From the NCBI RefSeq assembly GCF_003574735.1, contig NZ_QORW01000026.1, forward strand, positions 1-64,000: a stretch of 64,000 nucleotides of DNA. Reading direction: 5' to 3'. The stretch comes from Dongia deserti. Its GTDB lineage: Bacteria; Pseudomonadota; Alphaproteobacteria; Dongiales; Dongiaceae. The notes beneath the pieces are model-generated. The model was not told where the DNA came from, ran no database searches, and saw only the letters and a list, made by a program, of their open reading frames with translations. The translations under genes were made by a program, and so were the position numbers. The stretch's first letter is position 1. Each line of letters opens with the position of its first letter. Positions 1 to 64,000 of the stretch are shown here, piece after piece.

Positions 1-24
1 GCCAATGCGGATAAGCTTATCCAT
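1..24 (-). CDS. 5' end of an unidentified gene leaving the window
   Basis: On the minus strand an ATG at 24-22 opens a frame (MDKLIRIG) that runs off the left edge. A GGGAG stretch lies about six bases before it, which is good spacing for a ribosome binding site. Only eight codons are visible, so no family can be given. It would lie downstream of, and in the same direction as, the MttB-family gene at 210-1775, so the two may be co-transcribed. Confidence 0.4.
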
Positions 25-209
25 GGACGGCTCCCTTCAATGAGATCTGCAACGACCTCATTCTGGCACATCGATGCCGCGCGGGGGCCGTCCACACCAT
101 CACGAGTTTGCCTGCCACCTTTCCGACATGCCCATCGAAGCTCGTGGATGGTCGGACCAAGTCCGACCATGACGCAAGAGCCAGAGCGAGTGGAAGGAAC
201 AGCCAAACG

Positions 210-1775
210 TCAAACCTTCGGCCGCATCGCCTCGCGCGGCAGGCGCACAGGGAACCTGGCCCGGATCGCGTCGTCCACCGCATCCGGCACATGCCGCGGG
301 AAGTTGCGTTCGAGGATCAGCTTGGTCTGCTTGATCGCCTTGTCGACAATGTTGGTCGAGCCGCGCTCCACCCATTCCTTCGGTGACGTGCGATCGCCGA
401 CAGTCGGATAGACGTATTCCTTCTGCATCAGCCGCAGTGTCTGCTCGGAGCCGAGATAGTGGCCCGGTCCTTCCAGGCAGGTCTGCCTGATGGTCTCGAC
501 CGACAGGCTCTCGTCGGTGACTTCAATGCCGCGGATGGTGCGCTGCGTCGCGCCGAGGATGTCGTTATCGATCAAGATGCTTTCGAGGCAATAGCCGAGC
601 AGGCTCGCGTGCATGCCGGCGGATTCGTAGATCAGGTTCGCGCCCGCATTGCCGACCAAAGCATGGTTGTACGCCTTTTCGTAGCCGGCCTGCGCGTCGG
701 GGATCTTGGAATCCGTCATGCCGGAGGCAGTGCCGCCCGTCAGGTCGTAGAACTGGAACATCTGCGCGCAGCCTGCCGAGAGCAACGCCTGCTCCGGCGA
801 GCCGCCCGACATCGCGCCGGTGCGCAGGTCGGACACGAACGGCCAGGTGCCGAAGATCGCCGGCGCGCCGGGCTTGAGGGCGTTCACGTACACCAGGCCA
901 GCGAGGCATTCCGCGACCGCCTGCACAATCGTGCCCGCCAGCGCCGCCGGCGAGGTAGCACCCGCCTGCGCCGCGGATAGCAGCAACACGGGCATGCCGC
1001 CTTCTACCGCGACTTCCAAGCACCGGCACGCATCCTGCGCGAACTTGAGCGGCGGCACGACGAAGCAGTTCGACTGGCTGACGAAAGGACGCGCGCGCCA
1101 CTTGTCCTCGCCGCCGGCGATCATGTGCAGCATCTCGAGCGAAGCGCGCAGATGCCTCGGGTCCACCCAGCTGGTGCCGACATGCTTGGTCGTGCCCATC
1201 ACGGCTGCATAGCAGGTGTTGAAATCCATCTCGAACGGATCGGGCAGGTCCCGGCACACGACGGCGCGCTGAAAGAAATGGATGTGCTCCATCTCATCGA
1301 CGACGCGCGCGATGTCGTAGAGGTCCTTGGTTGTGCTCTCGCGATATTCGCCGGTGACTGGATCGATGATATGCACCGCCGCGCCGGCGGTGCCGAAATA
1401 GACCCTGGTGCCCCAGGGCTCCATGTCGAACTTGGGGTCCTGGGCCTGCAGCGGAAAGCGCCGCGCCGCCATCGCCACCGTGTCCTCGACCAGCGCCCGC
1501 GGGAAGGTGAGCCGCCCGTTCGAGCCGAGCTTTGCCCCCGCGCGCGTCATCGCCTCGATCCCGCTGGGGATCGCGTCGGCGAATCCGATCTGCTCCAGCA
1601 CGTCGAGGGCCGCAGCGTGGATCTTCTGCATCTCCTCCTGGCTGAAAAGCTTGAAGCGCCCGCCATTCATTCCCGGCCAAACCGGGCGCTCATTCATGGC
1701 GAGCGGCGCCGCACGCAATGCACGACGCGCCTCCCGCCCCCCACGGCGCGGCGATTCAGCTTGAACAACGCTCAT
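210..1775 (-). CDS. Trimethylamine methyltransferase (MttB) family protein
   Basis: A 521-residue member of the MttB superfamily (COG5598). Family enzymes transfer a methyl group from a quaternary or tertiary amine to a cognate corrinoid protein. The frame is uninterrupted, with no in-frame UAG where pyrrolysine would sit, so it belongs to the non-pyrrolysine branch. Characterised members of that branch act on glycine betaine, proline betaine or carnitine; the substrate here is unknown. The body shows the family's TIM-barrel type sequence, for example the FGTAGAAVHIIDP and TGGTASGMTDSKIPDAQAGYE stretches. I chose the ATG at 1775 because AAGGG lies eight bases upstream; a longer frame begins at 1829 without such a site. 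A LysR gene diverges from it 86 bases away and may control it. Confidence 0.85.
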   Translation of the reverse strand: MSVVQAESPRRGGREARRALRAAPLAMNERPVWPGMNGGRFKLFSQEEMQKIHAAALDVLEQIGFADAIPSGIEAMTRAGAKLGSNGRLTFPRALVEDTVAMAARRFPLQAQDPKFDMEPWGTRVYFGTAGAAVHIIDPVTGEYRESTTKDLYDIARVVDEMEHIHFFQRAVVCRDLPDPFEMDFNTCYAAVMGTTKHVGTSWVDPRHLRASLEMLHMIAGGEDKWRARPFVSQSNCFVVPPLKFAQDACRCLEVAVEGGMPVLLLSAAQAGATSPAALAGTIVQAVAECLAGLVYVNALKPGAPAIFGTWPFVSDLRTGAMSGGSPEQALLSAGCAQMFQFYDLTGGTASGMTDSKIPDAQAGYEKAYNHALVGNAGANLIYESAGMHASLLGYCLESILIDNDILGATQRTIRGIEVTDESLSVETIRQTCLEGPGHYLGSEQTLRLMQKEYVYPTVGDRTSPKEWVERGSTNIVDKAIKQTKLILERNFPRHVPDAVDDAIRARFPVRLPREAMRPKV

Positions 1776-1861
1776 AAGATGACCCTTCGGGTGAAGCCTG
1801 ACTTCCTTCTGATTTTCCCTTGAAAACAATGGGTCAACAAGCGAGACTATTTCACGGAAAC

Positions 1862-2797
1862 ATGAACCTGGCTCATGGAATGAAAGGCCGAGATCTGCCC
1901 CCGCTCTCCGCCCTGCGCGCTTTCGAAGCCGCAGCGCGGCATCTAAGCTTTCGGGTTGCGGCGGAGGAGCTAGGCCTCACCCAATCGGCCATTTCCCATC
2001 AGGTCGCGGCGCTGGAGCAGCATTTCGGCGCACGGCTGTTCGACCGGGCCGGCCGCCGGATCGCGCTCAGCGAGCCGGGCAACCTGCTGTTCCCGCTGGT
2101 GCGCGACGGCTTCGACCGCCTGACCCAGGGTGCCGAGCTGCTGCGGCGCTCCCGACTGACCGACGATTTGCGGGTGCAGGTCTATGTGACGGTCGCCGTG
2201 CGATGGCTGATCCCGCGCCTGCATCGCTTCCAGAGCGCCAACCCGAGTGTGGTCGTGCGCATCAATACCAGCGTGCTGGATTGGGAGTTCGACCCCCACA
2301 TCGCAGACCTCGGCCTGATCTGCACGTCTTCGCCCGACCGGGCGGGCCTGCACTACGACCTCTTGTTCGAGGCGCTGCTGTTCCCGGTCTGCACGCCGGC
2401 GGTGGCGCAGAGCGGGCTAGGCCTGCGCCAGCCCGTGGACCTCGTGAACCACGCGCTGCTGCAGGTCTATACCACCGCCAACGACTGGCAGCTCTGGCTG
2501 AATGCAGCCGGCGTACCCAACCTCAAGGGCCGCGCCGCACCGCAATTCGATTCCTATCTGCTGGCGATCGAGGCGGCGCTCGATGGTCAGGGCGTCGCCC
2601 TCGCGCCGCATTTCATGGTAGCGGAGGATCTGAAGCTCGGGCGCCTCGTTCGTCCGTTTGCCGTGGAGGTCCGCCAGCCAGCCCGCTGGTATCTGGTCTG
2701 CCCGGCCGAGCGCCGCGCCGAACGCGCCATTGAGGCCTTTGGAGCCTGGTTGAAGGCCGAGGTGACAGGCGATCCCGCCATGTTGCAGGCCGCCTAG
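1862..2797 (+). CDS. LysR-type transcriptional regulator (GcvA-like)
   Basis: About 311 residues. The N-terminal winged helix-turn-helix is clear (LPPLSALRAFEAAARHLSF, then AAEELGLTQSAISHQVAALE) and is followed by a LysR substrate-binding domain. The LPPL-ALRAFEAAAR opening is typical of the GcvA/AmpR-like subgroup. It is divergent from the MttB-family gene, the usual arrangement of a LysR regulator and its target, so control of methylamine or betaine use is a reasonable inference. The frame is open from 1820, but starts at 1862 or 1880 fit the family better; 1862 is used here. It resembles the LysR gene at 39498-40427 in domain type. Confidence 0.88.
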   Translation: MNLAHGMKGRDLPPLSALRAFEAAARHLSFRVAAEELGLTQSAISHQVAALEQHFGARLFDRAGRRIALSEPGNLLFPLVRDGFDRLTQGAELLRRSRLTDDLRVQVYVTVAVRWLIPRLHRFQSANPSVVVRINTSVLDWEFDPHIADLGLICTSSPDRAGLHYDLLFEALLFPVCTPAVAQSGLGLRQPVDLVNHALLQVYTTANDWQLWLNAAGVPNLKGRAAPQFDSYLLAIEAALDGQGVALAPHFMVAEDLKLGRLVRPFAVEVRQPARWYLVCPAERRAERAIEAFGAWLKAEVTGDPAMLQAA

Positions 2798-2921
2798 GGT
2801 TTTTGAGCTGGTTCAAGCATTTGCCCAGCCGGACTTGGGGCGGAAGGCCTTTTTGCCCCGATGCCGCCCTTGCAAAAACCCTGCTATTTACCTAGCTTCC
2901 CGCTCGACTTCCGGTGGCCGG

Positions 2922-2998
2922 CGGGGTGTAGCTCAGCCTGGTAGAGTACCTGCTTTGGGAGCAGGGTGTCGCTGGTTCGAATCCAGTCACCCCGACCA
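2922..2998 (+). tRNA. tRNA-Pro (anticodon TGG)
   Basis: The acceptor stem CGGGGTG (2922-2928) pairs with CACCCCG (2988-2994), followed by A and an encoded CCA (2996-2998). The anticodon stem CCTGC/GCAGG encloses the loop TTTGGGA with anticodon TGG, and the T arm carries GGTTCGAATCC. All arms are intact in 77 bases. Confidence 0.97.
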
Positions 2999-3029
2999 TC
3001 CGGAAAAGGGCGTTTCTGGGGAGTTTGGG

Positions 3030-3335
3030 ATGCAGGTGCGGATCTATCAGCCGGCGCGGAATGCGATGCAGTCGGGCAATGGTAATACCAGGCAATGGGT
3101 GCTCCAGTTCGTCTCGCCCGTGAAGCGCGAGGCCGATCCCCTGATGGGCTGGACCACTTCCGACAACATGCGTACGCAGGTGCTGCTGAAGTTCGACACC
3201 AAGGAAGAGGCGATCGCATACGCGCAACGCGAAGGTTACGCCTATACGGTCGAGGAGCCCGCGCCCAGACGGCTTCAGGTGAAAGCCTACGCCGACAATT
3301 TCAGATATGATCGCGTCGGCCGCTGGACGCACTGA
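3030..3335 (+). CDS. NADH dehydrogenase NDUFS4-like accessory subunit (ETC complex I subunit)
   Basis: A 101-residue protein of the NDUFS4 / 18 kDa subunit family, an accessory subunit of respiratory complex I shared by alphaproteobacteria and mitochondria. Visible family features are MQVRIYQPARNAMQSG at the start, the W-x-L-x-F segment, LMGWTTSDN and KFDTKEEAIAYA, and the C-terminal YADNFRYDRVGRWTH. The ATG at 3030 matches family length; the frame is open further upstream only through the tRNA. It lies between tRNA-Pro and tRNA-Arg. Confidence 0.93.
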   Translation: MQVRIYQPARNAMQSGNGNTRQWVLQFVSPVKREADPLMGWTTSDNMRTQVLLKFDTKEEAIAYAQREGYAYTVEEPAPRRLQVKAYADNFRYDRVGRWTH

Positions 3336-3351
3336 CAGCGGCATACGGCCA

Positions 3352-3429
3352 GACCCCGTAGCTCAGCCCGGATAGAGCAACTGCCTTCTAAGCAGTAGGT
3401 CACTGGTTCGAATCCAGTCGGGGTCGCCA
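3352..3429 (+). tRNA. tRNA-Arg (anticodon TCT)
   Basis: Acceptor stem GACCCCG (3352-3358) pairs with CGGGGTC (3419-3425), then G and CCA (3427-3429). Anticodon stem ACTGC/GCAGT encloses loop CTTCTAA, anticodon TCT. The T loop GGTTCGAATCC is present. It lies 16 bases after the NDUFS4-like gene. Confidence 0.97.
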
Positions 3430-3574
3430 TTATAGATCGATGCCTTAGCGGTCTCGCGCCAAACGTTACTTTTTAGCCCAGCAAGCACATAGCAATCACC
3501 GCCTCGGACGTTAACTCTGCCGCGCTACCACTAGTCGCTTGCACTTTGTTCTCGTATTGTTCCCATATGGGCGC

Positions 3575-3814
3575 ATGCCCGATACCGACCCGATGCCCGC
3601 CCATGAGAGGCGAGAGTCCATCAGCCACTACGCTGGCCCAGAGTGGGTGCCATGGGCCTATTGCCGTGACGAGCTGCGCTGCGGGCACAATGTGCGTTTG
3701 GATCTGGCCGCGATCATCGCGCGCACGGGCGACATGTCAGCCGATCGCTTCAGGCGCCGGCTGCGTTGCTCAAAGTGCGGCGGGCGTGCGCGGCTGGTGA
3801 TCGGGCATCAGTGA
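3575..3814 (+). CDS. Small hypothetical protein with cysteine pairs
   Basis: About 79 residues from the ATG at 3575; the frame is open from 3539. The C-terminal half has RCGHN followed 30 residues later by RCSKCGGRAR, a spacing that suggests a small zinc ribbon. This frame is preferred over the overlapping one because of the cysteine motif and the regular amphipathic stretch before it. No family name can be assigned with confidence. Confidence 0.5.
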   Translation: MPDTDPMPAHERRESISHYAGPEWVPWAYCRDELRCGHNVRLDLAAIIARTGDMSADRFRRRLRCSKCGGRARLVIGHQ

Positions 3815-3920
3815 AAGAGCCGCCGATCCCGCCGCATTCGACGCCCAGCGAGTGAGCGCATGTCGTGTATGATGCAACAGTCCCGCGACGACGGCATAAG
3901 GCGCTTTGCAGGGGTGGGAA

Positions 3921-5576
3921 ATGCAGCTAACACAACGACTCGGATGGATAATAGCCGCTGCTGTCGCACCGATCGTACTAATTGATCTCTACAACGCCTA
4001 CTCGTTGATAGAGCAGGAGCGCGCAAAAACCCATCGTCTTGCACTGGACTACGGTCGCAATGCTGCCTGGGAAATGCAGCGCATACTGGACGGCTTGCAA
4101 GGGGTGTTGCAAACCGTGGCGCTGTCGCCCAGCGTTCGCTCGCAGAATTGGGAGGTTTGCGAGCGGTTCCTCCAAGACGTGCTCGCGAAGCTTCCCCAAC
4201 TGACGTCGCTCGCGGTAGCTGATCAAGGCGCCGTGGTGCGATGCGGACCAGGCTCAGCACCACCAGTGTCGGTGGCGGATCGACCCTATTTTCAGCAAGC
4301 CCTCAGCGGCAGGAGCTTCGTCGTTGGGGAGTATACCATCGGCCGCTTCAGTAACCGTCCAGTTTTGCCGCTCGCTATGCCCGTCGTAACTCCCGGGAAT
4401 AAAGTCGAGCAGGTCGTCATCGCCGCCATCGATCTCCAATGGCTCAGCGCAATCCTTGCGGAACGGGGTGCAGCGCCAGAGGGATCAATTACGATGGCAG
4501 ATCGGCAGGGCACAATCATAGCTCGCCAGCCCCTACCGGAGCGATTCATAGGCACTCGTATTCCGGACGCCTTTCTCCATCTGCTACACGAGCCCGCGGA
4601 AGGCAGCATAGAATTGACCAGCCAGGATGGCACTGAGCGGGTACTCGGCTACGAACCTTTGTCTGTGCCACCGTACGACATCTATGTCAGCGCTGGAGTT
4701 GGTGTCGATTATTCCTATGCCGGAGTTTATGCCGCGGCATTCCGGTCGCTTCTTGTCATAGGACTTGCGGTTTCGGTAGCTATTCTAGCGTCCACCTTAT
4801 TCGGCCGCCGCTTCATCGCGCAGCCTGTATCACGTCTGGTGGCAACGGCACAACTCTGGCGTGCGGGGGATTTGAAAGCCAAGTCAGGCCTGAGCGGGCG
4901 CGACGAGTTCGGCACACTGGGGGAAGTGCTCGATGGTGCGATAGATCAGGCGCGCCGGCGCGAGGAGCGCATAACCATGCTTATGCGCGAAGTCACGCAT
5001 CGGGTGAAGAATCAAATGGCCGTGATGCTTTCGATGGCGCGACAGGTCGGCCGTAACGCGCTCACCGTGGAGCAGTTCCAGAAGGCATTCAGCGATCGCA
5101 TCATGGCGATGTCACGCTCGCACGACCTGGTGTTCTCCGGCGGCGAGGATGCGCGGCTTGCGGTGCTGATCCTCTCGCAGCTCGAGCCGTTCGCAATCGG
5201 CACGCGCGTGAGCCTCTGCGGTCCAGAAGTGTGGATCACCGCGCAGTCGGCGCAGCATATCGGCATGGCAATGCACGAGTTGGCAACCAACGCGCTGAAG
5301 TATGGCGCCTGGTCGAGCCCGGCCGGTCGCGTCGATGTCACCTGGAGCACCGTGGACGGCGAGCCGAAGGCCCTGCGCATCGTGTGGAAGGAGCATGGCG
5401 GGCCAAACGTGTTGCCGCGCGCGTCCATGGGCTTCGGCAGCACGGTATTGGAAAGCGTTGTCGGGCCTGCGCTCGGGGGTTGGTCGGAGCTGACCTTCGA
5501 GGCGACTGGCGTGCGGTGGACCTGCGAGTTCGCGGGACACTTCACCTCGACGCCGCCGGCTTCTAAAGCGGCGTAA
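3921..5576 (+). CDS. HWE-family sensor histidine kinase with periplasmic Cache-type domain
   Basis: About 551 residues. An N-terminal membrane segment (roughly residues 6-26) and a second (about 265-287) bracket a periplasmic sensing domain whose DRPYFQQAL and VLPLAMPVV segments resemble double-Cache domains. A HAMP-like linker follows, then the H-box EVTHRVKNQ, the N-box HELATNALKYGAWS and the WKEHGGP segment, which place it in the HWE/HisKA_2 group common in Hyphomicrobiales. It should autophosphorylate on the H-box histidine; no response regulator lies beside it. The ATG at 3921 follows GGGGTGGGAA and is preferred over the TTG at 3906. Confidence 0.9.
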   Translation: MQLTQRLGWIIAAAVAPIVLIDLYNAYSLIEQERAKTHRLALDYGRNAAWEMQRILDGLQGVLQTVALSPSVRSQNWEVCERFLQDVLAKLPQLTSLAVADQGAVVRCGPGSAPPVSVADRPYFQQALSGRSFVVGEYTIGRFSNRPVLPLAMPVVTPGNKVEQVVIAAIDLQWLSAILAERGAAPEGSITMADRQGTIIARQPLPERFIGTRIPDAFLHLLHEPAEGSIELTSQDGTERVLGYEPLSVPPYDIYVSAGVGVDYSYAGVYAAAFRSLLVIGLAVSVAILASTLFGRRFIAQPVSRLVATAQLWRAGDLKAKSGLSGRDEFGTLGEVLDGAIDQARRREERITMLMREVTHRVKNQMAVMLSMARQVGRNALTVEQFQKAFSDRIMAMSRSHDLVFSGGEDARLAVLILSQLEPFAIGTRVSLCGPEVWITAQSAQHIGMAMHELATNALKYGAWSSPAGRVDVTWSTVDGEPKALRIVWKEHGGPNVLPRASMGFGSTVLESVVGPALGGWSELTFEATGVRWTCEFAGHFTSTPPASKAA

Positions 5577-5603
5577 TTACGTACCTAATTTCGAGAATTA
5601 GCC

Positions 5604-5898
5604 ATGTGCGGACGCTACGCCATCACGCTCCCGCCCGAAGCCGTGCGCCAGTGGTTTCAGACCATAGGCCGAGCTGCCGAACTGGCCAGCGTACTACAAC
5701 GCCGCTCCCACAGCGGCGCTTCCTGTCGTGCGTCAAAGTAAGGAAGGAAGTCGCGAGCTGGTGCCTGATGACATGGGGCCTGATCCCATGGTTCTCCAAG
5801 GATGGCAACTCTCTTTCTCCACCATCAATGCCCGTTGTGAAGGTCTCCAGACGGCAGGGACATACGTGAAGAACAATACGCCGGAGCTGCTGGCGTAG
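5604..5898 (+). pseudogene. Broken SRAP (YedK/HMCES-like) gene, copy 1
   Basis: The start reads MCGRYAITLPPEAVRQWFQ, the signature of SOS-response-associated peptidases whose Cys2 crosslinks abasic sites in single-stranded DNA. The coding sense then jumps frames. PNWPAYYNAAPTAALPVVRQS is in a second frame, MTWGLIPWFSKD in a third, and INARCEGLQ again in another. The remnant ends in VKNNTPELLA and a stop, matching the C-terminus of the other SRAP remnant at 7229. The middle of the protein is therefore missing as well as frameshifted. It is non-functional. Confidence 0.8.
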
Positions 5899-6134
5899 CC
5901 CCCCAAAAAATTGCGCCGGCAGCGGCGGGGGACCACTGCCGGCGCGGTGCCACCTCTGGGGAAAGGCGGCTGTCGACGGGCTACCGTGGGGGACGGGCAC
6001 CGCCGACAAAGACTAAACAGCCGGCAAAGAGCCCCAATACGAGTTCATCAGGCCTGGGATTATCCGCACCTTGACCGGTCACCGGCGCAATCATTCCCAC
6101 CGGGAGCCGGTGGTGGGGCATCGGACGGGTTCTA

Positions 6135-6297
6135 ATGGATACGTACATCGCGATACTCGTGCCCGAGGGCGCGAGCGGCTGGACTATGATTTACCGGGGT
6201 GCGTGGATGCCGCAGGGTGACTGCCGGTGCGCTACGGTTTCACCGATCCAGCTGAGGCGAGATCGTTTGTCTCGCCCGCAAGTTCCTCCGAATTGAG
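6135..6297 (+). pseudogene. HicB-like antitoxin remnant
   Basis: From the ATG at 6135 the frame reads MDTYIAILVPEGASGW, which resembles the start of HicB-type antitoxins. The expected next part, YDLPGCVDAAG, is found in another frame shortly after. A small indel near 6180 separates the two halves. No HicA toxin is visible nearby. The match is short, so this is a tentative call. Confidence 0.4.
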
Positions 6298-6429
6298 TGC
6301 CCGTGCTGCCAAGACTCGCCAGCACTCCTCCATGTTAGTGAGCATGTTGCGACGGGGCATATCCTCCGTGCCTTCGGCCATGTGCTTGCAGTCGGCGGCG
6401 AGCGATAGATATACGTCGGAACGCTTCAT
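6232..6429 (-). CDS. Small helical hypothetical protein
   Basis: About 65 residues from the ATG at 6429. The pattern YLSLAADCKHMAEGTEDMPRRNML followed by MEECWRVLAARA resembles small Bradyrhizobium-type proteins built of two helices around an E-x-W-x2-LA motif. Their function is unknown. The frame is open upstream to 6525, but the shorter form fits that group better. It overlaps the end of the HicB-like remnant on the other strand. Confidence 0.5.
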   Translation of the reverse strand: MKRSDVYLSLAADCKHMAEGTEDMPRRNMLTNMEECWRVLAARALNSEELAGETNDLASAGSVKP

Positions 6430-6543
6430 TGTGCTGTTCACATTTGACCGATCCAATTGCCCGTCCGGGTGAAGTAAACAATGAGCATCAAACCGCGATA
6501 GGAGCGGAATCCAATCGAGCATCACCTGGAGTGGTCTGCACTT

Positions 6544-6747
6544 TTAGGTGCGGTCGTTACTATCTTCCCGAGGGACCCGAGCCACAAAGTGACCGGACTC
6601 CCATAGTTCGGCAGCCACCGCGAGAGAACTACTACGCAACAGGTCCTTAGTCCGCTGGATAGCCTGTTCTTCGCTCTCTAGCTCCAGGGACTCGAAGTTT
6701 CCTACCGTGTCATCTTGATTGATGAGAAAGCAGCGGAACCTCGGCAT
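6544..6747 (-). CDS. Small hypothetical protein (DUF6894-like)
   Basis: 67 residues starting MPRFRCFLINQDD, with an acidic ESLELESEEQAIQRTKDLL middle. This layout (short beta strand pair after MPRY/MPRF, then E-x-A helix) resembles DUF6894-type small proteins frequent in Hyphomicrobiales. Function unknown. The similarity is judged by eye and could be coincidental. Confidence 0.5.
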   Translation of the reverse strand: MPRFRCFLINQDDTVGNFESLELESEEQAIQRTKDLLRSSSLAVAAELWESGHFVARVPREDSNDRT

Positions 6748-6821
6748 CGTTCGAACTCGGCATTAGCCAGGTGTAATGCGTCAACAACACGCCGTGGCAA
6801 TGTTCGTTCCTCGTTCTTAGC

Positions 6822-7229
6822 TTGCCAGAGCCCCCCAAGCCGAGGGCTCGCGAGCCGTTCAAAACGCGGCGCTGCGTCGTGCCGGCGACCGGCTTCACCA
6901 AGCCAAAGGGCGATAAAACTGCGCATCTCGCCACCAGGAAAGATCGCCAGCCGATCGCGCTCGCAGGCCTCTTGGACCACTGGGTGAGCATAGACAAAGT
7001 TGAGAGGAAGGAAACCGTCGTTGCGACGGCGCCGAGGCATTCGCGGTACAGTTCCATGAACGGATGCCCGTGCGTGCTCGAGCTGGAGGACATTGAAGCC
7101 TGGCTGCGGGCCTCACCAGATGAAGCCGCGGCACTGATGCGACCAGTGAAGGACGTGCTGCGGGAACGACCGCTCGGCAAGGCGATCAACAATGTGAAAA
7201 ACAACGGGCCGGAGTTGCTGGCGCCATAG
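6822..7229 (+). pseudogene. Broken SRAP gene, copy 2 (C-terminal part)
   Basis: The frame carries the central and C-terminal part of an SRAP protein: FKTRRCVVPATGFTKPKGDK, PIALAGLLDHW, VLELEDIEAWL and a final NNVKNNGPELLAP. The N-terminal MCGRY part is absent; the sequence just upstream carries an unrelated small gene on the opposite strand. The usual His in the active-site region is not evident. It is a second, separate decaying copy about 0.9 kb from the first. Confidence 0.7.
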
Positions 7230-7617
7230 TGGCCGACGGCAACGGCAGCCTGGCCGCAGGTTGCCGCCGGCCTCGCGCCCATCGATGGCAAGCGATGTCC
7301 GCGTGGAGCGTAACGCTAGCGCGGCTTGCCAACCGGCGGCATGTCTGGTTCCTCCCTCCTCAGACGCTGCCGGCGCGGCGTCATGCTCGGGGATCATGAA
7401 TGTCGGAGTCCCCCAGGGCGCTTATAAATACTACCCTTCGTGACGCTGAGCTTCGAGCGTCCTCGAGCAACAAGCAGTGGATATCTGAGGCTGCCTAGTG
7501 GATATCTGCGATTGAGCGGTGGATAACTTGCGCACACTCGTCAGCCTGAATAAAGAACCCCGCCAGCTGCTCAGCGCGGTCTATCTCTGCGGGCTGAATC
7601 GCACTCAAGCGCGGATG
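7230..7617. other. Gene-poor stretch
   Basis: No convincing coding frame, tRNA or repeat was seen here. It separates the second SRAP remnant from the DUF3606 gene. Confidence 0.5.
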
Positions 7618-7821
7618 CTACGTCCGACTGCCGCCGGTATCCTTGACAGACTTCCCGAGTGCACGCGCAACATCCTCAACCATCGGGCCAGCCTTCGAGA
7701 CAGCATCGCGCAGCTCGCCCGGCGAAACGCCGAACCGCTCGGCCCAGTAACGGCACTCGTACTCCTGGCTTACGTCAATGCGAAGCCGATCAGCGGCGTG
7801 CTTGGTGGGGTCATCAACCAT
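7618..7821 (-). CDS. DUF3606 domain protein
   Basis: 67 residues. The DUF3606 pattern is clear: DRLRIDVSQEYECRYWAERFGVSPGEL followed by AVSKAGPMVEDVARALGK. These are small, probably soluble proteins of unknown role, often found near stress or mobile genes in alphaproteobacteria. The ATG at 7821 gives the usual family length. Confidence 0.85.
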   Translation of the reverse strand: MVDDPTKHAADRLRIDVSQEYECRYWAERFGVSPGELRDAVSKAGPMVEDVARALGKSVKDTGGSRT

Positions 7822-7969
7822 GGCCGGTGTCCTTGATGCTATTCCAAACCTAGATCACGAAAACAGCTTCAACTCCCGCGAAGTTCCGGCCGTCGGTTTT
7901 GCTGGTCATGCAACGCGCCCGGCTGGCCGCGGTTGACGGCCTGTGAATTTCTTAGCCCGCAGGTGGAAA

Positions 7970-8464
7970 ATGCAAAGCAGAATCCTTGGACTAACGAGCG
8001 CAGCTCTGGTGGGTGCCTTCATGGCATCGGCAAGTTGGGCCGCCGATGACGCCATGTTCTTGAAGGAAGCGATCCAGGGCTCCATGGCAGAAGTCCAGAT
8101 CGGAGAGCTGGCCCAGAAGAACGGTGAATCGGAAGACGTGCGCGCCTTCGGTGCAACCTTGGTCGAGGACCACTCCCAGTCATTGGAGAAGGCTACCGAC
8201 CTCGCCAAGGACGTCGGTGTGTCCGTGCCAGATGAACCCAAGCCGGAGGCGCAGAAAGAGTTCGAGGAACTCCAGAGCCTCTCGGGCGCCGAGTTCGACA
8301 AGGCGTTTGCCGAGCACATGGTGATGAATCATCAAAAAGAGATCGAGAAGTACGAGGAGCAGTCTCAGTCCGGTGAGGGAGAAGTGGCGGAGTTCGCGAG
8401 CGCGACCTTGCCGACACTGCGGCAGCACCTTGAAGCCGCTCGGAACCTGGCGCCAAACAAATAG
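7970..8464 (+). CDS. DUF4142 periplasmic protein
   Basis: About 164 residues. It starts with a signal peptide (MQSRILGLTSAALVGAFMA, cleavage near SWAA). A ferritin-like four-helix DUF4142 domain follows, with FLKEAIQGSMAEVQIGELA, VRAFGATLVEDHSQS and FDKAFAEHMVMNHQKEIEKYE as visible helices. The ATG at 7970 comes after GGTGG; the frame is open from 7943. Its function is not established. A hairpin at 8471-8500 may end its transcript. Confidence 0.88.
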   Translation: MQSRILGLTSAALVGAFMASASWAADDAMFLKEAIQGSMAEVQIGELAQKNGESEDVRAFGATLVEDHSQSLEKATDLAKDVGVSVPDEPKPEAQKEFEELQSLSGAEFDKAFAEHMVMNHQKEIEKYEEQSQSGEGEVAEFASATLPTLRQHLEAARNLAPNK

Positions 8465-8470
8465 ACTTCG

Positions 8471-8500
8471 CAGGGGAGCGGTGGCATCATCGCTCCCCTG
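8471..8500 (+). terminator. Hairpin after the DUF4142 gene
   Basis: CAGGGGAGCG (8471-8480) pairs perfectly with CGCTCCCCTG (8491-8500) over a 10-base loop, seven bases after the stop codon. There is no clear T run, so termination is inferred from stem strength and position. Confidence 0.55.
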
Positions 8501-8613
8501 CCTGAGAGTGATGGGACCGCGCACTTCCTAATAACATCTTCGAGGATCTGCTGTCCGCCGCCGCAGCAGCGCAGCGGCCACGCTGTTGGTCTGGAGTGGC
8601 AGCGTCCGATCCT

Positions 8614-8787
8614 ATGTATCAAGTCATTTCCGGTCCGCCGATCGAGACCGAGGCCGATCACTTCTTGCGCTGTCCTGATTGCGGAACATGGATCGATTGC
8701 CGTCAGCTTGGCGAACTCATCGCGCATGAGGACTGGTGCTCACGGCAAAAGAACAGAACTCCCATTCCTGGACGGGGCAGTCGGTAG
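8614..8787 (+). CDS. Small cysteine-containing hypothetical protein
   Basis: About 57 residues from the ATG at 8614 (frame open from 8596). ADHFLRCPDCGTWIDCRQLGEL followed by AHEDWC gives a C-x2-C and a later H/C, consistent with a small zinc-binding fold. It resembles short proteins common in Bradyrhizobium-like genomes. Function unknown. Confidence 0.5.
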   Translation: MYQVISGPPIETEADHFLRCPDCGTWIDCRQLGELIAHEDWCSRQKNRTPIPGRGSR

Positions 8788-8921
8788 CCGATTGGCCGGA
8801 ACGATCGGCTAACAGTGCTGTTGACGCATTTGGCGACTCACGACGCAGGCGGTCGCTAGGGCGGCGAGGCTCTCCCCAGAAGCATCTCGCCGCCCTTTGC
8901 TGTGCCCGAAGGAGGAGAGCC

Positions 8922-9116
8922 ATGCCGAAGGTTGTAGTCGTCGCGTTTTTAGCTGCCATAGTTCTGTCCGCCTGTTCCACGAATCGGGAGAGAACTACCC
9001 TGATGTTCCCCGAGTGCGAGAACGTTCCCGCAGCGGACCAGGGCAAAGTCAAGTGCATAAATCGACCAGAAACACCCGAACAGGCGGCACCGCCCGGGCT
9101 CGTCGGAATCGACTAA
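8922..9116 (+). CDS. Small lipoprotein
   Basis: 64 residues. The N-terminus MPKVVVVAFLAAIVLSAC ends in a lipobox (LSAC) with Cys18 as the expected lipidation site. The mature part is short and polar with two further cysteines. GAGGAG lies just upstream of the ATG at 8922, which decides the start over the longer frame from 8736. Function unknown. Confidence 0.7.
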   Translation: MPKVVVVAFLAAIVLSACSTNRERTTLMFPECENVPAADQGKVKCINRPETPEQAAPPGLVGID

Positions 9117-9228
9117 ACCACGAGAGCCTACGGCCGGAGTTCATTTCCTTCGCGCGGTGCCACCTGATCGACCGTTCGCCGAACGGTCCTGATTGAGTGC
9201 ACGAGGTGAAGCTGGACGGTTGGCGAGT

Positions 9229-10221
9229 TCAGGTGGTGATGCGGTCTAATGGCGGCACCAAGGGCAGGAAACAACGCTTGAGCATCATAGCGCCACCAAT
9301 CGCGACCAAGGTCATGGTTATGGCGATAAGCGGGAAATACAACGCGTGCCAGAAACCGAGATGGTATGAGGCAACTTTCACCAGCCCAATGAAGATCGTG
9401 TTGGTGAGATAGATGATCAGGGTGTATCGACCCAGAACATCGAGAGCTCCGAGGTGCCATGACTCAGTCGCGCGCATGAAACCAGGAATCGCCACGACAG
9501 AGAGTGCCGCCGCGGCCCAGCGAGCGGCGACCGGGTCGTCGTCGGAGCCTGCCGGCACAACCACGACGAAGAGCATGAGCGCCGGTACCCACAGCAACCC
9601 CAGCCAACGCAGCGTGTCATCGTGATGACGACCTGCGATCACGCCGACAAGGAAGAAGAAGCTCAAGATCTGCAGCATATCCCACGCGAACCATCTGCTG
9701 CTGGGCAGCCACCAGAAGATCATCGCGATCAGCAGCAACCAGACAACCCGCCCACCGACCGCGCGGAAAGCCAACGGAAAGATGAGATAGATCACCGACA
9801 ACGCATAGATGTACCACAGAAACGAAGAGAAGCTTGCGGTCGGCGCAAACAGCAACTCCAGCAGTTCCGCCGCACCATCCACTTTGTTGTCCACGGCAGG
9901 AGAGAACGATTGGAACGTCAGTTTCCCCACAAACACCAACAGCCCTATGAGCAGATATGCTGGCAATAATCGCATGATCCGCCTTCGCGCGTCTGTCAGA
10001 TCGTCTGCCATGGTGGCATGTTGGCGCCAGCTGAAGCCGTAGACCAAGCCGCTGACTGCCATGAAAAGCGGCATATGGAACGTATAGATTGCGCCCTTGA
10101 CGGCCATGTACCACTCGACGTTCTCGCCTGGTGGCGCCTCGCGCGCAATCAAATGCCCGAGCACAACCAAGAGAATTGCGAGCCCTTTGGTTCGGTCGAT
10201 GTATTTGAAACGTTGCTTCAA
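9229..10221 (-). CDS. Acyltransferase 3 family membrane protein
   Basis: 330 residues with about ten membrane segments. The N-terminus YIDRTKGLAILLVVLGHL carries the D-x2-K-G and conserved His of acyltransferase-3 proteins, which O-acylate cell-surface sugars. FHMPLFMAVSGLVYG is the second family motif. The start is a TTG at 10221 with GGAG about nine bases upstream; the next ATG would remove the catalytic N-terminus. No polysaccharide gene cluster adjoins it, so the substrate is unknown. Confidence 0.85.
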   Translation of the reverse strand: MKQRFKYIDRTKGLAILLVVLGHLIAREAPPGENVEWYMAVKGAIYTFHMPLFMAVSGLVYGFSWRQHATMADDLTDARRRIMRLLPAYLLIGLLVFVGKLTFQSFSPAVDNKVDGAAELLELLFAPTASFSSFLWYIYALSVIYLIFPLAFRAVGGRVVWLLLIAMIFWWLPSSRWFAWDMLQILSFFFLVGVIAGRHHDDTLRWLGLLWVPALMLFVVVVPAGSDDDPVAARWAAAALSVVAIPGFMRATESWHLGALDVLGRYTLIIYLTNTIFIGLVKVASYHLGFWHALYFPLIAITMTLVAIGGAMMLKRCFLPLVPPLDRITT

Positions 10222-10951
10222 TGCGCTCGCTCCGCAGGAGCGGTGACCGTCACTGCTAGACCGCCGCTCCCGAGATCGTCATCCCGAGAGGGCCGCGCTT
10301 TCCTGCAGCATCGTTAGTGGCTTATGCGAGGAACTCGGCAACTTCCGCGCAAACTCAGTTGGGCAGATTCGCTGCTCATTCCCACGTCGCTGAACAATGC
10401 CCCGTGTGATGCATTGCCGGCGAAGCGGTGTGAAAGCCGTGTCGTGCCGTGATGAACATGCGAGAGCGAGATGCGATTTGCGAATGCTGTGCTGATCTTC
10501 ATTCCTACTGGTAATTGAGGAGTTTGGCGTCGTCGCCCTGAGATGGGATTAAAACTCCACGCCAAATGATCTCCGCCGCCTTCCAGAGGTGTTACTTTCT
10601 GACTAAAGTCACACGTGACAATCACGCGTCAAACAAGGTGTCGCTCAGACGGCAGCGCTTCAGCAGAAAACAAATCTCGCTGCCCACTGTTCAGAGTCTC
10701 GGTCGCGCCCCTTTCAGCGGGGTATTCCCCAAGCGGCCGGCATAAAGGGCGATGCGTTTTGGGCGGCCCTCGCCTGGAGCGCGTCGCCACTATCTATCGC
10801 AAAGAAGCGGCTTCACGCGGCGAGCTGATCGACATCGGCGAAGGGGTCGGTAGCACGCTTCGCTGCCTGTTCTTGGAATGGCTTCGATGACGCGTCAGAC
10901 CGTTGGTGATCGATAGACCGTTTGGTGACCGGCCATTTGCTCTACCTAACA
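10222..10951. other. Intergenic stretch without a supported gene
   Basis: 730 bases with only weak short frames, the longest at 10615-10890 with no recognisable domain. Near the right end two 16-17 base sequences beginning AGACCGTT (10897-10912 and 10915-10931) form an imperfect tandem repeat just past the end of the PAS_5 gene. Confidence 0.5.
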
Positions 10952-11464
10952 CTACGACGCACGGCGTCGCTCGGAACCCAAATGAGGGTTCGATGGCCTC
11001 GCATGCCTGCAATATGAAAAGGCCAGGACCATGTTGACGTTGATCCCGTCCTCCGACAGCGGAAGGAAGAGCGTTTCCTCTGTCACATACCGGCCATTCG
11101 GCGCCATGAACGGTTCAGCATCGAGGAGTGGGACCTTGGTTGCTACAACCCTGTCATAGCAAGCAATGGCATTAGCTGGCGTCGGCGCGAAATACCCCTC
11201 CGCTACCGACTTACCAGTTGGATCGTAGCCGCGCACTTCGACGTCCCCCGTCCCGACCAGACGATATACGTACCTTCGTTCGTCCGGAACGACATCAACT
11301 AGGCATATGCCTGGCAGCACCGCCCGAGGCATTTCGATCGGATCAAGATCCGATCGGGCCGGCATGCGTCGTCCGCGGCACTTCTCCAGCCAATAGCCGT
11401 ACAGAGCCAGCGTGTCCTGGTGGCAGTTCGGCGGTAGCTTGAGTTGATTGTCGTTGGCGGACAT
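10952..11464 (-). CDS. PAS_5 domain protein
   Basis: 170 residues of the alphaproteobacterial PAS_5 family. Typical elements are LYGYWLEKCRGRRMPARSDL, IEMPRAVLPGICLVDVV and YVYRLVGTGDVEVRGYDPTG. These proteins are single PAS domains of unknown signalling role. AGGAGG lies eleven bases before the ATG at 11464, a strong start. A second member of the family is at 14555-15121. Confidence 0.85.
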   Translation of the reverse strand: MSANDNQLKLPPNCHQDTLALYGYWLEKCRGRRMPARSDLDPIEMPRAVLPGICLVDVVPDERRYVYRLVGTGDVEVRGYDPTGKSVAEGYFAPTPANAIACYDRVVATKVPLLDAEPFMAPNGRYVTEETLFLPLSEDGINVNMVLAFSYCRHARPSNPHLGSERRRAS

Positions 11465-11702
11465 CTGCTTTGAAACCTCCTACACCATGAGTACTGACCC
11501 GTTGTGAATGGAAGCTTAAGAGATGTTGAGGGCGTCCGCGGCAAACGACGTATGCCCTTGGGCATAGCGCCATCGCCGACACCCGCCATTTGGCTTGGAA
11601 CAGGTCGGTTGCTGGTCAACCTCCTGCCCCAAGGACACATCTGTCCTTGAAGAACGGTCCGCGCTGGAACATTTCGTGTCCGAATTCATTCCTTCAGCCA
11701 GT

Positions 11703-12533
11703 ATGCGGAAGGGTGCGACCGTGGGAGCCTTGAAGCTGAAGGTCGGTCGCGAGGCTGTGATCGTGGCGGCTGTCATGTGCGCCGCTGGGGTCGGTTCTGT
11801 CATCGTCATCGCCAGCCACGAGCCGCATCCGGATCTCGCGGCGCCGGCGCGGATTGTCGCGCCCGGGCTGGTCAGGCTTGATGCACCCGAAGGGAAGCGC
11901 CTCCTGTTCGAAAGCGAGGCGAACGCCGCATTCCTGCCACTGGTTTCCTACTTCGAAACGCAGAAGACCCTCACGCACTGCGGGCCCGCTTCGATTGCCA
12001 TGGTGCTGAACGCGCTCTCGGTACCGGCGCCGACGGCCACCGCCTATGGCTCCTATCCGCTTTTCACGCAGGAGAATGTCCTGAACGGGTTGACCGAATC
12101 GATCGTCACCGATCGCGCCGTCGAACGGCGCGGCATGGCCCTTACGGACGTTGCGCAGGTGCTCGCTGTCTATGGCGTGTCTGTCGACACGCGCTATGCC
12201 GGCACATCGAGCGTCCGTGAGTTCCGCAAGCTCGCGGTCGAGCATCTGGAGAGGCCGGGCGGCCACGTCATCGTCAATTACAGCCGCACCGCTTTGCAGC
12301 AGGATGGCCCCGGCCATATCTCCCCGCTCGGCGCCTACGACGCCGATAGCGATCGCTTTCTGATCCTCGACGTGTCGCGCTACAAAGCGCCCGCGGTCTG
12401 GGTCTCCACCGCGCAACTTTTTGCGGCAATGGCGGAGCCGTTGGCGCCCGATAACGCGAGGACGCGCGGCTTCCTCCTCATCCGCGCGCCATCCGACAAC
12501 GATCGCAGGCCGGCTTCCGCGCCCCCCACCTAA
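11703..12533 (+). CDS. Phytochelatin synthase family cysteine peptidase, membrane-anchored
   Basis: About 276 residues from the ATG at 11703. A membrane segment (residues about 19-37) is followed by the papain-like phytochelatin synthase domain. The catalytic triad is visible: Cys93 in THCGPASIAM, His205 in GPGHISPLGAYD and Asp223 in ILDVSRYK. Bacterial homologues usually only cleave glutathione to gamma-Glu-Cys rather than polymerise it, so a hydrolytic role at the periplasmic face is likely. The frame is open from 11595 but the upstream part has no homologous character. Confidence 0.9.
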   Translation: MRKGATVGALKLKVGREAVIVAAVMCAAGVGSVIVIASHEPHPDLAAPARIVAPGLVRLDAPEGKRLLFESEANAAFLPLVSYFETQKTLTHCGPASIAMVLNALSVPAPTATAYGSYPLFTQENVLNGLTESIVTDRAVERRGMALTDVAQVLAVYGVSVDTRYAGTSSVREFRKLAVEHLERPGGHVIVNYSRTALQQDGPGHISPLGAYDADSDRFLILDVSRYKAPAVWVSTAQLFAAMAEPLAPDNARTRGFLLIRAPSDNDRRPASAPPT

Positions 12534-12664
12534 GTATCGGCAGTATCGGCGCAAATCGTGGGGTGCCAAGGTGCACTGCAGCGCGCCGGAACTTTCCGCC
12601 CCCCCAAGCGTTGCAATCCCGTTTTACCTGCCGCCTGTGGGACAGACATCGCCGGGACAGGTCC

Positions 12665-13024
12665 ATGACGAGTTTCAAGGAATTCTGGCCGCTCTATCTG
12701 CGCGCACACCAGCACCGCAGAACACGGATCGGACACTACTTTGCCACCGCGATCGCCCTGTCCACCGTGGCGACGTCGTTTGTCTTGCAGGCAATCTGGC
12801 TGACGATCCTCGGCATCATCATCGGCTATGGGATTGCCCTCGCCTCTCATCGGCTCGGCGACGGGTCCAAGTCGCTGGTGCTTGTGAATCCCGTATGGGG
12901 CGCGCTCGCCGACTTCAAAATGTGCTGGCTGGCGCTCACGGGCGGGCTCGCGGCTCAGCTCGCGCAGCATGTTGGTCCCGCGTGCGAGCAGGTCGAAGGT
13001 TCCATGGCCGAGAGCCCGCGCTAG
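12665..13024 (+). CDS. DUF962 (Mpo1-like) membrane protein
   Basis: 119 residues. FKEFWPLYLRAHQHRRTRIGHYFATA is the DUF962 signature with its conserved His; two hydrophobic stretches follow, then NPVWGALADFKMCWL. Yeast Mpo1 is a dioxygenase acting on 2-hydroxy fatty acids, but bacterial roles are unproven. A second DUF962 gene is at 18250-18582. Confidence 0.85.
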   Translation: MTSFKEFWPLYLRAHQHRRTRIGHYFATAIALSTVATSFVLQAIWLTILGIIIGYGIALASHRLGDGSKSLVLVNPVWGALADFKMCWLALTGGLAAQLAQHVGPACEQVEGSMAESPR

Positions 13025-13041
13025 GCGCAACCTTTCCCGTA

Positions 13042-13302
13042 TCAATTGCTCGATTGGTGACGCGCCAGCCAGCGCAGGACACGCCGGCGCAGCGGCGGAA
13101 TGTCGAGCGCGACCAACACCGCGCCCAGCGGCAACATCCAGAAACCTACCACCGGCAAGAACCCCACCAAGCCGCACGCCATTGCCAGGATGCCGAGGCC
13201 GGCACGCACGCCCGGCGGCAGGTGCCGGTCGCTCCAGATTGCAGCCCTGTTCACGGCCGCCAAGGTCTGCTTCCAAAATCTCCGAATCCGCGACATCGCC
13301 AT
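13042..13302 (-). CDS. Small membrane protein
   Basis: About 86 residues (MAMSRIRRFWKQ onward; the frame is open to 13626 but only this part looks coding). Two adjacent hydrophobic stretches, AGLGILAMACGLVGFLPVVG and MLPLGAVLVALDIP, form a membrane hairpin, followed by a basic tail. It is convergent with the DUF962 gene, ending 17 bases from it. Similar short proteins occur in alphaproteobacteria; function unknown. Confidence 0.6.
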   Translation of the reverse strand: MAMSRIRRFWKQTLAAVNRAAIWSDRHLPPGVRAGLGILAMACGLVGFLPVVGFWMLPLGAVLVALDIPPLRRRVLRWLARHQSSN

Positions 13303-13614
13303 CCTGACCGCTCCAGACGTCCCAAATGACACAACACCATGCAGACGAAAAAGGGGCCAAGGCGAGCATGGGCAGAAAAGTGGCGGCGCGCCGGCAGGAC
13401 GGTTTTGCGCCAGCGTCGCCGCCGTCCGGCCGGCTATAGGGAACTGCCGACCCGGATCTAAGGAAGGAATGTAACCTCGGGATGAGGGAATCCCACGCGA
13501 CCGCCCCTCCGCATTCTGCGTTCGAGCGAAGGAAATTCCTTGGAACGAGACGCAAACAATCAGACCGCGGGAACATTGCACGTTCGCCGATGTTGGTTTG
13601 TGAATCCCTAGCCG

Positions 13615-14088
13615 ATGCGCTTTCAAATGCTGGTAACCGGCTTCACCGATCTATCGTTCCGCGTGCTGCTGCGCGAATCCAGCCGGCGGCGCGACGAGGC
13701 GCTCGAGGAAGTCAGGGAAGAGATTGCGGGGTTTCTGGCTCTTGGGCTGGTCGTGATGGTTCCGCTGCTCGGGCTCCACGCAGGTTCTGAGTTCGCGCTG
13801 GTCGAGGAATCCGAAGCGGCGGAACCGTTCGGCGGCGCCAGCACGTTCGAACCGCCGCTGGTCAATTTCGAGGCGGTCGTGGACCGGCTCGAGACCAATT
13901 CGCTGAGCGCGTCCGAGATTCGGACCGTGCAGACCCAGCTGAAGCACAAGGGATTCGATCCAGGGCCGATCGACGGCATCGCAGGCCAGCGCACGCTTTC
14001 GGCACTTAACGCCTATCGGCAATCCATCCGCCTCTCGCCCGTGCTGGCCGTCAGCCGCGAGACGGTGTCGGCACTGAAAAGCCAGTAG
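13615..14088 (+). CDS. Membrane-anchored peptidoglycan-binding domain protein
   Basis: 157 residues. A basic, helical N-terminus and a membrane segment (about residues 38-56) precede a PG_binding_1 domain at the C-terminus: VQTQLKHKGFDPGPIDGIAGQRTLSALNAYRQ. The domain is a three-helix cell-wall binding module. It is likely an envelope protein with the domain in the periplasm; no enzymatic domain is present. Confidence 0.8.
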   Translation: MRFQMLVTGFTDLSFRVLLRESSRRRDEALEEVREEIAGFLALGLVVMVPLLGLHAGSEFALVEESEAAEPFGGASTFEPPLVNFEAVVDRLETNSLSASEIRTVQTQLKHKGFDPGPIDGIAGQRTLSALNAYRQSIRLSPVLAVSRETVSALKSQ

Positions 14089-14216
14089 ACGGCGTTCATC
14101 GGTCCGCGCTCCTTCCCTAGGCCGATCGATATAGGCCGTTCGCCGACTTTCCGGCAGGCTGCGATTTGTGTCAGATGCGCGCCGACTTGTGCCGATTTGC
14201 GCCGCAGGCCGCGACG

Positions 14217-14453
14217 ATGACTGTCCAGAATCCTGGCTTGAACCTTCCCGATAACGTTGTGCCGCTCCCGGCTGTGCATCGCCGCCGTGGGCAGGCAGCG
14301 GGCGAAGTCTCTCGACCATCATCGCCGCGCACCCAATGTCGCGCCGCCGTATCCGGCGCGGAGCTCAATGCCCGCCTCCTGATCCTGCTTGGTATTTGCA
14401 CGGCCAGCGCGGCCGTCATCCTTTCTACCGTACACATTCTGCAGGCATCGTAG
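14217..14453 (+). CDS. Small single-span membrane protein
   Basis: 78 residues from the ATG at 14217. The N-terminal two thirds are basic and proline-rich; the C-terminus LLILLGICTASAAVILSTVHIL is one membrane span. No family recognised. The call rests on the hydrophobic segment and open frame only. Confidence 0.4.
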   Translation: MTVQNPGLNLPDNVVPLPAVHRRRGQAAGEVSRPSSPRTQCRAAVSGAELNARLLILLGICTASAAVILSTVHILQAS

Positions 14454-14554
14454 CGCCACGCGAGGGGGCTGGTCGGCGGCTGGCCCATTGAGGGACGGGC
14501 CGCCGCCGTACCAGAGACCCTGCCCAGCGGTCACCGCGCGTCTACGCCTTCAGA

Positions 14555-15121
14555 ATGGTTGCGCAGCACAGGGGACCGGCAAACAATCCCTCCTCGCTCG
14601 AATCAGCAGAGGTCCGCGTGGCGGTCTACAAGAACCCCGAAGACGTGCGTTCGGACCTCGTCCGATTCATGCATCACTGGTGGCTCAGCAAATGCCGCGG
14701 CGACATTCCGGATCGTAGAGACCTCGATCCGGCGGACATCAAGCCACTGCTCCCCACCATCCTCATCAGCGATGTCGAGCACGATCCGTTCCGCATTCGC
14801 TACCGCTTGGTCGGAACACGCGCGCGAGAAGCGACCGGCTTTAATATTGTCGGGCGATATCTCGACGAGTTGCTCCCGACCGATCCCGACGAGCCGTGGA
14901 TGGATGATTACGCGCTTGCATATCGCACGCGCTGTCCGGTTCTTGGCGTCAGTTCGGTCAAGAAGACCAGCGGCGGGATCTTCACCTACGAGTTCGGATT
15001 GTTCCCGCTCCGCAACGGCGGAATAGCCATCGACCAGTTTGTGGCCGTGGAGGATTATGGAGACTTGCGCTCGACCCTGATGGACCTGATCGAATGGCGG
15101 GAGAGAGAGCGCGACGAGTGA
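14555..15121 (+). CDS. PAS_5 domain protein
   Basis: 188 residues. FMHHWWLSKCRGDIPDRRDLDPADIKPLLPTILISDV and RIRYRLVGTRAREATGFNIVGRYLDELL (given here only as landmarks) match the PAS_5 family, as does the protein at 10952-11464. The frame starts at 14555, but a GTG at 14618 preceded by AGAGG is an equally possible start and would give the more typical length. Role unknown. Confidence 0.82.
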   Translation: MVAQHRGPANNPSSLESAEVRVAVYKNPEDVRSDLVRFMHHWWLSKCRGDIPDRRDLDPADIKPLLPTILISDVEHDPFRIRYRLVGTRAREATGFNIVGRYLDELLPTDPDEPWMDDYALAYRTRCPVLGVSSVKKTSGGIFTYEFGLFPLRNGGIAIDQFVAVEDYGDLRSTLMDLIEWRERERDE

Positions 15122-15402
15122 CTTGGGTCGATCGTTGCGCCTCGCGCAAACCAGCTGTTTTCCTTACCGCTCTCTTCATCATAAACGCGTCGCTCATCGA
15201 CGATATAGCTACAATTTTCGGCTGATTTAAGCCGAATGCCGTTTGTTGCGTAGCACTGATAGTCGTGTGTATCATCATCATATGTCTCTGTCGCTGCGCT
15301 CCTTGTTGCCTGGGTTGCAGCGGTATGAATGTAAGCGGGGTCGACATGCCCCGCCTAGCAGGCCGAGACAGTTGGCTTTACGGCAAAGATGAGTGACCGA
15401 CG

Positions 15403-15585
15403 ATGACTATGGGACTCATTGGATTGGCTTTGGGAGCTGCAGCGAGTGCCGGCGGCACGACGTTCCGGTTGAGTACGTTTCAGGGCCCTGGCAACTATCG
15501 CATCCCCGTGGGCGCGACCGTGTCGTTCCTCGGCGGCATGATCATGTCCGTCAGCGTGGTGCAGCTTCTGCTGTCCGTGTTCTGA
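15403..15585 (+). CDS. Small hydrophobic protein
   Basis: 60 residues with two hydrophobic stretches (GLIGLALGAAASAGG and VSFLGGMIMSVSVVQLLL). GGACTCATTG-type surroundings give no clear ribosome binding site. No family recognised; a bidirectional hairpin lies downstream at 15671-15700. Confidence 0.45.
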   Translation: MTMGLIGLALGAAASAGGTTFRLSTFQGPGNYRIPVGATVSFLGGMIMSVSVVQLLLSVF

Positions 15586-15670
15586 AACGACGGGCCTCCT
15601 TGCGATCGGCATCGCCGAACGGCGATCAAATGACGCGCGTGGCCACGATCTTGCAGTGAGACCACTCAGT

Positions 15671-15700
15671 AAAATGGGCCGGGTGAAGTCGGCCCATTTT
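15671..15700. terminator. Bidirectional intrinsic terminator
   Basis: AAAATGGGCCG (15671-15681) pairs with CGGCCCATTTT (15690-15700) over an eight-base loop. The flanking A and T runs suit termination on both strands. It lies between the small hydrophobic protein gene (plus) and the lipoprotein gene (minus). Confidence 0.8.
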
Positions 15701-15726
15701 GATTTGCTCCATCCATTCCCGTGCCG

Positions 15727-16005
15727 TTAGCCGACCGGCTCGGTGGCTTCGCAGGTCACCGGATCGTCCTTCTTGATCGTGCGGCAGTTCAGGCGGCATT
15801 GCAGCACACCGTTATCGCCGCGCATTTGGGTGAACACCTCAAGGCCGGCTCTTTGGCACGCTTCGAGCGTAAGGTGCCCGCCGAGAAAGACCTCTTTGCT
15901 GTTTGCATCGGTCCGCGAAAGCGACCAGATGTTCGGGCTGATGGGATCGACGACGCAACTGCTCAAGGCAACGCTCAGCAAGGCGACGAGTATGGATCGG
16001 CTCAT
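15727..16005 (-). CDS. Small lipoprotein
   Basis: 92 residues. MSRSILVALLSVALSSC is a lipoprotein signal with Cys17 as lipidation site. The mature part has ACQRAGLEVF, QCRLNC and VTCEA, so two disulfides are possible. GGGAGGG seven bases before the ATG at 16005 fixes the start; the frame is open to 16281. Function unknown. Confidence 0.75.
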   Translation of the reverse strand: MSRSILVALLSVALSSCVVDPISPNIWSLSRTDANSKEVFLGGHLTLEACQRAGLEVFTQMRGDNGVLQCRLNCRTIKKDDPVTCEATEPVG

Positions 16006-16139
16006 GGTCCCTCCCCTCTCCGTGCGCGTAGTAGCCGCTGCAGAGTGCGGCGCCACTATTCTACCAAGCGCAGCGCCTGATGGCGACGAGCGGTTATAGT
16101 TAATGGGGGCGTTGGGCTTGATCGCGCAGCGCTCTCGGC

Positions 16140-16529
16140 TCACGCCAGATCGAGTGCGTGGCGCTTGAGGTCCGCCAGGTCGACATGCTCGAGCGCCAAC
16201 CGGTGGGTAGCGCCGAGAACGACGCGCGGTGCGGCACCAGCCTCCAGCGCTTGTTGCCAGCGGTCGGCGCATAGACACCATCGGTCGCCTGGCTTCAAGC
16301 CGGGAAAACCCAACTCAGGCCGGGGCGTCGACAGATCATTGCCAACGCGTTTGGAGAACTCGAGAAACGCCGTGGTCATCTCCGCGCAGACGACGTGGCG
16401 TCCGCGATCGTCCACACCGGTCGAGCAGCATCCGTCGCGATAAAAGCCGGTGACCGGATCGATCGAGCACGGCGCCAGCCGATCGCCGAACACGTTCACA
16501 TCATCTTCGAGGTTGTCATTTGCTTGCAT
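16140..16529 (-). CDS. DUF2237 family protein
   Basis: 129 residues with the complete DUF2237 pattern: NVFGDRLAPCSIDPVTGFYRDGCC, then VCAEMTTAFLEFSKRVGNDLSTPRPELGFPGLKPGDRWCLCA (landmarks), and a C-terminal ALEHVDLADLK. The conserved cysteines are all present. The family has no established function. Confidence 0.9.
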   Translation of the reverse strand: MQANDNLEDDVNVFGDRLAPCSIDPVTGFYRDGCCSTGVDDRGRHVVCAEMTTAFLEFSKRVGNDLSTPRPELGFPGLKPGDRWCLCADRWQQALEAGAAPRVVLGATHRLALEHVDLADLKRHALDLA

Positions 16530-16678
16530 GCGAGGAGCCTCCGCTCTCTACAACATCAATCACAACGTCCCGCTTCTTAAGATTGCAGCAGCCGGCGACC
16601 TGATCTTTCGATGGACAGCAAACGGCACTTCAGGCATCTAGGTTGCTCTCTCCGCGGCGAGAGGGCCACGACTCATCC

Positions 16679-18253
16679 ATGAACGACGCAAGCCCCTCAA
16701 CCAATCCCGTTCTGGTCAAGGCCCTGCGCATTTTATCGGAGTTGGCTGCTCCGGGCAGCCCGGTTTTCGCCGAATGGTCCAGCACCTTCGCAGCCGAGCT
16801 GGCTTCGTTCCTCCCGCCGCCGCCTGAGGCGCCGACCGACCTTATCGCGACGGAAGGCGTCGGCCCGGGCGCGGTATGGCACGCCGAGCAGCTCGCGACC
16901 TTGTGCCAGCCACGCCCCACCGACGAGTCGCCCCCCGAGCGGGCGCGGCGGGTCTACCATGCCAAGATGCTGGGCCATTGCCTCGCCCCTGATCGGGTGG
17001 AGTTCCGGCCCCTCGTGACCATCCTCATCCCGGTGTTCAATCGCGCGAGGCCGCTGGTCGAAGCGGTGGAAAGCTGCCTGTCTCAGACCTGGCGGCCGAT
17101 CGAGGTTCTGGTGATCGACGACGGCTCGACCGACGATCCGGCGGCTGCACTTGCGCGCTTCGGCTCCGACGTGCGGCTCTGCCGCCGCGCTCATGGCGGT
17201 GTCGCCGGCGCCCGCAACCTGGGCCTCAAGGAAGCGACCGGCGACTTCGTTCATTTCCTGGACAGTGACGATCTGCTGCTGCCGAGCGCGGTCGAGCGCA
17301 AGCTGGAAGCATTTCGCATCTGCGCAGATTCCGACCTCTGCTACAGCCAGTCGCAATGGATCGACATGCGCGTCTCGCCGCCCGCGGAGATGAAAGAGCG
17401 GTTCCGCACGATCGATCATCCGATCCGATCGATGATCGTCGGGTTTCCCTTTCTCCTGCAGACCGTGATGATCCCGCGCTGGCGCCTGCTCGCAGCGGCA
17501 TCGTTTGAAGAGGACCTGCGGCGCTCCTCAGACTTCCGCTATTGGCAGCATCTCGGCCTCGCCGGCGTGAAGGTGATCGGCAACCGCACGCTTGGCACGC
17601 GGCTCAGGCGCTTTCATGACAGCTTGCATATGACGCCTGAGCCGAAGGATGACAGCCATGCCGTGGCACTGCTGCGCGGACTGCGCGATCTTGCCCGTCA
17701 TCCGCACGCGTGGCGCCATGGCGCGGATTATCTCAACATCCTTGACGCCGAGCGCGCGCGATACTGGCTTGCTTCGGCGCGTTCGGAACGCGTGCGCAGT
17801 GCGGCAACAGAGGCCGCCGAGGCGCTGAAAGAGGCCGCTCAAGGCATCCCTTCCGCGCTGCCGATGTTTGCCGCCATGCGCGCCCATCGAAGCCGTCTGC
17901 AAGGTCACGGCGGATGGCCGGATGGCGCTCCTGATTCGATCTATCGCCTGCTGACGGATACGATCGATCGCTGTTGCACTATGGCTCGCCGCTTCGACGA
18001 TCGGGATATGGCATTCTGGTCGCCCGGATCCGAGGCCTCGGTGATGGAAAAATCTTTGGCGCGCTTCTTCACCGCCATCGAAACATATTGCGAACCACGA
18101 AGGCGTGCGCGTCTGGCCGGCGCGTTGCTGAGTCAATGCCCGCGCATTCCGGGAGCGCGCCTCGTGCGGCGCGCGGCCTTCAGGCAGCGCCTGTTCGGCA
18201 CCGCGATCGCAACGCGCATGGTGGGTGGCCGGATGACGCGAAAGGAAGCCTAA
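16679..18253 (+). CDS. Glycosyltransferase family 2 protein
   Basis: 524 residues. After about 110 N-terminal residues without a known domain, the GT-A fold begins at [14 protein letters not shown] (about 113), with [11 protein letters not shown] (about 144) and the nucleotide-sugar binding DSDD at 195-198. The C-terminal 200 residues are helical and unassigned. GT2 enzymes transfer sugars to lipids, proteins or polysaccharides; the acceptor is unknown. It is convergent with the DUF962 gene, overlapping its end by four bases. Confidence 0.85.
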
Positions 18254-18582
18254 CGGAGGCCGGCTCGTTTCAACTCGCCATCAAGCCGCCCGCAGATCCA
18301 AAAACCGAACATCCTGAAGTCGCTGACCAGGGACCAGAGCGGGTAGCGGAAGGTCGCGGGCCTGTTGTGCTCGACAAAGAAATGCGCGATCCACGCAGGT
18401 CCATAGCCCGCGATCGGCGCGACGATCAACCAGCCCCAACCCTGCCCCGCCAGGAACAGGGCTAGCGAAACCAGCACCAGTGCCGTGCCGAGGAAATGCC
18501 AGGCGCGGGTCTCGGGCCTGGCATGTTCGCGCAGATAGAACAGCCAGAACTCCGCGTAGCTGCGGATGCGGCTCTCTTCCAT
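18250..18582 (-). CDS. DUF962 (Mpo1-like) membrane protein
   Basis: 110 residues. [30 protein letters not shown] holds the DUF962 histidines, followed by two membrane stretches and [21 protein letters not shown]. Its ATG lies two bases after the stop of ilvD, so the two are translated from one message. It belongs to the same family as the protein at 12665-13024. Confidence 0.85.
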
Positions 18583-18584
18583 CG

Positions 18585-20294
18585 CTATTCCGCCACCTTC
18601 TGCCGCACCGCTCCCGGATGCGTCACAGCCCCATAACGCGCCGAGGAGACCGTTTCGCCATAGCGCCAGATTGCACCGGATCGATACTGCGCCAGGCGGG
18701 GCTTCCAGCCGGCCCTGCGCTTCGCCAGTTCCTGATCGGACAATTCGACCGTGATCGAGCCATTGTCGGCATCGATCTCGATGACGTCACCGTTACTAAC
18801 CAACGCGATTGGGCCGCCGACCGCCGCTTCCGGCGAGACGTGGCCGATGCAGAAGCCGCGTGTGGCGCCCGAGAAGCGCCCGTCGGTGATCAGCGCCACT
18901 TTCTGTCCCATGCCCTGGCCATAGATTGCCGCGGTGAGCACCAGCATTTCGCGCATGCCGGGCCCACCCTTCGGCCCTTCGTAGCGGATCACGAACACGT
19001 CCCCTGCCTTGTAGGCGCGATCGTTCACCGCCGCGAATGCGTCTTCCTCACGGTCGAAGCACAGGGCCGTACCGCGGAAGCTGGTGTTGGTCATGCCTGC
19101 GACCTTCACCACCGCCCCGTCCGGCGCAAGGTTGCCTTTCAGCACCAGAACGCCGCCGGTCGGCGCCAGCGGATTGCTGGCGGGACGGATCACGTCTTGG
19201 TCGGTGCGGAACGTCACGCTTTCCAGGTTCTCCGCCATCGTCCTGCCCGTGACCGTCATGGCGTCACCATGCAGATGGCCGCCCTCGAGCAACGTCTTCA
19301 GCACCTGCTGCACGCCGCCGGCGCGATGCATGTCGCTCGCCACGTATCGGCCGCCCGGCTTCAGGTCGGCGATGTAGGGCGTGCGCTTCAGGACCGCTTC
19401 GATGTCGAACACGTCGAAATCGATGCCGGCCTCGTTGGCAATCGCGGGCAGATGCAGCAGGCCATTGGTCGAGCCGCCCGTTGCGGCCACGACTGCCGCC
19501 GCGTTCTCCAGCGCCTTGCGCGTGACGATGTCGCGCGGCCGCAGATTGTCCCTGAACAGCCGCATGACCGCTTCGCCGGATTGGAAGGCAAAGGCCTCTC
19601 GCTCGGCGATCACCGCGGGCGGTGAGGATGAGCCGGGTAATGCCAGGCCGATCGCCTCGGACACGCAGGCCATCGTGTTGGCGGTGAATTGCCCGCCGCA
19701 GGCGCCAGCCGATGGACACGCGATCTTTTCGAGCGCGGTGAGCTCGGCAAGGTCGATCTGGCCAGACTGGTACTTGCCGACCGCCTCGTAGACGTCCTGC
19801 ACGGTCACGTCCTTGCCCTTGAAATTGCCGGGCAGGATGGAGCCGCCATACATGAAAACGGACGGCACGTTGAGCCGCAGCATCGCCATCATCATCGCCG
19901 GCAGCGTCTTGTCGCATCCGGCGATCGCCACCAGCGCGTCATAGCAATGGCCGCGCACCGACAGCTCGACCGAATCCGCGATGGTCTCGCGGCTGACCAG
20001 CGAGGATTTCATCCCCGAATGGCCCATCGCAATGCCATCGGTCACGGTGATGGTGACGAACTCGCGGGGTGTTCCGCCCGCCGCGCTGACGCCACGCTTG
20101 GCGACCTCGGCATGGCCCTTGAGCGCTGTGTTGCAGGGCGCGGATTCATTCCAGCTCGACACCACGCCGACGAACGGCTTGGCGATGTCCTGCTCGGTCA
20201 AGCCCATGGCGTAGTAGAAGGCGCGGTGCGGCGCACGCTCCGGCCCCGCTTTCACGTGGCGGCTGCTGAGATCGTCATTCGGCTGCTGGCTCAT
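18585..20294 (-). CDS. ilvD: Dihydroxy-acid dehydratase
   Basis: 569 residues, the normal length. The enzyme dehydrates dihydroxy-isovalerate and dihydroxy-methylvalerate in valine and isoleucine synthesis and carries an Fe-S cluster. Visible ligands and motifs are [21 protein letters not shown] and [17 protein letters not shown], together with [20 protein letters not shown] near the C-terminus. The ATG at 20294 is 6 residues before the first conserved helix. It leads a two-gene unit with a DUF962 protein. Confidence 0.96.
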
Positions 20295-20401
20295 GAACCA
20301 TTCCTCCCAATGCTAGCCACGATACGCCCGGCCATGGGCAGGTCAATATGCGCACCAGTGCAGGAATGGCAGACGGCCTCTGCAATTTCTTGAAGGTCGG
20401 A

Positions 20402-21355
20402 TCAACGGCTGGAGCTCTCGACCGATTTCCGCGTTGCACCACGGCGGAACCGGTCGAAGGCGATACTCCAGGGCTCATCCTGCCGGTCGCGGTAGATGCC
20501 GTATTTGAAATAAGTGCAGCCCACCAGGCCGCTATAGCCGAAAGGCTCCGCGCGGTCGACGATGCCGCTGTCATCCTCAACGCCATAGAGGCCATCGGCA
20601 AAGGGCTGTCCGTCGAGCCAGCCTTCGACGAAGCCGCTATCTCCGGGGCTCGCACGCCCCTGTGGCATCACCTTCACGTGCAGCAGCACCTCGTGCCAGC
20701 GATCGAGGAACGGATCGCGATGGCGCATGAGCTGTCCCACCGAGATCTTGCGCGCCTGGTCCCCGGAGACTGCGAGCTGCAACCCCATTACGTCCCCAAC
20801 ATTGTCTTCGATCAGGCGCAGGGAGACGGTGGGATTACTGTGCGCATTCGCCGGCAGGCCGAATGGCCGCGGGCCGAGCGGGCAGGTCTCTGGATGCTGC
20901 TTCAACTGCGCGATCACCAAGCGCTGGCCGGCGAACCGCCCTTTCATGGCAGCAGGCACCATGAAACGAAAGCCGTACCAGACCTCCGTTCCCAGCGGCA
21001 GACGCGCGGCATCCGGTTCGGCAAGCTCGGCTCGTTCCGTGCCCGCATCGTCCGGTTCGCAGCGGCCCACTGAACTTGAGTTGCTGGGATCGAGGGTCAG
21101 CAGCAGCGCCTGGCCGCTCGGGCTTTCGGACGTCGGGGTCGGGATGAATCTGGCAACGCCTTTGCAAAAATAGGCGGTGTTGACGCTCTGGTCGAGCGTG
21201 CCCTCGAACTCGGCAGACAAGGTGAGGGCATCCGCCGGCACGACTTTGGTCGCGCCTGCGGCTTCGACCGGGCTTGGTGACTGAGCAGCCGTCGCCCCCG
21301 GCAGATACACGCCGATAAGCAGTATGAGCGCTGAGACTCGCGACCCTGGAGCCAT
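20402..21355 (-). CDS. Secreted heparin lyase I-like polysaccharide lyase
   Basis: About 317 residues from the ATG at 21355. A signal peptide (ALILLIGVYLPGATAAQ) leads into a beta-jelly-roll lyase domain with GTERAELAEP, VWYGFRFMVP, IAQLKQHPE and DRWHEVLLHVKV, typical of the heparin lyase I family and relatives. Secretion suggests action on an extracellular polysaccharide; the substrate cannot be read from sequence. A longer TTG start at 21364 is possible. Confidence 0.75.
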   Translation of the reverse strand: MAPGSRVSALILLIGVYLPGATAAQSPSPVEAAGATKVVPADALTLSAEFEGTLDQSVNTAYFCKGVARFIPTPTSESPSGQALLLTLDPSNSSSVGRCEPDDAGTERAELAEPDAARLPLGTEVWYGFRFMVPAAMKGRFAGQRLVIAQLKQHPETCPLGPRPFGLPANAHSNPTVSLRLIEDNVGDVMGLQLAVSGDQARKISVGQLMRHRDPFLDRWHEVLLHVKVMPQGRASPGDSGFVEGWLDGQPFADGLYGVEDDSGIVDRAEPFGYSGLVGCTYFKYGIYRDRQDEPWSIAFDRFRRGATRKSVESSSR

Positions 21356-21437
21356 CGATTCCAACAGGTTTCAACTGGTACATGGTCATTCTATCATGCC
21401 GGGTTCAAGCGGCGAACCCGCCGGCCGGTGCGTTCCG

Positions 21438-21956
21438 TCACAAGTCGCGCAGGCGCAAGAGTGCAATCTTATGCACTTCCGAGAGAGCGGTCCGGAACTC
21501 AACCTCCTCGGTATGGTGAATGCGCCGCTCAAAGGCTTCGAGGATCTCGCCGCGGCTTTTCCCTTTGACGGCCATGATGAAGGGGAAGGGAAATTTGGCC
21601 TTGTAGGCTTCGTTGAGCTCGGTGAAGCGCTGGAACTCGGCCGGCGTGCATTGGTCGAGCCCAGCGCTCGCCTGCTCAGCGGTGGATTCCGCCGTCAGCT
21701 CGCCGCGCATCGCCAGCCGCCCCGCCAGATCCGGATGCGCGCACAGCAACGCCAGCTGCCGCTTGCGCGGCGCCGCATCGACGATCGCGGCCAGTGTCCG
21801 ATGCAATCCTTCCACCGTGTCGTGTTCCTGCTTCAGGCCTGCTGCCCAGGCTGCTTCGGCGATCCATGGCGAATGCTCGTAGACGCGGCCATAGAGCACC
21901 ACGAACTGCGCGCGATCGAGGCTGCTCGGCGGCCCCCGGAATCTCTGCGCCGTCAC
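21438..21956 (-). CDS. uraD: OHCU decarboxylase
   Basis: About 172 residues. Converts 2-oxo-4-hydroxy-4-carboxy-5-ureidoimidazoline to S-allantoin, the last step of urate breakdown. FVVLYGRVYEHSPWIAEAAW, LLCAHPDLAGRLA (catalytic His) and FPFPFIMAVKGKSRGEIL are family motifs. The start is taken as a GTG at 21956 whose bases overlap the TGA of puuD (GTGA), indicating translational coupling; the longer ATG frame at 21986 would overlap puuD by over 30 bases. Confidence 0.92.
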   Translation of the reverse strand: MTAQRFRGPPSSLDRAQFVVLYGRVYEHSPWIAEAAWAAGLKQEHDTVEGLHRTLAAIVDAAPRKRQLALLCAHPDLAGRLAMRGELTAESTAEQASAGLDQCTPAEFQRFTELNEAYKAKFPFPFIMAVKGKSRGEILEAFERRIHHTEEVEFRTALSEVHKIALLRLRDL

Positions 21957-23152
21957 TCGGCACCCGCCTTGTTGTCCGCCAGCCATTTCGCGATCATCAG
22001 CCGCTCCTCCGGCAGCATGCCGGTCTTGTTTCCGATCGGCATGGCCTTGGTCAGCACGACCATACGTTCGATCTGCGGTGCCATGCGCCGGATCTGGTCG
22101 GGCGTGTCGAAGGCGATGCCTTTGGGCGGCACCCTGTAGGCCGTGTCGGTCGGGTTCGCCGAATGGCAGGCCTGGCAGCGGTGCGCCACGATTGCCTGCA
22201 CATCAGCAAACGTCACCGGGCCGATCGATTCGAGATCCGGCCCTGGCCTATAGCTGGCATAGGCGATGGCACCCATCCCCACCATTGCCGCATAGAACAG
22301 GACCGCCGTCACCGGCGAACCGGACGCGCCCGCGTTCTTCATGTTGGCATAGAGCCGGAGGAGGCCGCTGAACAGCAGGATTCCGACGACCAGCAGCCAG
22401 CTCTGCGCGTGCTCGAACATCATGGGGTAATGGTTGCTGATCATCATCAGCACGACGGGCAGCGTCAGGTAGTTGTTGTGCAGCGATCGCTGCTTGGCCT
22501 GCTTGCCGAGTATCGCGTCAGGAACCTGGCCACCCATCAGTGCCGCGACCACCTTCTTCTGGTTCGGGATGATGATGAAAAAGACGTTCGCGGCCATGAT
22601 CGTGCCGAGGAACGCACCGATATGGACAAAGGCCGCGCGACCACTGAACACGTGCGCAAAGCCGTAGGACGCCACGCAGGCCAGCAAGAAAACCAGGAAG
22701 GCCAGCAGTCCCGTCCGCTCGCCGATCGGCGAGCGGCACAACAGGTCATAGATGATCCACCCGGCAATGAGGCTGCCGACGCTGATGCCGATCGCCGTCA
22801 TCGGCGTCAGTTCCATCACCCGCGGGTCGATCAGCAGATCATTGGCGCCGAGATAATAGATCACCGCCAGCAGCAGGAAGCCGGTGATCCAGGTGAAGTA
22901 GGCCTCGTACTTGAACCAGTGCAGGTCCGCGGGCATCTCGGGCGGCGCCACCATGTATTTGGTCGCGCGGTAGAAGCCGCCGCCATGCACCATCCAGGTT
23001 GCGCCGGCCAGCCCATCTCCCATGCCCTGCTCCCGCCGCAAGCTGGCATCCAGCCAGATGAAGTGGAACGAGGTGCCGATCCACATGATGCCGACCATGA
23101 CGTGCGCCCAGCGCAGGGCGAGGCTGATCCAGTCGGCAACGATCGGGTCCAT
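21953..23152 (-). CDS. puuD: Membrane-bound urate oxidase with cytochrome c domain
   Basis: 399 residues. Eight or so membrane segments make up the urate hydroxylase domain (ISLALRWAHVMVGIMWIGTSFHF at the start, NNYLTLPVVLMMISNHYP in the middle). A C-terminal cytochrome c domain follows, with heme site CQACH. PuuD oxidises urate to 5-hydroxyisourate, passing electrons to the respiratory chain. It is coupled to uraD downstream, and a LysR regulator diverges from it 117 bases away. Confidence 0.93.
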   Translation of the reverse strand: MDPIVADWISLALRWAHVMVGIMWIGTSFHFIWLDASLRREQGMGDGLAGATWMVHGGGFYRATKYMVAPPEMPADLHWFKYEAYFTWITGFLLLAVIYYLGANDLLIDPRVMELTPMTAIGISVGSLIAGWIIYDLLCRSPIGERTGLLAFLVFLLACVASYGFAHVFSGRAAFVHIGAFLGTIMAANVFFIIIPNQKKVVAALMGGQVPDAILGKQAKQRSLHNNYLTLPVVLMMISNHYPMMFEHAQSWLLVVGILLFSGLLRLYANMKNAGASGSPVTAVLFYAAMVGMGAIAYASYRPGPDLESIGPVTFADVQAIVAHRCQACHSANPTDTAYRVPPKGIAFDTPDQIRRMAPQIERMVVLTKAMPIGNKTGMLPEERLMIAKWLADNKAGAE

Positions 23153-23269
23153 GGCACCCCTCGAGGCAATCCCCTTAAAGGCTACCTCTTAATCTACCAA
23201 AGCTGGCCCTGGCCTCCGACGGCATTCCCTGGCATTGTAATGAAAATCATCTTCAAGGAATCGGTGACA

Positions 23270-24196
23270 ATGCCCGATACCGAAGATCTGGCCATTTTCG
23301 TGCGGGTGGTGGAGTTGGGGAGCTTGTCGGCCGCCGGCCGCGACATGCGCCTGTCCGCGGCGGTGGTCAGCAATCGGATCGCCCGGTTGGAAAAGAGCGT
23401 CGGCACCCGCCTCCTCAACCGCACCACCCGTCATGTCAGCCTGACCGAGGACGGCTCGCGCTACTACGAGCATTGTGTCGTCATCCTGAACGAATTGGAG
23501 CAGGCGGAAAGCTCGCTGGACGCGATCACCGCGGAGCCGCGCGGCCCGATCAAAGTCACGGTGCCGACGGTGTTCGGCCGCCTACACATCGCGCCTCATA
23601 TCCCCAAGTTCGTGGAACGCCACCCACAGATGCAGGTCCGCCTGCATATGACGGACATGCTGGTCGACCTGATCCAGGAGCGCATCGACCTCGCCATCCG
23701 CATCGCCGAACTCACGGATTCGACCGCGATCGTGCGCAAGCTGGCCAACAATCGCCGGCTGATCGTCGCCTCGCCCGACTACCTGAAGCGCCGCGGCACG
23801 CCGCAGGTGCCGGAGGACCTGCTCGATCACAATTGCCTGCTGCTGCGCTTCCCGGGCTCCAAGCAATATCGCTGGACCCTGCGCGGGCCCGATGGGCCCA
23901 TGACGTTGCGCGTCTCCGGCAGCATGGACAGCAACAACGGCGAAGCCCTGCGCGACTGGTGCTTAGCCGGCCACGGCCTCGCCCTCAAGTCGCTGTGGGA
24001 GATCGTGGACGATCTGAACGAAGGCAGGCTGGTGCCGGTGCTGACCGACTACCCTCCCCCCAGCCACGGCATCTACGCGCTCTACCCGCACAGCCAGCAC
24101 GCCCCGCCCCGCGTGCGCGTCTTCATCGACTTCCTGGCGGAGGTGTTCGGCAGCAAGCCCAGTTGGGAGAAGAAGCTGAAGATCAAGCTACCTTGA
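23270..24196 (+). CDS. LysR-type transcriptional regulator
   Basis: 308 residues. The N-terminal HTH (DLAIFVRVVELGSLSAAGRDM, SAAVVSNRIARLEKSVGTRLL) and the effector domain (IKVTVPTVFGRLHIAPHI, FPGSKQYRWTL) are those of the CrgA/DsdC-like LysR subgroup. AAGGA lies upstream of the ATG at 23270; an in-frame ATG at 23240 is an alternative. Its divergence from puuD-uraD suggests that it controls urate degradation. Confidence 0.88.
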   Translation: MPDTEDLAIFVRVVELGSLSAAGRDMRLSAAVVSNRIARLEKSVGTRLLNRTTRHVSLTEDGSRYYEHCVVILNELEQAESSLDAITAEPRGPIKVTVPTVFGRLHIAPHIPKFVERHPQMQVRLHMTDMLVDLIQERIDLAIRIAELTDSTAIVRKLANNRRLIVASPDYLKRRGTPQVPEDLLDHNCLLLRFPGSKQYRWTLRGPDGPMTLRVSGSMDSNNGEALRDWCLAGHGLALKSLWEIVDDLNEGRLVPVLTDYPPPSHGIYALYPHSQHAPPRVRVFIDFLAEVFGSKPSWEKKLKIKLP

Positions 24197-24247
24197 ACGA
24201 GCCGAGGGGAAATCTGAACGCACGGTTTTCGCCGCGCCGCCGCACTG

Positions 24248-24745
24248 ATGTTCCTGGTGATCGCCGCCTGTAGCTCGCCTAACCAGCAAGATGCCGCCTC
24301 TCGCGCGGTGCGAGCCGCTAGACCGCCTGCCGACTACACTCTAATCGGCTCCGCCGATACGAGCGATGGAAAGAATATCCAGATCGGGCTTAACACTAAC
24401 CTCGTTGGCGTCAGCAAAGAGGACGAGCGGCTTTCCATTCACTTCGGCTTCCACTGTCCAAATGCTGTGCACGATGCGCGCCCAGCTGACTTCGGGTCTA
24501 TCGGCGACGGCCTGAGCGTTAATACCCCAATTGTGTTCTCGCCGCCCGTGTCAGCCCTCGCCGAGGTTCAGAGCGCCGTCAACTTGGTGACAAAACGTAG
24601 TCCCGATCGCACGAATGTTGTTGGTGCTCTCTTTCGAAGCCCCGAGCACCGCTATATCTTGCTGGTCGAGTTCGACGGCGCCGCCGGCGAACGCGCTCTT
24701 TATTTCGACGTCACAAACTGGGCGATAGCAAGACTCGAATCGTGA
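24248..24745 (+). CDS. Hypothetical protein with lipobox-like start
   Basis: 165 residues. The N-terminus MFLVIAACSSPNQQ contains a lipobox-like IAAC, but the hydrophobic segment is very short and lacks basic residues. An in-frame stop at 24215 rules out a longer ATG form. The remainder is a soluble domain with a central FHCP and C-terminal LLVEFDGAAGERALYFDV. No family recognised. Confidence 0.6.
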   Translation: MFLVIAACSSPNQQDAASRAVRAARPPADYTLIGSADTSDGKNIQIGLNTNLVGVSKEDERLSIHFGFHCPNAVHDARPADFGSIGDGLSVNTPIVFSPPVSALAEVQSAVNLVTKRSPDRTNVVGALFRSPEHRYILLVEFDGAAGERALYFDVTNWAIARLES

Positions 24746-25017
24746 CGAGCGTTAGCTTGCCGCCATCAGCTCCGATAGCCACTGGGCGGCGATCCTAGCC
24801 TTCTTCGCCTCGACATACGTGAATCCGATCACCAGCCCAGGCGCATAGGAAGGAGCGTGCCAGGCTGTCGGACGACGAACGCACGATCCTTTTCGGCCAA
24901 GCCGCAAGAGCCTGAGCCAGCGGGCGGCAACACCGATCTAACGCGAAATTGACTGGGGTATCGTTCGCAAACGCGTGATCCTATATGATGGAAATCGCGC
25001 CGCTTGCGAGAGCACTC

Positions 25018-26253
25018 ATGACCCCACATCGCATAACCCTGATCGCGTTGTTGTTGATCGGCCTCGCGGCGCCCGTCCGCGCGGAGGTGGAGCCGCACCG
25101 GAAGCCGGACATCGCCGTGTTCGACGAAGTGTGGCGGCTGGTCGATCGGCACTTCTACGATCCAGCATTCCGCGGCCAGGACTGGGATGCCTTGCGCGGC
25201 CGATATCGGCCGCTGGCCGCAGCGGCGCCGAACGCGGATGCGCAGGCCGAAATCATCGACGAGATGCTGGCGAAGCTCGCTGCCTCCCACACCGCGCGCT
25301 ATCGGCAGGATGATCCGGCCTACTATCAACTGGTCGATATCTTCTCCGGTTCGCTGCGCCGGGAACTGCGCAGCCTCTTTCCCAACGGCGTGCGCTATCC
25401 CGGGATCGGCCTGTTCACCCGCCGGATCGGCGACAAGCTGTTCGTCTCCGGCATGATTGCCGGCTTGCCGGCCGAGGAAGCCGGAATCCTGGTCGGGGAT
25501 GAGATCATCGACGCCGACGGAAAGCCCTTCGAGCCGGTTGAGTCCTTTGACGGCAAGGTCGGCCGGAGCGTCACGATGCGTGTGCGGCGTACGAGCGGTG
25601 GGCCAGTCGTGCCGATCACGATGAGGCCGCAATGGATCGAACCCGACAAGGCATTCCTCGATGCCATGACCGACGGCGCGCGCATTATCGAAAGCGGCGG
25701 CAGGAAGATCGGCTATGTCCGCATCTGGTCTTACGCCGGCGAGCGTTACCAGGGCAGGCTCGAGCAGCTGCTTTCCACTGGCAAGCTCGCGGATGCTGAC
25801 GCATTGATCTGGGATTTGCGCGATGGCTGGGGCGGCGCACAGCCCTACTATCTCGACATCTTCAGCAAGCTCGGCCCGACCATGACCTTGACCGACCGTG
25901 ACGGCGATCAGGACATGGTCAACGTGAAGTGGCGCAAGCCGGTGGCACTGCTGATCAACGGCGGCAGCCGCAGCGGCAAGGAGGTGCTGGCCTACGGCTT
26001 CAAGAAATACGGCGTCGGCGAGGTGATCGGCACGCGCACTGCCGGCGCCCTGCTCGCCGGCCGCGCCTTCCTGCTGCCGGATGACAGTCTGCTGCTGCTG
26101 GCCGTCAGCGATGTTGCCGTCGACGGCGAGCGCCTGGAGCGCGTCGGTGTCTCCCCGACGATCGAGGTGCCCTTCCCGCTCGCATACGCTGCCGGCAAGG
26201 ACCCGCAGGTCGACAAGGCGGTCGAGGTGCTGACGCGGCAGATCGGCGGTTAG
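25018..26253 (+). CDS. S41-family peptidase-like protein with PDZ domain
   Basis: 411 residues. Signal peptide [22 protein letters not shown], then an N-terminal helical part, a PDZ domain ([20 protein letters not shown]) and an S41/CtpA core ([39 protein letters not shown]). Catalytic Ser is likely in GGSRSGKE. The usual GTRTxGKG, which carries the general-base Lys in CtpA-type enzymes, reads [11 protein letters not shown] here, so either the Lys after Ser serves or the protein is altered in activity. Probably periplasmic. Confidence 0.8.
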
Positions 26254-27245
26254 TTAAGCGGCACCAGGACGTGCTGTTTCTCGACATCGGGCATGAATGA
26301 TGCTGCGAAGCCGTTGCGCGCGATGGCGGTCAACTCGCCCGCCGACAGCGTCAGTGCCGCCGCGACGGCCGCGAAATTCTCGTTCATATAGCCGCCGAAA
26401 TACGCCGGGTCGTCCGAGTTGATCGTGACGTTCAGCCCCGCGTCCATCAAGCGGCGCAAGGGATGCTGCTTCATGTCCCTGACCACGCAAAGCCGCAGGT
26501 TGGAAAGCGGGCAAACTGTCAGCGCCAATCCATCCTTGGCGAGCCGCTTGACCAGCACCGGATCCTCCAGCGAGCGGTTGCCATGATCGATGCGGTCGAC
26601 CCCCAGCACGTCGATCGCTTCCCAGACGTATTCCGGCGGCCCCTCCTCGCCCGCATGGGCGACCAGCAGGAACCCTTCGTCGCGTGCGCGGCGGAACACG
26701 CGTTTGAACTTGGAGGGCGGATGGCCGACTTCCGATGAATCGAGACCGACGCCGATGATCTTCTCTTTGTGCTTCAGCGCTTGGTCCAAGGTGCGTTCGG
26801 CATCCGCTTCATCGAGGTGGCGCAGGAAGCACATGATCATGCGCGAATGCAGGCCGAGCTGCGCCTCCGCATCCGCCTGCGCGCGGGTCAGACCGGCAAG
26901 GACAGTCTCGAACGCAACGCCGCGCGCGGTGTGGCCCTGCGGATCGAAGAAGAACTCGACGTAGCGGACAGTCTGGCTCGCGGCCTTTCGGAAATAGGCC
27001 ATCGCGAGATCGTAGAAGTCTGCCTCTTTCAGCAGCACCGACATGCCCTGGTAATAGAGGTCGAGGAAGTCCTGCAGATTGGTGAACGCATAGGCGCGCC
27101 GCAGCGTCTCCACATCGGGATAGGCGAGCCGCACATTGTTGCGCTTGGCGAGCGCGAACAGCAGCTCCGGTTCCAGGCTGCCTTCGATATGGATATGCAG
27201 CTCCGCCTTCGGCAATTGCGCAATGACCGCGTCGATATCTGACAT
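26250..27245 (-). CDS. Adenine/adenosine deaminase family protein
   Basis: About 331 residues. Metal site [43 protein letters not shown] and [11 protein letters not shown] are all present. FFDPQ-H and the overall pattern suit the adenine deaminase branch (adenine to hypoxanthine) more than adenosine deaminase, but this was not tested. The ATG at 27245 gives [15 protein letters not shown]. It is the last gene of the purine run and would feed hypoxanthine to the Xdh proteins encoded upstream. Confidence 0.87.
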
Positions 27246-27268
27246 CAATCAAACCCATAAATACAAAT

Positions 27269-27376
27269 CCCCTCCCCCGAAACGGGGGAGGGTTAGGGAG
27301 GGGCAAGCCAGAGCACACTTGGATCGAATCTTCGCTCGCTTCCCCCACCCCAGCCCTCCCCCAGCTTGGGGGAGGG
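27269..27376. repeat. GC-rich palindromic repeat unit
   Basis: Two hairpins bracket the unit: CCCTCCCCCG (27270-27279) with CGGGGGAGGG (27283-27292), and CCCTCCCCCA (27354-27363) with TGGGGGAGGG (27367-27376). The outer GGGTTAGGGAGGGG-type sequence resembles dispersed intergenic repeats of alphaproteobacteria. It sits between the BMP-protein gene and the deaminase gene. Confidence 0.65.
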
Positions 27377-27394
27377 GGAAACTACGCGCCGATG

Positions 27395-28480
27395 TTAACT
27401 CGGAATCTGCCCGTCGATGCCTTCGGCCAGCCAGTTCATGCTGGCGATCGCGCCGTCATCGAGTTCGGTCCCGGCCGGCACCTTTTCCGCGCCACTCTGG
27501 TCCTTGATCGGGCCTTTGAAGATCACGATCTTGCCTTCCCTGATGCCCTCTTCGGCGGCCTTGCCAGCCTTTGCGACATCGTCCGGCATATTCGCGTAGG
27601 GCGCCATCACCAGCATGCCGGAATCGAAGCCGCCCCAGACATCCTGGCTTTTCCAGGTGCCGGCGATCACGTCCTTGGCGCGCTGGATGTAGTACGGATT
27701 CCAGAAGTCGACTGAGGCGGTCAACTGCGCCTTTGGGGCCAGCGCGCTCATGTCGCTGGCCTGGCCGAAGCCAAGGACGCCGCGCTGCTGCGCCACCTGC
27801 AGCGGCGCGCCCGAATCGGTGTGCTGCGCGATGATGTCCGCACCCTGGTCGATCAGCGCCTTGGCGGAATCGCCTTCCTTGCCCGGATCGTACCAGGCGT
27901 TCACCCACACGATCTTCATGCGCGCCTTCGGATTGACCGTGCGCATGCCGATGATGAAGGCGTTCATGCCCATCACGACCTCCGGGATCGGCACTGAGCC
28001 GATATAGCCGACGATGCCCGATTTCGAGAGACGGCCGGCGATGACGCCCTGCACATAGCGTCCTTCATAGAAGCGGATGTTGTAGGTGCTGACGTTCTCG
28101 GCGCGCTTGTAGCCGGTGCAATGCTCGAACTTCACGTCGGGGAAGCGCTGTGCCACCTTGATCGTCGGGTTCATGTAGCCGAACGAGGTCGTGAAGATGA
28201 GCTTGTTGCCCTTGCTCGCCAGCTCGGCGATCACGCGCTCGGAATCCGGCCCCTCTTTCACGCTCTCGACGAAGGTGGTCTTCACTTGGTTGCCGAGCTC
28301 TGCCTCCACCGCCTTGCGGCCGACATCGTGCGCATGTGTCCAGCCGAAATCCTCCACTGGGCCTACATAGACGAAGCCGATCCCGAGCGGGTCGGCCGCC
28401 GCCGCTCGCCCGATGATCATCGGCGCGGTGCCGGCCAACAATCCGGCGCCGAGCAGCGTGTTGAATGTCCTGCGTTTCAT
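27395..28480 (-). CDS. BMP-family ABC transporter substrate-binding protein
   Basis: 361 residues. Signal peptide with MKRRTFNTLLGAGLLAGTA; mature protein of the PnrA/BmpA-like family (IGFVYVGPVEDFGWTHAHDVG, IIAQHTDSGAPLQVAQQRG). Family members bind purine nucleosides or bases in the periplasm. It completes the ABC transporter encoded upstream (ATPase 30534-32108, permeases 29471-30550 and 28563-29471), and the xanthine dehydrogenase context points to a purine ligand. Confidence 0.9.
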   Translation of the reverse strand: MKRRTFNTLLGAGLLAGTAPMIIGRAAAADPLGIGFVYVGPVEDFGWTHAHDVGRKAVEAELGNQVKTTFVESVKEGPDSERVIAELASKGNKLIFTTSFGYMNPTIKVAQRFPDVKFEHCTGYKRAENVSTYNIRFYEGRYVQGVIAGRLSKSGIVGYIGSVPIPEVVMGMNAFIIGMRTVNPKARMKIVWVNAWYDPGKEGDSAKALIDQGADIIAQHTDSGAPLQVAQQRGVLGFGQASDMSALAPKAQLTASVDFWNPYYIQRAKDVIAGTWKSQDVWGGFDSGMLVMAPYANMPDDVAKAGKAAEEGIREGKIVIFKGPIKDQSGAEKVPAGTELDDGAIASMNWLAEGIDGQIPS

Positions 28481-28562
28481 GGTTCTGCCTCCTTGTTCCC
28501 CGTGTTCGTTGACCTAGTTGTCGCAAAGTTTCCAGGCCCCTGCCAAGAAAATCTCCGTTATC

Positions 28563-29471
28563 TCACCCCGCCGCGTGGAACGGCCGCCCCAGGCAGGCCG
28601 GTGCGTTCAGCCGGATCCTCGCCCGGTCGCGTGAGATCACCACCAGCACGACGATGGTCGCCAGGTAAGGCAACGCCGAAACCAGCTGCGACGGCACGAC
28701 CAGCGGATAGCCGAACAGATTGATCGCGCCCGCCGCCTGGATCGCGAGCGAGCCGTACATGATCCCGCCGAATAGATACGCCCCGACCAGCAGCCAGATC
28801 GGCCGCCAGGTCGCGAACACGACCAGCGCCACCGCGATCCAGCCGCGCCCAGCCGTCATGTTCTCGGCCCAACTCGTCGCGTAGGCGAGCGACATGTAGG
28901 CGCCGGCCAGGCCGCACATCGCCCCGCCGAACAGGGTCGCGAGATAGCGGATCAGGATCACCGGGTAGCCGATCGCATGCGCCGCATCGTGTGAGTCACC
29001 GATAGCCCGCAGCACCAGCCCGCGATGGCTGCGCCGCAGGAACCAGGCGACGACGAACAGCGTCACCAACGCCAGATAGACCAGCGCATCCTGGCCGAAC
29101 AGAACCCTGGGCAGCGCTTCTACCGCGGTGCCGACATAGGAAGCACCCACCAAGGCACTGAGTCCCGTGCCGAAGATGGTGAGCGCAAGTCCCGTCGCCA
29201 CCTGGTTGGCGAGAAACGTCAGCGTGAGGATTGCGAAGATCAACGACATCGCCATGCCCGCGAGCAAGGCCGCCAGCACGCCGAGTAGGGAACTGCCCGT
29301 GTGAACGGTGGTGGCGAAGCCCACGATCGCGCCGACCAGCATCATGCCTTCAACGCCGAGATTGAGCACGCCAGATTTCTCTGTCACCAGCTCGCCCGTC
29401 GCCGCCAGGAGCAACGGCGTCGACGCGGTCATGACGCTGAGCACGAAACTGACGATGATCACCTGGTCCAT
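28563..29471 (-). CDS. ABC transporter permease (nucleoside/purine type)
   Basis: 302 residues, about nine membrane segments. LLLAATGELVTEKSGVLNLG near the N-terminus and RGWIAVALVVFATWRP are typical of the BMP-transporter permeases. The ATG at 29471 shares one base with the TGA of the preceding permease (TGATG), so translation is coupled. A longer open frame continues to 30296 but lies inside the neighbouring gene. Confidence 0.9.
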   Translation of the reverse strand: MDQVIIVSFVLSVMTASTPLLLAATGELVTEKSGVLNLGVEGMMLVGAIVGFATTVHTGSSLLGVLAALLAGMAMSLIFAILTLTFLANQVATGLALTIFGTGLSALVGASYVGTAVEALPRVLFGQDALVYLALVTLFVVAWFLRRSHRGLVLRAIGDSHDAAHAIGYPVILIRYLATLFGGAMCGLAGAYMSLAYATSWAENMTAGRGWIAVALVVFATWRPIWLLVGAYLFGGIMYGSLAIQAAGAINLFGYPLVVPSQLVSALPYLATIVVLVVISRDRARIRLNAPACLGRPFHAAG

Positions 29472-30550
29472 CAAGCGCCTCCCGCCGCAGCGGGCTTCGG
29501 CCCGCGCAGCCGATAGAGGATCAGCACATCGCAGGCCAGGAGGAAGAACAGTAGGATGCCCTGGAAGATGCCTGTCACGGCGTTCGGCATGCGGAGATCG
29601 ATCTGCGCTGCTTCGCCACCGAGATAGGAGAGCGCCAGGATGAGCCCGCCGAAAATGACCCCGATCGGATGCAACCGCCCCAGGAACGCAACGATGATCG
29701 CGGTGAAGCCGTAGCCCGGAGAGATCGACGGCGTTAGCTGCCCGACCGGCCCTGCAACCTCGAACATGCCAGCGAGGCCGGCGAGGCCGCCGCCGACCAT
29801 CAACGACAACCAGATCAGCCTGCTCTGGCTGAAGCCCGCGAAGCGCGCTGCGCGCGGGGCCTGCCCCAGCACGCGCAGCTGAAACCCGATGACCGAGCGC
29901 GTCAGTACGATCCAGCCGATGATCGCAACCAGGAACGCCGCCAGCACGCCGAGATGCACGCGCGTGCCCTCGACCAGCATGGGTGGCGTCGCGTTGGAAG
30001 AGAACAAGGCGGTCTGCGGGAAGCCGTATCCCTCCGGATCGCGCCACGGGCCGGTGACGAGATAGATCAGGAGCAGCTGCGCGACATAGGTCAGCATCAG
30101 GCTGGTCAGAATCTCGTTGGCGTTCCAGCGCGTGCGCAGATAGGCCGGAATGGCAGCCCACGCCATGCCGCCGAGGATGCCCAGCACCATCATCGCCGGC
30201 ATCAGCAGGATGGCGGGCGCGTCCGGATAGCTGAGCGCCAGCCCGGCCGCAAAAATGGCGCCCAGTGTGTATTGCCCTTCCGCGCCGATGTTCCACACGT
30301 TTGCGCGGAAGCCGAGCGACAGGCCGACGCCGATCAGGATCAAGGGCGCAGCCTTCACGAACAACTCCGGCAGCCCCGTCGTGCTGGTCAGCGGCGAAAT
30401 CAGGTACACGTAGAGGGATTGCAGCGGGTCCTTGCCCAGGACGGAAAAGATGATCGCCGCCGTGACGACGGTCAGCGCCAGCGCCAAGAGCGGCGACGCA
30501 TAGGTCCAGAGGCGCGAATGCTCGCCGCGTGGCTCAAGCCGAAGCAACAT
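29471..30550 (-). CDS. ABC transporter permease (nucleoside/purine type)
   Basis: About 359 residues. LSLGFRANVWNIGAEGQYTLGA and GYGFTAIIVAFLGRLHPIG mark the larger permease of BMP-type importers. The ATG at 30550 has GGAGGG five bases upstream and overlaps the end of the ATPase gene; an ATG at 30571 is less likely. Confidence 0.88.
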   Translation of the reverse strand: MLLRLEPRGEHSRLWTYASPLLALALTVVTAAIIFSVLGKDPLQSLYVYLISPLTSTTGLPELFVKAAPLILIGVGLSLGFRANVWNIGAEGQYTLGAIFAAGLALSYPDAPAILLMPAMMVLGILGGMAWAAIPAYLRTRWNANEILTSLMLTYVAQLLLIYLVTGPWRDPEGYGFPQTALFSSNATPPMLVEGTRVHLGVLAAFLVAIIGWIVLTRSVIGFQLRVLGQAPRAARFAGFSQSRLIWLSLMVGGGLAGLAGMFEVAGPVGQLTPSISPGYGFTAIIVAFLGRLHPIGVIFGGLILALSYLGGEAAQIDLRMPNAVTGIFQGILLFFLLACDVLILYRLRGPKPAAAGGA

Positions 30551-32108
30551 CGCGCCCTCCGGACGTACCATGCATGCCGCCCATCAAGAGTCCGATCTGC
30601 TCCACCGATGCCTCGCCGATCGGGATCGCCTGGGACAGCTTGCCCTCCGCGATCACCGCGATGCGATCGGCCAAGGCGAAGATCTCGTCCAGATCCTGCG
30701 AGATCACGACCACCGCCGTCCCGCTATCGGCAAGGTCCATCAGCGCCTGGTGGATCGCGGCCGCCGCGCCCGCATCGACGCCCCAGGTCGGCTGCGAGAC
30801 GACCAGCACGCTCGGGCTCTGCTTCACTTCGCGGCCGACGAGGAATTTCTGCAGGTTGCCGCCTGAGAGCGAGCGCGCTTCTGCCGACGGGCCGGTCGTG
30901 CGTACATCGAAGCTCTTGATGACGTCATCCGCAAAGCCCGCCGTCTTGCCGGAATCAATCAGGCCGTTGCGCGCGAGCGCGCGGCGGATGTGACCGGAAA
31001 GAAAGGCATTTTCGCTGAGGGACATGCCGCTCACCGCGCCATGGCCATTGCGCTCCTCCGGCACGAAACAGCCGCCAAGCGCGCGCCGCTCGCGTGGACC
31101 GAGCTTTCCCGCGTGCGTGCCGTCGATCACGATCGCATTCGGGCTTGCGGCCAGCATCTCGCCGGACAAGGCCGCCATCAGTTCCGCCTGGCCGTTGCCC
31201 GCAATGCCGCCGATGCCGAGGATCTCTCCGCCTTTGACCGCAAGGCTGACGTTCTTGAGATCGGTGCCGAACTGCTGCTCGGACTTGAGGTTGAGAGTCT
31301 TCACCTCGAGGCGCGGCCCCCCATTGGCTTCGCCGCGTGCCTGATGGCTGGCGGCCTTCAGCGCGGTGCCGATCATCATCTCCGCCAAGCGTTTGGCGGT
31401 CTCCTGGCGCGGGTCGCAATGCGCCACCACCTTGCCCAGCCGCATGATCGTCGCGCGCTCGCACAAGGCGCGGATCTCTTCCAGCTTGTGGCTGATGTAG
31501 AGGATGGCGCAGCCTTCTTTCGCCAGCCGCCGTAGCGTCTCGAACAGGCGCTCCACTTCCTGCGGCGTCAGGACCGAGGTCGGCTCGTCCATGATCAGCA
31601 GCTTCGGCTTCTGCAGCAGGCAGCGCACGATCTCGATTCGCTGGCGCTCGCCGACCGAGAGGTCGTGCACCGCCTTGTCGGGATCGAGATGCAATCCGTA
31701 CGATCTGGAGATTTCCGCGATGCGCGTGCGCAGGCCCTTGCGGTCCGCGGCGTCGGTCAGGCCGAGCGCGATGTTCTCCGCAACCGTCAGCGTCTCGAAC
31801 AAGGAGAAGTGCTGGAATACCATGCCGATGCCGAGGCGACGTGCATGGTTGGGGTTCTGCACCACGATTGGCTCGCCCTGCCAGCGGATCTCGCCGGCGT
31901 CGGGCTTCAGCACGCCATAGATGATCTTGACCAGCGTGCTCTTGCCGGCGCCGTTCTCGCCGAGCAGGGCATGGATCTCGCCGGGCAGGACAGTCAGATC
32001 GACACGGTCGTTGGCGAGACAGCCCGGAAACTGCTTCACGATGCCGGTGAGCGACAGGAGCGGGACTGTCGTCCCGGTCGCCTTGGTGGTTTCCGCCTGC
32101 CCTGTCAT
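30534..32108 (-). CDS. ABC transporter ATP-binding protein, two nucleotide-binding domains
   Basis: 524 residues. The first domain has Walker A GENGAGKST (50-58), signature LSVGERQRIEI and Walker B LLIMDEPTSVL. The second has a degenerate Walker A (GIAGNGQAEL) and signature SLSGGNLQKFLVGRE, as usual for sugar/nucleoside importers of this class. AGAGGGGGAC precedes the ATG at 32108. It follows xdhC by 47 bases in the same direction. Confidence 0.92.
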   Translation of the reverse strand: MTGQAETTKATGTTVPLLSLTGIVKQFPGCLANDRVDLTVLPGEIHALLGENGAGKSTLVKIIYGVLKPDAGEIRWQGEPIVVQNPNHARRLGIGMVFQHFSLFETLTVAENIALGLTDAADRKGLRTRIAEISRSYGLHLDPDKAVHDLSVGERQRIEIVRCLLQKPKLLIMDEPTSVLTPQEVERLFETLRRLAKEGCAILYISHKLEEIRALCERATIMRLGKVVAHCDPRQETAKRLAEMMIGTALKAASHQARGEANGGPRLEVKTLNLKSEQQFGTDLKNVSLAVKGGEILGIGGIAGNGQAELMAALSGEMLAASPNAIVIDGTHAGKLGPRERRALGGCFVPEERNGHGAVSGMSLSENAFLSGHIRRALARNGLIDSGKTAGFADDVIKSFDVRTTGPSAEARSLSGGNLQKFLVGREVKQSPSVLVVSQPTWGVDAGAAAAIHQALMDLADSGTAVVVISQDLDEIFALADRIAVIAEGKLSQAIPIGEASVEQIGLLMGGMHGTSGGRDVASA

Positions 32109-32155
32109 GTCCCCCTCTGCTTATGTTGCAGTTTTAGCGGGCGCCGTCATGGGTG

Positions 32156-33145
32156 TCATCCGGCCCCGCGCTTGCTCCCTGTGGATTGTTCGTGCGCCGA
32201 ATCGGCCTGCTCCGCCGCCGACAAAGTCAACAGCTGCGCCGCCGTCGCGACTGCTATCGCCATAGGCTGCTTGCCCGGAATTTGGGCAAGACCGATCGGG
32301 CAGACCAACCGCTCCAGGACCGCCGACGCGTGGCCACGATCCTTGAGGCTGCGCAGGAACCGCGCCTTCTTGGTCGCGCTGCCGATCAGGCCCAGGAACG
32401 CGAAGTCCTCACGCCGCAGAACCCGATCGCAAACATCGAGATCCAGCTGGTGGGAATGCGTGAGGACCAGGAAGACTGTCGATGGCGGCGCGTCGTCGAC
32501 CTTGTCCGCCAAGCGCGGCGCGACGATGTGGCTCACACCCGCCGGAATTTCCGCCGGGAATCCATCGAACCGGCTGTCCAGCCACGTCACTTCGAACGGC
32601 AGCTCCGCCAGGACCTTGGCCAGCGCGCGCCCGACATGGCCGGCACCGAACACCCACACTGGTCGAAAAGCGCGGCGGACGGCTTCGATCACTTGCCAGC
32701 CCTTGCCGCCTTCCGCGATCCGGGCGCCATCCTCCAGCTGCTCCGCCTCGGCCCATTGTTTGGCGCCGTCGCCCGACGTCAGGAGGAGCCGCGTATCGGC
32801 GTTGGACAACTGCGTCTGCCACTGGGTCAGCCAGCGGCGGTCCGTCTTGGCGAGCGGTTCGAGCAGCAGCCGCACCGCGCCGCCGCAACATTGGCCGAGG
32901 TCGGGCCCAAGCGAGTAGCGCATCAGATCGGGACGCGTCGCCTTGTCTGCCATCATCCGCCGCGCGGCATCGATCGCCAGCAACTCCAGTTGCCCGCCGC
33001 CGACCGACCCTACGATGTCACGCTCCCGCACCAGCATCTTGGCACCGGATTCGCGCGGCGTGGATCCCTTGGCCTCCGCTACCGTAACCAGCACCGCCTT
33101 CTCATCGGCGGCGATGCACTCCAGTGCGGCGGAGAGCCAGTTCAT
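32156..33145 (-). CDS. xdhC: Xanthine dehydrogenase accessory protein
   Basis: 329 residues. XdhC inserts the sulfurated molybdenum cofactor into xanthine dehydrogenase. The N-terminal XdhC/CoxI domain (KAVLVTVAEAKGSTPRESGAKMLV, VGSVGGGQLE, DLGQCCGGAVRLL) and the C-terminal Rossmann domain (VWVFGAGHVGRALAKVL, FLGLIGSATKKARFL) are both complete. Its ATG overlaps the xdhB stop (ATGA). Confidence 0.93.
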   Translation of the reverse strand: MNWLSAALECIAADEKAVLVTVAEAKGSTPRESGAKMLVRERDIVGSVGGGQLELLAIDAARRMMADKATRPDLMRYSLGPDLGQCCGGAVRLLLEPLAKTDRRWLTQWQTQLSNADTRLLLTSGDGAKQWAEAEQLEDGARIAEGGKGWQVIEAVRRAFRPVWVFGAGHVGRALAKVLAELPFEVTWLDSRFDGFPAEIPAGVSHIVAPRLADKVDDAPPSTVFLVLTHSHQLDLDVCDRVLRREDFAFLGLIGSATKKARFLRSLKDRGHASAVLERLVCPIGLAQIPGKQPMAIAVATAAQLLTLSAAEQADSAHEQSTGSKRGAG

Positions 33146-35490
33146 TCCGCTGCCTCCATGCGCGCCTGTAGCTCCTCGATCGCGAACAGCACCCGCTCAG
33201 GTGTCGCCGGCGCATCGAGGCGCGGCAGGATGCGATAGTTCGCGATGCTGGCGATGGCATCGGAAATGGCGCGGAAGGCCGAGATCGCCAGCATCAGAGG
33301 CGGCTCGCCCACCGCCTTGGAGCGGTGGATCGTCTCCTCGCGGTTTGGATTGTTCTCCAGCAGCTGCATGCGGAAATCCGCCGGCCGATCGGAGCAGGTC
33401 GGGATCTTGTAAGTGCTGGGCGCATGGGTGCGCAGCCGGCCTTGCTCGTCGAACCACAATTCCTCGCTGGTCAACCAGCCCATGCCTTGGATGAATCCGC
33501 CTTCTACTTGCCCCAGGTCGATTGCCGGATTCAGCGACTTCCCGGCATCATGCAGGATGTCGACCCTGAGCAGCGTGTGCTCGCCGGTCAGCGTATCGAT
33601 CATCACCTCGCTGACCGCAGCGCCATAGGCGAAATAGAGGAATGGCCGGCCGCTTGCCGTCTCGCGGTCATAATGGATCTTGGGCGTGCGATAGTAGCCG
33701 GTGGCCGAGAGTGACACGCGGCCCATATAGGCCTGCTTCACCAGGTCCCTGAACGGTACTTCCTGATTGCCGATACGCACGCGGTTGGGCAGGAACGCGA
33801 TATCCTCCGCCGTCACCTTGTATTTCTCGGCGGCGAATTCGGTCAGGCGCTGCTTGATCTTGCGCGCGGCCGCCTGCGCCGCCATGCCGTTCATGTCCGA
33901 GCCGGACGAGGCCGCGGTCGCCGAGGTGTTCGGCACCTTCCCCGTATTGGTCGGCGTGATCTTTACCTGGTCGAGATCAATCTGGAACTCCTCCGCCACT
34001 ACCTGCGCGACCTTGATGAATAGCCCTTGCCCCATCTCGGTACCGCCGTGATTCAGGTGCACACTGCCGTCGGTGTAGACATGCACCAGCGCGCCGGCTT
34101 GGTTCAGGTGCGTGGTGGTGAAGGAGATGCCGAATTTCACCGGCGTGAGTGCAATGCCCTTCTTGAGATACGCATTCTGCCGGTTCCATTGCGTAATCTC
34201 TTGCCGGCGCCGGCGATATGCGCTGCTTTCCTCAATCTGCGTGATCAATTCCGGCAGGATGTTGTCCTCGACCTGCATGTGATAGGGCGTGACGTTCCGT
34301 GGTGCATCGCCATAGAGGTTGATCCGCCGCACATCCAAGGGATCGAGCCCGCGCTCGCGGGCGATGGCGTCCATCACCTCCTCGATGCCCAGCATGCCCT
34401 GCGGCCCACCGAACCCGCGGAAGGCGGTATTCGATACCGTGTTGGTCTTGCAGCGTCGGGAGCGGATCTGCACGGCCTCGAAGAAATAGCCGTTGTCGGC
34501 ATGAAACATCGCGCGATCCGCGATCGCGCCGGAGAGATCCGCCGAATAGCCGCAGCGCGCGGCGTGATCGAAACTGATGCCGAGGATGCGGCCCTGGTCG
34601 TCGTAGCCGACCTCGTAGTCGATGCGGAAATCGTGACGCTTGCCGGTCGCTATCATGTCGTCGTCACGGTCCAACCGGCACTTCACCGGCCGCTTCAGCT
34701 TGACCGCGGCCAGCGCTGCGATCGCGGCCCATTGCGAGCCCTGCGTTTCCTTGCCGCCGAAGCCGCCGCCCATGCGCCGGCATTCGACCGTCACGGCGTT
34801 GTTCGGGCGGCCCAGCACGTGGGCGACATTGTGCTGCACTTCGCTCGGATGTTGGGTCGAGCAATGGACAAGCACATCGCCGTCTTCCATAGGGACGGCC
34901 AGCGACGCCTGGCCTTCCAGATAGAAATGCTCCTGGCCGCCAAGGCGGAACTGGCCCTTCATACGATGCGGCGCGTGCGTGATGGCGGACACCGGATCGC
35001 CGCGCTTCATCACATGTTCCGGCAGCACGAAGGATTGCGTGCGCAGGGCATCGTCGACGGTCAGAAGTGCCGGCAGTTCTTCGTACTCGATCTTCGCCAG
35101 CCTGGTGGCGCGTCGTGCGGCTTCGTGGCTCTCCGCGATCACGGCGAACAACACTTGGCCGTGGAACTCGACCTCCTCCGTCGCGAACAGCGGATCGTCA
35201 CCTGCGCCGATCGGTGAGACGTCGTTCGTGCCGGGGATATCAGCCGCGGTGAGGACGAGCACGACACCCGGCGCCGCGCGCACATTCGAGAGGTCTATGT
35301 TCTTGATCCGCGCACGCGCGCGCGCCGAGAGGCCCGGCGCCGCATGCAGCGTGCCGGCCGGCTCCGGAATGTCGTCGACATAGATTGCAGCGCCGGTCGC
35401 ATGCTTGGCCGCGCTGTCATGAGCGAGGGTGTTGTGCACGCCGCCGCGAATGGTCGTCGGCTCTGCGGTGGCTGCGCTATGCAAGTTCAT
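33142..35490 (-). CDS. xdhB: Xanthine dehydrogenase molybdopterin-binding subunit
   Basis: 782 residues. Oxidises hypoxanthine and xanthine to urate at a molybdenum centre. Visible motifs: GGQEHFYLEGQ, RMGGGFGGKE, TAFRGFGGPQGM, GQVEGGFIQGMGW and the catalytic Glu in KAVGEPPLMLA. It overlaps xdhA by 14 bases and xdhC by four, so the three are translationally coupled. Confidence 0.95.
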   Translation of the reverse strand: MNLHSAATAEPTTIRGGVHNTLAHDSAAKHATGAAIYVDDIPEPAGTLHAAPGLSARARARIKNIDLSNVRAAPGVVLVLTAADIPGTNDVSPIGAGDDPLFATEEVEFHGQVLFAVIAESHEAARRATRLAKIEYEELPALLTVDDALRTQSFVLPEHVMKRGDPVSAITHAPHRMKGQFRLGGQEHFYLEGQASLAVPMEDGDVLVHCSTQHPSEVQHNVAHVLGRPNNAVTVECRRMGGGFGGKETQGSQWAAIAALAAVKLKRPVKCRLDRDDDMIATGKRHDFRIDYEVGYDDQGRILGISFDHAARCGYSADLSGAIADRAMFHADNGYFFEAVQIRSRRCKTNTVSNTAFRGFGGPQGMLGIEEVMDAIARERGLDPLDVRRINLYGDAPRNVTPYHMQVEDNILPELITQIEESSAYRRRRQEITQWNRQNAYLKKGIALTPVKFGISFTTTHLNQAGALVHVYTDGSVHLNHGGTEMGQGLFIKVAQVVAEEFQIDLDQVKITPTNTGKVPNTSATAASSGSDMNGMAAQAAARKIKQRLTEFAAEKYKVTAEDIAFLPNRVRIGNQEVPFRDLVKQAYMGRVSLSATGYYRTPKIHYDRETASGRPFLYFAYGAAVSEVMIDTLTGEHTLLRVDILHDAGKSLNPAIDLGQVEGGFIQGMGWLTSEELWFDEQGRLRTHAPSTYKIPTCSDRPADFRMQLLENNPNREETIHRSKAVGEPPLMLAISAFRAISDAIASIANYRILPRLDAPATPERVLFAIEELQARMEAAE

Positions 35491-36961
35491 GCGCCGCCCT
35501 CCGCTCCACCACGATCCGCGTTCGCGCCGCAGGTTCCGTCGTCTCGATAAAGAACTTGCGCAGCAGGTTCTGCGCTACCTGCAGCCGATATCGGGCGCTT
35601 GCCCGCATGTCTGTGATCGGCGCGTAATCCTCCGACATGACCCAGCACGCGGCCTCGACGTTCTCCCGGATCCATTCCTTGCCCTTGAGCGCCGCTTCGA
35701 CCTGCCGCGCGCGCCTCGGCACCGGCGCCATCCCACCGAAGCAGATACGAATGTCTTCGACTTCCTTGTCCGCAAGCGTCAGCGCGAACGCTCCAAGCGA
35801 GGCAGTGATATCCTGATCGAAGCGCTTCGAGATCTTGTAGCAGCGCAGGATGCGCTTCGGCTCGGCGACCGGCACCTTCACGGCAACGACGAACTCATCG
35901 GGCTGGCGGTCCTGCTTGCCATAGTCCAGGAAGAAATCCTCCAGCGCCAGCTCGCGAAGGCGATCGCCGCGCCGCAGCACCAGGCGGCTGCCGAGCGCGA
36001 TCAGCGGCGGCGGCGAATCACCGATCGGCGAGCCGTTGGCGATATTGCCGCCGATGGTGCCGGCGTTCCGGATCTGCTCCGAGCCCAGGCGCCGCAGGAT
36101 GTCGGCCATATCCGGATAGTGCGCCTCGACGGTCGCCATCGCGTCGGTGTAGGTGATGGCCGCGCCGATCTCGATCCAGCGGTCGTCGACCGTGATCCTG
36201 TTCAACTCCGCCACCTCGCCGATCCAAATGATCGGCCCCAGCTGGCGCAGCTGCTTGGTCACCCACAGGCCAACATCGGTCCCACCGGCCAAGATCGTCG
36301 CGCTTGGATGATCCGTCAGCAGCTGTGCCAGCTGCTCCACGGAACGCGGCGCAAAATAGCTGTGTCCGTTCGCCTCCAGGTGGGGCATGGCGCCGTCATC
36401 CAGCGCCTTGAGCGCAGCGATGGTCTGCGGCGCGCGGTGTGCGAAGCGGTCCGGCTGTCCGGCCGCCTTCATCGCTTTGGCGGCGGCGGCAATCGGCCCG
36501 TAGCCGGTGCAGCGGCAGAGATTGCCGGCGAGCGCATCGTCGATCCGGTTGCGGTTCGGTGTGCCGGCCTCCTGGTAGAGCGCAAATAGCGACATCACGA
36601 AGCCGGGAGTGCAGAAGCCGCATTGCGATCCATGGCAATCGACCAGCGCCTGCTGGCAGGGATGCAGCATGCCGTCGGAGCCAGCCAGATCCTCCACGGT
36701 CAGCAATTGCTTCCCGTCCAGCGCGCCGACGAACTGGATACAGGAATTGACCGCGCGGTAGCGCAGCCGGTCGCCCTCCGGCTCCGCCAGCACCACGGTG
36801 CACGCGCCGCAATCACCTTCGCCGCAGCCTTCCTTGGTGCCGACGCGCCGCTCCACCCGGCGCAGATAGGTGAGGACGGTCGTGTTGGGATCGATGGCGG
36901 AAAGCTCGCGTCGCTCATCGCCCAACAGGAACCGCACCGGCCGGGTCTGATCCTTCTTCAT
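35477..36961 (-). CDS. xdhA: Xanthine dehydrogenase small subunit (2Fe-2S and FAD)
   Basis: 494 residues. Two iron-sulfur domains carry CGEGDCGACTVVL and CHGSQCGFCTPGF plus CRCTGYGPI. The FAD domain has ATILAGGTDVGLW and AGTIGGNIANGSPIGD. Electrons pass from the molybdenum subunit through these clusters to FAD and NAD. The ATG at 36961 shares one base with the uraH stop. Confidence 0.95.
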   Translation of the reverse strand: MKKDQTRPVRFLLGDERRELSAIDPNTTVLTYLRRVERRVGTKEGCGEGDCGACTVVLAEPEGDRLRYRAVNSCIQFVGALDGKQLLTVEDLAGSDGMLHPCQQALVDCHGSQCGFCTPGFVMSLFALYQEAGTPNRNRIDDALAGNLCRCTGYGPIAAAAKAMKAAGQPDRFAHRAPQTIAALKALDDGAMPHLEANGHSYFAPRSVEQLAQLLTDHPSATILAGGTDVGLWVTKQLRQLGPIIWIGEVAELNRITVDDRWIEIGAAITYTDAMATVEAHYPDMADILRRLGSEQIRNAGTIGGNIANGSPIGDSPPPLIALGSRLVLRRGDRLRELALEDFFLDYGKQDRQPDEFVVAVKVPVAEPKRILRCYKISKRFDQDITASLGAFALTLADKEVEDIRICFGGMAPVPRRARQVEAALKGKEWIRENVEAACWVMSEDYAPITDMRASARYRLQVAQNLLRKFFIETTEPAARTRIVVERRAAHELA

Positions 36962-37323
36962 CAGCTTCCCCGGTACGTGGAGTAGGCGTAGGGCGAGAGC
37001 AAGAGAGGCACGTGGTAATGCTGCTTGGGCACGGCGATGCCGAAGCGGATGGTCACATGGTCCAGGAATTTCGGCTCAGCCATCCCTTGACTTTGACCGG
37101 TCCGCTCGAAATAGGCGCCGGCTTCGAACACCAGCTCGTAGATGCCGACCGTGAACGCGGCGCCTTCCAGCAGCGGCCGGTCGCACCGGCCGTCGTCGTT
37201 GGTCGTATAGCCGCCCAGCTTCTCGCGCCCGCCGGATGGCTTGACCCGATACAGCGTGACCGCGATTCCAGCGCCCGGTCGCCCGAGGGCGGTATCCAAG
37301 ACGTGCGTCGTGAGCCGTCCCAT
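36961..37323 (-). CDS. uraH: 5-hydroxyisourate hydrolase
   Basis: 120 residues of the transthyretin-like family. [17 protein letters not shown] is the N-terminal signature and the protein ends in YRGS, the catalytic C-terminus of true HIU hydrolases. It converts 5-hydroxyisourate (PuuD product) to OHCU (UraD substrate). GCAGGGGACGG precedes the ATG at 37323. It is the first gene of the long purine run on this strand. Confidence 0.94.
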
Positions 37324-37633
37324 CCGTCCCCTGCCTCCTCGAAAATCGGCAGTTCCCGCAGGTCCAAAGCTCGCCAGCGCGCCTCCTGCAGATGCAAAAA
37401 CCATAACGCGATTCTGCGGCGTCGTGACGCGGGATTATTCAGAAACGGCATCAAAACACTATAAAGCAGGCTTTGAAGACGGGCATCCAACCCAAACAAA
37501 GTAACCAAAGACTATGCTGCACACCAAATAGCTTATGCGGCAATTCTCCAGTCTGGTCGCAGGCGCGCAACGCTGCCTATGGATGGCCCAGCCCGTCATT
37601 GCTAGGGTCCGGCGCAGCCCACCAAAAGGATAG
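37324..37633. other. Divergent intergenic region
   Basis: 310 bases between the starts of uraH (minus) and the acetyltransferase gene (plus). It must hold the promoter of the purine operon. No clear operator palindrome or riboswitch-like structure was recognised. Confidence 0.5.
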
Positions 37634-38095
37634 ATGATGAGCGCCCTGGCATTCCGGACCGCAACCGCAAGCGACCTTCCCACCATAATCGCCATGATCG
37701 CCGACGACCAGCTCGGGCAGGCGCGGGACGATGCCAGCCTGCCGCTGGATCAGCGCTATCTCGAGGCCTTCGTCGCGATCGAGCGCGACCCCAACCAGCG
37801 GCTGGTGGTGGCGGAGCAGGATGGGGCGGTGATCGGCTGCATGCAGATCACCTTTATCCCCGGCATCTCCCGGCGCGGCGCTTGGCGCGGTCAGATCGAG
37901 TCGGTCCGGGTCGCGCGGTCCAAACGTGGCGGCGGCATCGGGGCCGCCATGTTCGAATGGGCAATCGCCGAATGCCGCCGGCATGGCTGCAGCCTCGTCC
38001 AGCTCTATACCGACAAGAGCCGGAAGGACGCCCACCGCTTCTATGAGCGCCTGGGCTTCAAGGCCAGCCATGAAGGCATGAAGCTGTCACTATAG
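37634..38095 (+). CDS. GNAT family N-acetyltransferase
   Basis: 153 residues. FRTATASDLPTIIAMIADD opens the GNAT fold; the acetyl-CoA binding loop RSKRGGGIGAAM and the C-terminal SRKDAHRFYERLGFKASHEGM are typical. AAAGGA precedes the ATG at 37634. Substrate unknown. Confidence 0.92.
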   Translation: MMSALAFRTATASDLPTIIAMIADDQLGQARDDASLPLDQRYLEAFVAIERDPNQRLVVAEQDGAVIGCMQITFIPGISRRGAWRGQIESVRVARSKRGGGIGAAMFEWAIAECRRHGCSLVQLYTDKSRKDAHRFYERLGFKASHEGMKLSL

Positions 38096-38110
38096 GTGCT
38101 GGCAGGGGTC

Positions 38111-38578
38111 CTAATCCCTTCGCCAGTGCCCATGCGGCTGCTGGTTCGGACCATACCAGCCGGAGTGCGCGCCGCTGTTCCCCCACCAAGGCTGGTAGCC
38201 GTAACCATGATTGGCCCGGCGCTGAGTGGAGCAGCGGCTGGTTCGCCGGTCGCACACGACGCCGCGCGTCGGGGAGAACAGAAAGACCTGGTCGCCGTAT
38301 TTCTTGTAAGCGCGGTTAGCCTCGCGCTCGCCCAGGTACCGCATCGTCGCATGATAGCTGATGCCGTAGCGGTCGTAGCAGATGTCGCGGGCCCGGTCGC
38401 AGGCGACGCCGCTTGCAGCCGGATGGCGGTGCTTGCCCTTGGTCCCGAAATACGCTTGCTGACCGAACGCGCCACTGGGGTAGCGCACATGATGGTCGTA
38501 TGAGCCCGCATAGCTGCTGTTGACGCCAGCAGACAGCACCAGGGCAGCAATCGCAATGGCCCAGGGTCGGAGGAACAT
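38111..38578 (-). CDS. Secreted YcgJ/Fels1-like cysteine-rich protein
   Basis: 155 residues with a signal peptide (AIAIAALVLSAGVNSSYA). The core GVACDRARDICYDRYGISYHATMRYLGEREANRAYKK and VVCDRRTSRC (landmarks) gives four cysteines and the ATxxYLGE pattern of the Fels1/YcgJ family, secreted proteins of unknown role. AGGGAG precedes the ATG at 38578. It shares the whole core with its neighbour at 38732-39418, indicating tandem duplication. Confidence 0.75.
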   Translation of the reverse strand: MFLRPWAIAIAALVLSAGVNSSYAGSYDHHVRYPSGAFGQQAYFGTKGKHRHPAASGVACDRARDICYDRYGISYHATMRYLGEREANRAYKKYGDQVFLFSPTRGVVCDRRTSRCSTQRRANHGYGYQPWWGNSGAHSGWYGPNQQPHGHWRRD

Positions 38579-38731
38579 GTCGTACTCCCTTCTTGCTTGA
38601 ACGCCTCGCTCAAGCAACGAAGGGCGATGTGTTTCCCCTGTGCATGGCCGTGCTGCAGTCACTCGATCGTGACCGGCGGACGCCGGGCGCTCACGAAATC
38701 GCGAGCGCTCCACGGTGATGCTGCCTCGCCG

Positions 38732-39418
38732 TCACCGGTTGCCAGGCTTTTCCCTCTTCGGCTGTCTCGGCAGGATGAGAAGCTGCCTGGGTTCATCCGA
38801 CCGGTCTCTCGTTGAGGGGCGATCGAAACGATCCGCATCGTCATTGCCGACAAGGCGCTGTTGCCGTTCGCGAAGAGCAGGCAATAGGCGCTGCGTCGCG
38901 CCATCGTCGTCATCGTCCCGCAGCCTCGGACGCTGATTGCTGGTGCGCGGTTCGATCCGCGCAGCGCGGGACGGCTGATCATCGAAAACGCGCTCCGTCC
39001 AGCGACTGCTTGAGCAGGTCTTCGTACGGCGATCACAGGTAACGCCCGACCGTGGCGAAAACACGAATACGTCGTCGCCAAATTTCTTGTAGGACCGGTT
39101 GGCCGAGCGCTCGCCGAGATAGCTCATGGTTGCCGGATAGTTGAGCCCATGGCGGTCGTAGCAGACGTCGCGCACGCGATCGCAGGTCAACCCCCGCGCC
39201 GGGCTGAAGTAGCGGTCGTCATCATCATCGTCGAAACCGTAGAAATGGGAATGACCGAACCCGCCGTAATAAGGGCTGTCATAGTAATCGTAATAGGGGC
39301 CGCCGTAGGCCCCGCCGGGATAGTAGCCGTAGTCGTCGTAGTAGCCGCCATAGTCGTTGCTGGCACAGCCAGCCAACGCGAGGGTTGCAACCGCAAACGC
39401 GCAAAATCGCAGGAACAT
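38732..39418 (-). CDS. YcgJ/Fels1-like lipoprotein, tandem paralogue
   Basis: 228 residues. ATLALAGC is a lipobox (Cys18). A Gly-Tyr rich segment and an acidic run of aspartates precede the same core as the neighbouring gene: LTCDRVRDVCYDRHGLNYPATMSYLGERSANRSYKKFG and VTCDRRTKTC (landmarks). A long arginine- and aspartate-rich C-terminal extension has no counterpart in the paralogue. The two genes are 153 bases apart. Confidence 0.72.
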   Translation of the reverse strand: MFLRFCAFAVATLALAGCASNDYGGYYDDYGYYPGGAYGGPYYDYYDSPYYGGFGHSHFYGFDDDDDDRYFSPARGLTCDRVRDVCYDRHGLNYPATMSYLGERSANRSYKKFGDDVFVFSPRSGVTCDRRTKTCSSSRWTERVFDDQPSRAARIEPRTSNQRPRLRDDDDDGATQRLLPALRERQQRLVGNDDADRFDRPSTRDRSDEPRQLLILPRQPKREKPGNR

Positions 39419-39497
39419 GGTGCCCTCGCCGATAGTCCAGACCGTTATGTAAACAATCGGCTTACGGTTCGTTGCCTGTTCCTTTGATCCGCCGCGA

Positions 39498-40427
39498 TCA
39501 CATGATCGCGAGGCGCGGTGCGGCAGTCTCCTTGGCAATGCGGTCCCTCGCCACTTCGGCCAATATCCAGTCTCGAAAGGCCTTGATCTTGGCTGATTTC
39601 TGGCGCTCCTCCGGATAGACTAGCCAATATTTCATATCGTAGTGCGAAACCACCGTGGGCAGGATCTGCACCAGCCGTCCGGCCGCGAGATCCGTGTCGA
39701 ACAGGGCCGGCGTGACCAATGCCACGCCCTGCCCCGCCATCGCCGCGCTGCCGATCATCTGCTGCGTCTGCATCTGGACGATGGGACCTTTGAGTCGTGG
39801 CAGCTTTGAAACGCCGGCCTGAGCGAACCACCGCTGCCAGCATTCGTCAGTGCAGTCGAGCAGCGGCAGAGGCAACAGGTCCTCAGCGCGTTTGATGGGA
39901 CCAGCGCGCTTCATAAACTCCGGACTGGCGACGGCCGTCAGTTCAACCGGGAACAACTGATGCGCTTTGACGCCCGGCCAATCACCTTTGCCGCTGCGGA
40001 TGGCGACGTCGAACTCTTCCATCGCGAAATCGACAACACGATGCGACGCTTCCAGACGCACGGCGATGTTCGGATGCGCCATCTGGAAGGTGCCGAGCCG
40101 CGGCACCAGCCAGTTGGTGCAGAAGGTGTTGACCGCGCTGACCGACAGCACGCTCTCGTCGGTTTCGCGCAAGCTCGCGAAGGCTGCGTTCAACCGCTGG
40201 AACGCCTCCGCCACTGCGGGCGCCAAGCGCTTGCCGGCTTCGGACAGCACGACGCGGCGCGGCTGGCGCAAGAAGAGCGGCGTGCCAACGCGGTCCTCCA
40301 GCAGCTTCACCTGGTACGAGACGGCGGCCTGGGTCATGCCCAGCTCTTCCGCCGCCTTGGTGAAATTGCCGTGGCGGGCGGCGGCCTCGAAGGCGCGGAT
40401 GGCGGACAAGGGCGGCAAACGCAGCAT
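39498..40427 (-). CDS. LysR-type transcriptional regulator (GcvA-like)
   Basis: 309 residues. LPPLSAIRAFEAAARHGNFTKAAEELGMTQAAVSYQVKLLE (landmark) is the GcvA-type HTH, followed by a substrate-binding domain with VSAVNTFCTNWLVPRLGTF. The first in-frame ATG is at 40427. A small DUF1127-like gene lies divergently 125 bases away. Targets unknown. Confidence 0.88.
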   Translation of the reverse strand: MLRLPPLSAIRAFEAAARHGNFTKAAEELGMTQAAVSYQVKLLEDRVGTPLFLRQPRRVVLSEAGKRLAPAVAEAFQRLNAAFASLRETDESVLSVSAVNTFCTNWLVPRLGTFQMAHPNIAVRLEASHRVVDFAMEEFDVAIRSGKGDWPGVKAHQLFPVELTAVASPEFMKRAGPIKRAEDLLPLPLLDCTDECWQRWFAQAGVSKLPRLKGPIVQMQTQQMIGSAAMAGQGVALVTPALFDTDLAAGRLVQILPTVVSHYDMKYWLVYPEERQKSAKIKAFRDWILAEVARDRIAKETAAPRLAIM

Positions 40428-40552
40428 CGACGATCCATAAGGTGGCTTTATGCTCTTCCCCTGAGGATCGGTTTGAATGGCGGGAATGTCGAGGGCAAAT
40501 TCCACATCCAGACATAAGCCATATTTGGCCTCAGGAAACAGACGGGTCGGCC

Positions 40553-40768
40553 ATGAGACAAGCTCTTGAAATCCACGGACTTCCCCGGCGCGAACGGCTC
40601 GACGCCGGTTGGCTCGGCCGCCTACGCATCTGGCTATTCGGGGCGAACAAGGCCGATGATGCGATCCCGCTCGAGGCGCGCTCGCCCCACCTGCTGCGGG
40701 ACATCGGGCTCGCGGAAGATGTGCGATCAAATCATCTGCTGCGGGAGCACAACTTCTTCCGGCGCTAG
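40553..40768 (+). CDS. Small DUF1127-like protein
   Basis: 71 residues. LGRLRIWLFGANKADDAIPLEARSPHLLRDIGLAEDV (landmark) resembles the DUF1127 pattern of a basic amphipathic helix followed by HLLRDIGL. DUF1127 proteins are short arginine-rich regulators of RNA turnover or metabolism in alphaproteobacteria. Divergent from the LysR gene. Confidence 0.65.
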   Translation: MRQALEIHGLPRRERLDAGWLGRLRIWLFGANKADDAIPLEARSPHLLRDIGLAEDVRSNHLLREHNFFRR

Positions 40769-40785
40769 GGGGCGTCGCGCGACTA

Positions 40786-41313
40786 TCAGGCGCGACGGGC
40801 ACTCGATTTCTTGCGCTTTGCCACCACGGCCTCGTATGCCGCCTGCAAGCGTGCGGTGGCCGAAGGCGCCTCGGATTTCGATCGCTGGCGCGCAGGCGCC
40901 GTCAGGTGCGCTTCCCGCAGTTCGGACATGAACTCCTCCCACAAGGAGGGGCCACCCTCATCGAGGACCTGAGCCCGGATGCCGAGTTCCTCGCTCACCG
41001 GCAGATACTTGCGTCCCCACACCGCCATCTGGGCCAGAACCGGCAGCAGCTCGATCCCCTGTTCGGTCAGGCTATAGAGCGCCTTCTGCTTGTGGGTCGG
41101 GTCGTCCGCCTTGGTGAGCAGCCCTTGCTCGACCAGCCTCTTCAGCCGATCGGCCAGGATGTTGGAGGAAATGCCCTCCTCCGACCGCATCAATTCCCGG
41201 AAGTGCCGTTTGCGACCGAACATCATGTCGCGGAGGATCAGGAGGCTCCATTTATCGCCCAGCACTTCCAGCGTGAGATTGATCGGGCAGCCCGATCGGT
41301 GTTCATCGCCCAT
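40786..41313 (-). CDS. HxlR-family transcriptional regulator
   Basis: About 175 residues. CPINLTLEVLGDKWSLLILRDMMFG (landmark) with its N-terminal Cys and HFRELMRSEEGISSNILADRLKRL define the winged-helix HxlR family. GGAGGG eight bases before the ATG at 41313 sets the start. A C-terminal basic tail is unusual in length. It is divergent from a GST-hydrolase pair that it may control. Confidence 0.9.
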   Translation of the reverse strand: MGDEHRSGCPINLTLEVLGDKWSLLILRDMMFGRKRHFRELMRSEEGISSNILADRLKRLVEQGLLTKADDPTHKQKALYSLTEQGIELLPVLAQMAVWGRKYLPVSEELGIRAQVLDEGGPSLWEEFMSELREAHLTAPARQRSKSEAPSATARLQAAYEAVVAKRKKSSARRA

Positions 41314-41409
41314 TCCGTCGCCCTCCAAAAAACCGCTTGCATAATCGCACCAGTCGTCCCAATATGCAACCGGTTGTAAAACGAAAGCACTAGTAGACGG
41401 AGTCTATCG

Positions 41410-41991
41410 ATGAAGCTCTACTCTGCACCCGGTTTCACCAGCCTAGCCGACCACATCGCGATGCTTGAGGCAGGCATCCAATTCGACGTCGTCAAGGTCG
41501 ACATCGCGATCAAGCAGATCGAAGGTGGCGGCCGCTACACCGACATCAATCCAAAAGGTTATGTGCCCGCCCTCGTGTTCGACGACGGCGAGGTGCTGAC
41601 CGAGAATGTCGCGATTCTGGCCTGGGTCGCGGATCGTGCGCCGGAGCTCGCGCCGCAAGGTCACTTGGCTCGCTATCGCCTGCTCGAGATGCTGAGCTTC
41701 ATCGCGAGCGAGATTCACAAGCGCTTTCCCACCTACCTGACGCTTCCGGAAGATGTCAGGGAGCCGATCGCCCAGGAAATACTGCACTGGTTCCGCTTCG
41801 TCGCGGACCGACTGGAGCGGGGGTATCTGTTCGGGGAGACCTTCACCGTCGCGGATCCTTATCTCTTCCAGCTGGCATGGGGCGCGGCGCAACTGGGTTT
41901 TCCGTTGCCGGACCCGCTTCCCGATTACGTCGCGCGGATCGAACGGCGGCCTGCGGTGCAAGCGGCGCTGCGCCGCGAAGGCCTGGCATGA
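41410..41991 (+). CDS. Glutathione S-transferase
   Basis: 193 residues. Thioredoxin-like N-terminal domain with MKLYSAPGFTSLADHIAM and NPKGYVPALVFDDGEVLTENVAIL (landmarks), then the helical C-terminal domain with FTVADPYLFQLAW. Residues suit the beta/GstA-like class. The stop overlaps the next ATG (ATGA), so it is co-translated with the hydrolase. Confidence 0.92.
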   Translation: MKLYSAPGFTSLADHIAMLEAGIQFDVVKVDIAIKQIEGGGRYTDINPKGYVPALVFDDGEVLTENVAILAWVADRAPELAPQGHLARYRLLEMLSFIASEIHKRFPTYLTLPEDVREPIAQEILHWFRFVADRLERGYLFGETFTVADPYLFQLAWGAAQLGFPLPDPLPDYVARIERRPAVQAALRREGLA

Positions 41992-42833
41992 ACGAGCGCA
42001 TGATCCGCGCCGACGGAGTCGCGCTCGCCACGCAAAGCTTTGGCGATCCGGCCTGGCCGCCGATCTTCCTCATCATGGGCGGGATGGCGTCCATGCTCTG
42101 GTGGCCGGAGGCGCTGTGCGAAAGGCTGGCCAGCCATGGCCGCTACGTCATCCGATATGACAACCGCGACACCGGACGCTCGACGAAGTATCCGCCTGGC
42201 GAACCGGGCTACACCTTCGACGACATGGTCGATGACGTGTTCCGGGTGCTCGACGGTTATGCGATTCCGGCCGCCCACATCGTCGGCATGTCGCTCGGCG
42301 CCATGATCGGCCAAGTCGCCGCCATCAAGCGTCCGTCGCGCGTGCTGTCCCTGACGGCGATCAGCAGCACACCGGTGGGAACGGACACATCGCATCTGCC
42401 GCAGTTCAGCGAAGCCTTCATGGCGCAAATGGAGGCGGCGGAGAAGGTGGACTGGTCCGACCGATCGCAGGTGATCGCCTGCATGATCGAAGATTCGCGC
42501 GTTCTCGCTGGCACGGCGCATCCGTTCGACGAGGCGCAGACCGGGGCCTTCATTGCACAAGACTATGATCGGTCGGGCGGTTACCTAAGCGCGACGAACC
42601 ACGGGGCTCTGAAGATTGGCGACGCGTGGCGCGGCCGGCTTTCCGAGATGAAGGTGCCGCTCCTCGTCATTCATGGCACTGCCGATCCAGTCTATCCGAT
42701 CGAGCACGGCGAAACGCTGGCCGAAGCGGTCGCCAGCGCAAGGCTCGTCAGGCTCGAAGGCGGCGGCCACGAGCTGCACCTGGTCCACTGGGATACGATC
42801 GTCGCAGCGATCGTCCAGCACACCGCGCAATGA
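41988..42833 (+). CDS. Alpha/beta hydrolase
   Basis: 281 residues. FLIMGGMASMLWWPEAL holds the oxyanion region, VGMSLGAMIGQ the nucleophile elbow (GMSLG), VIHGTADPVYPIEHG the acid, and GGGHELHLVHW the catalytic His. It resembles esterases of the YraK/EstC kind. It starts within the stop of the GST gene. Confidence 0.9.
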   Translation: MNERMIRADGVALATQSFGDPAWPPIFLIMGGMASMLWWPEALCERLASHGRYVIRYDNRDTGRSTKYPPGEPGYTFDDMVDDVFRVLDGYAIPAAHIVGMSLGAMIGQVAAIKRPSRVLSLTAISSTPVGTDTSHLPQFSEAFMAQMEAAEKVDWSDRSQVIACMIEDSRVLAGTAHPFDEAQTGAFIAQDYDRSGGYLSATNHGALKIGDAWRGRLSEMKVPLLVIHGTADPVYPIEHGETLAEAVASARLVRLEGGGHELHLVHWDTIVAAIVQHTAQ

Positions 42834-42857
42834 TCAAGGCGGAGACTGACGGCGAAG

Positions 42858-43640
42858 CTAGGTCGCGGCGCGCGCTGCGGGTGGCCGCCGGCGGCGGCGC
42901 GGCTTTGCGGGCGGAGTCGCTTCCGGCTTCGGGCGCACACGAACGCGCCTGCCCTCGGACTGGTCGAGCTCGAACGCGCCTGACTTGCGCACAAGATCGC
43001 TGAGCTTGGCGACGCCATAGCTGCGCGGATCGAAATCCGCTGCGAGATTGGCAAGGCGCGTGCCGAGAGCGCCGAGGCCGACCCAGCCATCATCGCTGTC
43101 CATCTGGGCAATGGCGGTCTTGAGAAGCGGCACCGCGTCGGCCGGCGTCTGCGCGGCCTTCGCCTGAGCCGCCATGTCGGGCTGCACCTGCGCGCCGACC
43201 AGCAGGTTCTCCGTATAGATGAAGCGCCGGCAGGCCTGGCGGAAGCTCTCCGGCGTCTTGCGCTCGCCGAAACCGAACACGTCCAGGCCCTGCTCGCGGA
43301 TGCGCGCGGCCAGCCGCGTGAAATCGCTGTCGGAGGAGACGAGGCAGAAACCCTCGAACCGTCCGCTGTGCATCAGATCCATCGCATCGATCACCAGTGC
43401 GATGTCTGACGCGTTCTTGCCGGTCACATAGGCGAACTGCTGATGAGCGATGATTGCGTGCTTGGCGAGAATGTCGGTCCAGCCGCGCAAGGCGCCCCTC
43501 GTGAAGTCGCCATAGATCCGCCGCACGCTGGCCTCGCCCAGCTGCGCGATTTCCTCGAACAGCCGGTCGGCGATCTTGGCCGACGTGTTGTCGGCGTCGA
43601 TCAGGACAGCCAGGCGCGGCGAGCGGGGTTCAAGGGCCAT
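42858..43640 (-). CDS. NYN-domain (LabA/DUF88-like) protein with C-terminal OST-HTH region
   Basis: 260 residues. The PIN-like NYN nuclease domain is seen in LAVLIDADNTSAKIADRLFEEI, DIALVIDAMDLMHSGRFEGFCLVSSDSDF (landmarks) with its acidic residues. An OST-HTH/LOTUS-like part (LLKTAIAQMDSDDGWVGLGALG) follows, then a basic tail that may bind RNA. Probably an RNA-processing or RNA-binding protein. Confidence 0.9.
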   Translation of the reverse strand: MALEPRSPRLAVLIDADNTSAKIADRLFEEIAQLGEASVRRIYGDFTRGALRGWTDILAKHAIIAHQQFAYVTGKNASDIALVIDAMDLMHSGRFEGFCLVSSDSDFTRLAARIREQGLDVFGFGERKTPESFRQACRRFIYTENLLVGAQVQPDMAAQAKAAQTPADAVPLLKTAIAQMDSDDGWVGLGALGTRLANLAADFDPRSYGVAKLSDLVRKSGAFELDQSEGRRVRVRPKPEATPPAKPRRRRRPPAARAAT

Positions 43641-43720
43641 GCAGATATCTCCATACGGAACCGGTCTTGATCTCAGCTCTTAGCACCTTAGGTGGGAGAA
43701 TACACGGAGGGAGTGCCGCC

Positions 43721-44110
43721 ATGCCGCAGCTCAAGCTCGATCACTGCGTCATCCACGTTTCCGATTGGGAGCGCTCGAATGCCTTCTATCGCGACGTTCT
43801 GGGCGCCGAACTCATTCCTCAGGACGATGGCTGGGCTTATCGCTTCGGCGATACGCAGCTGAACTGCCATGGACCCGGCCATCGACCGGATCTCGTGGCG
43901 CGGCTGCCGGTCCAGCCCGGCAACAGCGACCTCTGTTTCGAATGGCCCGGGCTGATTGCCGAGGCCGTCTCGCACCTGGAGGGGCACGGCATCGCGATCG
44001 AAGTCGGCCCCGTCCCGCGCAATGCGGTACGCGGCGCCGGCATCAGCATCTATTTCCGCGACCCGGACGGATCGCTGCTCGAGTTCATCTCGTACGAGAA
44101 GGCATCCTGA
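43721..44110 (+). CDS. VOC (glyoxalase/bleomycin resistance) family protein
   Basis: 129 residues. LDHCVIHVSDWERSNAFYRDVLGAELI and GISIYFRDPDGSLLEFISY (landmarks) show two paired VOC modules with metal-ligand positions His and Glu. Specific reaction unknown. Start at 43721 gives MPQLKLDHC; the frame is open slightly upstream. Confidence 0.9.
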   Translation: MPQLKLDHCVIHVSDWERSNAFYRDVLGAELIPQDDGWAYRFGDTQLNCHGPGHRPDLVARLPVQPGNSDLCFEWPGLIAEAVSHLEGHGIAIEVGPVPRNAVRGAGISIYFRDPDGSLLEFISYEKAS

Positions 44111-44117
44111 TGATGAT

Positions 44118-44372
44118 CTACTCTGCAGCCCGCGTGCCGCACGGCGCGTCGCGCAGATAACGGTCCGTCGAAGCCGGATACTTGACCAGCATCGCGGCAG
44201 GCCGGATCGGCCGCGCCACTAGGTTGCCGCCGCAATTCGGGCAGACGCCGCCGAACACCGTCTCGGCGCACGTTGCGCAGAACGTGCACTCGAACGTGCA
44301 GATGCGCGCCTCCGCGCTCTCCGACGGCAGATCCTTGTCGCAGCACTCGCAGTTGGGTTTGAGTTTCAGCAT
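44118..44372 (-). CDS. DUF1272 zinc-ribbon protein
   Basis: 84 residues. LKPNCECCDKDLPSESAEARICTFECTFCATCA (landmark) and VCPNCGGNLVARP contain at least eight cysteines arranged as in DUF1272 proteins, likely binding zinc. Function unknown. Confidence 0.92.
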   Translation of the reverse strand: MLKLKPNCECCDKDLPSESAEARICTFECTFCATCAETVFGGVCPNCGGNLVARPIRPAAMLVKYPASTDRYLRDAPCGTRAAE

Positions 44373-44514
44373 GGCTTCGGCCCTAGGTTTGGTTCTGTTT
44401 GCTTTGCGATCTCTATTGAGAGAGACACTCCTCCGACACTCAATGGCGTTACCAGCTACGTCTTGCGATGCGCTAGTAGAATCTTGCCCGCCATTCGCCT
44501 TCTCCTAGAATGGA

Positions 44515-44570
44515 TGGTGCCCGCGGCCGGACTCGAACCGGCACGGCCCTTTCGGGCCGAGGGATTTTAA
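44515..44570 (-). other. Attachment site: 3' fragment of tRNA-Leu (TAA)
   Basis: On the minus strand the sequence from the anticodon loop onwards is intact: TTAAAATCCCTCGG, a variable-arm hairpin GGCCC-GAAA-GGGCC, the T arm GCCGGTTCGAGTCCGGC, GCGGGCA and CCA (ending at 44515). The 5' half does not follow; the bases beyond 44570 do not match a tRNA-Leu. This is what remains of the target tRNA's 3' end after site-specific integration. The intact gene should lie at the other end of the element. Confidence 0.85.
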
Positions 44571-44750
44571 GCCAGCTCCGCGCGGTTATCCTATTTCTAT
44601 CCGGCAGCGCGAATTCATTCGCTAAGCGCCTGAGATAGATAGACTTTCTGTCCGGCGCAACCGACCTTGTATAGCCGGAACTGCGAAGCAGCCGGCTTTC
44701 TGGCGGCCCCTGGTTGGCCCCTGAATGTCGGCAAGGAACGGAGCGCTCGA

Positions 44751-46169
44751 ATGGCCAAGATCAAACTCACAAAGACCGCGGTCGACGCAGCCACGTTCGG
44801 CGCCAAGGAGTACGAGCTGCGCGACAGCATCGTGCCTGGGTTTCTCCTGAAGGTCACGCCCGCTGGCCGAAAGATCTTCATGGTTCAGTATCGCACCAAC
44901 GCGGGTGAACGCCGGAAGCCAGCGATCGGCCGTTTCGGCGAACTCACAGTCGAGCAAGCTCGCTCGATTGCTCAGGACTGGCTTGCAGACGTGCGCAAGG
45001 GCAAAGACCCAAGCGCGGACAAGACGGCTGCACGTGCGGCTCCGACCACGAAACAGCTTTGCACCAAATTGATGGAAGACTACTCGAAACCAAAGAACCG
45101 GAGGCGAACGGTTGAAAGCAACCAAGGTTACATAGATCGCCACATCATTCCCAAACTTGGCGCTCTGAAGGTGCGTGAGGTCACTCGGTCGGATGTATCG
45201 GGCCTCATCACTCGGATGAAGAAGACGCCCGTGACCGCCAATCGCGTTCTGTCCTGCCTTCGCAAGATGTTCAACATGGCCGAGGTCTGGGGTTTTCGTG
45301 ACGACGGCACCAATCCATGCCGCCACATCCCGAAGTACCCGGAAGGCGGCAAGACACGGCTGATAACCGATGATGAGATGGTTCGGCTATTCGGCTACCT
45401 CCAGCGGGCGGAGGTGGAGGGACTGGAGCACCCGTTCCTCACCCTTGGAATCCGTCTGCAGTTCGCCTTTGCGGCTCGCATGTCAGAGATCATCAACATG
45501 AAATGGGATTGGGTTGACTTCGCTAATCGGCGCATCGTCTGGCCAGACAGCAAGACTGGCGAAATCTCGAAACCCATGAGCGAGGATGCTTTCATCCTTC
45601 TCTCAACGGTGCCGCGCTTGGAAGACTCCCCTTACGTCGTGCCGTCCATTTTCAAGCCCGAGCGACCAATGTCGCAATACACTTATTTCAAGGGGTGGAA
45701 GCGCATCCTCAAGCGAGCAAAAGTTCCACACGTGGGAACGCATGGGATCCGCCACCGCGCCACCACGGAGATCGCGAATTCGGGCGTGCCGGTGAAAGTC
45801 GGCATGCAGCTCACCGCTCACAAGACAGTCACTCAGTTCATGCGCTACGTGCACACGGAGGACGACCCTGTGCGCGCGGCGGCAGAAATCGTCGCCTCTC
45901 GACGCAACACCCTTCTACAGGTCGTGGCAAACGCCCCCGAATCAGCTGCTCCAACGATTTCCGCGCCGGCTCCCCCTCCTCCAGCGCTCGTTGAAGACGG
46001 CCGCTACACGTCACGCACGAAGCTCGGCGCCTATCGCCCATTTCGACATCGCTGCGGCGCGAATCGAGAAGTTCCGCCGGGAACCAAGCGAGCCGCTGAT
46101 CGACAAGATGATACGCTCGGGACACGGCGCGCTCACCGTGGACTATCAGAGACTTCCTCCCCGGCATGA
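44751..46169 (+). CDS. Tyrosine recombinase (phage-type integrase)
   Basis: 472 residues. An Arm-binding DUF4102-like N-terminus (VDAATFGAKEYELRDSIVPGFLLKV, landmark) is followed by the core-binding domain and the catalytic domain, with Arg243 (AARMSE), His331-x2-Arg334 (HGIRHR), His357 and Tyr366 (FMRYVH). After residue about 415 the tail is proline-rich and low in homology. It lies 180 bases from the tRNA-Leu fragment, as expected for an integrase that uses that site. Confidence 0.92.
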   Translation: MAKIKLTKTAVDAATFGAKEYELRDSIVPGFLLKVTPAGRKIFMVQYRTNAGERRKPAIGRFGELTVEQARSIAQDWLADVRKGKDPSADKTAARAAPTTKQLCTKLMEDYSKPKNRRRTVESNQGYIDRHIIPKLGALKVREVTRSDVSGLITRMKKTPVTANRVLSCLRKMFNMAEVWGFRDDGTNPCRHIPKYPEGGKTRLITDDEMVRLFGYLQRAEVEGLEHPFLTLGIRLQFAFAARMSEIINMKWDWVDFANRRIVWPDSKTGEISKPMSEDAFILLSTVPRLEDSPYVVPSIFKPERPMSQYTYFKGWKRILKRAKVPHVGTHGIRHRATTEIANSGVPVKVGMQLTAHKTVTQFMRYVHTEDDPVRAAAEIVASRRNTLLQVVANAPESAAPTISAPAPPPPALVEDGRYTSRTKLGAYRPFRHRCGANREVPPGTKRAADRQDDTLGTRRAHRGLSETSSPA

Positions 46170-46268
46170 CGCAGGCGCAATTGGTTGCGGGACCTACAGC
46201 AGACGATCCCGGCAAAACAAAATGACCGGCCCCCTCTCGGGGATCGGCCTGGCTCGCGATATTGGGTC

Positions 46269-46312
46269 GCAAGAATCGTTGGTTGCGGGGGCCTGCAACC
46301 AACGATTCTTGC
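46269..46312. repeat. Perfect 18-bp inverted repeat
   Basis: Arm 46269-46286 (GCAAGAATCGTTGGTTGC) is the exact reverse complement of 46295-46312, with an eight-base spacer. It lies 100 bases past the integrase stop and at the truncated end of the DUF2285 remnant. There is no T run, so it is not a classical terminator. A related GGTTGCGGGACCT sequence occurs at about 46186. Confidence 0.8.
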
Positions 46313-46329
46313 AACTCGTTGAGCAGCAT

Positions 46330-46871
46330 ATCCCGCGACTTGTCGCTTGAAACCTGACGGATGGCCGATCAGGTGGCGCCGGAAACGCGCGAGCCCAGCG
46401 ATGCGGAGTGGCGCTGCGTCATCAAGTGGCACGAGAGCGGCAAGCGGCATTCCGGCTTGCGGATCGGGCAGCCACAGATGATGGCTGCCATGCGCATCTC
46501 GTAACACGACATGGCGACCGTCTGGTCGATCGGCCTCGAGCGATGCCGGCGCAAAGTCGGCAGCAGCGAGTGGGTGAGCACTGGTGAAGCTAGCGGGCGC
46601 CGAAACCAGGACAACGCTGATGGGCAGCAGCTCCGGCCGCCAGACCGTCGGCGCAGATCCGGCCGGGAGGTCGGGATTGCAGGCGAAAGCACAACCCCCA
46701 GCGCTCGCCAGCGGCTGTCGCGGCCTCGTCAGCGGTGTCGCGACTGAGCTTGCTGTAGTCTCTCCGGTATCGCGGGTTTCGGCGCAGGAACTCCCAGGCG
46801 AGGCCTGCGCGATCCAAGTGGTTCAATTCGTCGGCGGCGCTCGACGACCGCCAGTCGCGTATCCTTGGCAT
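46330..46871 (-). pseudogene. Frameshifted DUF6499-DUF2285 regulator
   Basis: From the ATG at 46871 the frame reads IRDWRSSSAADELNHLDRAGLAWEFLRRNPRYRRDY (landmark), the DUF6499 pattern found in ICE regulators. Around 46,680 the sense shifts frame. VLRDAHGSHHLWLPDPQAGMPLAALVPLD (landmark) and RFRRHLIGHPSG of the DUF2285 part appear in another frame. The C-terminal DNA-binding part is missing. It is a decayed ICE regulator facing the integrase. Confidence 0.7.
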
Positions 46872-47015
46872 GCGCGGCTCCCGTCCAAGGCTCTGCACAG
46901 GGTCGCTCAGATATTCAGATCGTGCCGCTATAGGAAGCCCTCAAAGCTCGAACGCGTGATGCGCAAGGAGCGGATTTGCAGTGCGGCTGAAAGGCGGCTT
47001 TGCGCCTTTCTGGAT

Positions 47016-47279
47016 TTAGTGCTCGTCCGACTGGAGGAGATGTTTGTAGCCGACCTCCGTCATCCAGCGGGCCCGCGCAAGGTGACTATCATGCACGCGT
47101 CGCGCGCGTTCGGGCTGCCGCTCGGGGTCTAGTCCAAAGATGACCCGAACGGCCTCACGCCAGTCGGCACCTTCCTCATGTGCATCGAGCAAACGAAGGT
47201 AGGTTACGAAATGCCGCTCGTCATACGGCGTGAGCTGCGGGCTGTCAGGCGGGGAGTCGTCGAAGGGTGGTGCGCTCAT
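47016..47279 (-). CDS. Short DUF2285-like protein
   Basis: 87 residues. YDERHFVTYLRLLDAHEEGADWREAVRVIFGLDPERQ, then SHLARARWMTEVGYKHLL (landmarks), match the helical DNA-binding part of DUF2285 proteins that stand next to integrases on proteobacterial ICEs. Starts at the ATG at 47279; the frame is open to 47297. Likely an excision or transfer regulator by context. Confidence 0.75.
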   Translation of the reverse strand: MSAPPFDDSPPDSPQLTPYDERHFVTYLRLLDAHEEGADWREAVRVIFGLDPERQPERARRVHDSHLARARWMTEVGYKHLLQSDEH

Positions 47280-47490
47280 GGCAAGACTCGCTGGCATACA
47301 GGAGTACGATATTCGCGATGCGGGCTACAGAATTGCCACGACGGTGCCCGCTCTGTCGATGCGGAACGGGCATCGCGTAGGTCGCGTTCATGCATCACAC
47401 ATGGCTGGAAGGGCCTCCCGAGTCGCGTACTTCTTGTCCGGAAGTGCTGGCGATTCGGCCGTGTCTCGCGCGCCAGCAGTCGTCGGCCGT

Positions 47491-47520
47491 GTATTATAAT
47501 ACGTAGCGCTAAAATACGCG
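47491..47520 (+). promoter_or_regulatory. Candidate promoter/operator of the XRE gene
   Basis: GTATTATAATAC (47491-47502) is a perfect 12-base palindrome that contains a TATAAT-like -10 box. It lies 38 bases before the XRE start codon and is followed by AGCGCT and AAAATACGCG. An autoregulatory operator overlapping the promoter is a plausible reading. Confidence 0.35.
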
Positions 47521-47539
47521 ATTGCTTCCTATCCTGCGG

Positions 47540-47767
47540 ATGGACATTCGCAGGATTTTTGGAGCCAACGTGCGCCGGTATCGGCTGGCGGCCGGCCTCA
47601 GCCAAGAGGCCGTTGCCGAGCGCATGGGCGTGGACCGGGCCTATATCAGTGGCATCGAGCGCGGCCGGCAGAACGCGACTCTCCTGACCATCTGGCAGGC
47701 ATCACAGGCGCTGGGTGTTCGTCCGGTCGATCTGTTCGACGAGAATGTGCCCAAGGTGAAAGCGTGA
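47540..47767 (+). CDS. XRE-family helix-turn-helix regulator
   Basis: 75 residues. MDIRRIFGANVRRYRLAAGLSQEAVAERMGVDRAYISGIERG (landmark) is a complete Cro/C1-type HTH. Small stand-alone regulators of this type are standard on ICEs of Hyphomicrobiales. Located between the DUF2285 and DUF932 genes. Confidence 0.9.
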   Translation: MDIRRIFGANVRRYRLAAGLSQEAVAERMGVDRAYISGIERGRQNATLLTIWQASQALGVRPVDLFDENVPKVKA

Positions 47768-47923
47768 TATCGCGCGAGCCGGGCCGCGAGGCCCGGCGAG
47801 CGCCGGCGCAAGTGCGCCCGCGGCCGATCCGCAAAGGCGGATCAGCGGACAATCGTAGAGCCGGAAACCCACCGAAGCGCAAAGCCGCGCAACCGAGCTA
47901 CCGGCTGCGCGGCTCTCCGGAGA

Positions 47924-49120
47924 TCAGGCGGCACGCTCCAGCAGGCGCTTGGCCTTGCCCTCCAGCTCCAGGCGGGTGTCCTGGTGCGCCTTGCTACGGG
48001 CAAGTGCCGTGATCCCCTGCACGAAGTCGAACACCGACTCGGGCGGACGGCCTTCCTCGTTCAGCACGGTCTCGATGATCCTGACCGTCTCAGGCTTGGA
48101 GAAGCCGCGCTTGCGCAGGAAGCCTTGTCGGTCCTCGTCAGTGCGGGCAACGACCCGCTCGCGGGCCGCCTTGATCCCCGCAACGAACGGCGCGGGACTG
48201 GAATTGGCGAAGCTGTCGAGCGCTGGTGCTGCCTCGTGGGCGAAGCGCTGCGCGGCGAATTTGCTGTGCCGGATTGTGATTTGCTCGAAATCCTCGACGC
48301 CCCAGAGGTTCCGATTCTGGCATACCGCGCGGAGATAGAACGACGCAATGCCGAGCGTCTTTGAGCCAACTTCCGAGTTCCAGGCGTAGAAGCCCCGGAA
48401 ATAGAGGTCCGGCGACCCGTCCGCCAGCTGCCCCGCTTCGATGGGGTGCGTGTCGTCCACCAAGAACAGGAACACGTCTCGGTCGCTGGCATAGAGCGTC
48501 GTCGTTTCCGCTGTCACGTCCACGAACGGATTGTGCCTCATGGTCGACCAGTCGAGCACACCCGGCACTTTCCAACGCGTGTCACCGGTACCGTCGCCCG
48601 CGATCCGCTGCACGGCGGCGACAAGCTCATGATCCCAGATGCGGCCGTAATCCGGGCCGGTGACCGCGCGGAGCTCCACGCGTCCGTCCCCTGCTTCGAG
48701 CGTCTTCACTAGTTCGGCGCGATGCGACAGCAACCCATGCTGCAGGTTGATCGCGGCCAAGGGGGCCGGAAGCTGGCGCATGTAGGACGAAGGCGCACCG
48801 ACCAGTCCGCACAACTGCCCGAAGCTCCAATGCGTCGGCGAAACGGGCTCGTTACGTCCCGGCACGATCAGGGCCAGCCGCTCGGCATTGTCGCGGCTCG
48901 CCTCCACCTTCACGGCGCGGCTCTCCACCGTCCGTGCGGTGGCACGCTCGGCGCGGCCGTGCACGGCATCATGCAGCGCCGTCAGGCTGAGATAACGCTC
49001 GTCGTCCGGGCGCGAGAACCATTCCGATGAAACGCGGCCGATACGCTCGCCACGCGATGTTTCCACGCGGAAGCCGCTCGAAACCGGACGCTCATTCGGG
49101 TTCAAGGTCATCATGGTCAT
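47924..49120 (-). CDS. DUF932 domain protein
   Basis: 398 residues. DUF932 is a widespread plasmid, phage and ICE family of unknown function. Markers are SEWFSRPDDERYLSLTALHDAV, SFGQLCGLVGAPSSYMRQLP, YGRIWDHELVAAVQRI, RGFYAWNSEVGSKTLGIASFYLRAVCQN (landmarks). The ATG at 49120 follows AGGAGAAGACCC. Its leader (49131-49322) is homologous to that of the ParB gene. Confidence 0.9.
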   Translation of the reverse strand: MTMMTLNPNERPVSSGFRVETSRGERIGRVSSEWFSRPDDERYLSLTALHDAVHGRAERATARTVESRAVKVEASRDNAERLALIVPGRNEPVSPTHWSFGQLCGLVGAPSSYMRQLPAPLAAINLQHGLLSHRAELVKTLEAGDGRVELRAVTGPDYGRIWDHELVAAVQRIAGDGTGDTRWKVPGVLDWSTMRHNPFVDVTAETTTLYASDRDVFLFLVDDTHPIEAGQLADGSPDLYFRGFYAWNSEVGSKTLGIASFYLRAVCQNRNLWGVEDFEQITIRHSKFAAQRFAHEAAPALDSFANSSPAPFVAGIKAARERVVARTDEDRQGFLRKRGFSKPETVRIIETVLNEEGRPPESVFDFVQGITALARSKAHQDTRLELEGKAKRLLERAA

Positions 49121-49130
49121 GGGTCTTCTC

Positions 49131-49322
49131 CTATTGGCTTGGGGTGTCAGCGCAGCGCTGCGCTGCACCCCTGCCCGTCGGCGAGACCGGGGTAGCAAGG
49201 GCAAGGGCAGCCAGGGCGGAGGGGGATCACCCGACCTGCACGGAGCGAAGTGGAGGAAGGTCGGGGAGACCGCCCTGGGCGAGCGTCAGCGATCCCTTGC
49301 GCGCGCGAGGGCAGAGCCCTTA
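49131..49322 (-). promoter_or_regulatory. Repeated leader A (upstream of the DUF932 gene)
   Basis: This stretch is homologous to 52901-53160 upstream of the ParB gene. Shared blocks include the 49141-49198 region, GGCGGAGGGGGATC, GGGGAGACCGCCC and GCGCGCGAGGG followed by GAGCCC. A hairpin is formed by GGGGTG (49141-49146) and CACCCC (49166-49171) around the palindrome GCGCAGCGCTGCGC (49150-49163). It sits just before the ribosome binding site. Confidence 0.7.
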
Positions 49323-49397
49323 GAAAATCGGAATGATGGATTGGACCGCAGGTCCGCCGCGATCGATCGGAAGGTGGCGGTTATGAGCAGGCCAAAA

Positions 49398-49421
49398 CGC
49401 CCCGCTCCGGAGAGCGGGGCG
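49398..49421 (-). terminator. Intrinsic terminator after DUF736 copy 1
   Basis: CGCCCCGCTC (49398-49407) pairs with GAGCGGGGCG (49412-49421) over four bases. Read on the minus strand the stem is followed by TTTTGG. It lies 17 bases past the DUF736 stop. Confidence 0.75.
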
Positions 49422-49437
49422 TCGTGATCCGGCGAGG

Positions 49438-49746
49438 TCAGTCGCCGCTGCGGCGGGACCAGATGAGGCTGTAGCTCTGCCCGTCCTCGGCCTCGACCAG
49501 CGAGGCGTAGATCGGAGTCGCGAAGCTCGGGTCGTCGAGCTTGACCGAGACGTATTCGCGGTCCTCCTTCGAGGTCTTCTTCCAGGCAGCGCCGAACTCG
49601 ACAGTGCCGGCGAAGATGCGGAAGTCGGGGGCCTTGTCGTTGGACTTCTCGGCGGCCCGGATGGCCGCCTTGACGTTGAGGGTCAGTGTCTTGACCGAAC
49701 CCGTGAAACCGTCGCCCGACTTGGTGAAGGTGCCGATGGTCGCCAT
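49438..49746 (-). CDS. DUF736 family protein, copy 1
   Basis: 102 residues. [27 protein letters not shown], then [20 protein letters not shown] and [17 protein letters not shown] (landmarks), define DUF736, an ICE and plasmid family in alphaproteobacteria with no proven role. AAAGGAGACT precedes the ATG at 49746. A structured inverted repeat lies upstream at 49862-49926. A second copy is at 61965-62250. Confidence 0.93.
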
Positions 49747-49861
49747 GATAGTCTCCTTTGTCTGTCTATCGGACCGCGCCCATCGCGGCCTCGATGGCGA
49801 TCGACCGGTCGGAGGCGATCGACGCCGCACTCGCCCGCGAGCCGCAGCGCAGCGGAGGACG

Positions 49862-49926
49862 GCCGGGACCGACTATTTTGTTTCGCGATGCAAAGCCGAA
49901 GGCAGCGGAAAATAGTCGGTCCCGGC
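49862..49926 (-). repeat. Long inverted repeat upstream of DUF736 copy 1
   Basis: Arm 49862-49879 (GCCGGGACCGACTATTTT) pairs perfectly with 49909-49926 across a 29-base loop. On the minus strand the loop reads CCGCTGCCTTCGGCTTTGCA and continues TCGCGAAAC. The inner end of the arms (GACTATTTT/AAAATAGTC) and much of the loop recur at 62346-62394 upstream of DUF736 copy 2. Confidence 0.85.
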
Positions 49927-50121
49927 TGTTGCGGCAGAGGCGATCGAGGCGCAAGCCGGCCTGCGGCCAGATCAGGCCATCCGAGGCGGCGATGGGAGCA
50001 CCCGACACGGAGTGACCCGGAAGGAGACTGGCGTTCCTCGGATGCAGGAGACAAGAGGCAGATGGTTTGTCGGGTGCAAAGACGTGCGGCGTCGCAGAGG
50101 CGACGGTCCGTCTCGGTCGAG

Positions 50122-50697
50122 TCAGCGCCGGACTGCCCCTTGCGCCATGCGGACTTGCCGGGTTCGGCGCCGTCTGGAGAAACCTCGAGAGCGCACGCTC
50201 TCCTCCTCAAGAGACGTTGGCCGAAGGGCGTATCCGGTCCGATCATCGACGCTGGAAGGAGGGCCGGCTGCATGTAGATGTGCCGTTGCCTCAGGCCTCG
50301 GAAGGGCGAGTCTGGCGAGCGCCGTTGAGCCTGCTATTGCGCCACCGGCAATGCCGAAAATTTGTCGCCAGGTCTCTGATGTATCGCCGATGCCACTAAG
50401 ACCGTGAACGACGCCGTAGCCCGCGATAACCGCTGGGATCGCGAACAGAAGTGCCACCACGATCCGGACTGGAAGAACGCGAATGCTGAAAGCGAGTTGG
50501 CCCAGCACCAGCGCCACGGCTCCCGCAAGGATGGCGAGCGCGATCACACCCACCGGTCCCGTGCCGCTGTCATTGGCGTACAGGCCGGCCACGATCGCGG
50601 CGTAAACCGGAAGAGCGTATGCGGCGAGTTGGAAGATCAGCGCGCACAGCGCTCCCAAGCCGAGAAGGCTGAGGACGATTCCGAATCCAAGCGTCAT
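50122..50697 (-). CDS. Multi-span membrane protein
   Basis: 191 residues with four membrane segments in the first 130 (LSLLGLGALCALIFQLAAYAL, VGVIALAILAGAVALVL, IVVALLFAIPAVIAGYGVV, IFGIAGGAIAGSTAL). The last 60 residues are arginine- and serine-rich without homologous character and may reflect read-through of a lost stop. Located between DUF736 and ParB. No family recognised. Confidence 0.65.
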   Translation of the reverse strand: MTLGFGIVLSLLGLGALCALIFQLAAYALPVYAAIVAGLYANDSGTGPVGVIALAILAGAVALVLGQLAFSIRVLPVRIVVALLFAIPAVIAGYGVVHGLSGIGDTSETWRQIFGIAGGAIAGSTALARLALPRPEATAHLHAAGPPSSVDDRTGYALRPTSLEEESVRSRGFSRRRRTRQVRMAQGAVRR

Positions 50698-50827
50698 ACG
50701 CCACCTCTTCGCCGCCCAGCACCTCTATTGGCGCGCATCGCCAAGAGCGATTCTACAGTGCGTGCCGCAGATTGCACTGCCTATTCGCTGCACCCGCAGA
50801 GTTGAAACCCGTGAGCCCATCAAAAGT

Positions 50828-50855
50828 GCGCCGCCGACCGTCGGGTCGGCGGCGC
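50828..50855 (-). terminator. Intrinsic terminator after the ParB gene
   Basis: GCGCCGCCGACC (50828-50839) pairs with GGTCGGCGGCGC (50844-50855) over four bases. On the minus strand it is followed by ACTTTTG; on the plus strand by GAAAAATT. It lies 39 bases past the ParB stop. Confidence 0.7.
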
Positions 50856-50893
50856 GAAAAATTGGGGCCGCCCTGAGGCAGCCCCAAGCCGCG

Positions 50894-52885
50894 TTATTCA
50901 GCTGCGACAGCCGACTCGTGGGTTTGCGTCCCGATGTCTGGCCCGGAGGTTCTGAGAAGCGCGGGCAACCAGCCGGTTCCGGCGAGAAGCTGTTCGGCGG
51001 CCTCCGCCATCGCCTGCTTCTTCATGCCCCGCAGCCGATGTGCCGCTTCCTCGCCCACGGCCTCCTGCACGGCCTCAAGGATATGCGCCTTGGTGACCCG
51101 ACCGAAGTAACTCCGCACTGTCGGCGCCCAATGCGCTGTCATATCGAGGGCGAGCGCGCCCGCCAGCCCGTCAGCCGTCGCCCAGGCACGCGGCTTGCGA
51201 TCCCATGGCTGGCGGACTGCGAACACGGTGAGCGACGTACAGTGCGCGAACAGGGCCATCCGGCTGTCGTGGTCGAGCCCTACCACGAACGTCCACAGAT
51301 CGGCGGCGTCCTTTGGCATCTGCACGGCCCAGGTTTCGTGCCGCTCGGCCAACTTCCTCGCCGCCGCCGTGTCCTCGATCCCGTCAGCATGCCCACCCAA
51401 CGGCGTGCTGGCCGGCGTGATGTCGAGACAGGCTCCCGTGTCATAACCCCGATAGAAGGTCTGCGCGACCAAGGCGTGGGTGACGGCAACGAGGGCAATG
51501 TCGGGGCTCTCGCCAACTGCGATGCGGAGCGCCAGGGTGCGATGCGCACTCAGATCGCGGATGAGAAGGTCCGACAGAGGCTTGCCGTTGTCGTCCTCCG
51601 TGTCCTCCTGCTCCGTCTTAGGGGACACGGCGGCTTCGCCCTCGATGCCTTCGTGATCTCCGGTGACGATCTCGCCGTTGCTCTCCGTTTCCGGCGCCCG
51701 ATCGGGCTGCTTCTCATCCTCGGGACGGATGAAGCCGCGTTCGATGCGGGCCGTGCCGTCGTGGTTCAACACCACGAACACGCCGCCATGCGCGATATCG
51801 TCGGCATCGTAGGCGCGCTGCCGTTCCGATAGCCGATCGATCCCTGCCTCAAGCTCGCCGAACTTGGCGTCAACGTCGTCGGGAAGCTCTTCGGCGCTAT
51901 CGTACTGCTCCGACAAAGCATCGTACTCCGCCTGGACGGCATCGAGTTCTGCCTGATCTTCGGGCGAGAGAGGGACCGGCTGCCGATAGATGCGCCGCAG
52001 GCCGTGCGCGTGCGGATAGTCGATGAAGGCCTGCACCCACTTCCATCCTTCGGTCTGAACCTCGGTCGCGACTGTTTCCAGTTTCTCGACAGCGAGACGA
52101 TCAAGCAACCCGGCATCCGCGAAGTAGCCGCCGTCGTCCTCCGAAAACAAGTCGCGCAGAACCGCTCCACCCGCCGCGATGTAAGCGTCCGCTCCAACGA
52201 ATACGGCACGCCGGTCGCTCGCTCGAACGTGGGTTTCCGTCATCATTCGGCGGATGACGGACGGCTCCTTGTTCCAGGACAGGTTGCCATAAACCTGCTC
52301 TTGGCGCTCATGGTCCTCGCTGATCGCGAAGGCCATCAACTGGTCCAGTGTCAGCGCACCCTCGCGATAGACCTGCATCAGCTTGGGGCTGACTGCGCCG
52401 AGGCGGAGTCGCTGGCGTACCACGTGGGGCGTCACGCCGAAACGCGCGGCGATCTCTTCCGCGCCCCAACCATTCTCTTCGCTCAGACGCCGGAACGCCT
52501 CGAACTGGTCGGCGGGGTGCATGTCGCTACGGGTCACGTTCTCGTCCAGGCTGATCTCGTGGGGATCGTTGGCCGCGTCGAGGACACAGCGGATTGGCTC
52601 GTTCTTCTTGATCTGCTTGCGGTTGGCGCGCAGAAGATGCGCCAAACGACGACCCTCGCCTACCGTGACGAAGTAGAACCCAGTTTCTACCCCCTCCTCG
52701 TCCCACTCGGGTTCGACGACCAGGTTTTGCAGCATGCCCTTGGCTTCGATGCTTGCTGCCAGTGCCTCGATGGCCGCATCGCTGTGCGGCATCTTGCGGG
52801 CGTTCCGGGGCGACTTCTTGAGCTTGTTAAGCGGGACGAACACCTCGGAACGGTTCTCGGTGACAGTTTCGATCTTCTTGGTCAT
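50894..52885 (-). CDS. ParB/RepB/Spo0J-family partition-like protein
   Basis: 663 residues. The ParB N-terminal domain (FVPLNKLKKSPRNARKMP, VTVGEGRRLAHLLR) and the central HTH ([29 protein letters not shown], landmark) are clear. A long C-terminal part of 400 residues, as in ICE-borne large ParB proteins, is partly acidic with a coiled stretch near residue 330. AAAGGAGACT precedes the ATG at 52885. Role: element maintenance or regulation; no ParA adjoins it. Confidence 0.9.
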   Translation of the reverse strand: MTKKIETVTENRSEVFVPLNKLKKSPRNARKMPHSDAAIEALAASIEAKGMLQNLVVEPEWDEEGVETGFYFVTVGEGRRLAHLLRANRKQIKKNEPIRCVLDAANDPHEISLDENVTRSDMHPADQFEAFRRLSEENGWGAEEIAARFGVTPHVVRQRLRLGAVSPKLMQVYREGALTLDQLMAFAISEDHERQEQVYGNLSWNKEPSVIRRMMTETHVRASDRRAVFVGADAYIAAGGAVLRDLFSEDDGGYFADAGLLDRLAVEKLETVATEVQTEGWKWVQAFIDYPHAHGLRRIYRQPVPLSPEDQAELDAVQAEYDALSEQYDSAEELPDDVDAKFGELEAGIDRLSERQRAYDADDIAHGGVFVVLNHDGTARIERGFIRPEDEKQPDRAPETESNGEIVTGDHEGIEGEAAVSPKTEQEDTEDDNGKPLSDLLIRDLSAHRTLALRIAVGESPDIALVAVTHALVAQTFYRGYDTGACLDITPASTPLGGHADGIEDTAAARKLAERHETWAVQMPKDAADLWTFVVGLDHDSRMALFAHCTSLTVFAVRQPWDRKPRAWATADGLAGALALDMTAHWAPTVRSYFGRVTKAHILEAVQEAVGEEAAHRLRGMKKQAMAEAAEQLLAGTGWLPALLRTSGPDIGTQTHESAVAAE

Positions 52886-52900
52886 TGTCAGTCTCCTTTG

Positions 52901-53160
52901 GGTTGGGGTGTCAGCGCAGCGCTGCGCTGCACCCCTGCCCGTCGGCGAGACCGGGGGTAGCAAGGGCCAGGGCGGCCGGGGCGGAGGGGGATCGCCCGCC
53001 CGGAGGGCCGCACGGAACGCGCGGGTCTGCACAAGCGCATTTGCGCCTTTGGGCATTTCAGGCTGTCAGGGAGCGCGGAAGACCGGGGAGACCGCCCCGG
53101 TCGGCGCCGGCGGGGGCCGGCGCTCTACCCTGGCGCGCGCGAGGGGCGGAGCCCCTTTAG
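52901..53160 (-). promoter_or_regulatory. Repeated leader B (upstream of the ParB gene)
   Basis: Homologous to 49131-49322. The hairpin GGGGTG (52905-52910) / CACCCC (52930-52935) around GCGCAGCGCTGCGC (52914-52927) is identical. The blocks GGCGGAGGGGGATC, GGGGAGACCGCCC and GCGCGCGAGGG are again present, with extra sequence between them. It ends a few bases from the ribosome binding site. Confidence 0.7.
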
Positions 53161-53215
53161 GCATCGTGGATTAGCTAGCCGGAAAGTCGAATCTGAGCTA
53201 CCTAGTCCAGACCAT

Positions 53216-53365
53216 GAAAAACTGACCTCGGAGCGTTTTTCGGGCTGGCGCAGTTTTCGAGATTGAGCTTGATGGCTGGTAACAGTTATTGTGTCCCTCA
53301 AGAATCCTGGCGGGCAAAAAACTGCACTCCACGGATTCGATCTCTCTGAGAATGTTGTGCAGTTT
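53216..53365. promoter_or_regulatory. Repeated AAACTGCRC sites before the modification cluster
   Basis: Four related half-sites occur in 150 bases. AAAAACTGAC is at 53216-53225, GCGCAGTTT at 53248-53256, AAACTGCAC at 53319-53327 and GTGCAGTTT at 53357-53365. The last two form a 9-bp inverted repeat whose right arm ends one base before the proposed start codon at 53367. This could be an operator or a hairpin that controls translation of the cluster. Confidence 0.45.
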
Positions 53366-53366
53366 G

Positions 53367-54302
53367 ATGCCTCTTGTAATCACTGCCTGTACTAACCGAA
53401 AGCGACTCGCGCCTGCGGACGAGATGCGAGCAGACGACCTTGCGATCGATTCGCTGGCCAGAGTGTCGCGAGCATGGACGGCGCGAGTGCAAAAGGCTCC
53501 GCGGATAGCTCCAGCATCGCGACTGTATTGTGGACGGTCGTTTATGGAAGCGACTGAGGCAGCCCGGCGCCTGGAAGGAACATTGGGAATCGTATCGGCC
53601 GGCCTTGGGTTCGTACCTGGGGAATTGTTCGTCCCCAGCTATGGCCTCACTGTGGTGTCCGGCCAGCCTGATAACGTCTTGGAGCGCATTTCCCCGCGTG
53701 TCTCGCCCAAGGACTGGTGGGACCGCCTATCAGCCCTATCCCCTCTGAACCATAGCGTTGCCAAAGAGGCGAGAGCTACCTCGGGGCTCATCGTGGTCGC
53801 TCTACCTGAGAGTTATCTTGAAATGATCTCTGGCGAACTTGCGGGCTTGCCCAAGGCTGTGCGCTCGCGCTTGCGAATCATGACAGGCACGATGTCAGAG
53901 CGCGTAGATCCTCGCCTGCGTGCCTGGCTCATGCCCTACGATGACCGACTTGATGGGCCTGACAGCCCCCTCCCCGGAACGCGGTCCGACTTCGCTACAA
54001 GAGCGGCGCGTCACTTCGTGGAAGCTGTGGCCGTCGTGGCGCCGAAGGCGGACGCCGCAGTGCACGCGGCGAGTGTTGGCACCCTCCTATCTAAGTGGCG
54101 GCGGCCGCGAGTGATCCTGCGGCAGCAGAAGACCGACTCTGAATTGCTGCAACTGCTGCGCCGTCATTGGAAGAGTGCGGATGGCAGGTCCGGGCGCCTG
54201 CTACGGGTGCTGCGCGACGACCTTCGCGTGTCTTGCGAGCAGGGACGCCTCGCCAGACTGGTAGCGCAGATCCGGGACGAACGGAGGGAACGCTTTGGGT
54301 AA
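53367..54302 (+). CDS. YaaA/DUF6884-like protein, candidate DpdC-type enzyme
   Basis: About 311 residues from the ATG at 53367 (the frame is open from a TTG at 53289). The N-terminal domain shows ITACTNRK (5-12), SRLYCGRSF (51-59), IVSAGLGFV (75-83) and PSYGLTV (90-96). That layout is seen in the YaaA and DUF6884 folds. The C-terminal 100 residues are helical and basic. It is first in the cluster with dpdA, and its stop overlaps the next start by eight bases. In known dpd clusters a third gene (dpdC) turns the preQ0 base in DNA into the amide; this protein is a candidate for such a role, which is an inference. Confidence 0.65.
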   Translation: MPLVITACTNRKRLAPADEMRADDLAIDSLARVSRAWTARVQKAPRIAPASRLYCGRSFMEATEAARRLEGTLGIVSAGLGFVPGELFVPSYGLTVVSGQPDNVLERISPRVSPKDWWDRLSALSPLNHSVAKEARATSGLIVVALPESYLEMISGELAGLPKAVRSRLRIMTGTMSERVDPRLRAWLMPYDDRLDGPDSPLPGTRSDFATRAARHFVEAVAVVAPKADAAVHAASVGTLLSKWRRPRVILRQQKTDSELLQLLRRHWKSADGRSGRLLRVLRDDLRVSCEQGRLARLVAQIRDERRERFG

Positions 54303-55419
54303 AAAGGGTGGCGATCTGGTCGTCAGGGCCGTAAGGACTGAGCAGGGCGACAATATCGATGTGTTCGCCTTCTTCCTCTATGGATCGGACTTGGCTCGGG
54401 TTGCGGATATCAGCCGCATTCATCGGGATGAAAGTGGCCTGAAGGGGTTTCAGCGGAAGGAGATTCGCAATCATGTTCGTTCGATCGCTGAGTTTCTCAA
54501 CAGTGGCCCAGTATTGTTTCCAAATGCCATTATTCTCGCGTTATCACCCAAGGTGAGGTTCGAGAACTCGCGCGGTCCAAGACCCAAGGGTCTGATTGAG
54601 GTCGGCAAGTCGGGCACACTCACCATCCCACTCCGCCCGGAGGGTGAGCGGGCCGCTTGGATTGTTGATGGCCAACAACGTTCACTTGCACTGGCCCAAG
54701 CAAAGAACAGTCGGCTTCCCGTTCCGGTGATTGGGTTCGTGTCAGCTGACCTGCAGATCCATCGCGAGCAATTCATCCTCGTAAATAAGGTTCGGCCGCT
54801 ACACCCCCGGCTAATCAATGAGTTGCTACCAGAAGTGAGCACGCTCTTACCGCGCGATCTCGCCGCGAGAAAGCTACCGAGTGAATTGTGCAACTACCTG
54901 AACAGAGATCCGAAATCTCCTTTCCATCGCCTTATCCGCCGCGTTTCCGACCCAAAGAATGCGACGGGGGTCGTCACGGATACAGCCATTGTTGATGCGA
55001 TCAGATTGAACCTCAAGCCGCCCATGGGGGCACTCAGCCAATACAAGCGAAATGGTAGCGGTTCGGATCCCGACGCCATGTACCGAACCCTGGTACTCTA
55101 CTGGAGAGCTGTGCGGGACGTCTTCAGATCTGCGTGGGGCAAGCCACCGCAGAAGAGCAGGCTCATGCATTCGGCGGGTATCCGCGCAATGTCGGCCTTG
55201 ATGGATCAAGTCATGCTTCGTGCTGACAGTTCGGCGACGCCCGACAAAGAGGTGCGGGAATCACTCCGGCGACTCGCACCACACTGCCGTTGGACAGAAG
55301 GGGCCTGGGAAGACCTTGGCTGGCGCTGGAACGAAGTGCAGTCGACCGCTCAGCACATCGCCAAGCTGTCTGATCACCTCATCCGCCTCGATCGCGAACT
55401 CTCACGGCCAGCCAGATGA
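54295..55419 (+). CDS. DndB-like DGQHR-domain protein 1 (DpdB-like)
   Basis: 374 residues. The domain marker reads VDGQQR (124-129) with GFQRKEIRNHVRSIAEFL (51-68) before it and REQFILVNKVRPLHPRLINELLP after it, as in DndB/DGQHR proteins. In dpd systems a protein of this kind helps DpdA place preQ0 into DNA. The start is a TTG at 54295 preceded by GGAGGGAA; the stop overlaps the dpdA start (ATGA). A second member of the family follows dpdA. Confidence 0.82.
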   Translation: MGKKGGDLVVRAVRTEQGDNIDVFAFFLYGSDLARVADISRIHRDESGLKGFQRKEIRNHVRSIAEFLNSGPVLFPNAIILALSPKVRFENSRGPRPKGLIEVGKSGTLTIPLRPEGERAAWIVDGQQRSLALAQAKNSRLPVPVIGFVSADLQIHREQFILVNKVRPLHPRLINELLPEVSTLLPRDLAARKLPSELCNYLNRDPKSPFHRLIRRVSDPKNATGVVTDTAIVDAIRLNLKPPMGALSQYKRNGSGSDPDAMYRTLVLYWRAVRDVFRSAWGKPPQKSRLMHSAGIRAMSALMDQVMLRADSSATPDKEVRESLRRLAPHCRWTEGAWEDLGWRWNEVQSTAQHIAKLSDHLIRLDRELSRPAR

Positions 55420-56807
55420 GGTTTATCTACGCAGACAGTTTGGATGTCGTCGATCCAGCCTACGACTTCGTCCAGGATCGGAATGCGGAAGGCCGGACAC
55501 CATACTGGGATGATGTCTATGCGCACGAGATTCTCGGTTATGCGCCGTATGATGGAATCCTGGTCTCGCGCGGAATCGTTGGCGGCGCGGCGGTAGGAGG
55601 TAAATACACCGAGGCACAGGCGATGCGTTTTCGTCGGGTCGGAGCGCGAACCTTTCTGCGGCTTGATCGACCACAGTTCGCAAAGCTCGCGATCTTCGGC
55701 GATTGCGGAGCCTTCACTTATCACAAGGAAGTGACGCCACCCTACTCGTCGGAGAACATGGTTGAATTCTACGAGGACGGCGGTTTTACCCATGGCTGCT
55801 CGGTCGATCACATCATCTTTGATTTCGATGAGTCGTTGACAGGTCTCTCGGGCGGTTCCGCGGAGGCAAAGCGGCGCTTCGACATCACTCTGGAGAATGC
55901 GTCAACCTTTCTGAAGGCGAGCCACCGCTTGCGTAGTCACTTTACCGCGCTTGGAGTTATCCAGGGCTGGTCGCCTGGAAGTATGGCCGAAGCGGCCCGC
56001 CAACTAGTCGCGATGGGCTACAGCTATTTGGCTCTCGGCGGTACGGTGCCGCTGAAGTCACCGCAGATCAAGGCGTGTTTGCGCGCTATTCGCGAAGCCG
56101 TGCCCACTCGTACGCGACTGCACATCCTAGGCTTCGCAAAGGCTGATGAAATCGAGAGCTTCAGTTCGTTTGGCATCACCAGTTTCGACACGACCTCTCC
56201 GCTAATTCGTGCCTTCAAGGACGCGAAGGCGAACTACTACCTTCGAGCAGAAGACAATCGGCTGACCTACTACACCGCCATCCGCGTTCCTCAGGCACTT
56301 GAAAATCCGAAACTGATGCGGTTGGCCAAACGAGGTCTCCTCCGACAGGAAGATCTTGTCGCATTGGAGCGTCGCGCGCTTGACAGCTTACGGGCGTACG
56401 ATCGCGGGCGCTGCGAACTCGAAGCCACGCTCGACGCCGTGCTTGCGTATGCGACTCCGGCCACATTGGGTACCACCCTCGACGAGCTGCCGGGATCGCG
56501 TTCTGTGGCAGATCTGAGGGCGCGATATGCGCGAACCCTGACTGAACGACCTTGGAAACAATGCTCTTGTGGAATCTGCAAGGAGCTGTCGATCGAGGTC
56601 ATCATCTTCCGCGCAAGCAACCGCAACAAGCGACGTGGCATTCACAACCTTGGCGTCTTTAAGGCGCTTGTTGACACTCTGCCGACCAGAAGTGAGCATC
56701 ATGAAGACTCTGACCTTCGCAGCGATCCGCGCTCGACAAAGTCCTCAACACACCGTCCTGTCGTTCGCCGCTCTCGCGTCCGAACTACAGCGATTTGCGG
56801 CAATTGA
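55416..56807 (+). CDS. dpdA: DpdA-like DNA-guanine transglycosylase
   Basis: 463 residues. A paralogue of tRNA-guanine transglycosylase that exchanges guanine in DNA for preQ0. Seen: FGDCGAFTY (94-102), DHIIFDFDE (131-139), LGVIQGWSP (179-187), LALGGTVPLKSP (205-216), HILGF (236-240) and SFDTTSP (256-262). The zinc site is Cys383-x-Cys385-x2-Cys388 with His410. The GDCGAF form and the queE-queD-queC neighbours separate it from a normal Tgt. Its last 36 codons overlap the next gene in another frame; this tail looks non-homologous and may have arisen by loss of an earlier stop. Confidence 0.88.
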   Translation: MRFIYADSLDVVDPAYDFVQDRNAEGRTPYWDDVYAHEILGYAPYDGILVSRGIVGGAAVGGKYTEAQAMRFRRVGARTFLRLDRPQFAKLAIFGDCGAFTYHKEVTPPYSSENMVEFYEDGGFTHGCSVDHIIFDFDESLTGLSGGSAEAKRRFDITLENASTFLKASHRLRSHFTALGVIQGWSPGSMAEAARQLVAMGYSYLALGGTVPLKSPQIKACLRAIREAVPTRTRLHILGFAKADEIESFSSFGITSFDTTSPLIRAFKDAKANYYLRAEDNRLTYYTAIRVPQALENPKLMRLAKRGLLRQEDLVALERRALDSLRAYDRGRCELEATLDAVLAYATPATLGTTLDELPGSRSVADLRARYARTLTERPWKQCSCGICKELSIEVIIFRASNRNKRRGIHNLGVFKALVDTLPTRSEHHEDSDLRSDPRSTKSSTHRPVVRRSRVRTTAICGN

Positions 56808-57804
56808 GCGGGTTGCCCGCGACACAATGGGCAAGCTGAATGGCTTCCAGCGTCCGCAGATTGCTGGGCATATCCGGGAAATCAAGGATTACCTCGAGAA
56901 GCCTGAGGCAATTCTACCAAATCCCATTGTCGTCGCATTCACTAGCGGGATCGTCATTAAGGACAAAGAGGAAGGCCGTTGTCAGGTGAGCATTGACGTC
57001 AGCAAGGGTCCCCCTGGCCTGGTCGTAGATGGTCAGCAACGTCTGTCGGCCTTGTCGCAACTCAACGGAAAAGACTTTCAGGTGTTCGTCTCGGCCGTGT
57101 TGTGCGAAGACGATGCCGAACTGCGTCGACAGTTCGTGCTCATCAATAACACGCGGCCACTTCCGAAATCGCTCATCTACGAACTCCTGCCAACGGTTGA
57201 CGGACTGCCGCGGCGTCTATCGGACCGATCGCTGGCTGCCGAGTTTACTGCGCGCCTGAATTATGACGCCGGTTCCTCTCTGAAGGGACTCGTCCACCAG
57301 CACACCAATCCAGCTGGCCTTATCAGAGATACCGCAATTCAGCGCGTGATCATAAATTCCCTAGGGGACGGCGTGATGCGTGAGTTGATCCGTCGCAAGA
57401 ATGGAAAAGACCAGTGTTTTGAACTCATCAGCGAATTTTATCGGGCAGTGCAGGACGTTTTTCGGAGCGAATGGAAGGGCCATACTCCAAAGACTTCGCG
57501 TCTAGTACATGGTGCCGGAATCGTCGCGCTCGGTTATGTCATGGAAGTGCTTGCACTTCTCGATGGTGCTCGTTGCTGGGAGGAGTTCACCAAGGGTCTT
57601 GGCTGCCTCGTTGGCCGTACGGCGTGGACGTCGGGCGAATGGGATTTCGGCAGTGGAGACCGCCGGCACTGGAAAGCCATTCAAAACGTGAATCGGGACA
57701 TCGTCACTCTGGCTCAATACCTGATCGGTGTCGTACGCGCCGACGTACGAGCGCGACGTTCCGGCTCTGCTGATCTGCCGTTACTGAAGCCCGCCAATGG
57801 CTGA
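56701..57804 (+). CDS. DndB-like DGQHR-domain protein 2
   Basis: 367 residues. LTFAAIRARQSPQHTVLSF at the start and GFQRPQIAGHIREIKDYL (48-65) resemble DndB. The marker is VVDGQQRLSAL (108-118), followed by LRRQFVLINNTRPLPKSLIYELLP. It is alignable along its length with the protein at 54295-55419 (both have a FRSxWGK/FRSEWKG and SRLxHxAGI segment), so the two are diverged duplicates. The ATG at 56701 lies 107 bases inside the end of dpdA. Ten bases separate it from queE. Confidence 0.82.
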   Translation: MKTLTFAAIRARQSPQHTVLSFAALASELQRFAAIERVARDTMGKLNGFQRPQIAGHIREIKDYLEKPEAILPNPIVVAFTSGIVIKDKEEGRCQVSIDVSKGPPGLVVDGQQRLSALSQLNGKDFQVFVSAVLCEDDAELRRQFVLINNTRPLPKSLIYELLPTVDGLPRRLSDRSLAAEFTARLNYDAGSSLKGLVHQHTNPAGLIRDTAIQRVIINSLGDGVMRELIRRKNGKDQCFELISEFYRAVQDVFRSEWKGHTPKTSRLVHGAGIVALGYVMEVLALLDGARCWEEFTKGLGCLVGRTAWTSGEWDFGSGDRRHWKAIQNVNRDIVTLAQYLIGVVRADVRARRSGSADLPLLKPANG

Positions 57805-57813
57805 GGATTTGCC

Positions 57814-58446
57814 ATGAGCTATGCGGTGAAGGAAATCTTCAAGACGCTACAGGGCGAAGGCGCTCAGGTTGGACGCGTAGCGGTGTTTTGTCGGTTCTCC
57901 GGCTGCAATCTCTGGTCCGGCCGCGAGGCAGACCGTGAAGCTGCCGTTTGTCGGTTCTGTGACACCGAATTCGTAGGCGTAAATGGACTAGGAGGGGGGC
58001 GATTTGATTCGCCCGACGAGTTGGCAGAAGCCCTGGAGGCTACGTGGCAAGGTGATTATGCGCGCCGGTTTGTCGTCTTTACTGGCGGCGAGCCTCTGCT
58101 GCAACTCGATGATGATCTGCTCCAGGCAGTGAAGGAGCGCGGTTTCGAATGCGCGGTAGAGACAAACGGAACCCAGCCAGTACCAAAGGGTCTGGATTGG
58201 ATCTGCGTCAGCCCCAAAGCCGGCGCATCACTCGTTGTCGTGCGGGGTAGTGAACTCAAGCTGGTCTATCCTCAGTCGAACCTCGATCCTGAAAGTCTCG
58301 AGGCGCTTGAATTTGAGCATTGGTGGTTGCAGCCAATGGACGGTAGTAACCGCCAAGCGAATACAGATGCGGCGATCGCATACTGTCTCGCGCACCCACG
58401 TTGGCGCCTGAGCCTACAAACGCACAAGCTCCTTGGGATTCCGTGA
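57814..58446 (+). CDS. queE: 7-carboxy-7-deazaguanine synthase
   Basis: 210 residues. A radical SAM enzyme that rearranges 6-carboxy-tetrahydropterin to 7-carboxy-7-deazaguanine. The cluster motif is C31-x14-C46-x2-C49, the spacing typical of one QueE subclass. FTGGEPLLQ and ETNGTQP are the next motifs. Its TGA overlaps the queD ATG by one base. Supplies the preQ0 pathway that feeds DpdA. Confidence 0.94.
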   Translation: MSYAVKEIFKTLQGEGAQVGRVAVFCRFSGCNLWSGREADREAAVCRFCDTEFVGVNGLGGGRFDSPDELAEALEATWQGDYARRFVVFTGGEPLLQLDDDLLQAVKERGFECAVETNGTQPVPKGLDWICVSPKAGASLVVVRGSELKLVYPQSNLDPESLEALEFEHWWLQPMDGSNRQANTDAAIAYCLAHPRWRLSLQTHKLLGIP

Positions 58447-58823
58447 TGTTTGAACTCTGCAAGCAGTTTCGCTTCGAGGCTGCGCACACCCTTCATCGGG
58501 CAATTGACGCTGAACCTAGCCGTCGGATCCACGGACACTCGTACCGCGCCGAAGTGACAATACGGGGTGAGGCGGACCCAAAATCCGGAATGGTTGTTGA
58601 TCTTGGGCTCTTTGCGCGAGTTCTGGAGGACGTCCGAAACGGCCTGGATCACCGGTTTCTCGATGAGGTGACGGATCTCGGACCGGCGACGATGGAGAAT
58701 CTATCGGTGTGGATTTGGAAGCGGCTGTCATCGGTCGGCGCAGGTTTGGCACGTGTCACGGTCTATCGGGACAGCAACGGAGAATCTTGCAGCTACTTCG
58801 GACCGCGAGAGGACGCACGATGA
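58446..58823 (+). CDS. queD: 6-carboxy-tetrahydropterin synthase family protein
   Basis: 125 residues. FEAAHTL (His14) and IHGHSY (His29, His31) are the zinc ligands, and [13 protein letters not shown] and [10 protein letters not shown] follow as in QueD. The classical C-x3-HGH motif reads S25-R-R-I-HGH here, so the usual catalytic cysteine is replaced by serine. This change may define a subgroup rather than a defect. The stop overlaps the queC start (ATGA). Confidence 0.9.
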
Positions 58824-59560
58824 TAGACAACGAAAGGGCCCTGGTGTTGTTCTCGGGCGGTCAGGATTCCACGACATGTCTGGCGTGGGCCCTTGACCGA
58901 TTCGAGCATGTGGAAACCGTGGGCTTTGAGTACGGACAGCGGCATCGCATCGAATTGGACTGTCGCCAGCGTCTGCGCCAGGGCCTGATGGACCTCAATC
59001 TTTATTGGGCCAAAAGGCTCAAGGAGGACCACGTTCTGGGACTCACTGCGCTCGGCGAGGTGTCGAACACCGCCCTCACTCGTGATGTTGCGATTGAGAT
59101 GGGCGATAGCGGGCTGCCGAACACGTTCGTGCCAGGCCGGAATCTCGTCTTCCTCACCTTCGCTGCGGCGCTGGCCTATCGGCGGGGGCTGCGGCACCTA
59201 GTTGGTGGCATGTGCGAGACGGACTACTCTGGCTATCCGGACTGCCGCGACGACACGATCAAGGCGCTGCAGGTGACGCTTAATCTTGGCATGGAGCGGC
59301 GCTTCGTTCTGCACATGCCGCTGATGTGGATTGACAAGGCGCAGACTTGGAAACTGGCCAGAACTCTCGGCGGCGATGCTCTGGTCGAACTTGTCACGCA
59401 GGAGACGCACACGTGTTATCTCGGCGATCGAAGTCGTCGACACGCGTGGGGGTATGGCTGCGGTGAATGTCCGGCCTGTCGCCTTCGAGCAGATGGGTTT
59501 GCCCGATACTGCGCCCAGACGGAGGCGAGCACCATTGAGCGGGAGGTGGCGCATGCGTGA
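58820..59560 (+). CDS. queC: 7-cyano-7-deazaguanine (preQ0) synthase
   Basis: 246 residues. The PP-loop SGGQDST (12-18) and the C-terminal zinc cysteines Cys214, Cys217 and Cys220 ([11 protein letters not shown]), with Cys199, are present. QueC makes preQ0 from carboxydeazaguanine with ammonia and ATP. Overlaps queD by four bases and the transporter gene by eight. Confidence 0.94.
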
Positions 59561-60119
59561 ACTCGAACGCCGGCGGCGCCTGGAAGGTGGTTTTTTCCTG
59601 GCGGCATTCGCGGCTTGCGTCCCAGCAGCGAATTGGATGATCGGCAACATTGGCACGGTCTGCGTGCCCAATGGGCCGTGCCTCATTCCGGTGGCACCAG
59701 AGATAACCGCTCCGAGCGGCGTCTTGCTTGTGGGACTCGCACTAGTGTTGCGGGATCTTGTACAGCGACGATTAGGTCTGCGTTGGGCGGCCAGCGCGAT
59801 TCTGCTGGGTGCCGCCTTGTCGGCTACATTCGCGCCTTCGAGTCTCGTCTTCGCCTCAGCCGTCGCCTTTCTGTTTTCAGAATTCGCTGACATGGCTGTC
59901 TACACTCCATTGCAGCGCCGTGGCTTTGTGGTCGCGGCGATCGCAAGCAGTGTCGTCGGACTAGTCATCGATAGCATCGCCTTTCTGTGGCTCGCCTTCG
60001 GCAGTCTGGATTTTCTGGTGGGCCAAGTGATCGGAAAGGCCTGGATGGTACTGATCGCTGTGCCCATGCTTTGGTGGTTACGCGAGCGCGACCGCCGCGT
60101 AGGGCTGTCGCCCACCTAA
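59553..60119 (+). CDS. yhhQ: VUT/YhhQ-family queuosine-precursor transporter
   Basis: 188 residues with about six membrane segments ([64 protein letters not shown] as landmarks). The [11 protein letters not shown] and [15 protein letters not shown] motifs match the Vut_1 family; YhhQ of E. coli imports preQ0 and preQ1. GGGAGGTG precedes the ATG at 59553. With queE-queD-queC upstream it gives the cluster both synthesis and uptake of the base. Confidence 0.85.
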
Positions 60120-60145
60120 GAAAAACGCTGACGAGAGGTGGATGT

Positions 60146-61147
60146 ATGAACGCGTCTGCAACACCAACGGCGACAGAAATCAGTCGAGCGAAGCCGGAGG
60201 GTCGCCTTGGGCCAGTCGGCGCTTTCTTTGGAGCACTGATCGGCCGCAGGCTTGATTACTATCCGCGTTTTCCGCAGACCGATGGGCGTTGGCAAAAGAT
60301 ACCTGATGCGGAGATGATTGAACGAGTTGCAGCAGGATTGGCGAATCTGAAGCTAGACGATACGGCGACTATCAAGGAGACGCTAGAGCGCGGCCGCGAA
60401 AGCTTGGATGAGGTCAAGGAATTGACCGAGTACCAAGATCAGAAGGCGACCCGATTACTGACGATCATCACCTTCTTGAGTGCGCTTTCCGGGATTCTCT
60501 TTGCAAGGTTTTTCGAGAGCTATCCGCTGCACGCCAGCTTGGCGCACGCAGATCTCACAGTGGCGGCCCGCGCGCTCATTGTGACTAGCTATGCACTATT
60601 CGCCATGTTTGCCTTTCTGGCAATCTGCGGTGCTCTTGTCGTCTTCCACGCCACTCGAACACAGTTTCGGTATCCCGACACTACTGCGGGTGCGCGAGAG
60701 CGGACCAATTCATATCTCTTCTATAAGTCGATCATTGAAGTGGCGCCTGAGGCGTGGGCGCGGTCGTTCGTCGACGCAAATGGCGAACAGGTCGCCCCGG
60801 ACTTGCAGCTGCGGTACCTCCGAAACTACATCGTTGAGAGCTATCTCGTTGCAGCGAAGGTTGCCGAGAAGCTGCGCTATCTTCAACCTGCGCAGATGAT
60901 CCTCTCATGGTCGATCCGTGTGCTTCTGCTCTGGCTGATCTCATTGGGCGCTACGATTGCGCTTGTACCCGCCGAAAGCCGGATCTCGACCGCGCCAGGG
61001 TCGACGGTCTCGGACACTAATGTGGTGACACCGGAGACTGCACCGACGGGGACGCCAACTGGCGAGCTCCCTCAGCCTGTGATGGAGCCCTCAAAGATTT
61101 CCCCGATGCCGCTCAAGCCCCAAGAGTCGCCTTTGCAGGAAGAGTGA
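60146..61147 (+). CDS. Three-span membrane protein of unknown function
   Basis: 333 residues. A soluble N-terminus (1-95), spans at about 102-121, 142-167 and 251-273, and a proline-rich C-terminal tail. The ELTEYQDQKATRLLTIITFLSALSGILFA region (landmark) recalls the membrane part of small nucleotide-gated effectors (Pycsar-TM/SLATT-like), but the similarity is by eye only. GAGAGGTG precedes the ATG at 60146. It ends one base before the HAD gene, so the two act as a pair. Role in the DNA-modification cluster unknown. Confidence 0.72.
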   Translation: MNASATPTATEISRAKPEGRLGPVGAFFGALIGRRLDYYPRFPQTDGRWQKIPDAEMIERVAAGLANLKLDDTATIKETLERGRESLDEVKELTEYQDQKATRLLTIITFLSALSGILFARFFESYPLHASLAHADLTVAARALIVTSYALFAMFAFLAICGALVVFHATRTQFRYPDTTAGARERTNSYLFYKSIIEVAPEAWARSFVDANGEQVAPDLQLRYLRNYIVESYLVAAKVAEKLRYLQPAQMILSWSIRVLLLWLISLGATIALVPAESRISTAPGSTVSDTNVVTPETAPTGTPTGELPQPVMEPSKISPMPLKPQESPLQEE

Positions 61148-61148
61148 T

Positions 61149-61919
61149 GTGCCAGCAGAAGAGAACGAAGCAGCTGTCGTTTTTGTAGATGCGGACAACA
61201 CTCTGTGGGAGACGGACGCCGTCTACGCCACTGCGCAGCTAGATCTATTGTCGGCTGTCGAGAAAGCGGTTGGCGTGGTTGCACCGACTGAGGATCGGCT
61301 CGGATTTGTGAGATCGATCGATCAAAGTATCGCCCAACGCCATCATGCGGGCTTGCGCTATCCGCCGAAGCTCTTGGTGAAGGCGCTTGCTTTGGTTCTG
61401 AAGGGCGTGCCGCCGAAAACAGCGACGAGACGGGCATGGCAGAGTTCGGATACGGATCAAACTCTGTCTGATGACGCGGCTGCCCGTATTGAAGGCGCCT
61501 TTCTTTCTGCTCTTCGGACTTTGCCCGCACTCCGTACTGGTGTGCGCAACGGGCTCGTGGCCTTACGTGAGGCTGGCAGCGTCGTCTTTATCATCACAGA
61601 AGGCGGGCGCGATCGGGTTCTGCGCCTCGCTAGAGTTCACGGATTGGAGAGCCTCTTTGATCGCGTCATTGAAGCTCCGAAGGGTCCGAGGATCTATCTG
61701 CGTGCGCTGCGCCTGCTTCGCCGACCCGCCAATGCTTTCATGGTTGGCGATCAGCTCGATCGAGACATTCGCCCGGCGAAAGAGGCCGGGCTAAAGACGA
61801 TCTATTTCCCGGGTGGATTTCGCCCGAGTTGGGAGCCAAATGAAGCCTCCGTACGTCCGGATTTCCACATTGATCGCTTTGACATGGTTCCGCGTATAGT
61901 CTTAGCCAAGGCGGTATAG
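61149..61919 (+). CDS. HAD-superfamily hydrolase
   Basis: 256 residues. Motif I VDADNT (13-18; Asp14 nucleophile, Asp16), motif II FIITEGGRD, and motif IV VGDQLDRDIRPAKEAGLKTIYF are present, with FRPSWEPNE after it. A large cap domain lies between motifs I and II. The start is a GTG at 61149 with GGAAG upstream. Coupled to the membrane-protein gene; substrate unknown. A hairpin ends the transcript at 61921-61945. Confidence 0.85.
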   Translation: MPAEENEAAVVFVDADNTLWETDAVYATAQLDLLSAVEKAVGVVAPTEDRLGFVRSIDQSIAQRHHAGLRYPPKLLVKALALVLKGVPPKTATRRAWQSSDTDQTLSDDAAARIEGAFLSALRTLPALRTGVRNGLVALREAGSVVFIITEGGRDRVLRLARVHGLESLFDRVIEAPKGPRIYLRALRLLRRPANAFMVGDQLDRDIRPAKEAGLKTIYFPGGFRPSWEPNEASVRPDFHIDRFDMVPRIVLAKAV

Positions 61920-61920
61920 T

Positions 61921-61945
61921 CCGGGCGGGTTTTGCGCCCGCCCGG
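61921..61945 (+). terminator. Terminator after the HAD gene
   Basis: CCGGGCGGG (61921-61929) pairs with CCCGCCCGG (61937-61945), one base past the stop. A T-rich tract is lacking on the plus strand (GTGTGCTC follows). By position it ends the cluster's transcript. Confidence 0.6.
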
Positions 61946-61953
61946 TGTGCTCA

Positions 61954-62250
61954 TCAACGGGTCCATACGAGAGAGAACCCGGCATCGGCGATGACCAAGC
62001 GGCATTTGATAGGCGTCGCGAAGGCCGGATCATCTAACGTGACAATTAGGTAATGCTGCCCAGCCTTGCCGGTCTTGGCCCAAGCTGCGCCAATCTCTGA
62101 GTTGCCGCGGTAGACTCGATAGTCAGGTGCCTGCTGGTTGGGTTTGATCCGCACCCGCGTAATGCGGACTGGCGCCGGTGCGCAGGCTAGTGTTTCGATG
62201 GTGCCCACATATCCGTCGTCTGCTGTCGTGAACGTACCGATGATCGCCAT
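61954..62250 (-). CDS. DUF736 family protein, copy 2
   Basis: 98 residues. MAIIGTFTTADDGYVGTIETL, PDYRVYRGNSEIGAAWAKT and VTLDDPAFATPIKCRLV (landmarks) match copy 1. The tail SLVWTR parallels LIWSRR of copy 1. The frame is open to 62304 but GGAGAGCC before the ATG at 62250 decides the start. It lies on the opposite strand to the modification cluster and has the same type of inverted repeat upstream (62346-62394). Confidence 0.92.
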   Translation of the reverse strand: MAIIGTFTTADDGYVGTIETLACAPAPVRITRVRIKPNQQAPDYRVYRGNSEIGAAWAKTGKAGQHYLIVTLDDPAFATPIKCRLVIADAGFSLVWTR

Positions 62251-62651
62251 AGTGGCTCTCCTACCACTCTGGAGACCGCCCCATGCGGCCTCTCGACGGC
62301 GCACCGGGCGAAGCGGGCGGCGGACTAGATCACCGCGCAGCGGGGAACGACGATTTTGGCGCGCGAGGAGCCGCAGGCGGGGAAAATCGTCGTTGATCGG
62401 GCCCGACGGCTGCTTCAGGTGCAGAAGCGACGAAAGGCCGGATGGCTAAGATTGGTGAGAGAGTTCGCTGCGACACGATTGAGATCTCGAGGCAAAGACG
62501 AAGGCGTAGTGGATCGCTTACCGACAGCACCGGAGCGAATTTCCCGAACCGCAAACATGAGTGTGAGTCGCCAGAGCTTCAGGTGACCGGATCCTGGCTC
62601 CGCGGCTGATGAGTTTGGCCTGCTGGCATGAACTCTCAGGCAGGGTTCGAT
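62251..62651. other. Leader and intergenic region of DUF736 copy 2
   Basis: About 400 bases with no supported gene. It holds the inverted repeat described separately and the presumed promoter of DUF736 copy 2. The right part (62400-62651) has nothing recognised. Confidence 0.5.
62346..62394 (-). repeat. Inverted repeat upstream of DUF736 copy 2
   Basis: Arm AACGACGATTTT (62346-62357) pairs perfectly with AAAATCGTCGTT (62383-62394) over a 25-base loop. On the minus strand the loop reads CCCCGCCTGCGGCTCC then TCGCGCGCC, which aligns with the loop of the copy 1 element. Both have GACNATTTTCC at the inner left and AAAATNGTC at the right. Confidence 0.85.
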
Positions 62652-63449
62652 TCAATGCTGACACGTGCTACAAAAGTAAGTTGTACGCTGCTCGATTTCT
62701 GTCGTTGCAATTCTCGAGTGAGTGCCACACCTATGGCAGGAGTCTCCTACACGACCGTAAACGGCGAAGCGCCTCTCAAAGTCTCCGGCTTCGCCTTCGG
62801 TCCCACGGTAGTCATCAAGGGTCGATCCACCGCGCGCTATTGCGGCCGCAAGAGTTGCCTTGATGGCGAGGATAATGGCTGATCGTTCGTCGGTGGTTAG
62901 AGTCTTGGTCGGCCGACATGGGTTGATGTGGGCCCGAAACAAACTTTCGCTCGAATAGATGTTACCCAGGCCGGCGACGATTTTCTGGTCCATGAGCACA
63001 GCCTTAATCGGTCGCTTGGTCTGGATTGCAAGTGTAGCGCTGCGAAAATCACTGCTAAGCGCATCGGGACCGAGTTGCCGCAGCTTGTCATTTGAATCGC
63101 CTCTACTGACCATTACCTCCCCAAATCGACGGAAGTCATTGTAAGTGAGACACGTGTCGGCGCCGAAGTGGATCGAAAAATGGTCATGACGTCGGCCGAA
63201 CGGCCGCAGAACCAACCGTCCAGACATGCCTAGGCGAATGTATACTGACATGCGCTCGCTCAAGTGAAGCAACAGCACTTTGCCATGTCGCTCGAGGCGA
63301 AGTAATCTCCTTCCGACCAAATCGCAGTTTCCAATCGCACCAAACCGGCTGCTGACAGCTGGTGCAAGTCGCAGATCTGTAATCGACTTTTCGCAGAGGG
63401 CGCTTGCGAGCGTCCTCCGCATAGCTTCAACTTCCGGCAACTCAGGTAT
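62652..63449 (-). CDS. mutM: Formamidopyrimidine-DNA glycosylase family (Fpg/MutM-like)
   Basis: About 265 residues. PELPEVEAMRRTL opens the protein, KVLLLHL follows, then the H2TH segment QKIVAGLGNIYSSESLFRAHINP (landmark). A zinc finger closes it (CHRCGTHSRIATTEIEQRTTYFCSTC, landmark). Fpg enzymes use the N-terminal Pro exposed by removal of Met. Here the codon before Pro is ATA (63449-63447); a GTG one codon earlier would give Met-Ile-Pro and bury the nucleophile. GGGAGG lies six bases before ATA but only three before GTG. The coordinates given use the ATA start, which is unproven. Confidence 0.82.
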   Translation of the reverse strand: MPELPEVEAMRRTLASALCEKSITDLRLAPAVSSRFGAIGNCDLVGRRLLRLERHGKVLLLHLSERMSVYIRLGMSGRLVLRPFGRRHDHFSIHFGADTCLTYNDFRRFGEVMVSRGDSNDKLRQLGPDALSSDFRSATLAIQTKRPIKAVLMDQKIVAGLGNIYSSESLFRAHINPCRPTKTLTTDERSAIILAIKATLAAAIARGGSTLDDYRGTEGEAGDFERRFAVYGRVGDSCHRCGTHSRIATTEIEQRTTYFCSTCQH

Positions 63450-63452
63450 CAC

Positions 63453-63755
63453 GCACCTCCCAAGAGTTCTTTAGGTCTTCATGGACGCCTGATCGCGCTT
63501 GCCGAGTAGTGAGACGATAGCCTCAAGAAGACCCTGATGCTCCTTGCCAGACGGCATCAGCAACGCCTCTTCCTTTGGCCGCTCCCGTTTGATCGCGTCG
63601 GTAGGAGCGCGCCGAGCCGCACCGGTGACGTATCACAGAATGGCAGCTCTCGAGTATTAGTTACAAGCAGCGACTGGCCGTGTGCAGTCCGGGATCAAAA
63701 GCAAAGGGGCGGAGCCTCTGGCACCGCCCCTTGAAGACAGGTCTCGCTGGGATAG
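63453..63755. other. Intergenic stretch
   Basis: About 300 bases between the Fpg-like gene and the terminal partial gene. Apart from the terminator at 63704-63732, nothing was recognised. Confidence 0.5.
63704..63732 (-). terminator. Intrinsic terminator of the partial gene at the right edge
   Basis: AAGGGGCGG (63704-63712) pairs with CCGCCCCTT (63724-63732). On the minus strand the stem runs into TTTGCTTTTG, a T-rich tail. It lies 24 bases after the stop of the minus-strand gene. Confidence 0.8.
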
Positions 63756-64000
63756 TTAGGCCGCTGCCTGCAGACCGGAACGCGAGTTAGCCAAGTTCTG
63801 CAAGAGAGACTTGATTACCGTGCCGTCGCCCTCGCTGAAGCCACCCTTCTCAAGCAGATAACCCGCCGTGGCCTTGACGCCCGGACCGGTGTTGTTCACC
63901 CGCTCACCCACCATAGCGATTCCATTCCAGTGCGGCCCCTTATGCCAGTCGACCGTGCGCAGGCAGCGTGCCAGATCCTCCGACCAGTCGTCCGGCTTGT
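63756..64000 (-). CDS. C-terminal part of a possible third DndB-like protein
   Basis: The last 81 codons of a minus-strand gene entering from the right: KPDDWSEDLARCLRTVDW, then WNGIAMVGERVNNTGPGVKATAGYLLEKGGF (landmark), SLLQNLANSRSGLQAAA and a stop. The DW-x-x-x-x-x-WNGIAMVG-x-V pattern resembles the C-terminus of ICE-borne DndB/DGQHR proteins, but the DGQHR motif itself is outside the window, so the assignment is tentative. Confidence 0.55.
   Translation of the reverse strand, partial: KPDDWSEDLARCLRTVDWHKGPHWNGIAMVGERVNNTGPGVKATAGYLLEKGGFSEGDGTVIKSLLQNLANSRSGLQAAA

Follow-up and report, generated by a model that had tools for sequence, protein, structure and literature searches.

The eight genes at 53367-60119 of the window (the whole stretch of 64,000 nucleotides that was analysed) are, judged by their sequences, a Dpd DNA-modification cluster of known kind, and we are highly confident that this cassette would write a 7-deazaguanine into DNA. 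Directly behind it lie genes for a membrane protein and a HAD-family phosphatase, a pair of putative function that appears to make this known-type cassette a variant and that probably belongs to the dpd system. The joint claim, that the cassette writes the base and that the pair is part of the system, we regard a little less firmly as likely.

Table 1. Features of the cassette, the adjacent gene pair and the carrier island, in window coordinates
Feature	Coordinates	Strand	Match or detail
3' half of host tRNA-Leu(UAA), left island junction	44515..44571	-	core CTTAAAA, 7 nt, at 44565-44571
Tyrosine integrase of island	44757..46169	+	Pfam PF00589 71.6 bits, PF13356 64.1 bits
ParB-like protein	50894..53056	-	PF17762 29.2 bits; TIGR03734 57.1 bits, below cut-off 278.6
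dpdC	53367..54302	+	PADLOC DpdC PDLC02815 335.9 bits, E 6e-101 (library without curated cut-off)
dpdB1, DGQQR motif	54295..55419	+	NCBIfam NF041060 452.5 bits, cut-off 300
dpdA, DNA 7-deazaguanine transglycosylase	55416..56807	+	NF041059 558.9 bits, cut-off 200
dpdB2, DGQQR motif	56701..57804	+	NF041060 383.4 bits, cut-off 300
queE, Cx14CxxC type	57814..58446	+	TIGR04508 348.7 bits, cut-off 240
queD	58446..58823	+	Pfam PTPS PF01242 106.1 bits
queC	58820..59560	+	PF06508 234.4 bits; TIGR00364 202.3 bits, cut-off 150.3
yhhQ-type preQ0/queuosine-precursor transporter	59553..60119	+	PF02592 42.5 bits
Membrane protein, weakly PycTM-like, first of pair	60146..61147	+	PADLOC PycTM 29.5 bits, E 2e-7
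HAD-family phosphatase, second of pair	61149..61919	+	PF00702 50.3 bits
DndB-like DGQHR gene, partial in window	63756..64000, runs to C19:65174	-	PF14072 203.4 bits

As the original prediction had it, the eight genes are co-directional and mostly overlapping: all are open on the same strand, in the order dpdC-dpdB-dpdA-dpdB-queE-queD-queC-yhhQ, and consecutive genes overlap by 8, 4, 107, 1, 4 and 8 nt, with a single 9-nt gap. The assignment to the Dpd type also stands, with DpdA and both DpdB proteins above their NCBIfam cut-offs and a strong PADLOC match for DpdC (Table 1). The first gene had been called YaaA-like, and the base had been given as preQ0 or its amide; the Dpd context was correct and the YaaA-like label was not, the gene being dpdC. 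Because this gene is dpdC, the base made in DNA is, as we infer it, likely the amide dADG, beyond preQ0. The dpdC product scores 18.1 bits against Pfam DUF6884, below the cut-off of 30, and its reading frame is open from 53289, with the start at 53367 in agreement with relatives. An ordinary Tgt identity of DpdA, which had been named beforehand as grounds for abandoning the prediction, is ruled out by 558.9 bits with NF041059 against 25-30 bits with Tgt models (Pfam TGT, 28.3 bits, cut-off 26.3). In an alignment of 67 DpdA sequences, D96, D258, C383, C385, C388 and H410 are each conserved at 97% or more; by analogy with Tgt, we take the two aspartates to be catalytic and the other four residues to be zinc ligands. 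A profile search of 385 genomes of the class gave DpdA matches in 77, with the cut-off passed by the window alone. The preQ0 supply is complete, with QueE, QueD and QueC on the island and FolE on contig C24; QueD and the YhhQ-type transporter fall below the cut-offs of their NCBIfam models (75 bits against 89.25, and 32 bits with TIGR00697 against 50.95, respectively).

The duplication of dpdB is a regular feature of such loci. Among the 67 dpd loci compared, dpdB lies on both sides of dpdA in 63, which excludes a chance arrangement, and the DGQQR motif is present in 127/127 dpdB rows. In the dpdB tree the upstream copies form one clade (63/63 rows) and the downstream copies another (63/63 rows), these two clades having FastTree support alone and flagged long branches; dpdB1 of the window falls in the former and dpdB2 in the latter. 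DpdB1 and DpdB2 may thus be two distinct partners of DpdA, an idea that the two clades open to testing. A single dpdB, behind dpdA, is found on the Enterobacter plasmid pPOL9A.

That the cluster sits on an integrative element is borne out more sharply than had been claimed, since the split halves of a tRNA-Leu mark both ends. The carrier, a 21.3-kb mobile island, interrupts the tRNA-Leu(UAA) gene of its host at the anticodon loop, and the second half of this gene lies at C19:65873-65911, at the right junction; positions 44515-44571 joined to C19:65880-65911 give a complete 89-nt tRNA-Leu(taa) (ARAGORN). The island ends at contig position 65,872, 1.9 kb beyond the window, and the genes beyond this end are common to 4/4 genomes of the same family. 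No protein gene was recognised on the island beyond the DndB-like DGQHR gene, which scores 147.6 bits with TIGR03233, below the cut-off of 328. A search for direct repeats of at least 14 nt, a length exceeding the 7-nt core, was unproductive. On entry, the island split the tRNA gene and brought along an intron-bearing tRNA of like kind, a mode of entry that is of interest in itself.

The suggestion that a restriction part lies further right did not hold up: the island stops at 65,872, and therefore no restriction arm can follow on it. Of the restriction genes, the genome-wide search (51 contigs) covered DpdE, DpdJ, DpdD and the dpd-linked PD-(D/E)XK nuclease. The best DpdE score was 35.9 bits against the 500 needed; DpdJ reached at best 22.7 bits, where three control genomes gave 1625.7, 1597 and 318.6; DpdD gave 0 matches, in a search in which no control responded; and the nuclease had no real match.

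The cassette is perhaps not modification-only, because the next two genes recur with dpd cassettes. The adjacent membrane/HAD pair is present in 15/57 dpd loci (14/45 with enough flank) and unseen in 42/57, some of them short-flanked (31/45 with enough flank), so that it is dispensable for modification. Wherever the pair occurs (19/19 loci) both genes are on one strand, spaced from an 88-nt overlap to 31 nt apart, and across the 67 loci the two were always seen together or not at all. When the membrane protein served as sole query, DpdA not being used, the searches gave 4 occurrences in 72,556 plasmids, 1 in the 385 class genomes (the window) and 3 in 394 genomes of the G388 family, all eight of them beside dpdA; of the five HAD matches in plasmids, one came from a record in which DpdA had no match. 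On the DpdA tree (67 rows) the pair requires 10 changes, at least 9 of them forced by well-supported branches, indicating repeated gain or loss rather than one frozen neighbourhood. In viral contigs, the membrane-protein alignment gave 81 pattern matches, none of which was confirmed. The literature searched, seen in part and with the main dpd papers outside it, names no HAD/membrane pair with dpd, which is a weak negative.

The same modification cassette is found with at least 4 sets of companion genes, among them a UvrD helicase with a PD-(D/E)XK nuclease; the pair is present in 8/9 loci with this companion. On raw numbers this link is strong: among 54 loci (a count that omits 13/67 with short flanks), 8 have both, 10 the pair only, none the arm only and 36 neither (Fisher P = 4e-5). 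Four plasmid loci entered the sample because they hold the pair, and without the plasmid loci the counts are 6, 8, 0 and 31 (P = 4e-4). Corrected for kinship, the link is not significant (6 independent pairs, mean 3 agree, 0 disagree, P ≥ 0.125). We consider it possible, if tentatively, that the membrane/HAD pair is an effector. We would go further only with more reserve, to a reading in which the pair is a dedicated mobile effector arm of dpd and the sole arm in the window's island, with UvrD and PD-(D/E)XK as a further dpd restriction arm. If true, a modification-dependent, membrane-acting defence would have been overlooked in dpd loci counted as modification-only; dpd would join the membrane-acting systems, and such islands would need rereading.

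In the model that we favour, host FolE and then island QueD, QueE and QueC would convert GTP to preQ0, with YhhQ importing additional preQ0. DpdA, with DpdB1 and DpdB2 as separate partners, would exchange guanine in DNA for preQ0, which DpdC would convert to the amide, and the modified base would mark both island and host DNA as self. On the effector reading the pair would be an accessory to this: the HAD phosphatase would read or remove a nucleotide, and the membrane protein would act on meeting infection or unmodified DNA.

The pair starts 26 nt behind yhhQ, and no terminator-like site is listed between them in scans whose promoter and terminator sites are no more numerous than in shuffled sequences. 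The membrane protein has hydrophobic stretches near 101-123, 137-172 and 249-278 and has no Pfam family match; its structure model is poor (pLDDT 67.1) and finds no solved structure at E 0.001. It weakly resembles Pycsar PycTM, sharing the PADLOC profile match, the one source of this likeness, and several hydrophobic segments. It differs in having a HAD partner instead, in lacking a Pfam PycTM match (among three relatives scanned, one reached 15.5 bits, with 27.2 needed) and in that the scan of the island proteins, which did not extend to small ORFs, brought up no nucleotide cyclase, hence no pyrimidine cyclase next to it. In the HAD protein, D14, D16, T150, K178, D201 and D206 are invariant in 9/9 aligned sequences, and its model (pLDDT 88.8) has the HAD fold.

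The top solved-structure matches of that model include YfnB and the human phosphatase HDHD4, and the YjjG/YfnB nucleotidase model matches weakly (29.3 bits, 159.9 needed). These matches are compatible with metabolic housekeeping, in which a HAD nucleotidase clears 7-deazaguanine nucleotides from degraded modified DNA while its membrane partner serves as anchor or exporter, as is the company that the pair keeps with differing companion genes. We think this unlikely, as most loci with the same modification genes show no pair, and the HAD substrate is unreadable from the fold at ~20% identity. It is also doubtful that the island holds the remnant of a fuller system (the pair and the DndB-like gene, followed by a protein called c17 and possibly a helicase resembling DpdJ, an arrangement known from related rhizobial loci), part of which has been lost. 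Four loci (L011, L012, L041, G566) do carry the pair, the same DndB-like gene behind the HAD gene, and c17 in order, and the window has this arrangement minus c17; however, contig C19 has no c17 match and no DpdJ match better than E 0.4, and on a Sinorhizobium plasmid, too, the cassette is joined by the pair while the DNA examined shows no known arm.

The usual account of dpd islands has one operon for synthesis and a second for restriction. The dpd system of Salmonella Montevideo and relatives (dpdA-K), in the parts of PMC11888242 seen, likewise combines dpdA, dpdB and dpdC with genes for preQ0 supply in a genomic island, whereas the window has the two dpdB clades around dpdA and the membrane/HAD pair, with DpdD, E and J not found. 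The GATOR-GC survey in the same source reports dpdABC without the restriction operon and 801 additional dpdB copies, names YhhQ as a dpd neighbour and finds Arm-DNA-binding PF13356 frequent; the portion seen names neither a membrane/HAD pair nor a UvrD-type helicase. Modification-only islands and extra dpdB copies are thus already published there, and the pair is the added element. BRIGADE, which the part of PMC12458937 seen reports from halophilic archaea only, likewise has 7-deazaguanine genes, accompanied by nucleases of the PLD or, on occasion, the PD-(D/E)XK type and usually by two YprA-like helicases, whereas the YprA-type DpdJ did not turn up in the window's genome. Further literature cited, also seen in part, is PMC13329287 and PMC4383910.

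The published islands without a restriction operon, together with the absence of a known arm on this one and of genome matches to DpdE, DpdJ, PD-(D/E)XK and (uncontrolled) DpdD, would fit a modification-only cassette that protects island DNA from host or rival restriction, the pair being a passenger without a dpd role. We judge this quite improbable, a passenger not being expected beside dpdA in all eight DpdA-independent occurrences, nor to enter or leave dpd loci at least nine times. That the cluster serves tRNA queuosine rather than DNA is highly improbable, and a tRNA-only role is rejected, as DpdA is far from the Tgt models and as PMC11888242 and PMC12839542, in the parts seen, tie DpdA, DpdB and DpdC to DNA rather than to tRNA queuosine. 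The island queD is the sole PTPS-family match in the whole genome and an ordinary Tgt is present elsewhere in it, so the cluster's preQ0 may also feed tRNA.

All eight genes of the cassette, which the original prediction had read as a cluster for 7-deazaguanine DNA modification (dpd), are present and each is identified by profile searches; the first is a real gene whose YaaA-like label is replaced by DpdC, which Pfam matches only as DUF6884 at 18 bits. DpdA scores far higher with its own model than with Pfam TGT (28.3 bits), which separates it from ordinary Tgt. Across 67 aligned DpdA sequences, D96 (the aspartate of GDCGAF), D258, C383, C385, C388 and H410 are conserved in at least 97%, and by comparison with Tgt enzymes we take these positions to be catalytic aspartates and zinc ligands. 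The dpdA and dpdB2 genes overlap by 107 nt (window 56701-56807), and tblastn matches in the rhizobial loci L008-L018 show a similar overlap of about 50-100 nt.

Features of the island and its surroundings (C19, whole contig; other positions, window)
Feature	Position	Strand	Evidence
Rfam PYLIS_3	620-719	-	57.2 bits, gathering 38
tRNA-Leu(taa), 3' part	44515-44547	-	31-33 nt matched; junction half spans 44515-44571
Tyrosine integrase	44757-46169	+	profile match
dpdC	53367-54302	+	PADLOC DpdC model, 336 bits, near full length
dpdB1	54295-55419	+	profile match
dpdA	55416-56807	+	own model, 558.9 bits
dpdB2	56701-57804	+	profile match
queE	57814-58446	+	profile match
queD	58446-58823	+	profile match
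queC	58820-59560	+	profile match
yhhQ-type gene	59553-60119	+	profile match
Membrane protein gene	60146-61147	+
HAD phosphatase gene	61149-61919	+
Fpg (MutM) glycosylase gene	62652-63452	-	248.6 bits
Island tRNA-Leu(taa)	C19:65372-65666	-	87 nt with exons joined; 208-nt intron
tRNA-Leu(taa), 5' part	C19:65873-65911	-	39 nt matched

Host FolE with the island QueD, QueE and QueC would make preQ0, DpdA with DpdB would put it into DNA and DpdC would convert it to the amide, the roles of the three Dpd proteins being as described in the portions available of PMC11888242 and PMC12839542; the mark would then shield the island and identify its host as self. Since FolE and an ordinary Tgt are encoded elsewhere in the genome, outside the island, and the island QueD is the sole PTPS-family match genome-wide, the island preQ0 could also reach tRNA. 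The cassette is a further case of an already known kind and is not itself new, because PMC11888242, in the portion available, has extra dpdB copies, dpdC-bearing dpd islands in which the restriction operon is absent, and YhhQ among the named dpd neighbours.

The predicted integrative element is borne out as an island bounded by a split tRNA-Leu, with a tyrosine integrase inside. The window covers the first 64,000 of the 72,885 bases of the contig, and the genes to the right of the island, including sfsA, keep their order in all four same-family genomes, each of which has a tRNA-Leu(taa) gene on the left side of these genes, no more than about 1.4 kb away. Because the split halves share the 7-nt anticodon loop CTTAAAA, common to both junctions, and rejoin as a complete 89-nt tRNA-Leu(taa), the 21.3-kb island is placed as an insertion in the anticodon loop (GC 0.604 vs 0.631 for the remainder). 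The host tRNA-Leu(UAA) gene is split there and is not restored by the island, which carries a second tRNA-Leu(taa) 1.4 kb beyond the right end of the window. The intron of this second gene matches Rfam Intron_gpI (E 5.5e-8; 39.3 bits, below the gathering score of 50) and interrupts the anticodon loop, which is also where the integrase acts; it is an idea only that the interrupted loop might shield the gene from the integrase. DNA about 84% identical to the intron-bearing tRNA (298/351 bases in the best matches) occurs in 1,272 of 72,556 plasmids, and in two plasmid regions examined out of these 1,272 records (L133:6001-6302 and L134:6001-6302) no gene is listed for the tRNA-like DNA, with aac(3)-II no more than 1 kb away.

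A restriction part further right, the other possibility first raised, is not borne out, as the island ends soon after the window, and its stretch beyond the window contains the remainder of a DndB-like gene plus the tRNA (ORFs of at least 100 aa considered). Genome-wide, DpdE has no match over the cut-off (best 35.9 bits, 500 needed), DpdJ has only short matches of up to 22.7 bits (controls 1625.7, 1597 and 318.6 bits), and the PD-(D/E)XK nuclease that accompanies a UvrD-type helicase in some dpd loci has none (control match 434.7 bits, 54% identity, the query's own copy aside). Of the Dpd restriction proteins the genome-wide searches covered DpdD, DpdE and DpdJ, and DpdD gave no match either in this genome or in the control genomes, so that its control is silent.

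For comparison we used 56 loci from one DpdA scan of genome contigs, covering close relatives only, which with the window make 57, and 10 plasmid loci, four chosen for holding the membrane protein-HAD pair and six from other DpdA matches (n = 67). A dpdB gene lies on both sides of dpdA in 63 of the 67 loci (56/57 without the added plasmid loci); this arrangement is absent from L056, L121, L122 and L120, an Enterobacter plasmid with a single dpdB. The upstream copies (63 of 63) fall into a single clade and the downstream ones (63 of 63) into a second, with FastTree supports of 100 and 92 and long branches flagged; every dpdB compared retains DGQQR. The two copies look like old separate paralogues and not a recent duplication. 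The portion available of PMC11888242 counts 801 additional dpdB copies, and the two-clade split appears to be new as far as the literature searched shows, a weak negative. Six extra DGQHR proteins of the compared loci group in a clade of their own, separate from the two DpdB.

Downstream of yhhQ by 26 nt lies the gene for a 333-aa membrane protein with three hydrophobic stretches, followed after 1 nt by that for a 256-aa HAD phosphatase. The pair occurs in 15 of the 57 loci; across the whole set neither gene occurs without the other, and in all 19 pair-bearing loci they are neighbours on the same strand, from an 88-nt overlap to 31 nt apart, with pair and cassette on opposite strands in L053 and L054. 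Searches with the membrane protein only, which do not favour dpd, found it beside dpdA in 8 of 8 occurrences: four of 72,556 plasmid records, all with dpdA 4.1-4.7 kb upstream; one of 385 class genomes, the window itself; and three places in two of 394 genomes from the family to which G388 belongs, two being loci L010 and L013 (one match crosses a TAG) and the third, in G566, adjoining a full cassette. No match was confirmed in viral contigs. The HAD-only plasmid search returned five records, the same four and one without a DpdA match. Mapped onto the DpdA tree, the presence of the pair takes 10 changes over 67 rows, of which well-supported branches force at least 9; over the 54 rows with enough flank it takes 7.

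The company of the pair varies between DpdD/K/J, DpdE/F, c17 (a 790-aa protein with a weak PD-(D/E)XK match, followed elsewhere by a DpdJ-like helicase), the UvrD-type helicase with PD-(D/E)XK nuclease, and none; the window and one Sinorhizobium plasmid have the pair without any of these in the sequence compared. The UvrD/PD-(D/E)XK set is found in nine of the 67 loci, eight with the pair, and L039, the ninth, breaks off 5.3 kb past dpdA, possibly before reaching the pair; when relatedness is taken into account the link lacks significance. Both this companion and the dpd-bound pair seem new within the literature searched, which is again a weak negative.

In PADLOC the membrane protein weakly resembles PycTM effectors (29.5 bits, E 2e-7), and it matches no Pfam family; its predicted structure is of low quality (mean pLDDT 67.1) and gave no match to a solved structure at E 0.001, and 46 positions are invariant across 12 aligned members. 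The HAD motif residues are conserved in 9 of 9 aligned sequences, and the model (pLDDT 88.8) has HAD-fold proteins such as 2pke, human HDHD4 and YfnB as top matches. Because the pair is linked to dpd yet not to one arm, and is dispensable, membrane-bound and endowed with a phosphatase-type enzyme, we tentatively favour an accessory effector as its most likely role. Alternatively, it could serve nucleotide housekeeping, or it could be a remnant. A mere passenger fits the distribution of the pair badly.

A further recurrent neighbour in dpd loci, c16, has a weak HNH-nuclease match and often lies beside an extra DGQHR protein (L022, L038, L039, L040, L042, L052 and L063). The Fpg gene of the island has no match in the 56 related loci; its frame opens GTG-Ile-Pro, and the N-terminal catalytic proline would need an ATT start in this frame. 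At C19:69708-71761 a RadC-like ORF, recognized by eye and seemingly broken off, precedes a second tyrosine integrase, which may mark the border of another element. The PYLIS_3 match lies within a long minus-strand ORF (window 210-1829).
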